In this document: piece after piece, positions 1 through 41,730 of the stretch
Numbering within the stretch: position 1 is the stretch's first letter
Layout of the letters: each line of letters begins with the position of its first letter
DNA from: Pirellulales bacterium
Lineage (GTDB): Bacteria > Planctomycetota > Planctomycetia > Pirellulales > S012-138
Assembly: GCA_028066245.1 (NCBI GenBank)
Contig: JALCBR010000035.1
Location: 1-41,730, forward strand
Length of the DNA: 41,730 nucleotides
Reading direction: 5' to 3'
Translations under genes and position numbers: made by a program
The notes under the pieces: generated by a model
What the model was told of the DNA's origin: nothing
Databases searched by the model: none
What the model saw: the letters and a program-made list of their open reading frames with translations, nothing else

Positions 1-666
1 GAGTTCACGGTCAACAGCCAGGTGCTGCCGCGGATTATCGAGCCAGTAACTGCTAACCAAAGCCTGGACCTGTTTGAGGACTTTGTCTATGACGGCGACA
101 AACTGATGATCGAGTTGAAGTGTCTGGACAGCGGACAGTATTTTGGCGTTGCGCGGCCAGACTTGTACATTGCGGCGGCGGAATCCAGCTTTGCGTTGAA
201 TTACATCAAGGGCTTCTTCTCCATCTATCTCCAAGTGCTGATCCTGACGTCCTTTGGCGTGTTGTTCAGCACGTTTCTCGGCGGGGCACTTTCGTTGATC
301 GGCACGATCATCGTTGCGGTCGCCGGATACTTCATGCAGTACCTCGTGCAGGACGGATTGCCAGGGGGATTACTGTTTGAGTCCGGGTATCGAGTGATCA
401 CTCAGAAGCCGATGACGACTCAGCTAGAGCCCAGTCTGCTTACGTCCGGAGTCCAGGCGGCTGATGTTGTCGTTGGCGCCTGCCTGCGGGCTTTGGTCAA
501 CATCTTTCCCGACTTGACTAAAATTTGGACGATTGACTACGTCACCAACGGCTTCAACATTCCGGGAGCTGTGTTGGCGATTCAAGTCGTAACGGCATTA
601 GGACTCTTCCTTCCGCTGTTTGTGCTTTCTCACTTTATTTTGAAGTGCCGCGAGGTGGCTAAATGA
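1..666 (+). CDS. Membrane transport protein, C-terminal part (probable ABC-type permease); 5' end outside window
   Basis: The reading frame is open from the first base of the window, so the true start lies upstream. The visible 221 residues have a soluble stretch, then two closely spaced hydrophobic segments (about residues 75-120, rich in L, I, G and F), a second soluble loop of about 70 residues, and a final membrane segment just before a short basic tail. Such spacing fits the permease component of ABC transporters that planctomycetes place before a conserved membrane-anchored partner, but no diagnostic motif is visible and the ATPase would lie outside the window. The stop codon overlaps the ATG of the next gene (ATGA at 663-666), so the two are probably translationally coupled and act together. 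Function is inferred from topology and context only. Confidence 0.6.
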   Translation, partial: EFTVNSQVLPRIIEPVTANQSLDLFEDFVYDGDKLMIELKCLDSGQYFGVARPDLYIAAAESSFALNYIKGFFSIYLQVLILTSFGVLFSTFLGGALSLIGTIIVAVAGYFMQYLVQDGLPGGLLFESGYRVITQKPMTTQLEPSLLTSGVQAADVVVGACLRALVNIFPDLTKIWTIDYVTNGFNIPGAVLAIQVVTALGLFLPLFVLSHFILKCREVAK

Positions 667-2525
667 GAAATCGGCCCAGGTTACAGCGCAAGATTATCAT
701 CGGTGCTTGCATGGCCTTGCTCTTGCTGCCGATGTCATTCCTGGCTCAGCCGGGCGCCGCGGACGATGAGAACTATGCCGGTACGCTGGCAAAAATGCGC
801 AAAAAGGAACGCCTGGCGCAGAGCAACCTAGGTGAGATTGATCCCACCAGCGAAGCCATGAAATTGGCACTGCTGGGTTTGCGTGGCGTTTGGGCAACCG
901 TCTTGTGGGGTAAATCTCATGAATACAAGGAACAAGAGAACTGGGCCGAGTTAAAGGCCACGCTCGAGCAAATGACGAAGTTACAGCCAAACTTCGTTTC
1001 TGTCTGGCGATTCCAAGGTTGGAACCTAGCTTACAACCTCTCCGTTGAGATGGATGACTACCTGTATCGCTACTATTGGGTCACCAAAGGGATTGAGTTC
1101 ATCGATCGTGGACAAACCTATAATGACCAAGACTTGATGCTCCTGTGGGATGAAGGCTGGACGACCGCGCAGAAGATCGGCCGTGCTGACGAAGTGGCGC
1201 AGTATCGTCGCCTGTTCTCTCAAGATGAATTCCAAATGGTCAGAAACCTCTTCGGCGCGGACAAGGTTGACGATTGGATCAAGAGTGAAAACCTGGATAA
1301 CTGGTACGTAGGGCGCGAGAGTTTTCTGGACGCGGTCCAAATGCATGACGGTAGTAGCTTGGAAGACAATATTCAGCAGAGTATGAGGCTCAATGTTGCC
1401 ATCTTTATGAGCGAACCGACGAAGTGTCTGATGCGGGGCGCCCATGCGCGTGAGAAAGAAGGACGATTCGGCGAGCGGGCCGGAGATCGATGGAAACGCG
1501 CCTACGCTGAGTGGACTGACGGAGATGGTCCTGTTGGGGGCGTCTTCCCAATCGAACCGCGATTGACGAGTGGTTTTGGAGAGCGAAAGTTCAACCTTGT
1601 CCCTGGTAAACCCACGGCTGCTTTGTTGGATTTACAGCAAGCCATTGAAAACCGGGATCGGTTGGTTATGGAAATGGTCGCCGACGACCCCAGCGTACTT
1701 GGTGCCATTCGGGAAGAAAAACTTGAGGGCCAAAGGGAAGCCGCCCAACAGGATGAGTCGGGGGAGCTTAGCCCCCGCTTCGTGATTCTCGAGAAGGCAC
1801 TTGAAGACTTTGATTCTCTCTCGCCGCTCGACAAGACCATGATCGAGCCGACTCTGCCGTTTTTTGCTGAAGTTACGCCAGAGGAGGTTTCCCGTCACCC
1901 CCGAGTCACTGAGAACTCCGACTTGCAGTCAGCCGTGACGAAGCTTTTACCAGAAGCGAACGAAGCTCAGGAGTTGGTTGACGCGATCAGGATGAGCATT
2001 CAACTGGTCAACTATGAGTATTGGCGACAACGTTGCGCAGCAGAGGCAAATCCGCTGGCGTTGGATGCCAGAGAGGAATTCTACTCCGCCGCCCAAGCGG
2101 CCGACCAGGATCAGTTAACTCGCGTCAAAGAACTTTACGCGTCTGGCTTTCTCAAGTGGCGGCAGTTGATTGATGGCGATGACCAAAGGCGTGGCTTCTA
2201 CCAATTCATGGACGACGCAGAGACCGGACACGAAATGCTGGAACACTTGAAAAAGTATCTGCAAGCTCTCGATAAATCCGACGAGAATTTTGGCCGCCCG
2301 CAGCGACAGGAGCTTCTTAGGAACTTCGTGCTCAAAGATCTGGTACGGCGCTTTGACCCCCAAATGGAGCAAGCAATCATCGAAGCGGAAGCGGCAGGAG
2401 CTCAACTAGAAGATCAATCCACTTCGGACGGTGACCAGGCAGACGGTCAAGCCGTTGACAACGCCGATGATGGACAAGCAGTCGACAATTCTGGCGGCCA
2501 AGCGGACGGAACCAACGGCGGCTAG
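663..2525 (+). CDS. Large membrane-anchored hypothetical protein, possibly TPR-like, with acidic C-terminal tail
   Basis: A 620-residue protein starting at an ATG that overlaps the stop of the upstream permease-like gene. Residues about 9-32 form a signal peptide or N-terminal anchor (basic residues, then an ALLLLPMSFLA core). The body is charged and helical, rich in Trp, Tyr and Glu, with helix-pair spacing suggestive of a TPR-like scaffold around residues 90-190 (ENWAELKATLEQMTKLQPNF), but no catalytic motif is seen. The last 30 residues are low-complexity and acidic, with DGQAVDN occurring twice. I do not recognise a characterised family. The coupling to a membrane permease suggests an accessory domain facing the periplasm or the paryphoplasm. 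Reading frame and start are firm; function is unknown. Confidence 0.75.
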   Translation: MRNRPRLQRKIIIGACMALLLLPMSFLAQPGAADDENYAGTLAKMRKKERLAQSNLGEIDPTSEAMKLALLGLRGVWATVLWGKSHEYKEQENWAELKATLEQMTKLQPNFVSVWRFQGWNLAYNLSVEMDDYLYRYYWVTKGIEFIDRGQTYNDQDLMLLWDEGWTTAQKIGRADEVAQYRRLFSQDEFQMVRNLFGADKVDDWIKSENLDNWYVGRESFLDAVQMHDGSSLEDNIQQSMRLNVAIFMSEPTKCLMRGAHAREKEGRFGERAGDRWKRAYAEWTDGDGPVGGVFPIEPRLTSGFGERKFNLVPGKPTAALLDLQQAIENRDRLVMEMVADDPSVLGAIREEKLEGQREAAQQDESGELSPRFVILEKALEDFDSLSPLDKTMIEPTLPFFAEVTPEEVSRHPRVTENSDLQSAVTKLLPEANEAQELVDAIRMSIQLVNYEYWRQRCAAEANPLALDAREEFYSAAQAADQDQLTRVKELYASGFLKWRQLIDGDDQRRGFYQFMDDAETGHEMLEHLKKYLQALDKSDENFGRPQRQELLRNFVLKDLVRRFDPQMEQAIIEAEAAGAQLEDQSTSDGDQADGQAVDNADDGQAVDNSGGQADGTNGG

Positions 2526-2572
2526 CTGATTGTTGATCCTTCAATCGGCTGCGCGAACTCTAGCGACTTGGC

Positions 2573-4093
2573 TTACAGCTTTTGAAAGCTGGGAGCCAGT
2601 GTCGGGTAGAGTTCTTGGAACCTCGCATACGCTTCGGCGTAGGACGATTGATGCTCAACACGCGGCGATTGCCGCCCGGTTACGCTGATCGCAGCGGAAC
2701 AAGCGTCCTGAATGTTCTGATGTGCTCCCGCCGCGACGGCTGCCAATAGCGCAACGCCATACGCCGGTCCCTCTTCGACATTGATTGTGGTGATCGGGCT
2801 CGCAAACACGTCCGCCTGCATCTGCCGCCAGAGTTCATTTTTTGCCCCACCACCGGATGCGCGGACTTCCTCGATCGGGATACCCAACTCGCGAAAAATC
2901 TCCAAGCCATCCCGTAGAGCAAATGTTACACCTTCCATAATGGCGCGCGTCATATGTCCGCGAGTATGCGCCAGTGTTAAGCCAATAAAGCACCCCCGTG
3001 CCTTGGGATCTGCGTGCGGCGTCCGTTCACCTGCCAGGTATGGCAGGCAAATCAATCCATCGCACCCAGCCGGAACACCCTGAGCTTCTTCCGAAAGCGC
3101 ATCATATGCGGATCGCCCCTGATCACGGCAATCACTGGCGAGTTCTGGGCACAGCCGGTCACGGAACCATTGTAAAGTGCCGCCAGCACTCAGACTGACG
3201 CCCATCATGTGCCACGTCCCATCGACGGCATGGCAGAAGGTATGGGCCCGGCCGGCCGGATCAATCCGCATCTCATCGCTATGGACAAAAACGACGCCAG
3301 ATGTGCCGATCGATGTGGATGCCAATCCGGAGCGAACAATACCGTTACCAACAGCACCGGCCGCGCAGTCTCCCGCGCCCGCGGCCACTTGACATTTCGG
3401 AGAAAGTCCCAGTTCCGCGGCGACATCTGATCTGAGTTGCCCAGTGGGTTGGTGAGATTCAAAGCACCTGACGAAGAGCGATTCTTCAAGTTCCAACGCC
3501 GCCATGAGTTCCGTCGACCACCGGCGCTTAGCAACGTCGAGCAATAGCATTCCGCTGGCGTCGCTGACATCCGTGGCATACTCACCCGTTAAGCGGAGCC
3601 GAACAAAGTCTTTGGGGAGTAGCACGCGTTTGGTTCGCTCAAAATTCTCGGGTTCGTGATTGCGAAGCCATAGAATCTTGGGAGCTGTAAAACCGGTCAA
3701 CGCTGGATTGACAACCATACGGATCAACGCATCGCGACCGCCTGCGCGATCTTCGATCTCCGCGCATTCGGGCGTGGTCCGTTGGTCGTTCCACAACAAG
3801 GCAGGTCGCACAACTTGGTCCCGAGAGTCCAAAAACACTGACCCGTGCATCTGACCGGAGAGGCCAATCGCTCGCACGTCAGCTCCGTCAAACTTTTCCT
3901 GGCTTATGGTATCTCGGATGGCCTCGCAGGTTGCCTCCCACCAATCTTCCGGGTCTTGCTCACTCCAAAGCGGGCGGGGATGATGGCACGGGTACTCACG
4001 AACCGCCTGGGCTAGAATCGCTCCTTCAGTGTTGACTGCCAAGGCTTTTGTGCCGGATGTGCCAATGTCAATGCCCAGGAAGACGTCCATCAT
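2573..4093 (-). CDS. xylB: Xylulokinase (FGGY carbohydrate kinase)
   Basis: Phosphorylates D-xylulose to D-xylulose 5-phosphate with ATP, in the cytoplasm, feeding the pentose phosphate pathway. The N-terminus carries the FGGY-family phosphate-binding motif DIGTSGTKALAV. The segment GLSGQMHGSV is typical of xylulokinases, and AGAGDCAAGAVGNGI holds the expected catalytic Asp. GTSGVVF and the C-terminal ASGGGAKN segment form the second nucleotide-binding half. Length (about 506 residues) matches the family. The frame extends four codons upstream to a TTG at 4105, but the ATG pair at 4093 and 4090 is the likelier start. No xylose isomerase lies beside it. The gene is divergent from the solute-binding lipoprotein across about 110 bp, so a shared control region is possible. 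A related FGGY sugar kinase with other specificity cannot be excluded. Confidence 0.9.
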   Translation of the reverse strand: MMDVFLGIDIGTSGTKALAVNTEGAILAQAVREYPCHHPRPLWSEQDPEDWWEATCEAIRDTISQEKFDGADVRAIGLSGQMHGSVFLDSRDQVVRPALLWNDQRTTPECAEIEDRAGGRDALIRMVVNPALTGFTAPKILWLRNHEPENFERTKRVLLPKDFVRLRLTGEYATDVSDASGMLLLDVAKRRWSTELMAALELEESLFVRCFESHQPTGQLRSDVAAELGLSPKCQVAAGAGDCAAGAVGNGIVRSGLASTSIGTSGVVFVHSDEMRIDPAGRAHTFCHAVDGTWHMMGVSLSAGGTLQWFRDRLCPELASDCRDQGRSAYDALSEEAQGVPAGCDGLICLPYLAGERTPHADPKARGCFIGLTLAHTRGHMTRAIMEGVTFALRDGLEIFRELGIPIEEVRASGGGAKNELWRQMQADVFASPITTINVEEGPAYGVALLAAVAAGAHQNIQDACSAAISVTGRQSPRVEHQSSYAEAYARFQELYPTLAPSFQKL

Positions 4094-4205
4094 TCGCTCA
4101 CTCAAAAACTATTTGCCAGCGCGACAACATATCATGCGCGCAACGCCCAGTGGCTGAACACTATCAGCGAACTGAACATAACTCAAACGTGACCGTACAG
4201 AATCC

Positions 4206-5693
4206 ATGTTCACAATAGATGGATCCCGCCACTGTCGACGGATTGCATTTCGCTTGCACTTTGGTTTGGCAAACCCCTTTGTGCTTCTGATGCTGTGCAG
4301 CACGGCAGCTAGCTTTGTCGGTTGCTCCAGCGAATCGCCAGATTCCAGTGCACCTCAAGCAGCTCCCTTTGCCGGCGTGGAGCTGAGCGTGGCTGTCATT
4401 GGCGATGAGTCGATCGTCGATGTGTTAGAAACATTTGTCGGTGAATGGAATACGCAAACTGGGTCCAACCTAACCGTTCATTCCACGACCGAAGTTGAGT
4501 TTCTTACCCAAACCAAGCTGAACACGGATGTAGCGCTCGTGCCGTCGTATCTCGCTGGAATTGTTCAGCAGAGAGCTTGGATTACCCCACCGCCACAGAC
4601 TGTTCTCGAAAATTCTCAGCTTGACTGGCGTGATGTTTTCTTTGGACTGCGGTCTAACGAGGCTGAGTGGAACCGGACTCTTGTTGGCATCCCCTTGGGC
4701 TCACCGAGACTCCTGATTGCCTACCGCGCTGATCTCCTGTCGACTCTTGGTCGCGACCCACCCAAGACGTGGGCTGAATACTACGAGTTGTGTGCGCGAC
4801 TCCGCGATTTGGCACGCGGTGCGGACGCATCATCCCAAGTCACGTTCGGCAGTGTTGAGCCCAGCGAAGGAAACTGGCCCGCGCTGGTTTTCTTGGCCAA
4901 AGCGAGCCCACTGGCGAAACATCCGGATTACTACTCGACGTTGTTTGACATCGCAACGATGGATCCGCAGATCGCAGGCCCAGCATTTGTCGAGACCCTG
5001 CAGGACTGGGTTGCAGCTGCGGAGACGTTTCCCCCCGACGAGCATACGACCTCGCCGGAGGGATCCTACGCGATGGTGCGGTCTGGCGAAGCCGGTATGG
5101 CCATCACCTGGTCCCACGCCAGGTGGGCAGCCGATGCAGCATCCGTTGGCGAGATCAGTTTTGCTGCGCTCCCCGGATCATCCGCAGCCTATCCACCACA
5201 CCATCCGGACGCTGTCGCCGTGGACTTTCGCCTGGTTTCTTTGACAGACTTCGCTGGATATGTTGGCGTCGTGTCATCGTCGAGTGGTGAAAAGGAAGTT
5301 CAAGCCGCGTGGCAACTGCTGATTCAACTTTCTGCCGGTGGCTGGGAATCGCAGTTCAGTTCGTCAAGTGAGCACTTGATGATGAGCCGCGTAAGCCAAG
5401 TAGCGGATGCCGAGCGATGGCTTCCGCCAGAGGACCACAGCAGCGCAGGGAGCTTCTCCCTAGCCATGGAAACGGCAATCAATGCCGAGGACGCGGTGGC
5501 GGCGTTACCGATCCCTGGTCGTGAGCGATATCTCCAAACTTTAGCTGCCGAGGTGCGCCGCGCTTTTGCTGGCGAGTCGACTCCGCAACAGGCTTTGCAG
5601 AAAGCTGCTGTGGAATGGTCTCAAATCACAGAGCAGCTTGGGGTGGACCAACAGAGAGCGCATTACCGTGCAAGCACGGCGCAAAGCCACTGA
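4206..5693 (+). CDS. Extracellular solute-binding lipoprotein (ABC importer family 1 type)
   Basis: A 495-residue exported lipoprotein. The N-terminus has Arg residues at 8, 11 and 12, a hydrophobic core (FVLLMLCSTAAS) and a lipobox SFVGC with the lipidated Cys at residue 40. The mature part resembles family 1 (sugar-type) periplasmic binding proteins: an initial beta strand (VELSVAVIGDESIVDVLETF), a mid-protein GIPLGSPRLLIAYRADLL segment and a PKTWAEYYELCARL stretch, which in this fold is where the closed-ligand lobe begins (P-x-TW-x-E). No permease or ATPase gene is adjacent, so the partner transporter is elsewhere or the protein acts alone. It is divergent from the xylulokinase gene, which makes a sugar ligand an attractive but unproven idea. 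Fold-level call is good; the ligand is unknown. Confidence 0.8.
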   Translation: MFTIDGSRHCRRIAFRLHFGLANPFVLLMLCSTAASFVGCSSESPDSSAPQAAPFAGVELSVAVIGDESIVDVLETFVGEWNTQTGSNLTVHSTTEVEFLTQTKLNTDVALVPSYLAGIVQQRAWITPPPQTVLENSQLDWRDVFFGLRSNEAEWNRTLVGIPLGSPRLLIAYRADLLSTLGRDPPKTWAEYYELCARLRDLARGADASSQVTFGSVEPSEGNWPALVFLAKASPLAKHPDYYSTLFDIATMDPQIAGPAFVETLQDWVAAAETFPPDEHTTSPEGSYAMVRSGEAGMAITWSHARWAADAASVGEISFAALPGSSAAYPPHHPDAVAVDFRLVSLTDFAGYVGVVSSSSGEKEVQAAWQLLIQLSAGGWESQFSSSSEHLMMSRVSQVADAERWLPPEDHSSAGSFSLAMETAINAEDAVAALPIPGRERYLQTLAAEVRRAFAGESTPQQALQKAAVEWSQITEQLGVDQQRAHYRASTAQSH

Positions 5694-5886
5694 CAACACG
5701 ACAGATAACTGGTGCGTTACCACGTCCCGCTGAACCTACCCCGCGCCCGAATCACATGAGCTGTCCGCGAACCAGAGAGCCATTGCGGCGTCCTTCTGTC
5801 GTTGCCGTTTGCCATCACTCAAGGGAAATGGGGAGTGGTTGAGTTTCGCCAAGTGATGAATGTCCAGAAATCACGCTCGCCTGGTT

Positions 5887-5915
5887 TTGACAAATTCCAC
5901 ACCGATCCGTACGAT
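5887..5915 (+). promoter_or_regulatory. Predicted sigma70-type promoter of tRNA-Ala
   Basis: A perfect -35 box TTGACA (5887-5892) and a -10 box TACGAT (5910-5915) are separated by 17 bp, the optimal spacing. A start near 5922 would give a leader of about 64 nt before the tRNA. The call rests on consensus match and position only. Confidence 0.55.
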
Positions 5916-5971
5916 TTGGAACTTGATTGAAAGATCGTTGCCGATCGCCTGGTAGGCGAGACCGGCAGCTC

Positions 5972-5989
5972 CCCATCTACAAATGGGGC
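5972..5989 (+). repeat. Inverted repeat in tRNA-Ala leader overlapping the acceptor stem
   Basis: CCCCAT at 5972-5977 is complementary to ATGGGG at 5984-5989, with a six-base loop. The right arm is the first four bases of the mature tRNA plus two leader bases, so in the precursor RNA this hairpin would compete with the acceptor stem. Confidence 0.6.
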
Positions 5990-6058
5990 GGTAGCTCAGT
6001 TGGGAGAGCGCTGCGTTCGCAATGCAGAGGTCGGGGGTTCGACTCCCCTCCGCTCCAC
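5986..6058 (+). tRNA. tRNA-Ala (anticodon CGC)
   Basis: A full cloverleaf can be drawn. The acceptor stem GGGGCGG pairs with CCGCTCC, with one G-U. A D-arm GCTC...GAGC is followed by an anticodon stem CTGCG/TGCAG with loop TTCGCAA, giving anticodon CGC at the middle of the loop, which reads Ala codon GCG. A T-arm CGGGG-TTCGACT-CCCCT completes it, and the discriminator is A at 6058. CCA is not encoded, so the CCA-adding enzyme at 20437 type would finish the end. The 3' end is the likely attachment site for the integrase remnant that starts 129 bp downstream. Confidence 0.96.
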
Positions 6059-6118
6059 TAGACTTAAATCATTAAGTCACAAGCTCTTGTGGCAATTCTC
6101 GGCGCGACCACTTTTGCA

Positions 6119-6151
6119 TTTTGGTGCCGCGAACGGCACCAAAACGGCACC
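6119..6151. repeat. 11-bp inverted repeat plus extra half-site between tRNA-Ala and integrase
   Basis: TTTTGGTGCCG (6119-6129) and CGGCACCAAAA (6134-6144) are perfect inverted repeats around CGAA. A third copy of the half-site CGGCACC follows directly at 6145-6151. The element sits 60 bp past the tRNA and 36 bp before the integrase start, where attachment-site, excisionase or integrase-autoregulation sites are normally found. It could instead be a transcript hairpin (UUCG loop on the minus strand). Confidence 0.7.
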
Positions 6152-6187
6152 CGCTGGAATGACCTACACTTCTCGTGAGGTCATCAA

Positions 6188-7206
6188 ATGGGTTCCAAAA
6201 TCTTCAAACGCAAAGATCGCAAGTCCTACTACTGCAAGCTGAACGGCAAGTTCGTCAAGCTGCATGCCAATCGCGAAAAGGCGTTGGGAATGTGGCATCG
6301 GCTCTGTGCCGAGTTCGATGAATCCCCGGCTGCTGTGCCAACCGTTCGCACGTTGCTTAAGAGCTACTTCGATTGGTTCAAAGTCAACCGAGCCGAATCG
6401 ACAATCGTGCGGCGGGAACCCGTCTTAAAGAAGTTCTCGCAGCACTACGGCAAACTGAAAGCGTCAGCCATCCGCCCGCATCATGTTACGACTTGGGTTG
6501 ATGAGCTTTGGGGGAAGTGTTCAACCACGACGCGGCGAGATCATATGACGATGATCCAGGCTGCATTCAGTTGAGCTGCACGACAGCAGCTAATTCGCTT
6601 CACGCCACTTGCCGGTTTAGAAAAGCCCAGAGCCAAGGTCCGCGAGCATTTCGTTCCGGTGAAAGATTGGGACAAGCTGCTTGGAGCCTGCACACCACCA
6701 TTTGACCAACTGGTTGCGTTCTCGCTCTTGACCGGTACTCGACCGCAAGAGTCCCGCCTGATTGAAGCGAAGCACGTCAAGAACGAGACGATTGTCTTGC
6801 CGATTGCAGACAGCAAGGGCAACCGCAAGAATCAGGTCATCCATTTGAGTGAAGCTGCGAAGCGGTTGGTTAAGCCACTGTGCAAGAGAATCCAGAAGGC
6901 CCAGTCTTCTTGAATTCCAAAGGGAAGCCTTGGACGAAAGATTCACTCAATTGTCGCATGAAGCGATTGAAGAAAGCGACGGGTTGGGAGTGGCTCACAA
7001 TGACTGCCTTACGGCATTCGTTCGCCCATGCCCATGTCGAAGCTGGGACTGATTCGCTGATTCTTCAGCAACTTACAGGGCATGCGGATGGAAGAATGCT
7101 CGCCCGAGTCTATGCCCATGCAGATAAGGCGTCGGATCAAATCAAGCAGGCGGTTGAGGCTACCACCCATCATCTTGGTGGATTTGTTCAAGGGCAGACG
7201 GCTTGA
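6188..7206 (+). pseudogene. Tyrosine recombinase/integrase of the tRNA-Ala element, broken by a nonsense codon and a frameshift
   Basis: Begins at an ATG preceded by a GAGGT-like ribosome site. The first 128 codons encode an N-terminal arm-binding region and core-binding domain (LLKSYFDWFKVNRAESTIVRR). A TGA at 6572-6574 interrupts the frame exactly where relatives have a Trp-like position, after AAFS. The same frame continues with AARQQLIRFTPLAGLEKPR and the catalytic-domain start, including the first catalytic Arg in LLTGTRPQESRL. Near 6880-6900 a one-base loss moves translation to another frame, which holds the rest of the catalytic domain: TALRHSF (second Arg), LTGHADGR (His) and the Tyr nucleophile in ARVYAHAD. 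Repaired, it would be about 340 residues, normal for this family. It starts 129 bp from the tRNA 3' end, so it served an element inserted there. The 3' end overlaps the convergent HTH gene by 47 bp. Confidence 0.85.
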
Positions 7207-7669
7207 TGCGGATCGTTCGCCCGACCTTGATTGCGTCGAGCAGACCGTTCTTTACAAGGTCATAGACTGAATCCTTGGAGACTTGCAGGCGTTCGGCTGC
7301 TTGTTCCACGGTCAGGAATTCGGCATCAGGCTTGCTGTCAAGCCAAGCGGATAGTTGGCGGAGATAGAACAACGCATCCGCTTTGAACAACATCGCTGCG
7401 GGTGGTTCTTCCATGAATCCGAATGTTGCCGCCTGAATGTAGCACTCAGTTACTCGATGGCTAAAGCTTTCAAGTTCATCGGGACCGATGGCGAATTCGT
7501 ATTGCCCGGAATCGTCCGTTGTGTGCTGCGGAACAGATTCGACCTGTTTGATTGCGGCTTTGATCTTCGCTTTGAGTTCCTGTAGTTGCATATTGAAAGG
7601 GTAGTGTCCCCACGCGGCAGCAGAGTTTGAATTTCCTGATGTATGCAAATCGTTGGATCGATTTGCCAT
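7160..7669 (-). CDS. HTH-domain protein, probable excisionase/regulator of the tRNA-Ala element
   Basis: About 169 residues from the chosen ATG at 7669; the frame stays open further upstream, to 7834, with no better start. The C-terminal 50 residues are a MerR-like/excisionase-type winged helix (HTH_17 family): FLTVEQAAERLQVSKDSVYD, then a recognition helix and a VGRTIRIKPSAL wing. The N-terminal 110 residues are helical, with an LQELKAKIKAAIKQVESV coiled segment, and are not recognised. The gene runs toward the integrase remnant and overlaps its end by 47 bp, an arrangement in which transcription of one could limit the other. Excisionase or repressor roles are both possible. No strong ribosome-binding site is visible, so the start is uncertain (an alternative ATG lies at 7591). 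Confidence 0.7.
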   Translation of the reverse strand: MANRSNDLHTSGNSNSAAAWGHYPFNMQLQELKAKIKAAIKQVESVPQHTTDDSGQYEFAIGPDELESFSHRVTECYIQAATFGFMEEPPAAMLFKADALFYLRQLSAWLDSKPDAEFLTVEQAAERLQVSKDSVYDLVKNGLLDAIKVGRTIRIKPSALEQIHQDDGW

Positions 7670-8222
7670 GGTTGCAGATTCTTGTGGCAGAGATGAATTG
7701 ACCCACCCCCGCGTTCGTTTGGATTCACGGATTAGCTCAGCCGATAGGGCTGTACAACCCCTACGATCCACACAATTGGCCGCATAGATAGAATCAGACC
7801 GACCCGTATCATCCCACCCGCATCGTTGACACAATTGCCATGATTACATGGTGACGGGGTAGAATCCTCGCTGGCAACAATCGGACGTTATTCTCGCGAT
7901 GCACCAGCAACTTATTACTTAGTTGGAACATACTCACCTGCCGTGGTTGTGTGGCTGTGGATTGCTATTGAGGTGTTCTGTTTTTGTGTTCACTGTTGCG
8001 AGTGGTGGCGGTTGGTTCGGGCAACTAATCGCGCCGTGGATTGGCAGCCCCAACGAGCCGTATGAATCAGCAGAGGTCCCCATGGATGATGACGGCATGC
8101 CGGAAGCAGCCTGAAACATTGCGGAACAGAGAAGAGGGGAATAGGGGTCCAGGGGAGTTGGGGCCCGATCGTCCCCTGGTTGGCCGTACAAAGGAAGCAG
8201 CCATCGCATGATGGCATGGATA
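7670..8222. other. Gap between the two element remnants, no supported gene
   Basis: No reading frame here has a recognisable product. A 63-codon frame at 7923-8114 has a hydrophobic start and a C-terminus rich in Asp, Glu and Pro, but it has no convincing ribosome-binding site or family. I searched by eye for a second copy of either tRNA 3' end, as expected for an attachment site, and did not find one. Confidence 0.4.
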
Positions 8223-8240
8223 GGCCGAAAGCGTTCGGCC
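8223..8240. repeat. Perfect 7-bp hairpin upstream of Rep
   Basis: GGCCGAA (8223-8229) and TTCGGCC (8234-8240) flank AGCG. Together with the larger inverted repeat 15 bp downstream it makes a tandem hairpin pair just upstream of the replication initiator gene, the usual position of rolling-circle origins. Confidence 0.6.
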
Positions 8241-8254
8241 GGAATAACAAGAAA

Positions 8255-8299
8255 CCGCTCTCGTCCTGGTGCTCTTCAAAGCTGTTAGGACGAGAGCGG
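8255..8299. repeat. Perfect 13-bp inverted repeat, candidate rolling-circle replication origin
   Basis: CCGCTCTCGTCCT (8255-8267) is the exact reverse complement of AGGACGAGAGCGG (8287-8299), with a 19-base loop (8268-8286). Rolling-circle origins of Rep_trans-type elements are commonly hairpins near or inside the rep gene, and this one lies about 130 bp before the Rep coding frame. The absence of a T-tract on either side argues against a simple terminator. Nick site and function are inferred. Confidence 0.55.
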
Positions 8300-8309
8300 G
8301 GACATCACA

Positions 8310-8326
8310 ACCAACAGGAGGTTGGT
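8310..8326 (+). promoter_or_regulatory. Hairpin enclosing a strong Shine-Dalgarno before ATG 8328
   Basis: ACCAAC (8310-8315) pairs with GTTGGT (8321-8326) around AGGAG. The Shine-Dalgarno AGGAGG (8316-8321) ends six bases before an ATG at 8328, so a ribosome site of ideal strength is presented in, or masked by, a small hairpin. The frame opened by this ATG ends after 54 codons and differs from that of the Rep domain, which suggests that the original start of Rep was here and has been separated from the rest by a deletion or frameshift. Confidence 0.45.
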
Positions 8327-8430
8327 CATGAGTCATCGTTCGATGAGGGTAGCAAATCGCCTTAGAAAAAGAGAAGCAGAATCTCCAAAATGGGAGCAAG
8401 AACGATGCATGGCTCGACCTGGGCGAGAAC

Positions 8431-9405
8431 GTGCATCTGGAGGTTGGCCGCACCGGCCTCAACGCTGGCGGGAGTCGCGGTCAACACTTTGACTACCGCG
8501 ACATCAGAATTGGCATCGCGAAAAAGAATGACCTGGACTCGCCGCAACCGAACCTTCGCGTGCTAGTTTCTGGCAAGGCTTGTTTGGTACATGGCGCTTG
8601 GCAGTGCTACGACTTCGTTCTCGGCCTTGTGGAGAGCCTGGGCGGGATTGTCCTGGATGAGAAGTTAAGCCGTGCGGACGCGTGCCTTGATATCGCCGGC
8701 CTGAGCGTTGTTGAATTGCAGAATGCCGTAGAGAATCGGGCATTCATCTCTCGTTCACGTAGCGTATCGACGCACAAGAATCTCGTGAATGATGTGTCGT
8801 CAAGTGTCACGGTTGGAAAAAGGCCCCTACGGCTGGTGATCTACGACAAGTTACTTGAACTGAATCGCCGTAAAGATAGCCTGTACGCTCAAACTCTAAT
8901 CCAACGTCGCTGGGGTGGCTCAATGCCAGAAGCGGCTACGCGGGTCGAGTTTCAAACATCTCGGGAAAAACTTAAAGCGTATGGAATAAGCAGCCCCGCT
9001 GACCTTCGTGAAAAGCTCGGAGCGATGTTTGCGAAGTTGGGAACGGAATGGTTCCGGATCACGTCGCAGCACGTAGAATCGCGAACTAAGAATCAATCGC
9101 GAGCGGAGACCCTACCGTTGTGGTCGGCAATCATCAAGGCTGGCGAAGTCTTCTTCGGTCTTCCGGTAGCAGATCTGCGACCAATTGACCGCCGGAAGAT
9201 CAAACCGAACCGAGCGCTGCGCTCTGGTCGGGGTTTCATCGCCTCGGCTCTCATTCAACTCGGCGTGACTTGGAAGAGTTATCCGGAGTTTCTTGACAAG
9301 GCGGCGTCAGCATTGTTGCATATCGGACTTGAGCCGGAACATTGGCTTGAAGATCAGCAGAGCTTTCTCGCCAAGACTGAACGTTCATTTGACTTTAGCT
9401 TCTAG
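8431..9405 (+). CDS. Replication initiation protein, Rep_trans-like, probably lacking its native N-terminus
   Basis: At least 324 residues. The visible body fits the Rep_trans (replication initiation factor) family of rolling-circle initiators found in small integrative elements. It has a GENVHLEVGRTGLN start, a central KLSRADACLDIAGLSV segment (the R-x-D-x-C-L-D strand of the active-site fold), LVIYDKLLELNRR and a TRVEFQTSREKLK helix. The GTG at 8431 is only the first start codon in this frame; the frame is open back to 8353 (with WLDLGENV just upstream), while the strong ribosome site at 8316 leads into a different frame. The N-terminal part is therefore probably lost or frameshifted. It is followed after 16 bp by the HTH gene and then directly by the integrase, forming a Rep-xis-int operon. 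Function as a nickase in the present state is doubtful. Confidence 0.65.
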   Translation: MHLEVGRTGLNAGGSRGQHFDYRDIRIGIAKKNDLDSPQPNLRVLVSGKACLVHGAWQCYDFVLGLVESLGGIVLDEKLSRADACLDIAGLSVVELQNAVENRAFISRSRSVSTHKNLVNDVSSSVTVGKRPLRLVIYDKLLELNRRKDSLYAQTLIQRRWGGSMPEAATRVEFQTSREKLKAYGISSPADLREKLGAMFAKLGTEWFRITSQHVESRTKNQSRAETLPLWSAIIKAGEVFFGLPVADLRPIDRRKIKPNRALRSGRGFIASALIQLGVTWKSYPEFLDKAASALLHIGLEPEHWLEDQQSFLAKTERSFDFSF

Positions 9406-9421
9406 TAGATTGGGGGCAGTT

Positions 9422-9637
9422 ATGAAGAATCAGAACACAAATCAGAAGTACGCCGCAAGGCTTCTCTTGGATGCTAGGGAAGCTGCTCAAGCGTTGAGCA
9501 TCTGCGAGCGTACGCTTCGCGGCTTGGTTGCGCGAGGTGAATTGGCGGTCGTCAGAATCGGCCGACGTTGCGTTCGCTACCCGGTGGAGGTGTTGGAGCG
9601 CTGGATCGCTCAGCAGAGCCAGAACGGAGGCGCGTAG
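9422..9637 (+). CDS. Small HTH excisionase-like protein
   Basis: A 71-residue DNA-binding protein. The core LLLDAREAAQALSICERTLR followed by ARGELAVVRIGRRCVRYPVE is a MerR-like/excisionase (HTH_17) winged helix covering nearly the whole chain. The ATG at 9422 is preceded by a GGGGGCAG purine stretch. The stop codon TAG (9635-9637) touches the ATG of the integrase at 9638 with no gap, and the Rep stop is 16 bp upstream, so the three are one transcription unit. In such elements this protein directs excision or regulates the operon. The frame is also open upstream but has no good start there. Intact as far as can be seen. Confidence 0.8.
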   Translation: MKNQNTNQKYAARLLLDAREAAQALSICERTLRGLVARGELAVVRIGRRCVRYPVEVLERWIAQQSQNGGA

Positions 9638-10884
9638 ATGGCCTCAATCGCGAAAGAACCGAATGGTACTCGCCGTATTCTGTTCAAGGCACCCGATGGC
9701 AAACGAAAGACCCTGCGGTTGGGAAAGGTGTCTCAGAAGATCGCGGAAACCTACCGCACTCATGTTGAGCACCTGGTGACTTCGCTTCGCATGAAATGGT
9801 CGGCACCTGACGAGACAATTCGCTGGCTGAGCGAATTGGACGAAACGATGCGCGACAAACTCGTTGCGGTCAGCCTTTGTCCTCGTCGAGAATCGCAGCT
9901 GCTAGGACCCTTTCTGGAGGAATACATCGCCAGCCGTAAGGACGTGAGGCCGGGCACGCTCACCGTGTTTGGTCACACGCGCCGCTGTTTGGTGACATTC
10001 TTCGGCGAAGACAAGATGCGAGAGATTCACTCAGGTTCCGCAGACGAATTCCGGTTGTCCTGATTGGTTCTGAGAAGCTCTCAGAAAATACTGTTCGCCG
10101 ACGGTGTGGCATCGCCAAACAGTTCTTCCGCGCTGCTCAACGTCGTAAGCTCATTACCGAGAATCCGTTCGCCGACCTGGTGGCCGTTGTGAAGGGCAAT
10201 CCCAGCTGCTACTACTACGTGACGCGGCAGGAAGCTGAGCAAGTGCTGGCAGCTTGTCCTGACGCTCAATGGCGTCTGCTATTCGCTTTGAGCCGCTACG
10301 GTGGCCTGCGGTGTCCATCTGAGCACCTATCATTGACCTGGGATGACATCGATTGGGACGCTGGCAAGATCCGTGTCCCAAGTCCCAAGACGAAGCATCA
10401 CGAAGGGGGTGATTGCCGGTACATTCCGATCTTCCCAGAACTGAAGCCGCATTTGGATGAGGTCTACGACCAAGCGGAGGATGGAGCCACGTTCGTTATC
10501 ACCCGCTACCGGCAGACCAACGTCAGTCTGCGGACGCAGCTCCTGCGGATCATCAAGCGGGCTGGCCTCAAGCCCTGGGCCAAGCTGTTCCAGAATCTAC
10601 GGTCCACTCGTGAGACAGAATTGTGCGAGACTTTCCCGCTACACGTCGTGACGGCTTGGATCGGGAACACGGCCAGCGTTGCTGCTAAGCACTATTTGCA
10701 GGTGACCGAAGATCATTTCAAGGCGGCGCAAAATCCGGCGCACACCATAGCGGCAAGTAACGAAACAGAGGACAACCAAAAAAGCGGAACCCTCGAAAAC
10801 ACCGAGGAATTCCGCCATGTGCCTTTATCTGCCCTTGAAGGGATGGGCGACACTGGATTCGAACCAGTGACCTCTACCGTGTGA
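9638..10884 (+). pseudogene. Tyrosine integrase of the tRNA-Val element, one frameshift, 3' end inside the tRNA
   Basis: Begins directly after the stop of the HTH gene. The first 141 codons encode the N-terminal part (EPNGTRRILFKAPDGKRKTL, then FLEEYIASRKDVRPGTLTVF). Between about 10050 and 10062 the frame shifts by loss of one base, because the continuation LIGSEKLSENTVRRRCG is in another frame, which stays open to the end. The catalytic domain follows: LSRYGGLRCPSEHLSL (first Arg), LRSTRETEL (second Arg), HVVTAWIGNT and the Tyr in AKHYLQV. Repaired length is about 415 residues, normal for planctomycete integrases. The last 14 codons (GMGDTGFEPVTSTV) are the antisense of tRNA-Val, and the TGA lies opposite the anticodon arm. 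Either this is a dead gene or a single base is missing from the assembly. Confidence 0.85.
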
Positions 10885-10917
10885 AGATAGCGCTCTAACC
10901 AACTGAGCTAGCCGCCC
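10844..10917 (-). tRNA. tRNA-Val (anticodon CAC)
   Basis: On the minus strand the acceptor GGGCGGC pairs with GTCGCCC (one G-U). The D-arm GCTC/GAGC, anticodon stem CTATC/GGTAG with loop TTCACAC (anticodon CAC, Val codon GTG) and T-arm ACTGG-TTCGAAT-CCAGT are all complete. The discriminator is A and no CCA is encoded. The 3' half overlaps the last codons of the integrase on the opposite strand, which marks this tRNA as the insertion site of the right-hand element. Confidence 0.95.
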
Positions 10918-10990
10918 TAGCGGACGCGAGGTGTCCGACGCGATACGGAGAGCAGGCGGTCCGGTTCGCCAATCCCCGCGAATGCCGAAA

Positions 10991-11019
10991 AGATAACCGG
11001 GAATTGTGGTGCGTCGCAA
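10991..11019 (-). promoter_or_regulatory. Possible promoter of tRNA-Val
   Basis: On the minus strand TTGCGA (11019-11014) and TTATCT (10996-10991) are 17 bp apart, about 70 bp before the tRNA, the same geometry as at tRNA-Ala. The boxes match the consensus only partly. Confidence 0.35.
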
Positions 11020-11193
11020 GACCTTCATGTCCTTAGAAGAACGACGACCGGACGTTTTCCGGTGGCACATATGCCCATACTACATACCTGCACAGATCAT
11101 TGTCCGGCAAGCACCGAAAACGGAAAGCGTTGCACCTAGTTGATTGATACTACCCAAAGGAGCAAAGCACCGCATGCAGAGAGCAACGTGTGA

Positions 11194-11463
11194 CTATTGA
11201 GCTGGCGGCTCAAACTTGGGAGCTGTCGCTTCTTCGCGGTCATCATCGTCAGACACGGAACTTCGCGACGGCTGCCGTGCCGCCTGCTCCATGTCTGTTT
11301 CAATTCCGGAAAGACCTGACTTGAATTGCTTGATGCCTTGCCCAACCGAACGTCCGACTTCCGGCAGCCGACGGCCAAAAAGTAGCACGGCGATGATCCC
11401 GATAATGATCATCTCCGTGGGGCCCGGCATTGAAAAAAAAGCGATGAGTGGGACGGACGACAT
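11194..11463 (-). CDS. tatA: TatA/E-type twin-arginine translocase subunit
   Basis: An 89-residue protein with the TatA plan: a short N-terminal periplasmic part, one membrane helix (MIIIGIIAVLLF), the conserved FG-x-x-LPE hinge (FGRRLPEVGRSVGQGIKQF) and an amphipathic helix, then an acidic tail. It forms the pore for export of folded proteins with twin-arginine signals. ATG 11463 is preferred over the GTG at 11472, since a GAGAG purine run lies eight bases before it. A second TatA-like gene lies upstream on the same strand (86 bp gap). TatC is not in the window. TatA and TatB cannot be told apart with certainty; the hinge favours TatA. Confidence 0.85.
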   Translation of the reverse strand: MSSVPLIAFFSMPGPTEMIIIGIIAVLLFGRRLPEVGRSVGQGIKQFKSGLSGIETDMEQAARQPSRSSVSDDDDREEATAPKFEPPAQ

Positions 11464-11549
11464 GAAAGTCACTCTCGTTCATGATGCCGACCACAGTGGC
11501 ACCACCATTGTCATCTGAGGTTCGTCAGAGCCAGACTGCCGGAAACAAG

Positions 11550-11783
11550 CTACGAATTGGCTTCCTTTTTGGACGTCTCTTCGTTGTGAATCACGGTATC
11601 CTCGTCGTCTCCGGCAAGTCCTCGTTTGAATTCCACAACTCCGCGGCCCATGGACCGCATCACGCCAGGTAACCGTGTGCCGAACAGCAACAACAGAATG
11701 CCAGCGATGATCGCCAACTCAAAAGGACCAGGCATTACGATTCCAATAAGCAACTGTTCGATCAATTGCACAGCGTTCATCAT
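11550..11783 (-). CDS. Second TatA/B-like twin-arginine translocase protein
   Basis: A 77-residue TatA-family protein. The membrane helix (FELAIIAGILLLLF) is followed by GTRLPGVMRSMGRGVVEF, the hinge and amphipathic helix, where the usual Glu after LP is replaced by Gly. A charged tail rich in Asp, Glu and Lys follows. It is the first gene of the tandem pair and may be co-transcribed with the other. The altered hinge suggests a paralogue with a different part in the complex, such as a TatB-like role, but that is inference. Two adjacent ATGs (11783, 11780) are possible starts. Confidence 0.8.
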   Translation of the reverse strand: MMNAVQLIEQLLIGIVMPGPFELAIIAGILLLLFGTRLPGVMRSMGRGVVEFKRGLAGDDEDTVIHNEETSKKEANS

Positions 11784-12079
11784 CGCAGTCCGGTCAATTG
11801 AAAAGGAATGCTCTCGAGCAAACTCTGCTGGCGCTTTAAAGCAAGTCAGGCGGCGGGAAGCTCATCCTATCTTACAGAACTAACTCTCTTACAGGTCAAT
11901 TGTACTCGCGGCCTATGCCGAGTCAAACCACGACACTCAGAGACTTAACAGTTCCCGATTGCGACAAGCCATTACGCACAAATGACTTCTGTGCGACCGA
12001 TCAAGGATATCTGGCAAGCAGTTGCGACCATCACGAGCCACCGCCCAGGGAATCATCTCCGGCAACCCAGGCGATCCTC

Positions 12080-12856
12080 CTAACCAGCAAGATCGAACAA
12101 CGCAATAGCGTTCCGGGTCGTCTGCTCAGTGAAGTCGTCCAGGGACATGCCGCGAACCTCCGCCAGCCTGGCGGCGGTATGCAACACGTTGGCTGGCTCG
12201 TTGCGTTTTCCTCTGTGGGGTTCTGGAGACAAATACGGACTGTCCGTTTCAATGAGGATTTTGTCATCTGGGATACTGGCAGCGACGGCTCTCAGGTCGT
12301 CATTCTTCTTGTACGTCACCATACCACTGAAGCTAATGTGCAGCCCCAATGATAGGCCTTCCTCAGCGATCTCTTGCGTGCTGGCAAAAGAATGCATGAT
12401 GCCTTGCAACGGTCCCCGCTCACGGGCTTCCCGCAGCATTGGCATGAGGTCAGCATCGCAGTCTCGGCTATGAATCACAATCGGCAGGCCTGTCGCCTGC
12501 ATCAACCGCAAGTGTCGATCAAAGTAATCTTGTTGGATATCGAAGGGTGTGTAATCCCAATAGCGATCTAGCCCAGTTTCGCCCAAGGCGACCGCGTCTC
12601 CCGATGCCGCCATCTGCACGACACACTCCCAGTCGCCCTGATCCGCTTGAGCTGCATAGTTGGGATGAATACCCACGGCAGCATGTATCGATGCGTGTTC
12701 TTTCGCCAGTTGAATTCCCGCAGTGCTGCTCTCGGCAGTGATTCCCACCGCAACCATACCAGCAACACCCACCTCGGCAGCTGCGGCGATCACCGCCTGT
12801 CGATCTTCGTCAAACTCTTCCTGATCGAGATGAACGTGCGTATCAAACAGTCGCAT
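12080..12856 (-). CDS. tatD: TatD-family metal-dependent deoxyribonuclease
   Basis: A 258-residue TIM-barrel hydrolase of the TatD/YcfH family. The metal ligands are all present: the N-terminal FDTHVHLD, the Glu in ALGETGLDRYW, the His in IVIHSRD, the His in GIMHSFAS and the Asp in LIETDSPYLSPE. Family members are 3'-5' exonucleases acting in DNA repair or turnover; their historical link to Tat export is genomic context rather than function. Here it is indeed upstream of two tatA-like genes on the same strand, separated by 296 bp in which I see no gene. Length and start are typical. Confidence 0.92.
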   Translation of the reverse strand: MRLFDTHVHLDQEEFDEDRQAVIAAAAEVGVAGMVAVGITAESSTAGIQLAKEHASIHAAVGIHPNYAAQADQGDWECVVQMAASGDAVALGETGLDRYWDYTPFDIQQDYFDRHLRLMQATGLPIVIHSRDCDADLMPMLREARERGPLQGIMHSFASTQEIAEEGLSLGLHISFSGMVTYKKNDDLRAVAASIPDDKILIETDSPYLSPEPHRGKRNEPANVLHTAARLAEVRGMSLDDFTEQTTRNAIALFDLAG

Positions 12857-13131
12857 AGAAGCTCATTGCGGTCTCGGATTAAGTTCCTGGTGAATGCCTG
12901 CCCACGTGACATCTTAGCAGGCGTGAAAGAGACCAACAGGCAGCTGAGAACGTCCAAACGCCGTTGCCGAGGGACCCGTCGCTTCGATAGCACGTGATCG
13001 CGGTAGAGATATGGAAATGACGCAAGGGGTTTCTTCCCACCCGGGCGTAGCAGCCAACAAGTCAATCAAAGAATGGCCGACGGCTGGGATGGCCTTGCCA
13101 CCAGGACTCGCAAAGGCTCTGCTTGTGAGTT

Positions 13132-14010
13132 ATGGCAGCTGAAGAAACCCCGATCCCAGAATCACATTCTTGCGACGCGCACGCCAAGGAACGCTCTGCT
13201 GCGCGGAATCAGGTACGGACTCCGCCACTGTTGCAGGTGCAGAACCTGCGAGTCGAGTTTTCTCGCCGCTCGACATCGATGTTTCGACGTGGCGAGAAGT
13301 TTGCCGCAGTAAATAAGGTGAGCTTCCACGTTGATTCCGGCGAAACCTTGGCACTTGTGGGCGAATCCGGGAGCGGTAAGTCCACCACAGCCCGCGCCGT
13401 GCTCAATCTCATTCGACCAGATTCCGGTTCGGTCACGCTGGATGGCGTTCGCGTTGACGGCCTATCACACACTCGAATGCGTCCCCATCGACGGAAGGTA
13501 CAGATGGTGTTTCAGGATCCGACGTCTTCTCTGAATCCGCGGATGACCGTGGCCGAAATCTTGATGGAACCGTTAAAGATATTTCGGCTGGGCGAACGCG
13601 AAAGTTGGCAAAAGGAGGCGGCGAAGCTGTTGGAGCTCGTCAGGCTCAACGCAAATGATCTTGTTCGCTGGCCGCACGAATTTTCAGGCGGACAAAAGCA
13701 GCGGATCGCCATCGCCCGAGCGTTGGCGGTTCGGCCGCAACTACTCGTTTGTGACGAGCCAACTTCATCGCTGGACGTCTCCGTGCAGGCACAAATCGTA
13801 AACTTGTTTCTCACCTTGCGCCAAGAGCTGGGACTGGCCTATCTTTTCATCACGCATGATCTCGCTCTGGCCCGACATCTCGCGCACCGCACGGCCATTA
13901 TGCGAGCTGGAGAAATTGTTGAACTTCGGTCAACCGAAGAATTGTTTGCCAGTCCTAAGCACGCGTATACCAAGGATCTACTGTCCAACGCGAAGGGCAC
14001 CCGCGGTTAA
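13132..14010 (+). CDS. Oligopeptide/dipeptide-type ABC transporter ATP-binding protein (DppF/OppF-like), solitary
   Basis: A 292-residue nucleotide-binding protein. Walker A is ALVGESGSGKSTTAR, the Q-loop is MVFQDPTSSLNPRMTV, the signature is EFSGGQKQR, Walker B is LLVCDEPTSSLDVSVQAQ, and the H-switch is FITHDLALARHLAHR. The DPTSSLNPRMTV stretch and the C-terminal ASPKHAYTKDLL are characteristic of the DppF/OppF subunit of peptide and nickel importers. Those systems normally place DppF after DppD and two permeases, but none of these is beside it; the preceding gene is TatD, reading the other way. It may energise a permease encoded elsewhere, or be the leftover of a lost operon. About 30 extra N-terminal residues of low complexity precede the ABC domain. 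Confidence 0.88.
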   Translation: MAAEETPIPESHSCDAHAKERSAARNQVRTPPLLQVQNLRVEFSRRSTSMFRRGEKFAAVNKVSFHVDSGETLALVGESGSGKSTTARAVLNLIRPDSGSVTLDGVRVDGLSHTRMRPHRRKVQMVFQDPTSSLNPRMTVAEILMEPLKIFRLGERESWQKEAAKLLELVRLNANDLVRWPHEFSGGQKQRIAIARALAVRPQLLVCDEPTSSLDVSVQAQIVNLFLTLRQELGLAYLFITHDLALARHLAHRTAIMRAGEIVELRSTEELFASPKHAYTKDLLSNAKGTRG

Positions 14011-14075
14011 ATCTTCTCACTGTGCTTCGGTCGCAAGATCGGTACGCTGCCAAGCGACTCGTTTTGTGCGCGCGC

Positions 14076-14143
14076 AAAAAAAAGGCTCCCGGAATGACGG
14101 TGTCCCAGGGGGGCAAAGGACTCCATCTACGGTTTCCGGGAGC
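14076..14143 (-). terminator. Hairpin with T8 tract, minus strand
   Basis: On the minus strand GCTCCCGGAA (14143-14134) pairs with TTCCGGGAGC (14094-14085), followed by one C and eight T (14083-14076). The loop is long (39 bases) but includes an inner GTCC/GGAC pairing. It would end leftward transcripts coming from the MurF-like gene or from any RNA inside the gap. Confidence 0.55.
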
Positions 14144-14583
14144 GATTGGAGGCAAACAGAGTTCGCCAGCGCTGCGGGGCGCTATCATGTTGTCAAAAAC
14201 GTGCGAATGCCGACGGCCGTACGGGATCGAAGTTCTCCCCCAGCTTCCGTGCCAAAGGACTTACTTCGTGGTTCGCAGAGAACTGTTGTTACGCAAAGGG
14301 AAATGCTGTCTTCATTTCGCTTTCCGTATGCCAGCCTCCTGTGCAAACCCTCCTGCACCGGCTCACGAGCCGCCTGTGCGAACATCCTTGCTCACACCTT
14401 GTTGCGACCTGTGTCACACGTGGGCGGGGAGAATATGGAAAACGCCCTACGGGGTCAATGCCGGTTGCAATCTGATTTTCGATTGTTTTCCATTCTCGCC
14501 AGCAAGGCTTTCGTTGATGCCCGTCAAAGTTACCCCACTGACGGCAAACCCTGTCCGACAAACCATCGGCATGCACTTTCAAC

Positions 14584-14624
14584 GAAAAACCGGAGACGCG
14601 ACACGTTGTGCCACGCCTCCGGTT
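14584..14624 (-). terminator. Hairpin with T tract, minus strand, after the MurF-like gene
   Basis: AACCGGAGGCG and CGTCTCCGGTT (minus strand; 14624-14614 with 14598-14588) pair at 10 of 11 positions around a 15-base loop, and the run continues as TTTT. It is a plausible intrinsic terminator about 180 bp past the MurF-like stop codon. Confidence 0.5.
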
Positions 14625-14634
14625 CTTGTTCCCC

Positions 14635-14669
14635 GAGCCACCGGGGCGGTCGAAACCGCCCCGGGGCTC
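14635..14669. repeat. 15-bp hairpin with UUCG-type loop on the minus strand
   Basis: GAGCC-A-CCGGGGCGGT (14635-14650) pairs with ACCGCCCCGGGGCTC (14655-14669), leaving a single bulged A and a four-base loop (CGAA on plus, TTCG on minus). It is the most stable dyad in the window and lies inside the gene-free region. It has no T-tract, so it is more likely an RNA fold or a stability element. Confidence 0.7.
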
Positions 14670-14804
14670 AGTCCCAAGCTTCACCGTGAAGCACTTGTAG
14701 AAGCGATTGACCCAGAAACCGCTACGACAAGCTAGTTGCTCCGACCCAGGAGGGAGGGTTGCGTGGAATTCCCGCACATTCACACGCACCGGCGAAGCTT
14801 TGCG

Positions 14805-16304
14805 CTAGACGAATGACGCCGAGGGAGTTGTGTGTCCAAACATTGGACTCTCCGACGGCAGAAATTTGGTCTCCTGTGTGATCTCAGTAACGACTTTTTC
14901 CAACCTACCAGCAGCACCGCTCTTGAAGAGCACGGTGTCGCCCGGCCTAAGTAGTCTTTGCAACGTAGCGGCGATCTCTGTGCCGCAGTCCGCGGTATCA
15001 CACGCACACTGCATTTTGTTTTCGTTCGTTGTGGAAATGACTCTTGCGGAGGTTTCACTCATGCCCGCAGTTTGTGCGGCATTGACCACGTCCTCTGCGT
15101 GCTGTCCGTTGGCCAGGAGCAAGTCCGCGCCGCCGACGCAGCAAACTTGTTCGCCAAAAACGCGGCTCAGTTTCGGGCTGTCATCATCGGTGTCGATGAT
15201 CGAGTCACAGACGACAACTTTTCGGCCGGTACCTTGCCGGTCATTTGTGGCGCCCACTTCTTGCAACATTTCCAACGCGGCGCGAAGTGAGTCTCGAACA
15301 GCATGACGCGTATCTTTGATGAACGTCATGTTGGCGTGGTGAAATACAGAACATCCCGCCGTATGGGAAGAGAAGTTGGCCAGGTTTGTAACGATTTCCA
15401 AAAAAGGGAGTTCCCACACACGAGCCACGGCGATTGCCGCCGCTGCCGCTGGCGCGTGGTGCCGGCCCCAAACGGGAATCTCAACCCTGGCCTCGTCGAC
15501 AAAGAAGGAAAGTTGTCCGCCACCACAGCGCACTTCGCGCAGTTGAATGTCGCATTCGGCTTCGCGGCCATAGGTCATGATGCGAGCAACGGATACGCAC
15601 GCATCGTCGTCCACGCGAACATTCGCCGGCATGATGACTGTGGCCTTTGGTGCAAGCGACGCCAACGTTGGTTCTGCCGACACGATCTCACGGCCAAAGC
15701 CAGCAGTCGTGGGATGCGATGTCAGTACCGCCATCGTTGGATCACACAGGCAAAGTTGCTCGTCCGTGTGACATTCGACCACGGCGGCGGCTTGATTACC
15801 CAAGTTGGCCAGCAACAGCGGCACACTCCATTGATCCTCATCAATCGACGGTTGTGCAGCCACTCGGTCGGCAGAGAACCTGACTGTGGCCAAGTGTTCG
15901 ATCATTCGCCGTGTGGTTGACTTGCCAATGGGTCCGCTTAACGCAATGACTTCGCCGACAAACTGTTGCCGTCGCCAGGCAGCAAACACGTACAAAGCGT
16001 TCGCGACATCCGGGACAACAACCTGCCAGGAGGAATGGGAGAAATCCCCTTTCCCGTCTGTGACGATTCCCTGGACAGAAGGGGTCGGTAGGTTCTTCGC
16101 ATTGGCAGAAGGATTGTGAACCTGCTGGTCTGCCATTCCAGCCAGATGCCAAATAATCGTGGCAGTATCCTCTTTAGAGCGCACGTCTTCCCCAGACGCA
16201 CAAAATACGCTTTGTCCAATTTGGGTATTTGATATTGCTAACGCGTTCGGCGCAATGAGCTGGCCGCCGATGATCTGCGCAAATTGTCCGACAGTCAAAC
16301 TCAT
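14805..16304 (-). CDS. Divergent MurF-like Mur ligase
   Basis: A 499-residue protein with Mur ligase architecture. Canonical MurF adds D-Ala-D-Ala to the UDP-MurNAc tripeptide in the cytoplasm. The P-loop is kept in altered form (ALSGPIGKSTT, about residues 121-131), and the Glu of the usual E-M-G segment is present in VVECHTDEQL. The MurF motif that reads D-x-Y-N-A-N-P-x-S in the canonical enzyme is replaced by KDTRHAVRDSLRAALEML, so the Tyr, Asn and Pro are gone while the following helix remains. The end is extended and Thr/Ser-rich. The ATG at 16304 is 31 bp after the MurE-like stop, so the two form an operon. Either it is a bona fide but highly diverged MurF of this lineage, or a paralogue with another ligase activity. 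Confidence 0.75.
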   Translation of the reverse strand: MSLTVGQFAQIIGGQLIAPNALAISNTQIGQSVFCASGEDVRSKEDTATIIWHLAGMADQQVHNPSANAKNLPTPSVQGIVTDGKGDFSHSSWQVVVPDVANALYVFAAWRRQQFVGEVIALSGPIGKSTTRRMIEHLATVRFSADRVAAQPSIDEDQWSVPLLLANLGNQAAAVVECHTDEQLCLCDPTMAVLTSHPTTAGFGREIVSAEPTLASLAPKATVIMPANVRVDDDACVSVARIMTYGREAECDIQLREVRCGGGQLSFFVDEARVEIPVWGRHHAPAAAAAIAVARVWELPFLEIVTNLANFSSHTAGCSVFHHANMTFIKDTRHAVRDSLRAALEMLQEVGATNDRQGTGRKVVVCDSIIDTDDDSPKLSRVFGEQVCCVGGADLLLANGQHAEDVVNAAQTAGMSETSARVISTTNENKMQCACDTADCGTEIAATLQRLLRPGDTVLFKSGAAGRLEKVVTEITQETKFLPSESPMFGHTTPSASFV

Positions 16305-16335
16305 GGCTCGCTGGAGGTATTAGGACAGCGGTGTT

Positions 16336-17874
16336 CTAGGCGGCCGCACGGAAAGGAGCCGGCCGTGGCGTGATCTCTTCCAGAATCTGCCGAGCGATTT
16401 CGCGGTCATCTTGATATGACGATTTTCCGCACTCTGCTTCTTCGAGGATCACAGCGTCTCGGCCAGCGATCAGTACGGAATCCCCCTCTTGCGCCAGAGA
16501 CAAGGCGGCGCGAATTGCGTCAGATCGATCCTCAATGGTCCAAGGCTTCACTGGTCCGCGGAAGCCATCTGAGATGTCGTCGAGGATATCTTCCGGATGT
16601 TCGTCGTGGGGATCGGCCGAAGTCACAATCGCCAAGTCAGAAAACTGCTCCACAATTCTCCCCACCAATGGTCGGGCAAAACGGTCGCCACCGCCATCGC
16701 ACCCAAAGACACAAATCACACGACCCGTCGCCGCTTGGTGGAGTGCCCGCAATGCAGCCTCCATAGCAGTCGAGTTATTGGCTGCGTCTACAAACACGTT
16801 GTATGGCTGCCCAACGTCCACGCGTTGCAGCCGGTTCGAGATGACTTCCACGCGTTCCAGGCCGCGGACAATGTCAATCGGATCAAGGCCATATCCCAAC
16901 GAGATGGCCGCTGCCGCCAGAGAATTGTAGACGTTATGGGTGCCGATCAGCCGTGTGCGTACGGGTATCGTCTCGTTGCCGGCGCACAGGAGGAATGTCT
17001 GATCGTAAGGAGTCTGCTCGACAATTTCAGCTGTGATTTCTGCGGAGTTCTTGATGCCGATGGTTAAGGTTGGGTGCTGAATTCGATTCAGCAGCTCCTG
17101 GCATCCTGCATCATCAGCGTTGATTGCCAGCATTCCGTGCGGAGGCAGATGACGGTGAACTTGTTGCTCAAGGCTCTCAATCACATCAGCCGGTGTGTCA
17201 AACCGCCAACTGTTGTTTTGCACGCCAGTTAGACACAGGCAGTCAAGTTGAACAGAATCCAATAGTTCGGATTCCAACACGTCAGGAACTATTTCCATCA
17301 CCGCGTGTGAGCACCCGTTGGATTCCATTCGCGCCAACCACGGTGCAACTGCTTGCGGTGCGAGCATCGGCGATGCCGCCGCGGTTGTCCGCTCTCCGTC
17401 AAACCAGGCCAGACTGGACATCACACCTGTTGGTAGACCGCCTACGCCCAAGATGCTGGCCAGCAAACAACTCGTGGTCGTCTTGCCGTGGGCGCCTGTG
17501 ACGCCGACAACCTTCAAGCGTTCGCTTGGTCGACCAACCAGTGCCTGGCAAATGCGAGAGAGTGCCGCTTGCGGGTCTGGTACACGAAACATCGGCACAC
17601 TGAGATCACTTGTGCCGCTGTCATCGATGGCATCCTCCGGTTCGTGACCGGCCAACGCGCTGCGAACTACGACGGCGCTTGCCCCTTGATCCAAGGCTGT
17701 CTGTAGAGCTGTTGCGGATACGCGATCAACAACGACGAACGCATCGCCTGGCTTGCAGGAGGTTGCGACTGTACTACAACCTGTGACCCGAGCGTCTCGT
17801 TCGCCCCAGCCATCAGCATCTGGGAGCAACTCTCGAAGGCTCAAACCGTTGAGGGGAACAGACGGATGCCACAT
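16336..17874 (-). CDS. Divergent MurE-like Mur ligase
   Basis: A 512-residue protein from the ATG at 17874, preceded by AAGGAGG about 11 bases upstream; the frame extends to a TTG at 17946. Canonical MurE adds meso-diaminopimelate to UDP-MurNAc-Ala-Glu. The ATP loop GVTGAHGKTTT is intact, and NADDAG, GTHNVYNSLAA and EDRSDAI match the family. Several catalytic or substrate motifs are altered: TTP is ASP, MEVSSH is MEIVPD, the TRDHLDYH segment is NNSWRFDT, and the DNPR diaminopimelate motif is ADPH. The GGDRDxxKRP region is GGGDRFARP and the C-terminal AGKGHE is AGRDA. The enzyme may still bind ATP and a nucleotide-like substrate, but diaminopimelate addition is doubtful. NusB lies 177 bp upstream and the MurF-like gene follows. 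Confidence 0.78.
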   Translation of the reverse strand: MWHPSVPLNGLSLRELLPDADGWGERDARVTGCSTVATSCKPGDAFVVVDRVSATALQTALDQGASAVVVRSALAGHEPEDAIDDSGTSDLSVPMFRVPDPQAALSRICQALVGRPSERLKVVGVTGAHGKTTTSCLLASILGVGGLPTGVMSSLAWFDGERTTAAASPMLAPQAVAPWLARMESNGCSHAVMEIVPDVLESELLDSVQLDCLCLTGVQNNSWRFDTPADVIESLEQQVHRHLPPHGMLAINADDAGCQELLNRIQHPTLTIGIKNSAEITAEIVEQTPYDQTFLLCAGNETIPVRTRLIGTHNVYNSLAAAAISLGYGLDPIDIVRGLERVEVISNRLQRVDVGQPYNVFVDAANNSTAMEAALRALHQAATGRVICVFGCDGGGDRFARPLVGRIVEQFSDLAIVTSADPHDEHPEDILDDISDGFRGPVKPWTIEDRSDAIRAALSLAQEGDSVLIAGRDAVILEEAECGKSSYQDDREIARQILEEITPRPAPFRAAA

Positions 17875-18051
17875 AGGCAGATGAGCCTCCTTGCTCGAAC
17901 AAACTCGCACGGACCGCACTGGCGTCATGCCATCATCGCTGGTCAAGCCAGCACGAAAGACTCCGCAGTCCTAGAAAACGCGGGTCGGGATTCTGGCAAT
18001 TTCACAGGGAGTGTCAAGCCTTGTTTGCCGCACCCTTTGTTGCCTCGCGGT

Positions 18052-18468
18052 TCATTCCGCGGAGCTTTCCTGACGTCGGTGCAGCAGCCGATCAAGGATT
18101 CCGTTAACGAATTGCGCCGAGTGAGCTGAGCCAAACCGCTTGGCAAGTTCAACCGCTTCATTAATGGCCACGCGGTCAGGCGTATCACCAAACAAAATCT
18201 CAAAGGCCCCCAGCCGCAGAATGTTGCGGTCCGTTGCCGCCATGCGCGCTAGGCTCCAGTTGTCGGCTGTGGCGCTTAACAAACTGTCCAACTCCGGACG
18301 GTTACGGCGGACACCCGAGACCAAGCTCCGCCCGAATTCGATCAGTTCTGACTTTTTCAGTCGCGCCTGCAGGAACACATCAGCTTCGTGCGGATTGACA
18401 CCCGGCTGGAAGTCATCCTGAAAGAGAACCTGCAACGCGACTTCGCGCGCTCGAGAACGTCGGGCCAT
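18052..18468 (-). CDS. nusB: Transcription antitermination factor NusB
   Basis: A 138-residue NusB. It binds boxA RNA with ribosomal protein S10 and supports antitermination of rRNA operons. The family marks are MARRSRAREVALQVLFQDDF at the N-terminus, the central DRNILRLGAFEILFG helix and VAINEAVELAKRFGSAHSAQFVNGILD at the C-terminus (residue run split here for length: VAINEAVELAKRFG, then SAQFVNGILD). The ATG at 18468 gives exactly family length; the frame is open a further 55 codons upstream, but those do not match NusB. It is the first gene of a leftward group with the MurE- and MurF-like genes, with a 177-bp gap that could carry a separate promoter. Confidence 0.93.
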   Translation of the reverse strand: MARRSRAREVALQVLFQDDFQPGVNPHEADVFLQARLKKSELIEFGRSLVSGVRRNRPELDSLLSATADNWSLARMAATDRNILRLGAFEILFGDTPDRVAINEAVELAKRFGSAHSAQFVNGILDRLLHRRQESSAE

Positions 18469-18720
18469 ACTGATCCAGTTTCCGCAGGGTGGGCTGACCA
18501 AAGGGTGGGGAATTACTCTCGCGAACCGTGGCCTGGTCCTTCGTCGTTCTTGGCGGCCAACCCAAACTCGCGCGGTGCCGGCGCCGTCAGGGGAGCAAGA
18601 AACATCAAGAGGGGACTCTACGCATTTTAGCAAACTGTCCCGCAGCGACTAGCGACCGCGGTCATGGGCATGTTGCAGCATTCCAGAGCCTGACGAGCGA
18701 TCATTGGCTTCCGGTGTGGC

Positions 18721-20328
18721 CTACTGACTGTCGAAGGGGGATTCCGTCGAATCCGCTGATAAATTCGACCATTCGGGCGCGCCAGTTGTTTGGATGTCAA
18801 AAATGGGAACCGCCAGCGCGAACGTCGCGACCAGAATCAATACGATTCCCAGGGCGTTCATGACGAATCCGGCTTTGATCATGTCGCGAATCGCCACTCG
18901 ACCCGAACCATACACGATCGCATTGGGCGGCGTTGCGACGGGCAGCATGAACGCCCAACTGGCCGCCAGCGTGGTTGGTAACATCAGCAGACGTGGATCA
19001 CGCCCGTTGGCAAGAGCAGCCTCCTTGAGAATCGGCAGTGAAATCTGGACACTGGCCAGGTTACTAGTCATTTCAGTCGCGGCTGTCATCGTACCACCGC
19101 ACAACGCCACTTGAGCCACGGCAGGTAGGTTCCGTAAAGCGTCTGCCAGTGCTCCACCCGCGTACGTCGCGAATCCGCTTGCTTTCATGGAGGCCGCCAA
19201 GGCCATCCCTCCTCCAAAGAGCAGCAGCACCTCCCACGGCATTCGAGCGGTCGCCCGCCATTCCAAAATCCCGCGTCCCGGCCGCGCAGTGGATGGAGCG
19301 ATGAAGCAAACCAGCCCCATAGCGATGGCAACCGCGCCATCGCTGAGCCAAACACGCGAGGCTCCATCGATCGTCTCGCGGCCGACGCCCAACATGGGAG
19401 CCCACCCCCAGCCAGTGACCGGCTCGCGCAAGATCCAAAGGGCCGCGGTCGTGGCAAAGATGCCGGCCATCACCCACTCGTCGCGAGACATTGGTCCCAG
19501 CGAACGGAGTTCATCGCGAATGACGTCACTGCCACCAAAAAGCGGTCCCGGTTTGATGGGAAACAGAAACCGCGTGAGCAGCCACCAAGCTACGGCAAGA
19601 AAGAGCGCCGCCATCGGCAATGCCATCAACATCCAGCCGCCGAAGGAAAAATCGGGCGCGCCGCGAACCACAAACTCTTTGGCAAATTCATTGCGAAAAT
19701 ACGCATTGGGCGGCGTTCCTACGATCGTCGCCACACCACCAATGCTCGCGCCATAGGCGATGCCGAGCATCAGAGCGACACCAAAATTTTGATGGGCACG
19801 GCCTCCACGACTATCCGCATGAATCAACACGCTCACCGCGATAGGGAGCAACATCATCGTGGTCGCTGAGTTGGAAAGCCACATGGACAGTGCCGCCGTG
19901 GCTAACATAAATCCAAATACAATCCGTCGCGGGTGGTCGCCCATCGCTGCGACAATTCCCAAAGCAACGCGACGATGAAGTCCGCTCTCCTCAATGGCGA
20001 GCGCAACGAGGAAGCCACCCAAAAACAGAAAGATCAAGTCACCCGCATAAGCAGTTGCCACTTCGGCTGTCGTTTGAACGCGAAATGCCGGCAACAACAC
20101 CAACGGTAGTAGCGCTGTGGCTCCCAGGGGAACCGCTTCAGTGATCCACCATACGGCCATCCAGGCGGTTACAGCAGCCACGGCGGCCATCGAAAACGAA
20201 GCACTGCCATCTCCTCCAGGTGACATGCTCCAATACGTCAGTGCCGCCAAAACTGGGCCGAGGACCAAACCAAGCTTGTTGCGAAGTGTTCGCTGCATTG
20301 GTGAACCGGAGTCTGCAGACGTTGTCAT
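18721..20328 (-). CDS. SLC13/DASS-family sodium-coupled anion symporter
   Basis: A 535-residue polytopic membrane protein with about 11-12 hydrophobic helices. The two inverted repeats each contain the sodium/substrate clamp: MWLSNSATTMMLLPI in the first half and EMTSNLASVQISLPIL in the second. The segment WWITEAVPLGATALLPLVLL is a signature of the divalent anion:Na+ symporters, as is GGVATIVGTPPNAYFR. Such carriers import dicarboxylates or sulfate; the substrate cannot be told from sequence alone. The start ATG at 20328 is followed by a short cytoplasmic tail. It is divergent from the CCA-adding enzyme across 108 bp. Confidence 0.9.
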   Translation of the reverse strand: MTTSADSGSPMQRTLRNKLGLVLGPVLAALTYWSMSPGGDGSASFSMAAVAAVTAWMAVWWITEAVPLGATALLPLVLLPAFRVQTTAEVATAYAGDLIFLFLGGFLVALAIEESGLHRRVALGIVAAMGDHPRRIVFGFMLATAALSMWLSNSATTMMLLPIAVSVLIHADSRGGRAHQNFGVALMLGIAYGASIGGVATIVGTPPNAYFRNEFAKEFVVRGAPDFSFGGWMLMALPMAALFLAVAWWLLTRFLFPIKPGPLFGGSDVIRDELRSLGPMSRDEWVMAGIFATTAALWILREPVTGWGWAPMLGVGRETIDGASRVWLSDGAVAIAMGLVCFIAPSTARPGRGILEWRATARMPWEVLLLFGGGMALAASMKASGFATYAGGALADALRNLPAVAQVALCGGTMTAATEMTSNLASVQISLPILKEAALANGRDPRLLMLPTTLAASWAFMLPVATPPNAIVYGSGRVAIRDMIKAGFVMNALGIVLILVATFALAVPIFDIQTTGAPEWSNLSADSTESPFDSQ

Positions 20329-20436
20329 TGTCTTTGTCGCGAGTCAAGAGGTGCTTGCCGAGCCATTCATCAAACGCGACGATACAAGCGGTCTGTCCAA
20401 ATCGCAATTCGGCAACCTCAGAGATCCTTTAGCTGC

Positions 20437-21771
20437 ATGCCTACCCCCACAGTCAATCCAGAACTTCAGAAGGACTTTGCCATCCAGGCAGTCGAACTGC
20501 TGCGCGCAGCGGGATTTGAAGCTTACTGGGCAGGCGGCTGCGTTCGCGACCTGCTGCTGGGCGGTCTTCCCAAGGACTATGACGTCGCTACGGCAGCAAC
20601 ACCCAAACAGGTCCGCAAAGTCTTTCGAGATTTCCACACGCTGGGCGTCGGCGCCGCATTTGGTGTGATAATTGTCGTCGGCCCCCAGGGGGCAGGGCAA
20701 CTGGACGTGGCGACCTTCCGTGCGGACGACACATACAGTGATGGCCGCCGCCCAGACAGCGTGACGTTTTCCACAGCCCAGGAGGACGTCCAGCGCAGAG
20801 ATTTCACCATCAACGGGCTCTTGTTTGATCCGATCGAACAACGCGTCATTGACTATGTCGGAGGGCAATTAGACTTAGAAAGTCAGATCATCCGCGCGAT
20901 TGGCGAGCCGGTGGTTCGACTGGCCGAAGATAAACTCCGTATGCTCCGCGCAGTTCGGTTCGCAGCTCGACTCGGTTTTTTGATTGATAGGCAGACTCGC
21001 TCCGCGATTGAGGAGATGGTGGCAGAGATTTCCGTCGTCAGCGCAGAACGGATTACCGAAGAACTGCGCTCGATGCTGGCTCATCCGACACGTGCGACCG
21101 CGATCTCCCTGTGCCGAGAGATTGGATTATCACTCCACATCCTTCCGGAAGCGGAAGACGCTCACCGAAGATCCGATGGCTCAGCGAGTGACGCGGCATG
21201 GGACTATACGCTGCGACAAATGGACGCACTGGAGGCACCAAGCCTACCGCTGACATTGGCCGTTCTTCTGCGTAACTATGCTGCAGGGGTTAAACAACGC
21301 GAGCGATCAAACAGGTTGATGGAGTTTGGTCGGCGGATGCGAATCTCGACCGACGATGCGCAACGGTTGGATTGGCTCGTCCGCCACGGACGTGGGCTAT
21401 GGGGTGCGCGAAAACGCCCCTGGTCTCAGGTCCAGAGGATGTTGATCGGAAACGGGATACGAGAATTGATCGCCATGCATCAGGCCGAGCTTGCCGTCAT
21501 CGCAGAAGATCATCCAACGGATGAAGATCGACTAGCGAACTGGCGGGCCGATCTCGATTTTTGTTCGCAACGGCTCGATGGGCCCAAGGAACAACTCGAT
21601 CCAGCGCCGCTGATTACCGGTGACGATTTGATCGCCGCCGGAGTTCCCCGGGGAAAGCACTATCAGCGGATTCTCACAGTCGTACGTGATGCGCAGCTAG
21701 ACGGCAAAATCGACACACCAGAAGAAGGATTACAACACGCGCTTGTTTCCTGGCGATCACTCAAAGGATAG
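20437..21771 (+). CDS. CCA tRNA nucleotidyltransferase / poly(A) polymerase family protein
   Basis: A 444-residue class II nucleotidyltransferase. The active-site signature is YWAGGCVRDLLLGGLPKDYDVAT, where GGCVRD and the D-Y-D pair bind metal and CTP/ATP (longer run cited in part: GGCVRDLLLG and KDYDVAT). RRDFTINGLLFDP, EDKLRMLRAVRFAARLG and an ERITEEL helix follow, as in this superfamily. It adds CCA or poly(A) to RNA 3' ends. Both tRNA genes in the window lack an encoded CCA, so a CCA-adding activity is needed somewhere in this genome. Sequence alone does not separate CCA-adding from A-adding members. The last 100 residues are variable. Start ATG 20437 is well placed. Confidence 0.88.
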   Translation: MPTPTVNPELQKDFAIQAVELLRAAGFEAYWAGGCVRDLLLGGLPKDYDVATAATPKQVRKVFRDFHTLGVGAAFGVIIVVGPQGAGQLDVATFRADDTYSDGRRPDSVTFSTAQEDVQRRDFTINGLLFDPIEQRVIDYVGGQLDLESQIIRAIGEPVVRLAEDKLRMLRAVRFAARLGFLIDRQTRSAIEEMVAEISVVSAERITEELRSMLAHPTRATAISLCREIGLSLHILPEAEDAHRRSDGSASDAAWDYTLRQMDALEAPSLPLTLAVLLRNYAAGVKQRERSNRLMEFGRRMRISTDDAQRLDWLVRHGRGLWGARKRPWSQVQRMLIGNGIRELIAMHQAELAVIAEDHPTDEDRLANWRADLDFCSQRLDGPKEQLDPAPLITGDDLIAAGVPRGKHYQRILTVVRDAQLDGKIDTPEEGLQHALVSWRSLKG

Positions 21772-22021
21772 CCCCACGAGTACAATCACTGCTGCAATCG
21801 CCATCACACTGGTGAGATATTCACAACTCAGGATGAATGATCGACGACAACACGACGCCAAGATCGTTCGTGATTGGTTGCCGAGATATGCGTGCGAGTT
21901 GTTCGGTACGAGCAAATGCCAAGGTCGCCGTCATTGCCAATCGTCCTGTTGACAGCTAGTCTCGGGGCTCACGCATCTTTACCCCGGCGCAAGCCAGCCT
22001 TGTCAGAATGCCCTGACCCTT

Positions 22022-22939
22022 GTGACAACGACCCCCAAACAAACTCGCAGCTATTTGATGCGCCGCTTCGATGAAGCAGGCATCCGCCCTAAAACGCGTT
22101 TTGGGCAGAACTTCCTCATCGACCTCAACCTGCTGCAACTGCTGTTTGAGTCTGCCGATGTTACGGATCGGGACGTTGTGCTGGAAGTGGGCACAGGTAC
22201 AGGCGGTTTGACAGCCCTGTTGGCTCAAGCTGCGGCTCGGGTCATCACGTTGGAAGTCGATCGCGAAATGTTCCAACTTGCCGGCGAAGAGTTGGCCGGT
22301 TTGGAAAACATTCGCATGATCCGTCGAGATGTTCTCAAAAATAAGAACCGGTTCGCACCGGAAGTTCTTACGGCGATTGAGGAAGAACTTGCCGCGACAG
22401 AAGCTGACGCAAGATTCAAGCTAGCCGCGAATTTGCCGTATAATGTGGCTACGCCGATCGTCTCCAACTTGCTGTTGTTGGATCGGCCTCCGGTGAGCAT
22501 GACAGTCACCATTCAAAAAGAACTGGCTGACCGCATGGCCGCCAATCCCAGTACTAAGGATTACGGCGCCCTATCCGTTTGGGTGCAGTGCCAGTGTGCG
22601 GTGGAGATTGTACGAATCATGCCACCGAGCGTTTTCTTTCCACGGCCAAAGGTCGAATCGGCCATCGTCAAGATCACGCTCGAGCCGGACCGGCGAGCCG
22701 CCATTCCGGATTTGAATTTCCTCCACACGACGTTGCGGGCACTCTTCCTCCACCGACGCAAGTTCCTTCGCAGCGTAACGCTGAGCGCGTTCAAAAATCG
22801 GCTGACTAAGCCGGAGGTAGACGCGGTGCTCTCGGACCAAGGAATGAGTGGAATGCTCCGCGCTGAGGCGCTCACCGTTGAGCAGTTACTCTCACTTTGT
22901 GAAGCCTTGCGGCAACAATTGCTGGCCCAGGAACAATGA
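22022..22939 (+). CDS. rsmA: 16S rRNA dimethyladenosine transferase RsmA/KsgA
   Basis: A 305-residue SAM-dependent methyltransferase that dimethylates two adjacent adenines near the 3' end of 16S rRNA in late ribosome assembly. Visible marks are RFGQNFLIDLNLL (substrate region), VVLEVGTGTGGLTALLAQ (SAM-binding motif I), ITLEVDRE (motif II acidic residue), KLAANLPYNVATPIVSNL (the NLPY motif IV) and FFPRPKVESAIVKI at the end of the Rossmann domain. Translation appears to start at GTG 22022, as there is no upstream ATG in frame. The preceding 250 bp after the CCA-adding gene contain no gene. Confidence 0.94.
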   Translation: MTTTPKQTRSYLMRRFDEAGIRPKTRFGQNFLIDLNLLQLLFESADVTDRDVVLEVGTGTGGLTALLAQAAARVITLEVDREMFQLAGEELAGLENIRMIRRDVLKNKNRFAPEVLTAIEEELAATEADARFKLAANLPYNVATPIVSNLLLLDRPPVSMTVTIQKELADRMAANPSTKDYGALSVWVQCQCAVEIVRIMPPSVFFPRPKVESAIVKITLEPDRRAAIPDLNFLHTTLRALFLHRRKFLRSVTLSAFKNRLTKPEVDAVLSDQGMSGMLRAEALTVEQLLSLCEALRQQLLAQEQ

Positions 22940-22952
22940 TGCGCATCCGTGT

Positions 22953-23399
22953 TCAGTTCACCATGGAGTCTAATTGGCCCGTGATTTCGCTGATCGAGCC
23001 CGGATTGAAACGCTTTACTTCTTCACCATTCTCAAAAAAGATCAGGGTTGGGATGGCCGTCACTCCATATCGAGCCGAGATCTGTTGCGCCTCGTCAACA
23101 TTCAACTTCGCGACGATCGCTTTTCCATCGTACTCGTTTGAGACGTAAGAAATGGACGGCGCCAGCTTACGACAAGGACCGCACCACTCTGCCCAAAAAT
23201 CGACAACTACCGGTTTGTCAGCATTGAGCACAACTTCCTCGAAATTGGAGGCATCGACATCCACATATGCGTGAGGACCGTCGTAGGAGTTCAACAAAGG
23301 TTGGGAAACCGCTGGCTCTTCGAAGCAGCCGGTGAACACGAAACAAAAAGCGATGGCAAAGAGAGCAAAGAAAAATGGAAAAGGTCGAGTGCGGTTCAT
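22953..23399 (-). CDS. Thioredoxin-fold lipoprotein
   Basis: A 148-residue protein with an N-terminal lipoprotein signal (RTRPFPFFFALFAIAFCFVF, lipobox FTGC, Cys 25), then a compact thioredoxin domain. The active site WAEWCGPCRKLAP has the CGPC disulfide, and IPTLIFFENG holds the cis-proline. It is the thioredoxin of the cell envelope: it probably reduces or forms disulfides in exported proteins, or passes electrons to cytochrome maturation. The ATG at 23399 has a GAGAG site upstream; the frame is open for 76 further codons that do not look like protein. It converges on the rsmA gene, with 13 bp between their ends. Confidence 0.9.
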   Translation of the reverse strand: MNRTRPFPFFFALFAIAFCFVFTGCFEEPAVSQPLLNSYDGPHAYVDVDASNFEEVVLNADKPVVVDFWAEWCGPCRKLAPSISYVSNEYDGKAIVAKLNVDEAQQISARYGVTAIPTLIFFENGEEVKRFNPGSISEITGQLDSMVN

Positions 23400-23705
23400 G
23401 ACGAAACTCTCGTGCGTATGGTTGAGGCGTCCGAGACGCGGTGTTGATCCCGTCGCGTAAGTGTACGTCGGTGGATATCGGTGGGACAAGGTGAGTGACG
23501 CACAAGGATCTGTCAATCGTAAGTCATTGCACGCTGTGGCAAGAAAAACGTAGCGCACGTGAAATCCGTCACAATCCCAACATTGTCTCCCCCGCTCTCC
23601 TCTTAAGCACGTAAGTAGGTATGGCAAAAATCGCCGGACCAGCAGAGCCCCAATAAGCTAGAGTTGTTGTAGGGCTTTTCCCGCATCACGTCGGGCGGTT
23701 TTCTT
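23400..23705. other. 306-bp region between divergent genes
   Basis: It lies between the start of the thioredoxin-like gene and the start of the zinc-ribbon gene. I see no further gene. A weak CCCG...CGGG dyad followed by a T-rich stretch sits just before 23706, in a place where it is more likely to affect the zinc-ribbon transcript leader than to end transcription. Confidence 0.35.
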
Positions 23706-23960
23706 ATGCAACAATGGGTTCACGTCCGCGAGTGGTTCAACAGTCGATACACTGCGTGCTCGACAAGAGTGCGTGCCTGGTTCGCATCTCGGGCAGTGGA
23801 ATGCCGTCGGTGCCATGAGTGTGGCGGCGAGGTAGCGCCCTTTGAGAACGTCTGCCCTCACTGCGGGTCTGCTGAGCCTGTCCGGCTGGCGATTCCGCCG
23901 ATGGCGGTCGCCATCTTCTCCGCAGGGGTCGTGCTGCTGCTAATCTCTATCTTAACCTAG
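23706..23960 (+). CDS. Small zinc-ribbon membrane protein
   Basis: An 84-residue protein. An Arg-rich N-terminal helix is followed by a four-Cys zinc ribbon, CRRCHECGGEV then CPHCGSAEP (CxxC pairs 13-16 residues apart), and a C-terminal hydrophobic helix (IPPMAVAIFSAGVVLLLISI). The tail-anchored layout with a cytoplasmic zinc ribbon is common in small planctomycete proteins of unknown role, perhaps as adapters that bind a partner or nucleic acid. Start and stop are clear. Function is unknown. Confidence 0.7.
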   Translation: MQQWVHVREWFNSRYTACSTRVRAWFASRAVECRRCHECGGEVAPFENVCPHCGSAEPVRLAIPPMAVAIFSAGVVLLLISILT

Positions 23961-24056
23961 CTGTTGAGCTGTCTACTTCCTGTACTGCGTTGAGTCAGCG
24001 CATCAAGAGTTTCGTTCCGAGCGAACGCGCCGAGCGGACAATTTGCCAATTGGCTG

Positions 24057-24743
24057 TTAAGAAAGCTGGCCTTCTTCATAGGCATCGTAGAGAGCAAACA
24101 GGACCTCGCGCAAGTTTCCGGAGTAACGCTTGATCAGTTCGGCAGAAAGCGCCACGCAGCGGGTCAACAGCTCTGGTTCATTGGTCAACAATTGCCGCAA
24201 GACAGCCTTAACCACATCCGATGGAGTCTCGGTATAAATAAGCGTTGGTATCTTGGCCGGGGGCGTGTGCGCGGTCACGACGAATCCCAAGTCTGTCCGC
24301 TTGCTATACCGTCGCAATCGCGCCTGCTGCCACACCGAGAGCTGTTCGTAGCCGTCAATAAACAGCACGCGGCCATCGCATTCTTCTATATCACTAGCTT
24401 TGACGAACGTTCTCAGGTCACTCCACGGCAACTTTCGCTGACCGTTATGCAGTTCGATCACACAGATCTGCTTGCCAGCTGCTTCAAGATGGTTGCGGAA
24501 CGCAGCGACGAGTGTTGATTTTCCGCTCCCATGGGGTCCAACAATCGCGCCCAGCCATTTATTCTTACTCAGCTTTGCCATCAACTCTGGCAAAGCGCCC
24601 TCGCATTCCTGCTGGCGTGAGTCTTCGGAGAAAATGTAATCAATCGCACCTGGCGCAACACGGCGAGAGCGGAAAGGATTGGCGCGCGGCGTGGTGTCTC
24701 TGGCGGGCGAACCCGCCGGCAATGATGGATGCCTTGTCATCAT
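24057..24743 (-). CDS. P-loop ATPase coupled to the desulfurase-like gene
   Basis: A 228-residue soluble ATPase. Walker A is GAIVGPHGSGKSTLVAAF (Lys at about residue 75), Walker B is GRVLFIDGYEQL (Asp about 130), and VVTAHTPP resembles a sensor-1 strand. A basic Pro-Arg-rich stretch of about 30 residues precedes the domain. It looks most like a small AAA-type or ExeA/TniB-like ATPase, but lacks a clear arginine finger. Its ATG (24743-24741) overlaps the TGA of the upstream cysteine-desulfurase-like gene (ATGA), so the two are translationally coupled. That pairing suggests a joint role, for example in delivering sulfur or controlling the enzyme, but no such system is known to me. Confidence 0.7.
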   Translation of the reverse strand: MMTRHPSLPAGSPARDTTPRANPFRSRRVAPGAIDYIFSEDSRQQECEGALPELMAKLSKNKWLGAIVGPHGSGKSTLVAAFRNHLEAAGKQICVIELHNGQRKLPWSDLRTFVKASDIEECDGRVLFIDGYEQLSVWQQARLRRYSKRTDLGFVVTAHTPPAKIPTLIYTETPSDVVKAVLRQLLTNEPELLTRCVALSAELIKRYSGNLREVLFALYDAYEEGQLS

Positions 24744-25933
24744 CTCCCTGGCATTCCTGCAGAAGCAATCTGGCTCACGGCCTCGATCGTCCCTGCAATC
24801 TCTTCGCTTGTATTGAAAGGGCCAACGCTGAACCGAACTGTTCCGCCCATCGAGAGCGTCCCCAGCGCTTCATGCATTTTGGGAGCGCAATGCAGACCAG
24901 CCCGAACTTGAATTCGACACGTGGCATCGAGCATGGCTGCAACCTCCTGCGGAGCAAAACCAGCGACGTTCATGCTAATAACGCCGCAACGGTCTGCCGG
25001 ATCTTGCGGACCATACAACGAAACCCCTGGAACGTTCCGCAGTCCATTCCAAAGCTGAGAGCTCAAGCTAACTTCATGCTGACGCAGCTTTGCAATTGTC
25101 TGTTCTCTCAAATAGTCAACCGCAACTCCCAAGCCCACCAATCCAGGGGCATTGTGATTGCCTGACTCAAACCGGTCCGGCAAGCTCTCCGGTTGCACGT
25201 CATCTTCACTATGGGTTCCCGTGCCTCCGTATTGAAACGGCACGAGCTCTCGCTCACAGCCTGCACGAATACAGAGGACGCCAGTACCCAGTGGTCCCAA
25301 CAGTCCCTTGTGGCCGGGAGCGGCAAGCAGGTCACAACCAAGTTGATTCATGTCCAAATCCACGTGACCAGCGGTTTGCGCGGCATCAACCAGCAACCGG
25401 CAATCATAGGATTCAAGCGCCGCGGCAATCGCTTCCACCGGTTGCATAGCGCCGGTCACGTTCGAAGCGTGAACGATTGCCGCCAGCCGCGTGTCTGGTC
25501 GAACCGCAGCGATGAACTCATCCGCATCAACAACGCCGAAGGAGTTGCATCCAACATAGGTCACTTCGATCTCGTTGCCGTCAAGCAGAGCCCGTAAGGG
25601 TCGCAGCACAGAGTTATGCTCGCAGACAGTCGTCACAACATGGGGCCTGCGCGGATAGTTCCTCCGCAAGATCCCGAAGATGGCCAAGTTCAGAGCATCT
25701 GTCCCATTGAACGCAAAGACCACGTGCTGCGGGTCTTTGGTTCCCAAGAGTTTGGCAACGCCGCTGCGCGCGGAGCGAATCAGCCCTTCTATCTCGCTTG
25801 CTTCCGCGTACGCCGCACGCCCCGCAGAGGCCCCCAACCGCCGCTGACAATCATCCATCGCATCCCAAACCGCAGCGGGTTTGGGCCAGCTGGTGGCGGC
25901 GTTGTCCAGGTAGATCCGGTCTGATTTGGGCAT
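24740..25933 (-). CDS. Cysteine desulfurase-like class V aminotransferase
   Basis: A 397-residue PLP enzyme of the cysteine desulfurase/selenocysteine lyase family. It begins YLDNAATSWPKP, has the PLP Lys in AAPGHKGLLGPLGTGV (Lys 209), the Asp in VDAAQTAG (Asp 183), the His in VCEHNSVLR (His 106) and a candidate sulfur-carrying Cys in VRAGLHCAPKMHE (Cys 349), all at the family positions. Such enzymes take sulfur from cysteine to a persulfide. The short form starting DNAATSWPKP is a sub-family of uncertain physiological substrate. There is no SufU/IscU scaffold nearby. Its stop is overlapped by the start of the P-loop ATPase, and it is divergent from the DUF3592 gene across 220 bp. Confidence 0.88.
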   Translation of the reverse strand: MPKSDRIYLDNAATSWPKPAAVWDAMDDCQRRLGASAGRAAYAEASEIEGLIRSARSGVAKLLGTKDPQHVVFAFNGTDALNLAIFGILRRNYPRRPHVVTTVCEHNSVLRPLRALLDGNEIEVTYVGCNSFGVVDADEFIAAVRPDTRLAAIVHASNVTGAMQPVEAIAAALESYDCRLLVDAAQTAGHVDLDMNQLGCDLLAAPGHKGLLGPLGTGVLCIRAGCERELVPFQYGGTGTHSEDDVQPESLPDRFESGNHNAPGLVGLGVAVDYLREQTIAKLRQHEVSLSSQLWNGLRNVPGVSLYGPQDPADRCGVISMNVAGFAPQEVAAMLDATCRIQVRAGLHCAPKMHEALGTLSMGGTVRFSVGPFNTSEEIAGTIEAVSQIASAGMPGR

Positions 25934-26153
25934 GGAAGAGAGATCTTGTAATCGAATGCAGGCCTGTATTCAGTTTAGCGTGAAGCCTCCAAAAGTAGAG
26001 GGCGGCCAAATCAGGGGACCGTCGCCATTCCCCAGGCGAAGGGGTATAGTCGAAGGGTGTGGATACGAAAGTAGGCAGGCGGACGGCCCTGCAAGTGGCA
26101 GGCGCACTCCCAAACAACCTGCCAGCTCTCGCTTGCCCTAAGGTCTCTTCCCT

Positions 26154-27443
26154 GTGCCTAGAACGCTGAGACTGCTGACGAAGAAACGCGGTGGACGCAC
26201 CACAGGCTCCGACAAGGTCGGCGGCCTATGGTTGATGCTGTTTTTTGCCGCGATGTTCTTTGCAGGGTGGGGGTTCCTGGTTTCCGTCATCACGATCTGG
26301 GCACTGCCAGAGTGGAATGCCTTACAAGGTTTTGAAGAAACCACATGCGACATCCTCAAAGTCGGCATCGAACCTAAGCAACAACGTGGCGAGATGACGT
26401 GGCGGCCCAGCCTGTTGATTCGCTACGAAGTTGCAGGGCATCAGTACGAGGAAACAACGTACGACATCAACCGCATCTATACCACGGACAAAGATCGCGT
26501 GGAGGCCCAGGCTGATGCCTTCAGTGTGACCGAGTCGTACCCTTGTTTCTATGACCCGGCGGATCCACGTCGCGTGGTCTTGGTGCGCGGTATCACTCCC
26601 TATCTCTGGTTCTTGGCCGCGTTGGCACTCCCGTTCATTTCTGTCGGTGCTCTCGGTTTGGGAACTCGGATGCTCGCCTGGCGCACATCTGCAGAGCGGA
26701 GAGCCTATCTGGCGTCACAAGCTTCGAAACTTCCCAAGACAACACTCCCCGGCCGAAACAACGCCGAATTTCCCACCATTCCCAAGGAAACAAACCTGAC
26801 CAATAGTCCAGGAACTCATTTGGCATACCGCCTGCCGATGCAGACATCACGACAGTGGTCTTTGCTGGCGCTGTGGACTGGCAGCCTGTTGTGGAACATC
26901 ATGGTCAGCGTCTTTGCCACTTTGTGTCTGGCCGATTGGATGGCGTTGGAGATCGATTGGTGGCTCACGGTCGTCACATTGATCGCGGCGGTAGTTGGCG
27001 TGTGGCTGATCTGGATGTGTGTGCGTTCTTCTATGCGGGCAGTCAGTCTCGGCCGAACATTGGCAGAAGTCTCTAAGAACCCGCTCCGCCCCGGGGCATC
27101 GTGTGAGACTCACTATGTCCAGTTCGGCCGAATGACGCTGCGGAAGTTCCGCGTTCTGCTGGTCTGCGAAGAAACGGCCACTTTTGAACAAGGCACGAAC
27201 ACGCGAACAGAATCACGGCGTGTCTTCATGCGTGAGATCCTCTCACTCCGAAACATCCACATTCGCCCAGAAGAACCTTTGACGGCTGGCGAAGAGTTGA
27301 ATGTGCCAGCGGAGGCGATGCACTCGTTTCGTTCGGCGCACAATGCCGTCAGTTGGAAGCTCGTGGTCGAGGGCAGACCTCGCGGCTGGCCGCCGTTTGA
27401 GCGTGCGTTTCCGCTGGTGATTTTGCCCGCGGATCAGGAATGA
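26154..27443 (+). CDS. DUF3592-type membrane protein
   Basis: A 429-residue membrane protein with GTG start. A first membrane helix (LWLMLFFAAMFFAGWGFLVSV) is followed by an extracellular beta domain with ATTC-like spacing (ETTCDILKVGIEPK, YEETTYDINRIYTTDKDRV), a second helix (LWFLAALALPFISVGALGL), a cytoplasmic linker, then a third and fourth helix (WSLLALWTGSLLW, WWLTVVTLIAAVVGVWL) and a C-terminal soluble domain. The N-terminal domain matches DUF3592, a widespread extracellular domain of unknown role often found in multi-helix proteins. There is no operon partner. Function is unknown. Confidence 0.75.
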   Translation: MPRTLRLLTKKRGGRTTGSDKVGGLWLMLFFAAMFFAGWGFLVSVITIWALPEWNALQGFEETTCDILKVGIEPKQQRGEMTWRPSLLIRYEVAGHQYEETTYDINRIYTTDKDRVEAQADAFSVTESYPCFYDPADPRRVVLVRGITPYLWFLAALALPFISVGALGLGTRMLAWRTSAERRAYLASQASKLPKTTLPGRNNAEFPTIPKETNLTNSPGTHLAYRLPMQTSRQWSLLALWTGSLLWNIMVSVFATLCLADWMALEIDWWLTVVTLIAAVVGVWLIWMCVRSSMRAVSLGRTLAEVSKNPLRPGASCETHYVQFGRMTLRKFRVLLVCEETATFEQGTNTRTESRRVFMREILSLRNIHIRPEEPLTAGEELNVPAEAMHSFRSAHNAVSWKLVVEGRPRGWPPFERAFPLVILPADQE

Positions 27444-27490
27444 GTGCCGTAAATCTGCCTGGGCGGAAAATCCGTGTATGCCCTGGAGCG

Positions 27491-28420
27491 CTAACCCGCA
27501 GCAGAGGACGAATCCAGCACGCCAGGATGAATGGTGAGCAGGCCGCACTTGATCTTGTCAACGAGCGCTTCGGCCGTGTTACCCAAGAGCATGCCGGGAA
27601 TCCCTTCACGTGCAACGGTTCCCATGACCAAGAGATCGATGCTGTTGCTGGCCAATGACTGTGGAATCACGTTCACAGGGTCACCGTGATGCATAGCGAC
27701 ATTGGGGCTTTCCAGGCTCAGCCCATGAGGCTCAAGAACGCGATTGAAACTTGTGGCGTTTCGTTCGCGAAACTCTTGCTCTAGTGTCTGGAACTCGTCC
27801 TCCGGCATTTTGGCTTTGAAAATGCTCTCCCCAAACACTTCCCACACGTAAACCGCGTGTAAGTCTTCCTTCTTCACGCAAACTTCGGACGCCAATTGCA
27901 AGATGCGGAAGTTCAGCTTGCCGTGATCTTCATCCTCAGGGGTCGCATCCACCGCCGCCATCACGCGTTCGGCAGGCTCCGTCTGCCCTGGCTTTGTCAA
28001 CCAAAGTGCGCACGGACATCTCCGCAGCAACTTCATGGCGCTGGTGCCCATGCTGCCACTGCGACGGCTAAACCGGCCTTTGGCCACGCGCATGACCAAA
28101 TCGTGCCCGCCCTCCGTGGCCTCTTGAATCAGCGCAGCTGACTGGCGCCCTGCTTGACAGCGAACCGATACATCAAAACCCTCGGAACCGATCTCAACCG
28201 CTATCGCGTCGAGCCGTTCGCGCTGCTCCTGAATGAGGAGTTCCAGGAGGTCCTTATGCCTGGGGGTGAACGCTTTCGAGAGCCAGGAAAACTCGGGAAC
28301 GGTGTCGAGCAGTTTGATCTTGGCATCGTAACGGCGTGCAATTGCTTTGGCCTGGTTCAGCGTTCCAGGATCGGGTTGCTCGGTATCGATCCCGACCAGG
28401 ATGTTCTTGAAGCCTGTCAT
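27491..28420 (-). CDS. Tandem universal stress protein (UspE-like)
   Basis: A 309-residue protein from ATG 28420 (the frame is open 14 codons further). Two UspA folds are in tandem. The first begins FKNILVGIDTE and has the GSMGTSAMKLLRRCPCALWL loop, and the second begins ERVMAAVDATPEDE and ends DLLVMGTVAREGIPGMLLGN, then TAEALVDKIKCGLLTI (G-x2-G-x9-G-[ST]-type ATP loop). Tandem Usp proteins act in stress survival, and some bind ATP. Whether this one binds ATP is not certain, as the loops are only partly canonical. The gene is solitary and reads leftward, toward the DUF3592 gene. Confidence 0.9.
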   Translation of the reverse strand: MTGFKNILVGIDTEQPDPGTLNQAKAIARRYDAKIKLLDTVPEFSWLSKAFTPRHKDLLELLIQEQRERLDAIAVEIGSEGFDVSVRCQAGRQSAALIQEATEGGHDLVMRVAKGRFSRRSGSMGTSAMKLLRRCPCALWLTKPGQTEPAERVMAAVDATPEDEDHGKLNFRILQLASEVCVKKEDLHAVYVWEVFGESIFKAKMPEDEFQTLEQEFRERNATSFNRVLEPHGLSLESPNVAMHHGDPVNVIPQSLASNSIDLLVMGTVAREGIPGMLLGNTAEALVDKIKCGLLTIHPGVLDSSSAAG

Positions 28421-28759
28421 GTGTGCAACAGCGGGTGAGGAGCGCTCGGCGCGTGTCGCCAAACGTTGATAGCCAATTTAGCACACAGCGGCCGTCAGGA
28501 AACATCAGGGCACATTTTCAAGAGAGCAAACAACCTCGTGTCGTCGTGCCAGGCTCATGCCAATGCTTCCCTCATCTAATTCAGATTCGCCGCACCTGTG
28601 AACGCACGTACGAAAACTGGCCCTGTTCCCAAGGCGAAGATGCTCTCCCCAAGGCCAAGGTACTCCAGTCTGTCCCGCCCCTCCTTGGGCGAGAAGCGAT
28701 CGCTGAGGTTCAACCCGTGCTTGATTGGGTGAAACGCCACGGTGGCAGTTCATCACCCC
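28421..28759. other. 339-bp gap, no gene supported
   Basis: It lies between the end of the AT-hook gene and the start of the stress-protein gene. The upstream control region of the stress protein must be here, but I see no convincing promoter, and an 83-codon frame at 28505-28756 on the minus strand has no recognisable content. Confidence 0.35.
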
Positions 28760-29086
28760 CTAGCGTAGTTTCTCAAGCATCTCCAGCCCGGACTTGACTG
28801 CGTTGACTCCGCCCATCTCGTCAACAAGCGACTTGAGGCGAACGAGATCAGCGCCGGTAACCGTCGCCTTAGGCGGCCGACCTCGCCGACCCTTGCCTCC
28901 CTTTTTGCCAGATCCGTTCTTGCTGCGATAGAGAATATTGCTCACCAGGGCATAGGACACTTCGACGCCCTTCTTGCCAAGACCTTCAACGATCAACTTG
29001 GGGGTTGCATCGGGATGAGCATCTCGATACTCACGGATCTTATCGCTTTTGTTGATTTCTTTTTTTGCGCTCTTGCGTTTCGCCAC
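28760..29086 (-). CDS. Small basic AT-hook DNA-binding protein
   Basis: A 108-residue protein starting at GTG 29086, which is preceded by AAGGAG six bases upstream; the frame extends further but has no ribosome site there. It has a Lys-rich N-terminus (KRKSAKKEINKSDKI), a helix-turn-helix-like middle (REYRDAHPDATPKLIVEGLG, then VSYALVSNILYRS), a Gly-Lys-rich hinge and an AT-hook core GRRGRPPKA, then a helical C-terminus. The AT-hook binds the minor groove of AT-rich DNA. It could be a nucleoid-associated protein or a local regulator. Comparable small proteins occur in planctomycetes, but I know of no characterised one. The gene is solitary. Confidence 0.65.
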   Translation of the reverse strand: MAKRKSAKKEINKSDKIREYRDAHPDATPKLIVEGLGKKGVEVSYALVSNILYRSKNGSGKKGGKGRRGRPPKATVTGADLVRLKSLVDEMGGVNAVKSGLEMLEKLR

Positions 29087-29353
29087 ATCGATCTCCTTGT
29101 TAGACAAACCATGCCCCGGGGTTATGTGCCACAAAATCCACCCCGAAGTGACTCCTGTTGGCTTCGTTTACTTATCGCTTTTTCCACGAGACCGATGCTC
29201 TATCCCAATCGATTTTCTCCGATGAGAGCAAAGGTAAAAATGTGCCAAAATTCCCACCACAATAATCTTATGCGATTGTTACCGCCGTCTGGCTCTACTT
29301 TGTGAACCGACTTCCATTGATTCCAAATCCTATGATATCACCAGTTCATGGCA

Positions 29354-30154
29354 TCATTGTGTTTCAAATATTTCATTCAAGAATTCGCGCATATGGGCCC
29401 ATGATCGCTCATCAGAAGCTTTGTTGTAGGCGACACCTTCCATGCCGTGCTGATCTGCATCGGGGTTTGTAAAGCTATGCACAGTGCCACTGTATGAGAC
29501 CATTTGCCAATCCACATTGCCGGCAGTCAACATCTCTTGAAACTGAGCAATTCGCTCCTTGGGTATAAAGGGGTCGTCCGCGCCGTGGCAAATCAGCACT
29601 TTCGCCTTGGTAGCCTGAGCCTGTGTTGCCGTTGCCACCGGTAGTGAACCATGAAAGCTGACCACACCTTTGAGCTCAGCTCCGGAATACGCCAACTGCA
29701 TGACCGTTGCTCCACCAAAGCAATAGCCGATCGCAGCGATTCGATCTCCGTCGACATTCTCTTGACTGGTGAGCACCTGCAACCCAGCACGTGCCCGTTG
29801 CACCCAACTCTCAAGATTCTCTCGCACTTGCGCTGACCAAGCGGTCGCCTCGGCAGCATGTTCGGTTGATTTTCCTTCTCCGTACATGTCCAAGGCAAAT
29901 GCCACATACCCCAGTCCTGCCAATTTTTTGGCCCGGTCCTGGGCATGTTTTTCGAGCCCCCACCATTCATGCGCCACGAGAACTCCCGGCTGTGGCCCTG
30001 TCAACGTGTCATCCCAAGCGAGGAAACCAGTGAGCTCAACATCACCATCACTGTATTGAATGGTCTTCGTCTGAACTTCTGCTGCACTCGTCGCGCAGAT
30101 GCTCATCACACTGAGGCCGACCATCACAATACAAAATCGCTGGATGTACTTCAT
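29354..30154 (-). CDS. Secreted dienelactone hydrolase family protein
   Basis: A 266-residue alpha/beta hydrolase with a signal peptide (FCIVMVGLSVMSICATSAA). The catalytic triad is that of dienelactone hydrolases: Cys in AAIGYCFGGATVM, Asp in CHGADDPFIP and His in SGTVHSFTNPDA. The AHEWWGLEKHAQDRAKKLA segment near the start is also a family mark. Cytoplasmic relatives open the lactone ring of dienelactones in chloroaromatic breakdown; exported members in planctomycetes have no known substrate and may act on polysaccharide- or ester-linked compounds. The gene is solitary. Confidence 0.9.
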   Translation of the reverse strand: MKYIQRFCIVMVGLSVMSICATSAAEVQTKTIQYSDGDVELTGFLAWDDTLTGPQPGVLVAHEWWGLEKHAQDRAKKLAGLGYVAFALDMYGEGKSTEHAAEATAWSAQVRENLESWVQRARAGLQVLTSQENVDGDRIAAIGYCFGGATVMQLAYSGAELKGVVSFHGSLPVATATQAQATKAKVLICHGADDPFIPKERIAQFQEMLTAGNVDWQMVSYSGTVHSFTNPDADQHGMEGVAYNKASDERSWAHMREFLNEIFETQ

Positions 30155-30558
30155 AGCTGATATCTACTCGTTCACAGGATGAACCTTTGGGGGCAGATGG
30201 CGACCCTTGGGCACCTAGAGTAACTTGTCACAACCATTGCAGCAATCGGCTTCTGACCTGAGGTGTGCAAAATGTGAACGATCATGTTGCACTATCTCAT
30301 ATCACAAAGACATCAATTTACCCAAATGCAACTTCAAACAAACACGGCATGAATCTCCATGGCATACGCTGCTGAATTCACTGCGCAACGTTCGTGGAAC
30401 ACCGTCCTACTCTCTCGAACTGAGGTATTTGATTGCTTCATCTCGCCTGCGAGGGTCACTCACATGAGCTAGAACGCCTGTCCGCGTGTTGGTCCCCCAA
30501 GCCCAAGGCGACGGTGTCAAGTTGTCTCGCGATGGGAGGTTACACGACATGCTCTCGT

Positions 30559-30586
30559 GCGTACGGGCGAATTTATCATCGGTCAA
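30559..30586. repeat. Imperfect direct repeat, copy 1
   Basis: This 28-base stretch starting GCGTACGG matches 30748-30775 at 23 of 28 positions without gaps. It lies 189 bp from the second copy. It may be an old att-like duplication or chance. Confidence 0.4.
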
Positions 30587-30747
30587 ATGACGAGTGGTTT
30601 TCGGCCAATCCGCGCGCCGCCGAACACCATAAGGAGTTACCGGTCCGTTTCCACTTGAGCGCAACGCCTGACGTGTCGGTGCCATTTCCGCCAATGTTGC
30701 TGGTCACCTCCCTGGGAGTGAAGCGTTTTGTGCCCGACTGCTACCGC

Positions 30748-30775
30748 GCGTACGGCCGAAATTGTCATTAGTCAA
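30748..30775. repeat. Imperfect direct repeat, copy 2
   Basis: This is the partner of the repeat at 30559-30586 (23 of 28 identical). It lies about 150 bp from the left edge of the integrase remnant. Confidence 0.4.
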
Positions 30776-30927
30776 GCTCGCCCCGTTCAGGCCGGACGCG
30801 GGAACGCCTAAGAGCCGCCGCAAGGCCGGTCACGCGTCCGTGAAGCGATGGAACTGCAAACGAACAAAAAACCACTCAAGGAGATTGGCTCGATCGCTTG
30901 GTTATTATTGCTCTGCTGCAAGATCGG

Positions 30928-31255
30928 GTGTCGCGCTTTCCTTCGAGGGCAGATAAACGCCCATAGCGGAATTCCCCAGCGTCTTCGGGGATTTCGCTTC
31001 TTCCGTTGCCCTCTGTTTCGCCACCTGCCGCTATGGTGTGCGCCGAATTTGCGCTGCCTTGAATTGATTGTCTGTCACTGCAGATCGCGCTTTGCCGGTA
31101 CGCTGGCCGTGCTTCCACTCCATAAAGTCACGACGCGCAACGGAAGCGTCTCGCACAACTCCGTTTTCGCGAGTGGACCGGGGATTCTGGAACAGCTTCG
31201 GCCAGGGCTCGAGCCCAGCCTGCTCTGGCGGCTTGCGAAGGACAGATGTAGTTGG
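30928..31255 (-). pseudogene. Decayed C-terminal part of a tyrosine integrase related to the tRNA-Val one
   Basis: Translated in two frames of the minus strand, the segment reproduces the C-terminus of the integrase at 9638-10884. PWPKLFQNPRSTRE in one frame matches PWAKLFQNLRSTRE, TELCETLPLRVVTLW in another matches TELCETFPLHVVTAW, and QFKAAQ and HTIAAGGETEGN match HFKAAQ and HTIAASNETEDN. Nucleotides 30940-30974 match 10807-10841 at 31 of 35 positions (minus strand against plus). The nucleophile Tyr is lost (KHY is KRD), and there are at least two frameshifts. The similarity ends at about 30928, just where the intact copy enters tRNA-Val, and no tRNA follows here. It is a remnant of a related element that inserted here and decayed. 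Confidence 0.8.
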
Positions 31256-31359
31256 CAATCGCTGGTCACGGACAGCGATTGAGTCGAAAGTCGACTACAA
31301 TCCATTGTTGAGCGCCGATCAACTCGCCCCTGCCGCCATAGAGATGCGAATTAACAACA

Positions 31360-31683
31360 ATGAGTTCACCTCTGTGCATCGTTTTCTTTGGCCTCAAAAT
31401 TGATGGAGATCCCGATCTGGACAGACCAGAATTTGACGAGCTCATGGCCGCAGCACGACAAGTCGGCCTAAAAAGTTATTCGGGGAAACTAACAGAAACT
31501 GCCGAAAAGAGTTTTCTCTTAGTCGGAGCGGAAATTGGCTTCTTCAGCGCCGAGAATGCCACTGAACTGGAGCTGAGTCTTGAAGATTTTCAACAGTTGA
31601 TTGATTCAGTTGGCACAAAACTTGAATCGATTGGTCTCCACCAGCCACCCATGATTCAGATCCAATGGGAATCAGATTATTGA
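31360..31683 (+). CDS. Hypothetical cytoplasmic protein, 107 residues
   Basis: A clear frame from ATG 31360 with a compact, acidic, globular-looking product: an initial strand (LCIVFFGLKIDGDPDLDRPE), amphipathic helices (FDELMAAARQVGLKSY; LSLEDFQQLIDSVGTKLESI) and a terminal strand (PMIQIQWESDY). There is no membrane segment and no recognised domain. It starts about 100 bp from the integrase remnant and may have come with the element or be an ordinary lineage gene. The stop codon lies in the 16-bp palindrome at 31680. Confidence 0.5.
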   Translation: MSSPLCIVFFGLKIDGDPDLDRPEFDELMAAARQVGLKSYSGKLTETAEKSFLLVGAEIGFFSAENATELELSLEDFQQLIDSVGTKLESIGLHQPPMIQIQWESDY

Positions 31684-31695
31684 CGACATCGTCAA
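31680..31695. repeat. 16-bp perfect palindrome at a gene end
   Basis: TTGACGA-CA-TCGTCAA spans the stop codon of the hypothetical gene. It could be an operator for a dimeric regulator or a short hairpin at the transcript end; no T-tract follows. Confidence 0.5.
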
Positions 31696-32222
31696 ATCTG
31701 GATTGATGCGAATTGGGAGTGTTCGCCATATGGTCATGACTTTCCGCAACCACTCATCGATCTCTTCCGTGCCTATGTGTGCGCCGTCTCTGCACAGATG
31801 CGGTCAAATGCGACTAGACGACCGGTTGGGTGTATGGTCGGGAAAGCCGGCAAGTCGAACCAAGTTTGTGCGTACGCAATGGCGAGTTGAACTCTCACGG
31901 AAGCTCTCTTCCACTTTCGGATTTCACCGTTTTCCACCGCGAAGCTTGATAGTTCGGCGTTGGCGAATTACTACGGAGGTACGCGCTAGTCGACCGCTGA
32001 TACATTTCCACTGGCCGTGAAACTCAGGATGGAGTTCCGAACTCGTGCACGAAACTGACACGAATCACCGCTTCTGATAGCCATCCGTGTACTCATCCCG
32101 GTCGAGAACGCCACGACGGAGTTCTCAGTCAGGTTGTTGACGCAGCCGCCGAAACTTGGCGAATCCTTCCAGTCCGCGACCAAGACAAGCTAAGTCTCGC
32201 CCTTTCCGTATGGGCATCTCCT
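31684..32222. other. 539-bp gap, no gene supported
   Basis: No frame has family-like content or a good ribosome-binding site; a 105-codon frame at 31703-32020 is rich in Arg and Ser with no pattern. The promoter of the gene at 32223 should lie in its last part. Confidence 0.4.
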
Positions 32223-33074
32223 ATGAACTCCGTGTCAAAATCAGGCGAGAATCGCAACGCCAGCAAGGAGTCAGGCTCACAGCCAGCCCTGCCTACTGCA
32301 AATGTGCGGACAATCGTTAACCTCCTGCTGTTCATGCATTTGTTCAGCTTAGCCGTTGTTCTGCTATGGCAGACAAACTCCTCGCCTGCGAGCGTGCAAT
32401 TGCACAGCATTCCTGCAGGCTACTTAAAGCCGTTGCACTTGGATGTCGCATTCGACGATGGGCACCCTGGCGCTCGGAATCAGTTACAGGCGCCGGCCCT
32501 GGACCTCCGCCACCGCGAACGAAGCCGACGGGCGTTGCTGCACTTCACGCACGGCGGCCCTTTGGATGATGAATTGACCTTGGAGTTTTCCTACCGAAGT
32601 GAAGACTCGGGAACGATGATCTTCCTCCCCCCACCCGGGACGTTTTCCAGTTTGCGACGGGACCGTTTTCAACGGCTCGCTTGGGAAATCGCCCGCGCAG
32701 CGTATGATCCAACCGCGCGCGAAGCTCTGGCCGGAGTGCTCGGACAAGCATTGCTAGCGCGCTTCAACGTGGAGCAAGGCGAACTCCGCGTTGTGCGACA
32801 CCGTGCTCAAACGACGGCGCAAGCGAAATCTCGCGACAGTGCGGTGGCCAACCCCTTGGATGAACGGTATCGAGAGACGTTGATTGCCTTTGACATTCGT
32901 ACGGTGGGAAATGCCGTGACGCTTAGTGTTATCGAACAAGCCGTGGCAACGAGCGCAGAGGATTCAACAGGCATGTCCGCGCCGGCGGTCGACGGCTCAA
33001 TCGCACCGGATGACGAGAATCGGCAGCGAACAGCCCCGCGATTGGGCCCGATTCGGCAAGGGGGCGAGCCTTGA
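32223..33074 (+). CDS. Membrane-anchored hypothetical protein, partner of an HTTM protein
   Basis: A 283-residue protein. After a hydrophilic N-terminus of about 28 residues comes one membrane helix (TIVNLLLFMHLFSLAVVLLW), then a soluble domain rich in charged strands (HLDVAFDDGHPGARNQLQ; LLHFTHGGPLDDELTLEFSY) and a Pro/Asp-rich end. Such proteins are found directly before HTTM-domain proteins in planctomycetes, and here the stop (33072-33074) overlaps the TTG start of that protein. The two probably form a membrane complex. No catalytic motif is visible. Confidence 0.7.
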   Translation: MNSVSKSGENRNASKESGSQPALPTANVRTIVNLLLFMHLFSLAVVLLWQTNSSPASVQLHSIPAGYLKPLHLDVAFDDGHPGARNQLQAPALDLRHRERSRRALLHFTHGGPLDDELTLEFSYRSEDSGTMIFLPPPGTFSSLRRDRFQRLAWEIARAAYDPTAREALAGVLGQALLARFNVEQGELRVVRHRAQTTAQAKSRDSAVANPLDERYRETLIAFDIRTVGNAVTLSVIEQAVATSAEDSTGMSAPAVDGSIAPDDENRQRTAPRLGPIRQGGEP

Positions 33075-34090
33075 TTTCCAGTCTTCAAAATTATGTTCGC
33101 GACACGGCATACGCGTTTGGCGAAAGCTGGAACGAATTCTGGCTCCGCCCGGCAAACCCCCGGCCCTTGGCCTATTTACGGATCGGGGTTGGGCTGTTGC
33201 TGCTGTACTGGTTTCTAACGTTCTTTCCAGATCTGACAACTTTGTTTGGGTCGAACGGACTGCTGACCGTTGATGGGGTAACGCAATGGGAACGGACTGT
33301 CTTTGCCCAACGTTTGCCGTTCTCCGATGCGTACCGCCAGGGCATGGGACCTTCGGTCAACATGTCAGTGCTCGCGTTCTGTGAGTCATCAACAGATCTC
33401 TGGGTGGCCACCAGCGTGGCGATGCTCGCCACGATTTCGCTCGTAAGCGGTGTGTACACAAGGTTCTCTTGCGTGCTGACATTGGTGATGTTTTTGTCAT
33501 TCGTCAATCGCGCACCGCTCTTGTGTGGCCCGTTTGAAGCCGTGGCCGCGATGCTCCTGTTTTACCTGGCCCTTTCACCATGCGGAGCAGTTTGTTCATT
33601 CGACCGGTGGCGCCAGCTGCGCAAGTCACCGCCATTGGAGAGCGATCCTTATGCGCGCACTCTCTGTCATGCGCCGCCGCGCTGGTCGGCGACAGTGACG
33701 CAACGTCTGATCCAGGTTCACCTTTGCGCAATCTACTTGTTTATGGCGTTGGCGCAATGGGGAGGGGGAGGAGGTGAAACTCCCTGGGCGACGGGCGAAG
33801 CCATCTGGCTGCTCGCCGCACGCCCAACTTCTGGCTTAGGCTTTGGTTGGCTCGCCAACGCGCCGGTGTTGATCGATTTCTGGACACATGGCATGTGGGT
33901 CTTCGAGTTGATCTTCCCGCTGCTGATTTGGACGAAACGGGTCAGACCGGCGTTGCTCTTCCTGGCAGGATGTGTCTGGCTGTCCTTTGCCATGCTGACC
34001 GGAATGTTCGCATTCTGTCTGTTGATGATCGTCGCTGGACTGGCATTCTGGCCCGGAGCGTCTGTTTCTCCACAAGCACTGCGTTCTTAG
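33071..34090 (+). CDS. HTTM-domain membrane protein (vitamin-K-dependent gamma-carboxylase-like)
   Basis: A 339-residue protein with six or seven hydrophobic helices, starting at TTG 33071 (the upstream frame is closed by coupling; no better start). The early segment PRPLAYLRIGVGLLLLYWFL, followed by FFPDLTTLFGSNGLLTVD, is characteristic of HTTM proteins, the superfamily that holds gamma-carboxylase. A central basic loop and a late Gly-rich insertion (AQWGGGGGETPWATGEAIW) follow. Bacterial HTTM proteins are not thought to carboxylate Glu; their substrate is unknown. It is coupled to the upstream partner by a TTGA overlap. Function is inferred at fold level only. Confidence 0.82.
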   Translation: MISSLQNYVRDTAYAFGESWNEFWLRPANPRPLAYLRIGVGLLLLYWFLTFFPDLTTLFGSNGLLTVDGVTQWERTVFAQRLPFSDAYRQGMGPSVNMSVLAFCESSTDLWVATSVAMLATISLVSGVYTRFSCVLTLVMFLSFVNRAPLLCGPFEAVAAMLLFYLALSPCGAVCSFDRWRQLRKSPPLESDPYARTLCHAPPRWSATVTQRLIQVHLCAIYLFMALAQWGGGGGETPWATGEAIWLLAARPTSGLGFGWLANAPVLIDFWTHGMWVFELIFPLLIWTKRVRPALLFLAGCVWLSFAMLTGMFAFCLLMIVAGLAFWPGASVSPQALRS

Positions 34091-34311
34091 CGCATCACCA
34101 CGCTCTTGCCCAAGGGCGCCCAGGAAGGAAACGTGCGAGATTGGCTCCTTGGCCGTCTCTCTGGTCAACGGCATCCCCTTCTCGCTAACGCACGCTGGTC
34201 ATTGTTGGTGGGCAGACGTTATGGTGATGGACGCAGTATGTGCTTGACGTGTCGCAGGACCTTCAAACAAGAATGGCTGTGTGCAGCATTTCGTTCTGAC
34301 CTCAGTTCATC

Positions 34312-35691
34312 ATGTCGCTCTTTGAACAGGAAGAAGAAAACAATCGCACGGCGGCCCAGCCGTTGGCACGGCGAATGCGTCCCAGGTCGCTGGACGAATT
34401 CGTCGGCCAACAGCATTTCCTCGGACCAGGCAAGTTGCTCCGCCGGTTGCTGGACGCCGACCGACTCTCCTCGTTGATCTTCTTTGGACCTCCCGGAACG
34501 GGGAAGACTACGCTCGCGCATTTGCTGGCGCAGGAAAGCGCCGCAACTTACACTCAGCTCAACGCCGTGACCTCAGGCGTCAAAGACTTGCGGGAGCTGC
34601 TCATAAGCGCCCAAAACCGTTTGGCGGCGGGGTCCGGCCGGACGTTGTTGTTCATCGACGAGATCCACCGCTTCAACAAAGCCCAACAAGACGTACTCCT
34701 GCCTGATGTGGAAGACGGCACTGTCATCCTTGTCGGCGCGACAACGCAAAACCCTTTCTTTGCTTTGACCAATGCATTGGTCAGCCGCAGCCAGTTGTTT
34801 CAGTTTGAGGCCCTAACGCCGGACGAAATCAAAGACTTGCTGCGGAGAGCCGCCGCCGACCGTGAACGTGGATTGGGTGCGACGGCAATCACCCTCCACG
34901 ATGATGCATTGGACTACCTGGCTGAAGTCTGCGATGGCGACGCTCGGCGAGCGCTCTCGGCGCTTGAGGTGGCCGTGCTTTCCAGTCAGGAACAATCCGT
35001 CGAACTTACGCGCGAGTTAGCCGCCGAGTCAGTGCAGCGGAAGGCTATTCAATATGATGTCACCGGCGATGAGCATTACGACGCCGCCAGTGCACTGATC
35101 AAAAGCGTGCGCGGCAGCGACGCGGATGCCGGAATCTACTGGTTGGCCCGAATGCTGGAAGGCGGTGAAGACGTCCGCTTTCTGGCTCGACGGCTGGTGA
35201 TCTTGGCCAGTGAGGACATCGGCAATGCCGACCCACACGCTCTGCCACTGGCGATTGCCACCATGCAAGCGTGCGAATTCGTGGGACTGCCGGAGTGCCA
35301 GCTTTCGTTGGCGCAAGCCGTGACATATCTCGCGCTGGCGCCCAAATCCAACGCGTCAACAACGGCGATTGCGGAGGCCAAGCAAGATCTGCGCGACGGC
35401 CGCGTGCTGCCAGTTCCCGTGCATCTGAAGGATCGGCACTACAGCGGTGCAGAGCGGTTGGGGCACGGCGAAGGTTATCATTACTCGCACAACGCTGAAG
35501 GCGGGATTGCAGCGCAGGATTACCTGGGAGTTGATCGAGAGTATTATCGGCCGGTTGGCAGGGGCTTTGAGAAAGAACTGATGTCACGGATCGAACGAAT
35601 TCGTCAGCGATTGCGATCCAAAGATGAGTCTTCACACGGCTCGGAAAGAGCTTTGCATCAAAGCAACGATGCTCCAGAGACTGACCGCTGA
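34312..35691 (+). CDS. rarA: Replication-associated recombination protein A (RarA/MgsA) AAA ATPase
   Basis: A 459-residue clamp-loader-like AAA+ protein that acts at stalled replication forks, opening dsDNA ends and working with RecA-dependent repair. Walker A is IFFGPPGTGKTTLAH (about residue 57), Walker B is TLLFIDEIHRFNKAQQD, and the sensor-1 ATTQNPFFALTNALVSRSQL region is canonical. GDARRALSALEVA holds the sensor-2 Arg. The C-terminal MgsA tetramerisation domain is present (EHYDAASALIKSVRGSDADA; DRHYSGAERLGHGEGYHY). The last 35 residues are extra and polar. Start ATG 34312. The gene is probably transcribed alone. Confidence 0.94.
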   Translation: MSLFEQEEENNRTAAQPLARRMRPRSLDEFVGQQHFLGPGKLLRRLLDADRLSSLIFFGPPGTGKTTLAHLLAQESAATYTQLNAVTSGVKDLRELLISAQNRLAAGSGRTLLFIDEIHRFNKAQQDVLLPDVEDGTVILVGATTQNPFFALTNALVSRSQLFQFEALTPDEIKDLLRRAAADRERGLGATAITLHDDALDYLAEVCDGDARRALSALEVAVLSSQEQSVELTRELAAESVQRKAIQYDVTGDEHYDAASALIKSVRGSDADAGIYWLARMLEGGEDVRFLARRLVILASEDIGNADPHALPLAIATMQACEFVGLPECQLSLAQAVTYLALAPKSNASTTAIAEAKQDLRDGRVLPVPVHLKDRHYSGAERLGHGEGYHYSHNAEGGIAAQDYLGVDREYYRPVGRGFEKELMSRIERIRQRLRSKDESSHGSERALHQSNDAPETDR

Positions 35692-35723
35692 AGACGATTT
35701 CTTGATCGAAAGGGAAAGCACAA

Positions 35724-36380
35724 GTGCCCTGGTACTATCAGCACGGTGAAGGAGAGATTGTTGGCCCGGTTTCGCTGGAAGCATTGCGAGAATTGGCCCA
35801 GCGGGGAGATGTTGACGGCAACACACAGGTTGGCTTTGCCGATAACGAAGATCAACCTACTGAGTGGCAGCTTGCGCATTTCGTGAGTGATCTGGAGTTG
35901 CCAAGATCGAGCATTCCGAAAGTGCCTCGTCCTCCCCAACTGCCTTCACAACGGATTTCTCAAGATGACCCGTTGCTGCAAGGTTCTGTTCGTCAGCAGC
36001 AGCAACCAATCTCTGTTCCCCAGTCCGCCGGTGTCGGGGTTCTGCCAATTCTGGCACTGGTCGCTGGCATAATCGCATTTCTTGTCGGCGGCGTTGCGAT
36101 GGCTTTCGAGCTGCTCACCAGCCTTGAAACCGTTGGGGTCGATGGGATCTTCGTGTGGATGTCGCAATACTCAGTTGTGGTTGTCTTCGCGGGAATTCTG
36201 ATGGTGATCATCGGGCTGTTGTGTGAGCTTGTGAGAGTCAATCGAGCACTCCTGGTCGCAGCTCGACGTCAGCTGGCATCACATGAACAATCGGCTGTGG
36301 GTAACGCGCCCGTACAGGTTCAGCAAAAGCAAAGTCAGAACCAATTCCCACCACCCGGCAAGAAACACCCGTTGGATTGA
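35724..36380 (+). CDS. GYF_2-domain membrane protein
   Basis: A 218-residue protein starting at GTG 35724 with AGGGAAAG just upstream. The first 55 residues are a GYF_2 domain (PWYYQHGEGEIVGPVSLEAL, then a second W near residue 48), which in other systems binds proline-rich ligands. A Pro/Gln linker follows, then two hydrophobic helices (VGVLPILALVAGIIAFLVGG; YSVVVVFAGILMVIIGLLC) and a Gln-rich tail. Such GYF proteins are abundant in planctomycetes. It starts 33 bp after the rarA stop and is followed by the pterin-synthesis genes; the stop is 92 bp before the DHPS-like start. Its role is unknown. Confidence 0.8.
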   Translation: MPWYYQHGEGEIVGPVSLEALRELAQRGDVDGNTQVGFADNEDQPTEWQLAHFVSDLELPRSSIPKVPRPPQLPSQRISQDDPLLQGSVRQQQQPISVPQSAGVGVLPILALVAGIIAFLVGGVAMAFELLTSLETVGVDGIFVWMSQYSVVVVFAGILMVIIGLLCELVRVNRALLVAARRQLASHEQSAVGNAPVQVQQKQSQNQFPPPGKKHPLD

Positions 36381-36472
36381 GGAAGATACAGCAACTTGAA
36401 CATGCCGGTGATCCTTACGGCGTCTTTTTGACGGCAGCTATTACAGCGGGCATCTTGCCGATCTTGCCCTCC

Positions 36473-37906
36473 ATGTCTCAAGAGCACATCCATTTTGTCA
36501 CAGGGCGTCTCGCGGAGCCTTCCCTCCGCGCTGTGTTGCAGCCACTGGCGTCGGCAGTCGGCTTTGAGTATTCGTTGAGCGTCCTCAATATCACCGTAGC
36601 AGCGCTCCTGACGACCGATTGGATTGCCCCCCGGCTGCAACCACCTGTTGCATCTAACCGGATCCTGTTGCCAGGCTATTGCCGTGGCGACACCAGCACC
36701 TTGGTGGAAAAGTTTCGTTGCCCAGTAGAATTTGGCCCCAAAGATCTGCGTGAGCTGCCCACGTATTTTCAACAGGCAAGCATGGACCAGCTCAACGGCT
36801 ACGACATTGAAATTATTGCTGAGATCAACCATTGTCCTCAGCTCTCAATGGCTGAAGTCCTGGCGGAAGCGGCACGGTTACAGTCTGCCGGCGCCAATGT
36901 GATCGATGTCGGCTGCGAGCCCGGAAACACGTGGAGCGGAGTTGGCGAATGCGTGAAGGAGCTTCGCGACGCAGGATATCGAGTCTCGATCGACAGCCTG
37001 AACCCCAAAGAGATCAGCGCAGCAGCGAGTGCCGGCGCCGAGTTGGTGTTATCTGTCAATTCCAGCAATCGTGCTTCGGCAAGTGGTTGGGGCTGCGAGG
37101 TCGTCGCAATTCCTGATGATCCCAGCGATTTAAATTCTCTCGACGAGACTTGGGGATTTCTCACACAAAGGAACATTCCCACGCGAATCGATCCCGTACT
37201 GGAGCCGATCGGATTTGGGTTTGCGCGCAGTTTGGAGAGATATCTTGAAGCCCGCCGACGCTGGCCCCAGGCGGAAATGATGATGGGGATTGGCAACCTG
37301 ACTGAGTTGACCGATGTCGATTCTGCTGGCGTGAATGTCACGTTGTTGGGATTTTGCCAGGAGCTGGAAATCCGTAGCGTGCTGACCACGCAAGTCATCA
37401 ATTGGGCTCAGTCAGCCGTGGCAGAATGTGACCTCGCCCGACGGCTGGTCTTTCAAGCCATTAAAGCTCGTGTGCTGCCCAAACACACAGCGCCTCAGTT
37501 GATCATGCTTCGCGACCCCAAGTTATTGCGGGCAGCGGATGCGGAGTTGGCCGAGATGGCCGCCAGGCTCAAGGACAACAACTACCGAATCCTGCTAAGT
37601 GAAAGTGGCGAAATCCACCTGCTGGCTGCCGGCATCCACCTGCGAGGAACCAACCCGTACGTCATCATGCAGCAGTTGTTTGACCGTGGACCAAGCAACT
37701 TGGATTCGGCACACTCGTTCTACCTAGGCTATGAAATGGCCAAAGCCGTGACCGCGCTGACGCTCGGCAAGAATTATGAACAGGATGAAGCATTGAATTG
37801 GGGACTGTTGACACAGGCAGAAAGTGTAAAACGATTGAGTCTTGATCACCAACCGAGACGACTGGGAAGCAAGTCTCGGCAAACACGCGGAGAGCAGGAC
37901 TCATGA
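36473..37906 (+). CDS. Dihydropteroate synthase-like protein of the H4MPT cofactor cluster
   Basis: A 477-residue protein from ATG 36473; the frame is open further to 36377, but the family begins at EHIHFVTGRLAEPSLRAVL. The TIM-barrel part contains IIAEINHCPQLSMAEVLAEA and AGANVIDVGCEPGNTW, echoing the dihydropteroate synthase motif for the pterin site, and further on GYRVSIDSL. Homologues of this type are found in bacterial H4MPT-linked C1-transfer clusters and in archaea; their precise step is unproven, but a role in joining or modifying the pterin/arylamine parts is likely. It overlaps pabB by ATGA (37903-37906). The context with PabA, PabB and MptG strongly supports H4MPT synthesis. Confidence 0.8.
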   Translation: MSQEHIHFVTGRLAEPSLRAVLQPLASAVGFEYSLSVLNITVAALLTTDWIAPRLQPPVASNRILLPGYCRGDTSTLVEKFRCPVEFGPKDLRELPTYFQQASMDQLNGYDIEIIAEINHCPQLSMAEVLAEAARLQSAGANVIDVGCEPGNTWSGVGECVKELRDAGYRVSIDSLNPKEISAAASAGAELVLSVNSSNRASASGWGCEVVAIPDDPSDLNSLDETWGFLTQRNIPTRIDPVLEPIGFGFARSLERYLEARRRWPQAEMMMGIGNLTELTDVDSAGVNVTLLGFCQELEIRSVLTTQVINWAQSAVAECDLARRLVFQAIKARVLPKHTAPQLIMLRDPKLLRAADAELAEMAARLKDNNYRILLSESGEIHLLAAGIHLRGTNPYVIMQQLFDRGPSNLDSAHSFYLGYEMAKAVTALTLGKNYEQDEALNWGLLTQAESVKRLSLDHQPRRLGSKSRQTRGEQDS

Positions 37907-39381
37907 CGGTTCAGCGTCATCAGCCCGAATCACGCGGCGCCACTGAGCAGAGTTTTCCCGGATTCGTCCAAGAACTGCGCCCAGCGCCTCAGGCAGAAGA
38001 TTTGCTTGAGTGTTTTGCCCAACTGCCGCATTGCGTGTTCTTTGATAGCGCATTGCGTCATCAGCGGCTGGGTAAATACTCATTTCTCGCCGCGGATCCA
38101 TTTGCGTTCATCACGGCGAATGCGGATCAGTCGCACGCCGCCAAAATGGATGCATGGGAAAAGCTACAAATGGCTTTGGCTAAGTTTGCTTCGCCTGCGA
38201 TCACCGATTTGCCGCCTTTTCAGGGAGGCGCCGCTGGCGTTCTGTCTTATGAGCTGGGAAGCCTTTGGGAGCGGGTTCCCCTTCCAAGGTATAACGAGTT
38301 CAAAACGCCATCACTGGCGATCGGCTTATATGACGTCGTCTTGGCCTTTGATCATTTGCGCGACCAAGCGTGGCTGATCTCGCAGGGATTTCCCGAAACC
38401 GATTCGGCAGCCCGTGCTCAACGTGCGCATGCCAGGGGTAGGGAATTTCTTCAGTTGATCCAAGGGCGGAAACTCGGCGCAAAAGCCAAGCGAGCAGAGA
38501 AACCATCCCTGCTTTCTGGTAATCAGCTTGCGCCGCAGTTTCCCATAGGGCAAAGCGGAAAGTTGACAAGCAATTTCTCAAAGGAAAGGTATTTACACGC
38601 TGTCCAACAGGCGATTGACTACATCTTTGCCGGTGACATCTTTCAGGTGAATCTCTCGCAACGACTGTTGCATCCTGCCACGCTGTCAGGCGTTGAACTC
38701 TACGCCAGGCTGCGGCGGACCAATCCAGCGACCTTCGCAGGCTACTTTGATGGAGGGAGCTTTGAGATCATCAGCGCGTCGCCGGAAAGATTCCTGTCGA
38801 TCACTGGCGGTGACGTCGAGGCTCGACCAATCAAAGGCACCCGTGGCCGCCACCGAGCGCCGGAAGCTGACCTGTTCGCTGGAAGCGAACTGCAAGCCAG
38901 CGAAAAGGATCGCGCGGAAAACGTCATGATCGTTGATCTGTTGCGAAATGATCTCTCTCGTGTTTGCGAACCCGAAAGCGTGCAGGTGACACAGCTCTGT
39001 CAATTGGAGACCTATCAATACGTCAAGCATCTGGTGTCGGCCATTCGCGGCCGTCTGCGCCCTGAATTTTCACCGCTTGATTTACTAGCCGCCTCATTTC
39101 CAGGAGGTTCGATTACGGGAGCGCCCAAGGTTCGGGCGATGGAGATCATCGCGGAGTTGGAGCCGACTGCGCGGGAGTCGTACTGCGGATCGCTGGGTTA
39201 CATTGGGTTTGACGGCGCGATGGATACCAGCATCTTGATTCGTACGATCTCCGCCTCGCACGGCTGGTGGCAATTGCCTGTTGGCGGCGGTATCGTGGCT
39301 CAGAGCGATCCGCTGAAGGAATACGAGGAAACCTGGCACAAAGCCCAAGGCTTACTGCACGCGCTCGACCAATTCCCATAG
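37903..39381 (+). CDS. pabB: Aminodeoxychorismate synthase component I
   Basis: A 492-residue chorismate-utilising enzyme. It joins ammonia (from PabA) to chorismate to give 4-amino-4-deoxychorismate, the precursor of p-aminobenzoate. The active-site segment is EARPIKGTRGR, where Lys in PIKGT marks PabB (TrpE has PIAGT). SASPERFLS, AENVMIVDLLRNDLSRVC and FPGGSITGAPKVRAMEII are the other conserved blocks, and GGGIVAQSDPLKEYEETW is the C-terminal one. The start ATG overlaps the stop of the DHPS-like gene. In this setting its product probably serves both folate and H4MPT synthesis. No lyase (PabC) is in the window. Confidence 0.94.
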   Translation: MTVQRHQPESRGATEQSFPGFVQELRPAPQAEDLLECFAQLPHCVFFDSALRHQRLGKYSFLAADPFAFITANADQSHAAKMDAWEKLQMALAKFASPAITDLPPFQGGAAGVLSYELGSLWERVPLPRYNEFKTPSLAIGLYDVVLAFDHLRDQAWLISQGFPETDSAARAQRAHARGREFLQLIQGRKLGAKAKRAEKPSLLSGNQLAPQFPIGQSGKLTSNFSKERYLHAVQQAIDYIFAGDIFQVNLSQRLLHPATLSGVELYARLRRTNPATFAGYFDGGSFEIISASPERFLSITGGDVEARPIKGTRGRHRAPEADLFAGSELQASEKDRAENVMIVDLLRNDLSRVCEPESVQVTQLCQLETYQYVKHLVSAIRGRLRPEFSPLDLLAASFPGGSITGAPKVRAMEIIAELEPTARESYCGSLGYIGFDGAMDTSILIRTISASHGWWQLPVGGGIVAQSDPLKEYEETWHKAQGLLHALDQFP

Positions 39382-39548
39382 CGAGCAACGCAGCAATTGT
39401 GCAGAGCATTCGAATGACGGAACACCCCGTCAAGCGGCGGATGGACACGCGTGCTATCGCCATGTAGAACCGATTTCCGCACTCCGCCGTTTCGGCAATC
39501 GGTGGTCTTCGCACCGCACAATGCATGGCGTCTATCCGGTAAATTGGC

Positions 39549-40211
39549 TTGATCCTGTTGATCGACAATTACGACAGCTTCGCCCACAACCTTGCACGGT
39601 ACTTTGTGCGATTGGGCCACGAGACGCGTGTGGTCCGCAATGATATGATCAGCGCTCGCGACGTCAAGGACATGTCTCCGCAGGCCGTTGTGCTCTCACC
39701 CGGACCATGTGGTCCGGCAGATGCAGGCAGTTGCATTGACGTCGTACGTGCGTGCTGGCGAGAACTCCCGATCCTTGGTGTTTGTCTGGGGCATCAAGCC
39801 ATTGCGGCAGCGTTTGCCGGGAAGATTGAACGAGCGCCTCAACCGTGGCATGGTCGCAGTTCCACAATCGTTCATAAACAAACAGGCGTTTTTGCCAACT
39901 TGCCCAATCCACTCGAAGTTGGGCGATATCACTCATTAGCGGTTGCCAAAGGATCGCTACCTGCGGAGATGCACGTCACGGCCCACACGGCCGATGGTGA
40001 AATCATGGCGATCCAGCACACGGCGCGACCGCTGGTGGGTCTCCAATTTCATCCAGAATCAGTTCTGACCGAACATGGGCGAGAAATCCTCGCGAACTTC
40101 TTGCGAATGTCTGGGCTGCCTGTCACGCAGGAGAGTGGATCACCGGAAGTTTTGAGTGAGCCGGCTCCTGAGTCCCGGCTCGCGCGGGATGGAGCGCCCG
40201 TCAGTTTCTGA
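39549..40211 (+). CDS. pabA: Aminodeoxychorismate synthase glutamine amidotransferase
   Basis: A 220-residue class I glutamine amidotransferase. It hydrolyses glutamine and passes ammonia to PabB. Typical blocks are ILLIDNYDSFAHNLARYF, VVLSPGPCGPADAG, PILGVCLGHQAIAAAFAG (nucleophile Cys) and the HPES end (LQFHPESVLTEHG). The only usable start is TTG 39549, because a stop lies at 39540-39542 in this frame. It follows pabB by 167 bp. PabA and TrpG cannot be separated with certainty, but the neighbours favour p-aminobenzoate synthesis. The tail after residue 190 is variable. Confidence 0.92.
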   Translation: MILLIDNYDSFAHNLARYFVRLGHETRVVRNDMISARDVKDMSPQAVVLSPGPCGPADAGSCIDVVRACWRELPILGVCLGHQAIAAAFAGKIERAPQPWHGRSSTIVHKQTGVFANLPNPLEVGRYHSLAVAKGSLPAEMHVTAHTADGEIMAIQHTARPLVGLQFHPESVLTEHGREILANFLRMSGLPVTQESGSPEVLSEPAPESRLARDGAPVSF

Positions 40212-40261
40212 TATGACAAGCTGATCGTACCACACCTTCCAACACCAAGTAACCGCTTGTC

Positions 40262-40882
40262 ATGACAACGCCGCTTTCCTGGCCGATTTGTGAAGGTCTC
40301 GTTGTGACGGATAACGAATCCGGCCAGCCACATCTCGCGGTGATGGGACCGGCGATCTCGCCTGACGAAGCAAATCTCACCTTGCGGCCCTTTCGGACTT
40401 CGACGACGTATCACCATTTGCAACGAAAACGCCATGGCGTTTTTCACGTGACCGATGACGTGGAACTTTTGGTGCGAGCCGTCACCGGCGAATGCGCGGA
40501 GGCTCCGAAATTTGAACGCACGCCCGGAGGATCCGGGTGGTTGCTGCCAACGGCATGCCGCTGGATGGAGTTTGAAGTCACGGAGATTGATGACTCACGG
40601 CAGCGATCCGTCATGCAGGCGCGTGTGGTTTCAGCCCAGTGGCTGCGAAACTTCTTTGGTTTCAATCGTGCGAAGCATGCCGTCATTGAGGGAGCCATTC
40701 TTGCGACTCGCCTCGGATTACTTGACGCGGCGTACATTCACGAAGAATTGGCGCGGTTGGCCCCATTGGTCGAGAAGACAGGCACGGAAGTGGAGCATCG
40801 AGCCTTTGATCTGCTGCGCGAGTTTGTCGTCAAAAACACTTGCGAGACGGAACTTGGTCAGCGTGTCAACGTTTCGCGCTAG
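40262..40882 (+). CDS. DUF447-family protein of the H4MPT cluster
   Basis: A 206-residue protein. ICEGLVVTDNESGQPHLAVMG, the central NLTLRPFRTSTTYHHLQRKRHG and GVFHVTDDVELLVRAV, and the CRWMEFEVTEIDDS region give the flavoprotein-like split-barrel pattern of DUF447 (longer runs abbreviated: LTLRPFRTSTTYHHL). Members recur in archaeal and bacterial H4MPT-linked C1 clusters, next to RFAP synthase. The C-terminal AAYIHEELARLAPLVEKTG helix is characteristic. It begins at ATG 40262, 50 bp after pabA, and is followed 33 bp later by mptG, so it is part of the operon. A step in pterin cofactor synthesis or protection is likely, but unproven. Confidence 0.82.
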   Translation: MTTPLSWPICEGLVVTDNESGQPHLAVMGPAISPDEANLTLRPFRTSTTYHHLQRKRHGVFHVTDDVELLVRAVTGECAEAPKFERTPGGSGWLLPTACRWMEFEVTEIDDSRQRSVMQARVVSAQWLRNFFGFNRAKHAVIEGAILATRLGLLDAAYIHEELARLAPLVEKTGTEVEHRAFDLLREFVVKNTCETELGQRVNVSR

Positions 40883-40915
40883 CGCGGTGGCTCAGAGGTT
40901 CGATCGAGACCGTCC

Positions 40916-41730
40916 ATGTCATCAACCCACCAGCAAGCCGATCACCCAATAAGACCAGTTGAAGCGCATCGTGTTGCGACGGGGGCGCGGCTGCACTTCG
41001 GTCTCTTCTCTCCAGGACGTGCTGCCGGCAGATCGTTCGGTGGCGCAGGCATGATGGTTGACTCGCCAGGTACGGCCATTACAGCGCGGCCAGCAGAAGA
41101 ATTCTCAGTTCGCGGACAAGAAGCGAGCGGAATCGCCGCGTTGGCTGATCGGATTGCGCAGCACTTTTCAAGACCGCTCCCCCTTGTCGAGCTGGCTGTG
41201 GAATCACGGGCGCCGAGACACGCTGGATTGGGTTCCGGCACGCAATTGGCAATGTGTGTTGCAAAGCAGCTCGTCAATGCCTGGCGAACCTCTTGTGACA
41301 ATCACACCTTGGCGCTCGCTGCTTGTCGCGGAAAACGGTCCGCGATTGGCATCCACGGATTTGAACAAGGTGGATTCCTGATTGACGCAGGCAAGAAGGA
41401 CAATGACCAAATCGCACCGTTGATTGATCGCATCGAGTTCCCTGCCAACTGGCGCATCGTGCTGATTGATGTCAGCGACAATGCTGACGGAGTCATACCC
41501 TCGGCTAAACAACGACAACCAAGTTTTGTCGGCGTTTCGGGAGCAGATGAGGCCGAAGCTTTCGATCGACTTCCGCCTGCATCGTTGGAACGGACGGAAA
41601 CCTTACGCCGGGAAGCGACTGAAGTTCTCGCGCCTGCTGTACGGGCGAAGAACTTCGAGGATTTTTCTCAAAGCGTCACCCGTTTTAACCGCATGGCCGG
41701 AGAGTGTTTTGCGCCGGTGCAAGGTGGCAC
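40916..41730 (+). CDS. mptG: Beta-ribofuranosylaminobenzene 5'-phosphate synthase (RFAP synthase), 3' end outside window
   Basis: The frame from ATG 40916 is open to the end of the window (271 codons), so the gene is truncated by the boundary. The protein begins RVATGARLHFGLFSPGRA and GGAGMMVDSPGTAI, has the GHMP-type Gly-rich loop APRHAGLGSGTQLAMCVA, and GKRSAIGIHGFEQGGFLIDA and WRIVLIDV, which are the core of RFAP synthases. RFAP synthase condenses p-aminobenzoate with PRPP, releasing CO2 and PPi, in the first committed step of methanopterin-type cofactors. It follows the DUF447 gene by 33 bp. With PabA and PabB upstream, the cluster supplies and uses its own p-aminobenzoate. Confidence 0.9.
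   Translation, partial: MSSTHQQADHPIRPVEAHRVATGARLHFGLFSPGRAAGRSFGGAGMMVDSPGTAITARPAEEFSVRGQEASGIAALADRIAQHFSRPLPLVELAVESRAPRHAGLGSGTQLAMCVAKQLVNAWRTSCDNHTLALAACRGKRSAIGIHGFEQGGFLIDAGKKDNDQIAPLIDRIEFPANWRIVLIDVSDNADGVIPSAKQRQPSFVGVSGADEAEAFDRLPPASLERTETLRREATEVLAPAVRAKNFEDFSQSVTRFNRMAGECFAPVQGG

Follow-up and report, generated by a model that had tools for sequence, protein, structure and literature searches.

Organization of the locus

The window, i.e., the whole stretch of 41,730 nucleotides that was analysed, is an entire contig (C53) of a Pirellulales bacterium. Five open reading frames were confirmed at its end, all on the + strand, in the order DHPS-like, PabB, PabA, DUF447 and MptG. 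The first one (36473..37906) encodes a dihydropteroate synthase-like (DHPS-like) relative of TIGR00284 in which a DUF6513 domain, a Pterin_bind TIM barrel and a PterinBD-DUF4346 domain are recognized; an alternative TTG start exists upstream, at 36377, and in the alignment the relatives begin at the ATG. The following gene, pabB (37903..39381), overlaps it by the four nucleotides ATGA and encodes aminodeoxychorismate synthase component I (Chorismate_bind, E 1.8e-88), carrying a PIKGT motif. After 167 nt (39382-39548) comes pabA (39549..40211), for the glutamine amidotransferase component (GATase, E 9e-57), which reaches 203.4 bits against trpG_papA, above the cut-off of 121.05 bits. Another 50 nt separate it from the gene of a DUF447 protein of the FMN split-barrel family (40262..40882), with both DUF447_N and DUF447_C, and 33 nt further on begins mptG (40916..41730), represented by the N-terminal 271 residues of the RFAP synthase. 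A previous sequence-only reading had described these genes as packed with ATGA overlap or short gaps, which stands for the overlap and for the last two gaps, and fails for the interval between pabB and pabA.

The end of the contig cuts mptG. Its C-terminal portion, of ~76 residues, was found at the end of another contig of the same genome (G000:C8, last ~220 bases, minus strand); both contig ends have 9 bp in common and the reading frame carries on, giving an MptG of 347 amino acids. On C8, mptG is followed by a gene in convergent orientation, and so the operon ends there; no C1 genes were found immediately downstream of mptG on that contig. Promoter and terminator scans of the operon gave a signal no greater than that of shuffled sequence.

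Besides its own C-terminal piece, MptG is unique in the genome. The truncated protein matches NF040726 (105.4 bits, E 3.2e-30) and TIGR00144 (85.6 bits, E 3.5e-24), both under cut-off; for NF040726 the equivalog cut-off is 328 bits, and intact planctomycete relatives, with 101-197 bits, are also far below it. In the characterised enzyme the pABA loop carries an arginine (R26, PMC6787355), which the MptG of the window shares and two order-level relatives lack.

A conserved operon for tetrahydromethanopterin biosynthesis

Methanogens, methylotrophs and many planctomycetes carry one-carbon units on tetrahydromethanopterin (H4MPT). A description of 2011 put its non-pterin part at a minimum of nine steps and counted about seven methanopterin proteins as still unknown (PMC3087415). 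When the neighbours of 80 DUF447 loci from public genomes were compared, MptG was present at 60 (fused to DUF447 in four), PabA at 43, PabB at 38 and the DHPS-like gene at 29, and the complete order DHPS-like-PabB-PabA-DUF447-MptG was found again in many named planctomycetes. Because the neighbour genes recur across these loci, the comparison indicates that the arrangement is not due to chance. Fusions of DUF447 with MptG occur in two surveyed genomes and in four named contigs.

Among 148 planctomycete genomes surveyed with DUF447, MptG, DUF6513/DHPS-like and Mch profiles, strong matches to the four coincide in the same 22 genomes, belonging to eight family-level lineages, the sole strong exception being a genome (G114) that has DUF6513 without the other three. 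A weak DUF447 match in G093 and a weak MptG match in G094 were also recorded. A CitG homologue exists in all 22 pathway genomes and in none of 17 others. The earlier assignment to the H4MPT pathway, which a lack of other H4MPT-pathway or C1 genes would have contradicted, was borne out in the genome of the window itself, which, in addition to MptG, encodes Mch (contig C25, E 2.5e-109), Ftr (C95, E 1.8e-60) and the CitG homologue (C116); it also encodes a separate FolP, as well as MetH. The claim that orphan genes of this type recur in H4MPT clusters was likewise supported, DUF6513 and DUF447 being adjacent in annotated proteobacterial clusters, some of them with mch, fae and MptG. On the basis of the co-occurring pathway genes and their linkage, the operon is one for H4MPT biosynthesis in planctomycetes.

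We estimate at about 60% the probability of the complete explanation, also drawn from sequence, in which the operon would provide the non-pterin arm of H4MPT, or of its dephospho form, and its joining to the pterin, with the individual reactions as follows. PabA and PabB would form aminodeoxychorismate for pABA, common to the folate route, and MptG would convert pABA and PRPP into RFAP, with decarboxylation. With FMN bound, the DUF447 protein would reduce the C-linked ribofuranose and open its ring, yielding the ribitol of the cofactor, a C-O cleavage at the benzylic carbon that the p-amino group should aid. The DHPS-like protein would condense RFAP with 6-hydroxymethyl-7,8-dihydropterin pyrophosphate, combining a DHPS-type pterin pocket with a new acceptor site. 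Outside the operon in this genome, the CitG homologue would add the second ribose and an SDR would catalyse the last step, the reduction of dihydromethanopterin, replacing the absent AfpA/DmrB.

The pab genes deserve separate attention, as they had been taken for the pathway's own p-aminobenzoate supply. Of the two chorismate-binding enzymes in the genome, the one in the window reads PIKGT (PabB) and the other PLAGT (TrpE), a distinction made by the lysine of PabB versus the alanine of TrpE, which we take to be the rule for this motif. Besides the PabB of the window, nine others from the clusters have the lysine (a tenth was too incomplete to judge), and alanine occupies that position in the second copies that were examined in pathway genomes. 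The pabB of the window is hence the sole PabB found in the genome, whereas PabA could also be used by TrpE. Since there is a single PabB alongside a separate FolP, pABA must be common to folate and H4MPT, and a supply dedicated to the latter was rejected.

Two alternative explanations of the operon bear on this point. That pabA and pabB are devoted to H4MPT, with pABA passed straight to MptG as in the earlier reading, would suit their tight clustering with mptG; the presence of one PabB together with FolP, here as in the other pathway genomes examined, and the retention of this pabB in G114 without mptG, make it very improbable. An even more remote proposal is that of a folate operon with unusual relatives, the MptG-like and DUF447 proteins acting in a side branch outside H4MPT synthesis. 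It can appeal to the fact that pabA and pabB are folate genes, to the scores of MptG under the equivalog cut-off and to related C-glycoside synthases such as ForT, which act on other aromatics (PMC8183095). Nevertheless, the strict co-occurrence with Mch, the existence of Ftr and of a distinct FolP in the genome, and the homologous genes within annotated mch-fae clusters all speak against it.

Candidate functions for the orphan proteins

The DHPS-like protein matches DUF6513 (E 2.6e-22), Pterin_bind (E 2.8e-6) and PterinBD-DUF4346 (E 5.4e-7) in Pfam, and obtains 152.6 bits with TIGR00284, under the cut-off of 256.65. No mention of DUF6513 was found in the literature searched. As a single sequence it gave no match in the PDB (phmmer); the best PDB matches of its profile are dihydropteroate synthases, and the match with the profile of the genomes' FolP has a probability of 97% (E 2.8e-11), its IDVG, SIDS and DPxxxxxGFGF motifs being aligned to IDIGGES, SIDT and DPGIGFGK. 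In the structural model (pLDDT 84), eight strands alternate with helices. By inspection of the alignment, the loops NVTPDSF and SRKGF, the DHPS signatures for pyrophosphate and pABA, were not seen, and for this reason the protein is considered DHPS-like and not a FolP. In G114, devoid of mch, mptG and DUF447, the retained DHPS-like protein keeps 10 of 12 invariant residues in the N-domain and 18 of 20 in the C-domain, and 23 of 49 in the barrel, which is without E117, N119, D145, D174 and D240. Because the pterin-site aspartates of DHPS are kept in the family, yet lost in this pathway-less genome, the protein is a rather probable candidate for the enzyme that condenses the dihydropterin with RFAP.

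For the DUF447 protein (model pLDDT 94), the family relationship comes from its relatives: PNPOx_N is matched by 22 of 76 members (best E 1.8e-4) and Flavin_Reduct by four, the window protein itself having no PNPOx_N match at E<=1. Among the solved relatives (3b5m, 2iml, 2nr4 and 2ptf), all described as uncharacterised or hypothetical, 3b5m matches the profile with E 3.7e-56. DUF447 and MptG were matched in the same four control archaea, including H. volcanii, where no match to DUF6513 or TIGR00284 was obtained. Judged by their titles, none of the seven papers found to mention DUF447 deals with H4MPT. We tentatively propose it, with somewhat less than an even chance, as an FMN-dependent reductase that would open the RFAP-derived ribofuranose; alternatively, it could work as a flavin reductase or as a partner in assembly.

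As for the late steps, the CitG homologue adjoins mch in several relatives, and it probably adds the second ribose. A distinctive SDR is usually the first gene, just upstream of the operon, and here lies elsewhere, on contig C150 (G000:C150, 11785-12540). It scores 331-407 bits in 21 of the 22 pathway genomes and at most 173 in the others, none of the 17 others having it; in the remaining pathway genome (G122) the SDR is missing and the rest of the pathway genes are present. The catalytic tyrosine is replaced by phenylalanine in 20 of 21 sequences, the serine region by Trp-Asp, and the lysine is kept, so that the classical Ser-Tyr-Lys set of SDRs is not found intact. The slot of this gene is the one where Proteobacteria carry the AfpA/DmrB flavoprotein, upstream of DUF6513. 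No AfpA/DmrB match above cut-off exists in the 39 planctomycete genomes searched, the weak ones covering parts of the model only, and this flavoprotein was accordingly rejected as the planctomycete reductase. The chances that the SDR is the dihydromethanopterin reductase, for which it is a candidate, are nearly even.

Both assignments within the operon have competitors. In methanogens, the condensation step is annotated to a metallo-beta-lactamase-fold protein, MJ0301, and a similar or another enzyme might perform it here, leaving the DHPS-like protein as a pterin-binding carrier, a methyltransferase-like protein or a regulator. The unseen NVTPDSF and SRKGF loops would agree with this, as would the fact that Pterin_bind includes methyltransferase domains such as that of MetH, encoded in the same genome. 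However, a changed acceptor site is to be expected with RFAP in place of pABA, the FolP profile match and the nearest solved structures point to dihydropteroate synthases, and the pterin residues are lost precisely in G114, all of which render this possibility rather unlikely. A little less likely still is an exchange of roles that would leave the ribose reduction to the SDR and make DUF447 either the dihydromethanopterin reductase itself or a flavin reductase that supplies such an enzyme. The FMN split-barrel family of DUF447, the missing AfpA of planctomycetes and the membership of the SDR in a nucleotide-dependent reductase family favour the exchange, but DUF447 occurs close to AfpA/DmrB in Proteobacteria and is hence no alternative to it, its fusions are to MptG and not to late-pathway genes, and H. 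volcanii, with DUF447 and MptG, is reported to use folate. The assignment of DUF447 to the opening of the ribose and of the DHPS-like protein to the condensation is the one we prefer.

That all would hold at once, with a Tyr-less, Asp-containing SDR adding a third type, unrelated to the others, to the dihydromethanopterin reductases, DUF447 opening the RFAP ribose and the DHPS-like protein condensing, is doubtful; if true, three open steps of H4MPT synthesis would gain candidate enzymes. Conservation of the operon, fusion of DUF447 to MptG and the loss that occurred naturally in G114 direct each orphan to one reaction, and the gaps in the pathway are therefore directly testable, in systems such as Methylobacterium or cultured planctomycetes, e.g., Lacipirellula limnantheis. 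For M. extorquens, it is reported that deletion of mch is obtained only together with loss of mptG (PMC4169470).

Comparison with known systems

The closest counterparts of the operon are the proteobacterial “archaeal-like” H4MPT/methylofuran clusters, with orf19-orf20-afpA-orf21-orf22 as well as mch, fae, mtdB and mptG, exemplified by that of Azoarcus sp. KH32C pAZKH; gene order suggests that DUF447 and DUF6513 are the counterparts of orf19 and orf20 of PMC3615186. The shared genes lie together in these clusters, DUF6513 next to DUF447, with MptG, Mch and CitG-like genes close by. Unlike Proteobacteria, planctomycetes carry the SDR in the slot of the AfpA/DmrB-type flavoprotein, which precedes DUF6513 in three of the four proteobacterial clusters viewed, have MptG directly after DUF447, at times fused, and present inserted pabB-pabA genes, not seen in those four clusters; in methylotrophs, pabB is reported to be commonly associated with H4MPT synthesis (PMC3615186). 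The last step proposed for the SDR is the same as that of AfpA/DmrB/DmrX and DmrA, although it belongs neither to the family of the FMN flavoproteins nor to that of DmrA, which is dihydrofolate-reductase-like. Finally, the DHPS-like protein shares with bacterial FolP the TIM barrel with aligned pterin-site motifs, and departs from it in the extra DUF6513 and DUF4346 domains and the diverged acceptor loops, whereas with the archaeal dihydropteroate synthase-like proteins of TIGR00284 it has in common the same barrel and C-terminal region, at 133-153 bits, below 256.65.

Operon Organization and Pathway Assignment

Several independent sequence comparisons indicate that the operon at the right end of the window is a tetrahydromethanopterin (H4MPT) operon, whose worth lies in the specific, testable candidate assignments that it offers for its proteins. 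The window is the entire contig C53 of a 4.94 Mb planctomycete source genome (97.5% complete), and the observation of five packed genes was sound, all of them being found on the plus strand: those of a DHPS-like protein (36473-37906), of PabB (37903-39381; ATGA overlap with the former), of PabA (39549-40211; 167 nt after PabB), of a DUF447 protein (40262-40882; 50 nt after PabA) and of the RFAP synthase MptG (40916 onward; 33 nt after DUF447), the last interrupted by the contig end. Contig C8 ends with the C-terminal piece of MptG; the two contig ends have 9 bp in common, and the reading frame that runs across them gives a 347-aa protein. Beyond it, C8 continues with a convergently oriented gene, and therefore the operon stops at MptG. 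The region upstream of the operon (34312-36380) encodes a RarA/MgsA-type ATPase and a protein with a GYF_2 domain, neither of which seems to be related to it; the stop codon of the GYF_2 gene overlaps a TTG that could be another start for the DHPS-like gene.

The pathway call of the sequence-only reading was right. Mch, Ftr and a CitG homologue are encoded elsewhere in the source genome (contigs C25, C95 and C116), and DUF447, MptG, DUF6513 and Mch are strongly matched in the identical 22 of 148 planctomycete genomes, spanning eight family-level lineages, a co-occurrence raised by shared ancestry that counts as support, not proof. The exceptions are a weak DUF447 match (G093), a weak MptG match (G094) and one genome with DUF6513 only (G114). 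CitG is present in 22/22 of these pathway genomes vs. 0/17 others, and among control genomes DUF447 and MptG were matched in the same four archaea.

Gene order is also conserved. In 80 DUF447 loci from named public genomes, which are the best matches to a window-headed query and thus biased towards its relatives, MptG accompanies DUF447 in 60, PabA in 43, PabB in 38, the DHPS-like protein in 29 and a short-chain dehydrogenase (SDR) in 21. The full order SDR-DHPS-like-PabB-PabA-DUF447-MptG occurs in 12 of those with enough flank, as exemplified by Lacipirellula limnantheis (L207). At mch loci of more distant planctomycetes (L118, L119, L120, L121), mch, a RimK-type ATP-grasp gene, CitG, SDR, DHPS-like and PabB genes often form one run, from which it may be that two H4MPT gene groups were once joined. 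At one of them (L118:8517-9938, G097), the CitG-like protein bears a C-terminal extension resembling, by eye only, 6-pyruvoyl-tetrahydropterin synthase (HGHNYR motif).

The DHPS-Like Protein and p-Aminobenzoate

The DHPS-like protein comprises an N-terminal DUF6513, a barrel predicted as eight strand-helix units (residues 113-332, pLDDT 84) and DUF4346. In a profile comparison it aligned with FolP (probability 97%, E 2.8e-11, 142 columns), placing IDVG, SIDS and DPVLEPIGFGF opposite IDIGG, SIDT and DPGIGFGK; the aspartates of the last two FolP motifs are pterin-site residues of DHPS. Inspection of the alignment of DHPS-like proteins showed no FolP acceptor loops, as expected if RFAP takes the place of p-aminobenzoate (pABA).

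The same-order genome G114, which lacks mch, mptG and DUF447, is informative here. Of the positions invariant in the other 22 DHPS-like proteins, its homologue keeps 10/12 in the N domain and 18/20 in the C domain, vs. 23/49 in the barrel, where the pterin-site motifs are gone (losses include E117, N119, D145, D174, D240, N275 and E278); no other alignment row shows such a barrel loss. From this pattern, constraint on the barrel site seems to be limited to genomes that have the H4MPT pathway. The DHPS-like and PabB genes still overlap in G114 (L090:7180-10196).

The operon had also been proposed to hold its own pABA supply, with PabA/B feeding RFAP synthase directly, and neither proposal is supported. 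Each of the 22 pathway genomes has two chorismate-binding matches, those of G106 looking like the two parts of a single gene interrupted by contig ends. In the source genome the window copy has PIKGT (PabB) vs. PLAGT in the C10 copy (TrpE), and FolP and MetH are encoded on C115 and C66. Since the other copy is TrpE and FolP is present, the window pabB must supply folate as well; moreover, G114 retains the same pabB without mptG. The pABA claim is thus wrong in its strong form.

Candidate Reductases

The DUF447 structure is confidently predicted (pLDDT 94) and four solved relatives exist, all uncharacterised. PNPOx_N is matched by 22 of 76 family members (best E 1.8e-4) and Flavin_Reduct, weakly, by four, the window protein being in neither set; the putative FMN split-barrel fold is a sequence-based assignment. 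In several lineages of planctomycetes DUF447 and MptG are fused into one reading frame (L168, L172, L210 and L216, and the surveyed genomes G048 and G097, with loci L082:9381-10931 and L030:1489-3027, minus strand). The control archaeon Haloferax volcanii, reported as a folate user (PMC8305020), matched the DUF447, MptG, CitG and Mch families, and DUF6513 and TIGR00284 had no match there. Judged by fusions, adjacency and this co-presence, MptG is the gene to which DUF447 is most closely linked. RFAP has a furanose while the cofactor has a ribitol, and therefore a two-electron reduction is needed; an FMN enzyme paired with MptG would reduce the RFAP-derived furanose towards ribitol, for which DUF447 is a natural candidate. 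That DUF447 would instead be the dihydromethanopterin reductase is less likely, because in Proteobacteria it lies close to AfpA/DmrB-type flavoproteins. As to MptG itself, Arg26 binds pABA in the Methanothermobacter enzyme; the equivalent loop has an Arg in the window protein and none in two order-level relatives (L073, L074).

For dihydromethanopterin reduction, position, profile and the lack of Afp together suggest that the SDR would fill the step in planctomycetes, dihydrofolate reductase being the main alternative. This distinct family scores 331-407 bits in 21/22 pathway genomes (not G122), vs. at most 173 bits in any genome without the pathway. It is usually the first gene of the operon in relatives; in the source genome it lies near the end of a separate contig, outside the window (C150:11785-12540; L282:9268-10062). 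The catalytic Tyr is Phe in 20/21, and the Ser region is Trp-Asp. Afp was not recognised in planctomycetes by Chistoserdova (PMC5020050), and our AfpA profile search agrees, with no match above cut-off in 39 planctomycete genomes. In Proteobacteria, by contrast, a flavoprotein of the DmrX/AfpA group (TIGR02700/TIGR02699 matches below cut-off) stands directly upstream of DUF6513 in three of four annotated clusters viewed, the fourth having a gene annotated as a kinase there, and for beta-proteobacteria AfpA/DmrB has been proposed as the dihydromethanopterin reductase (PMC6193120).
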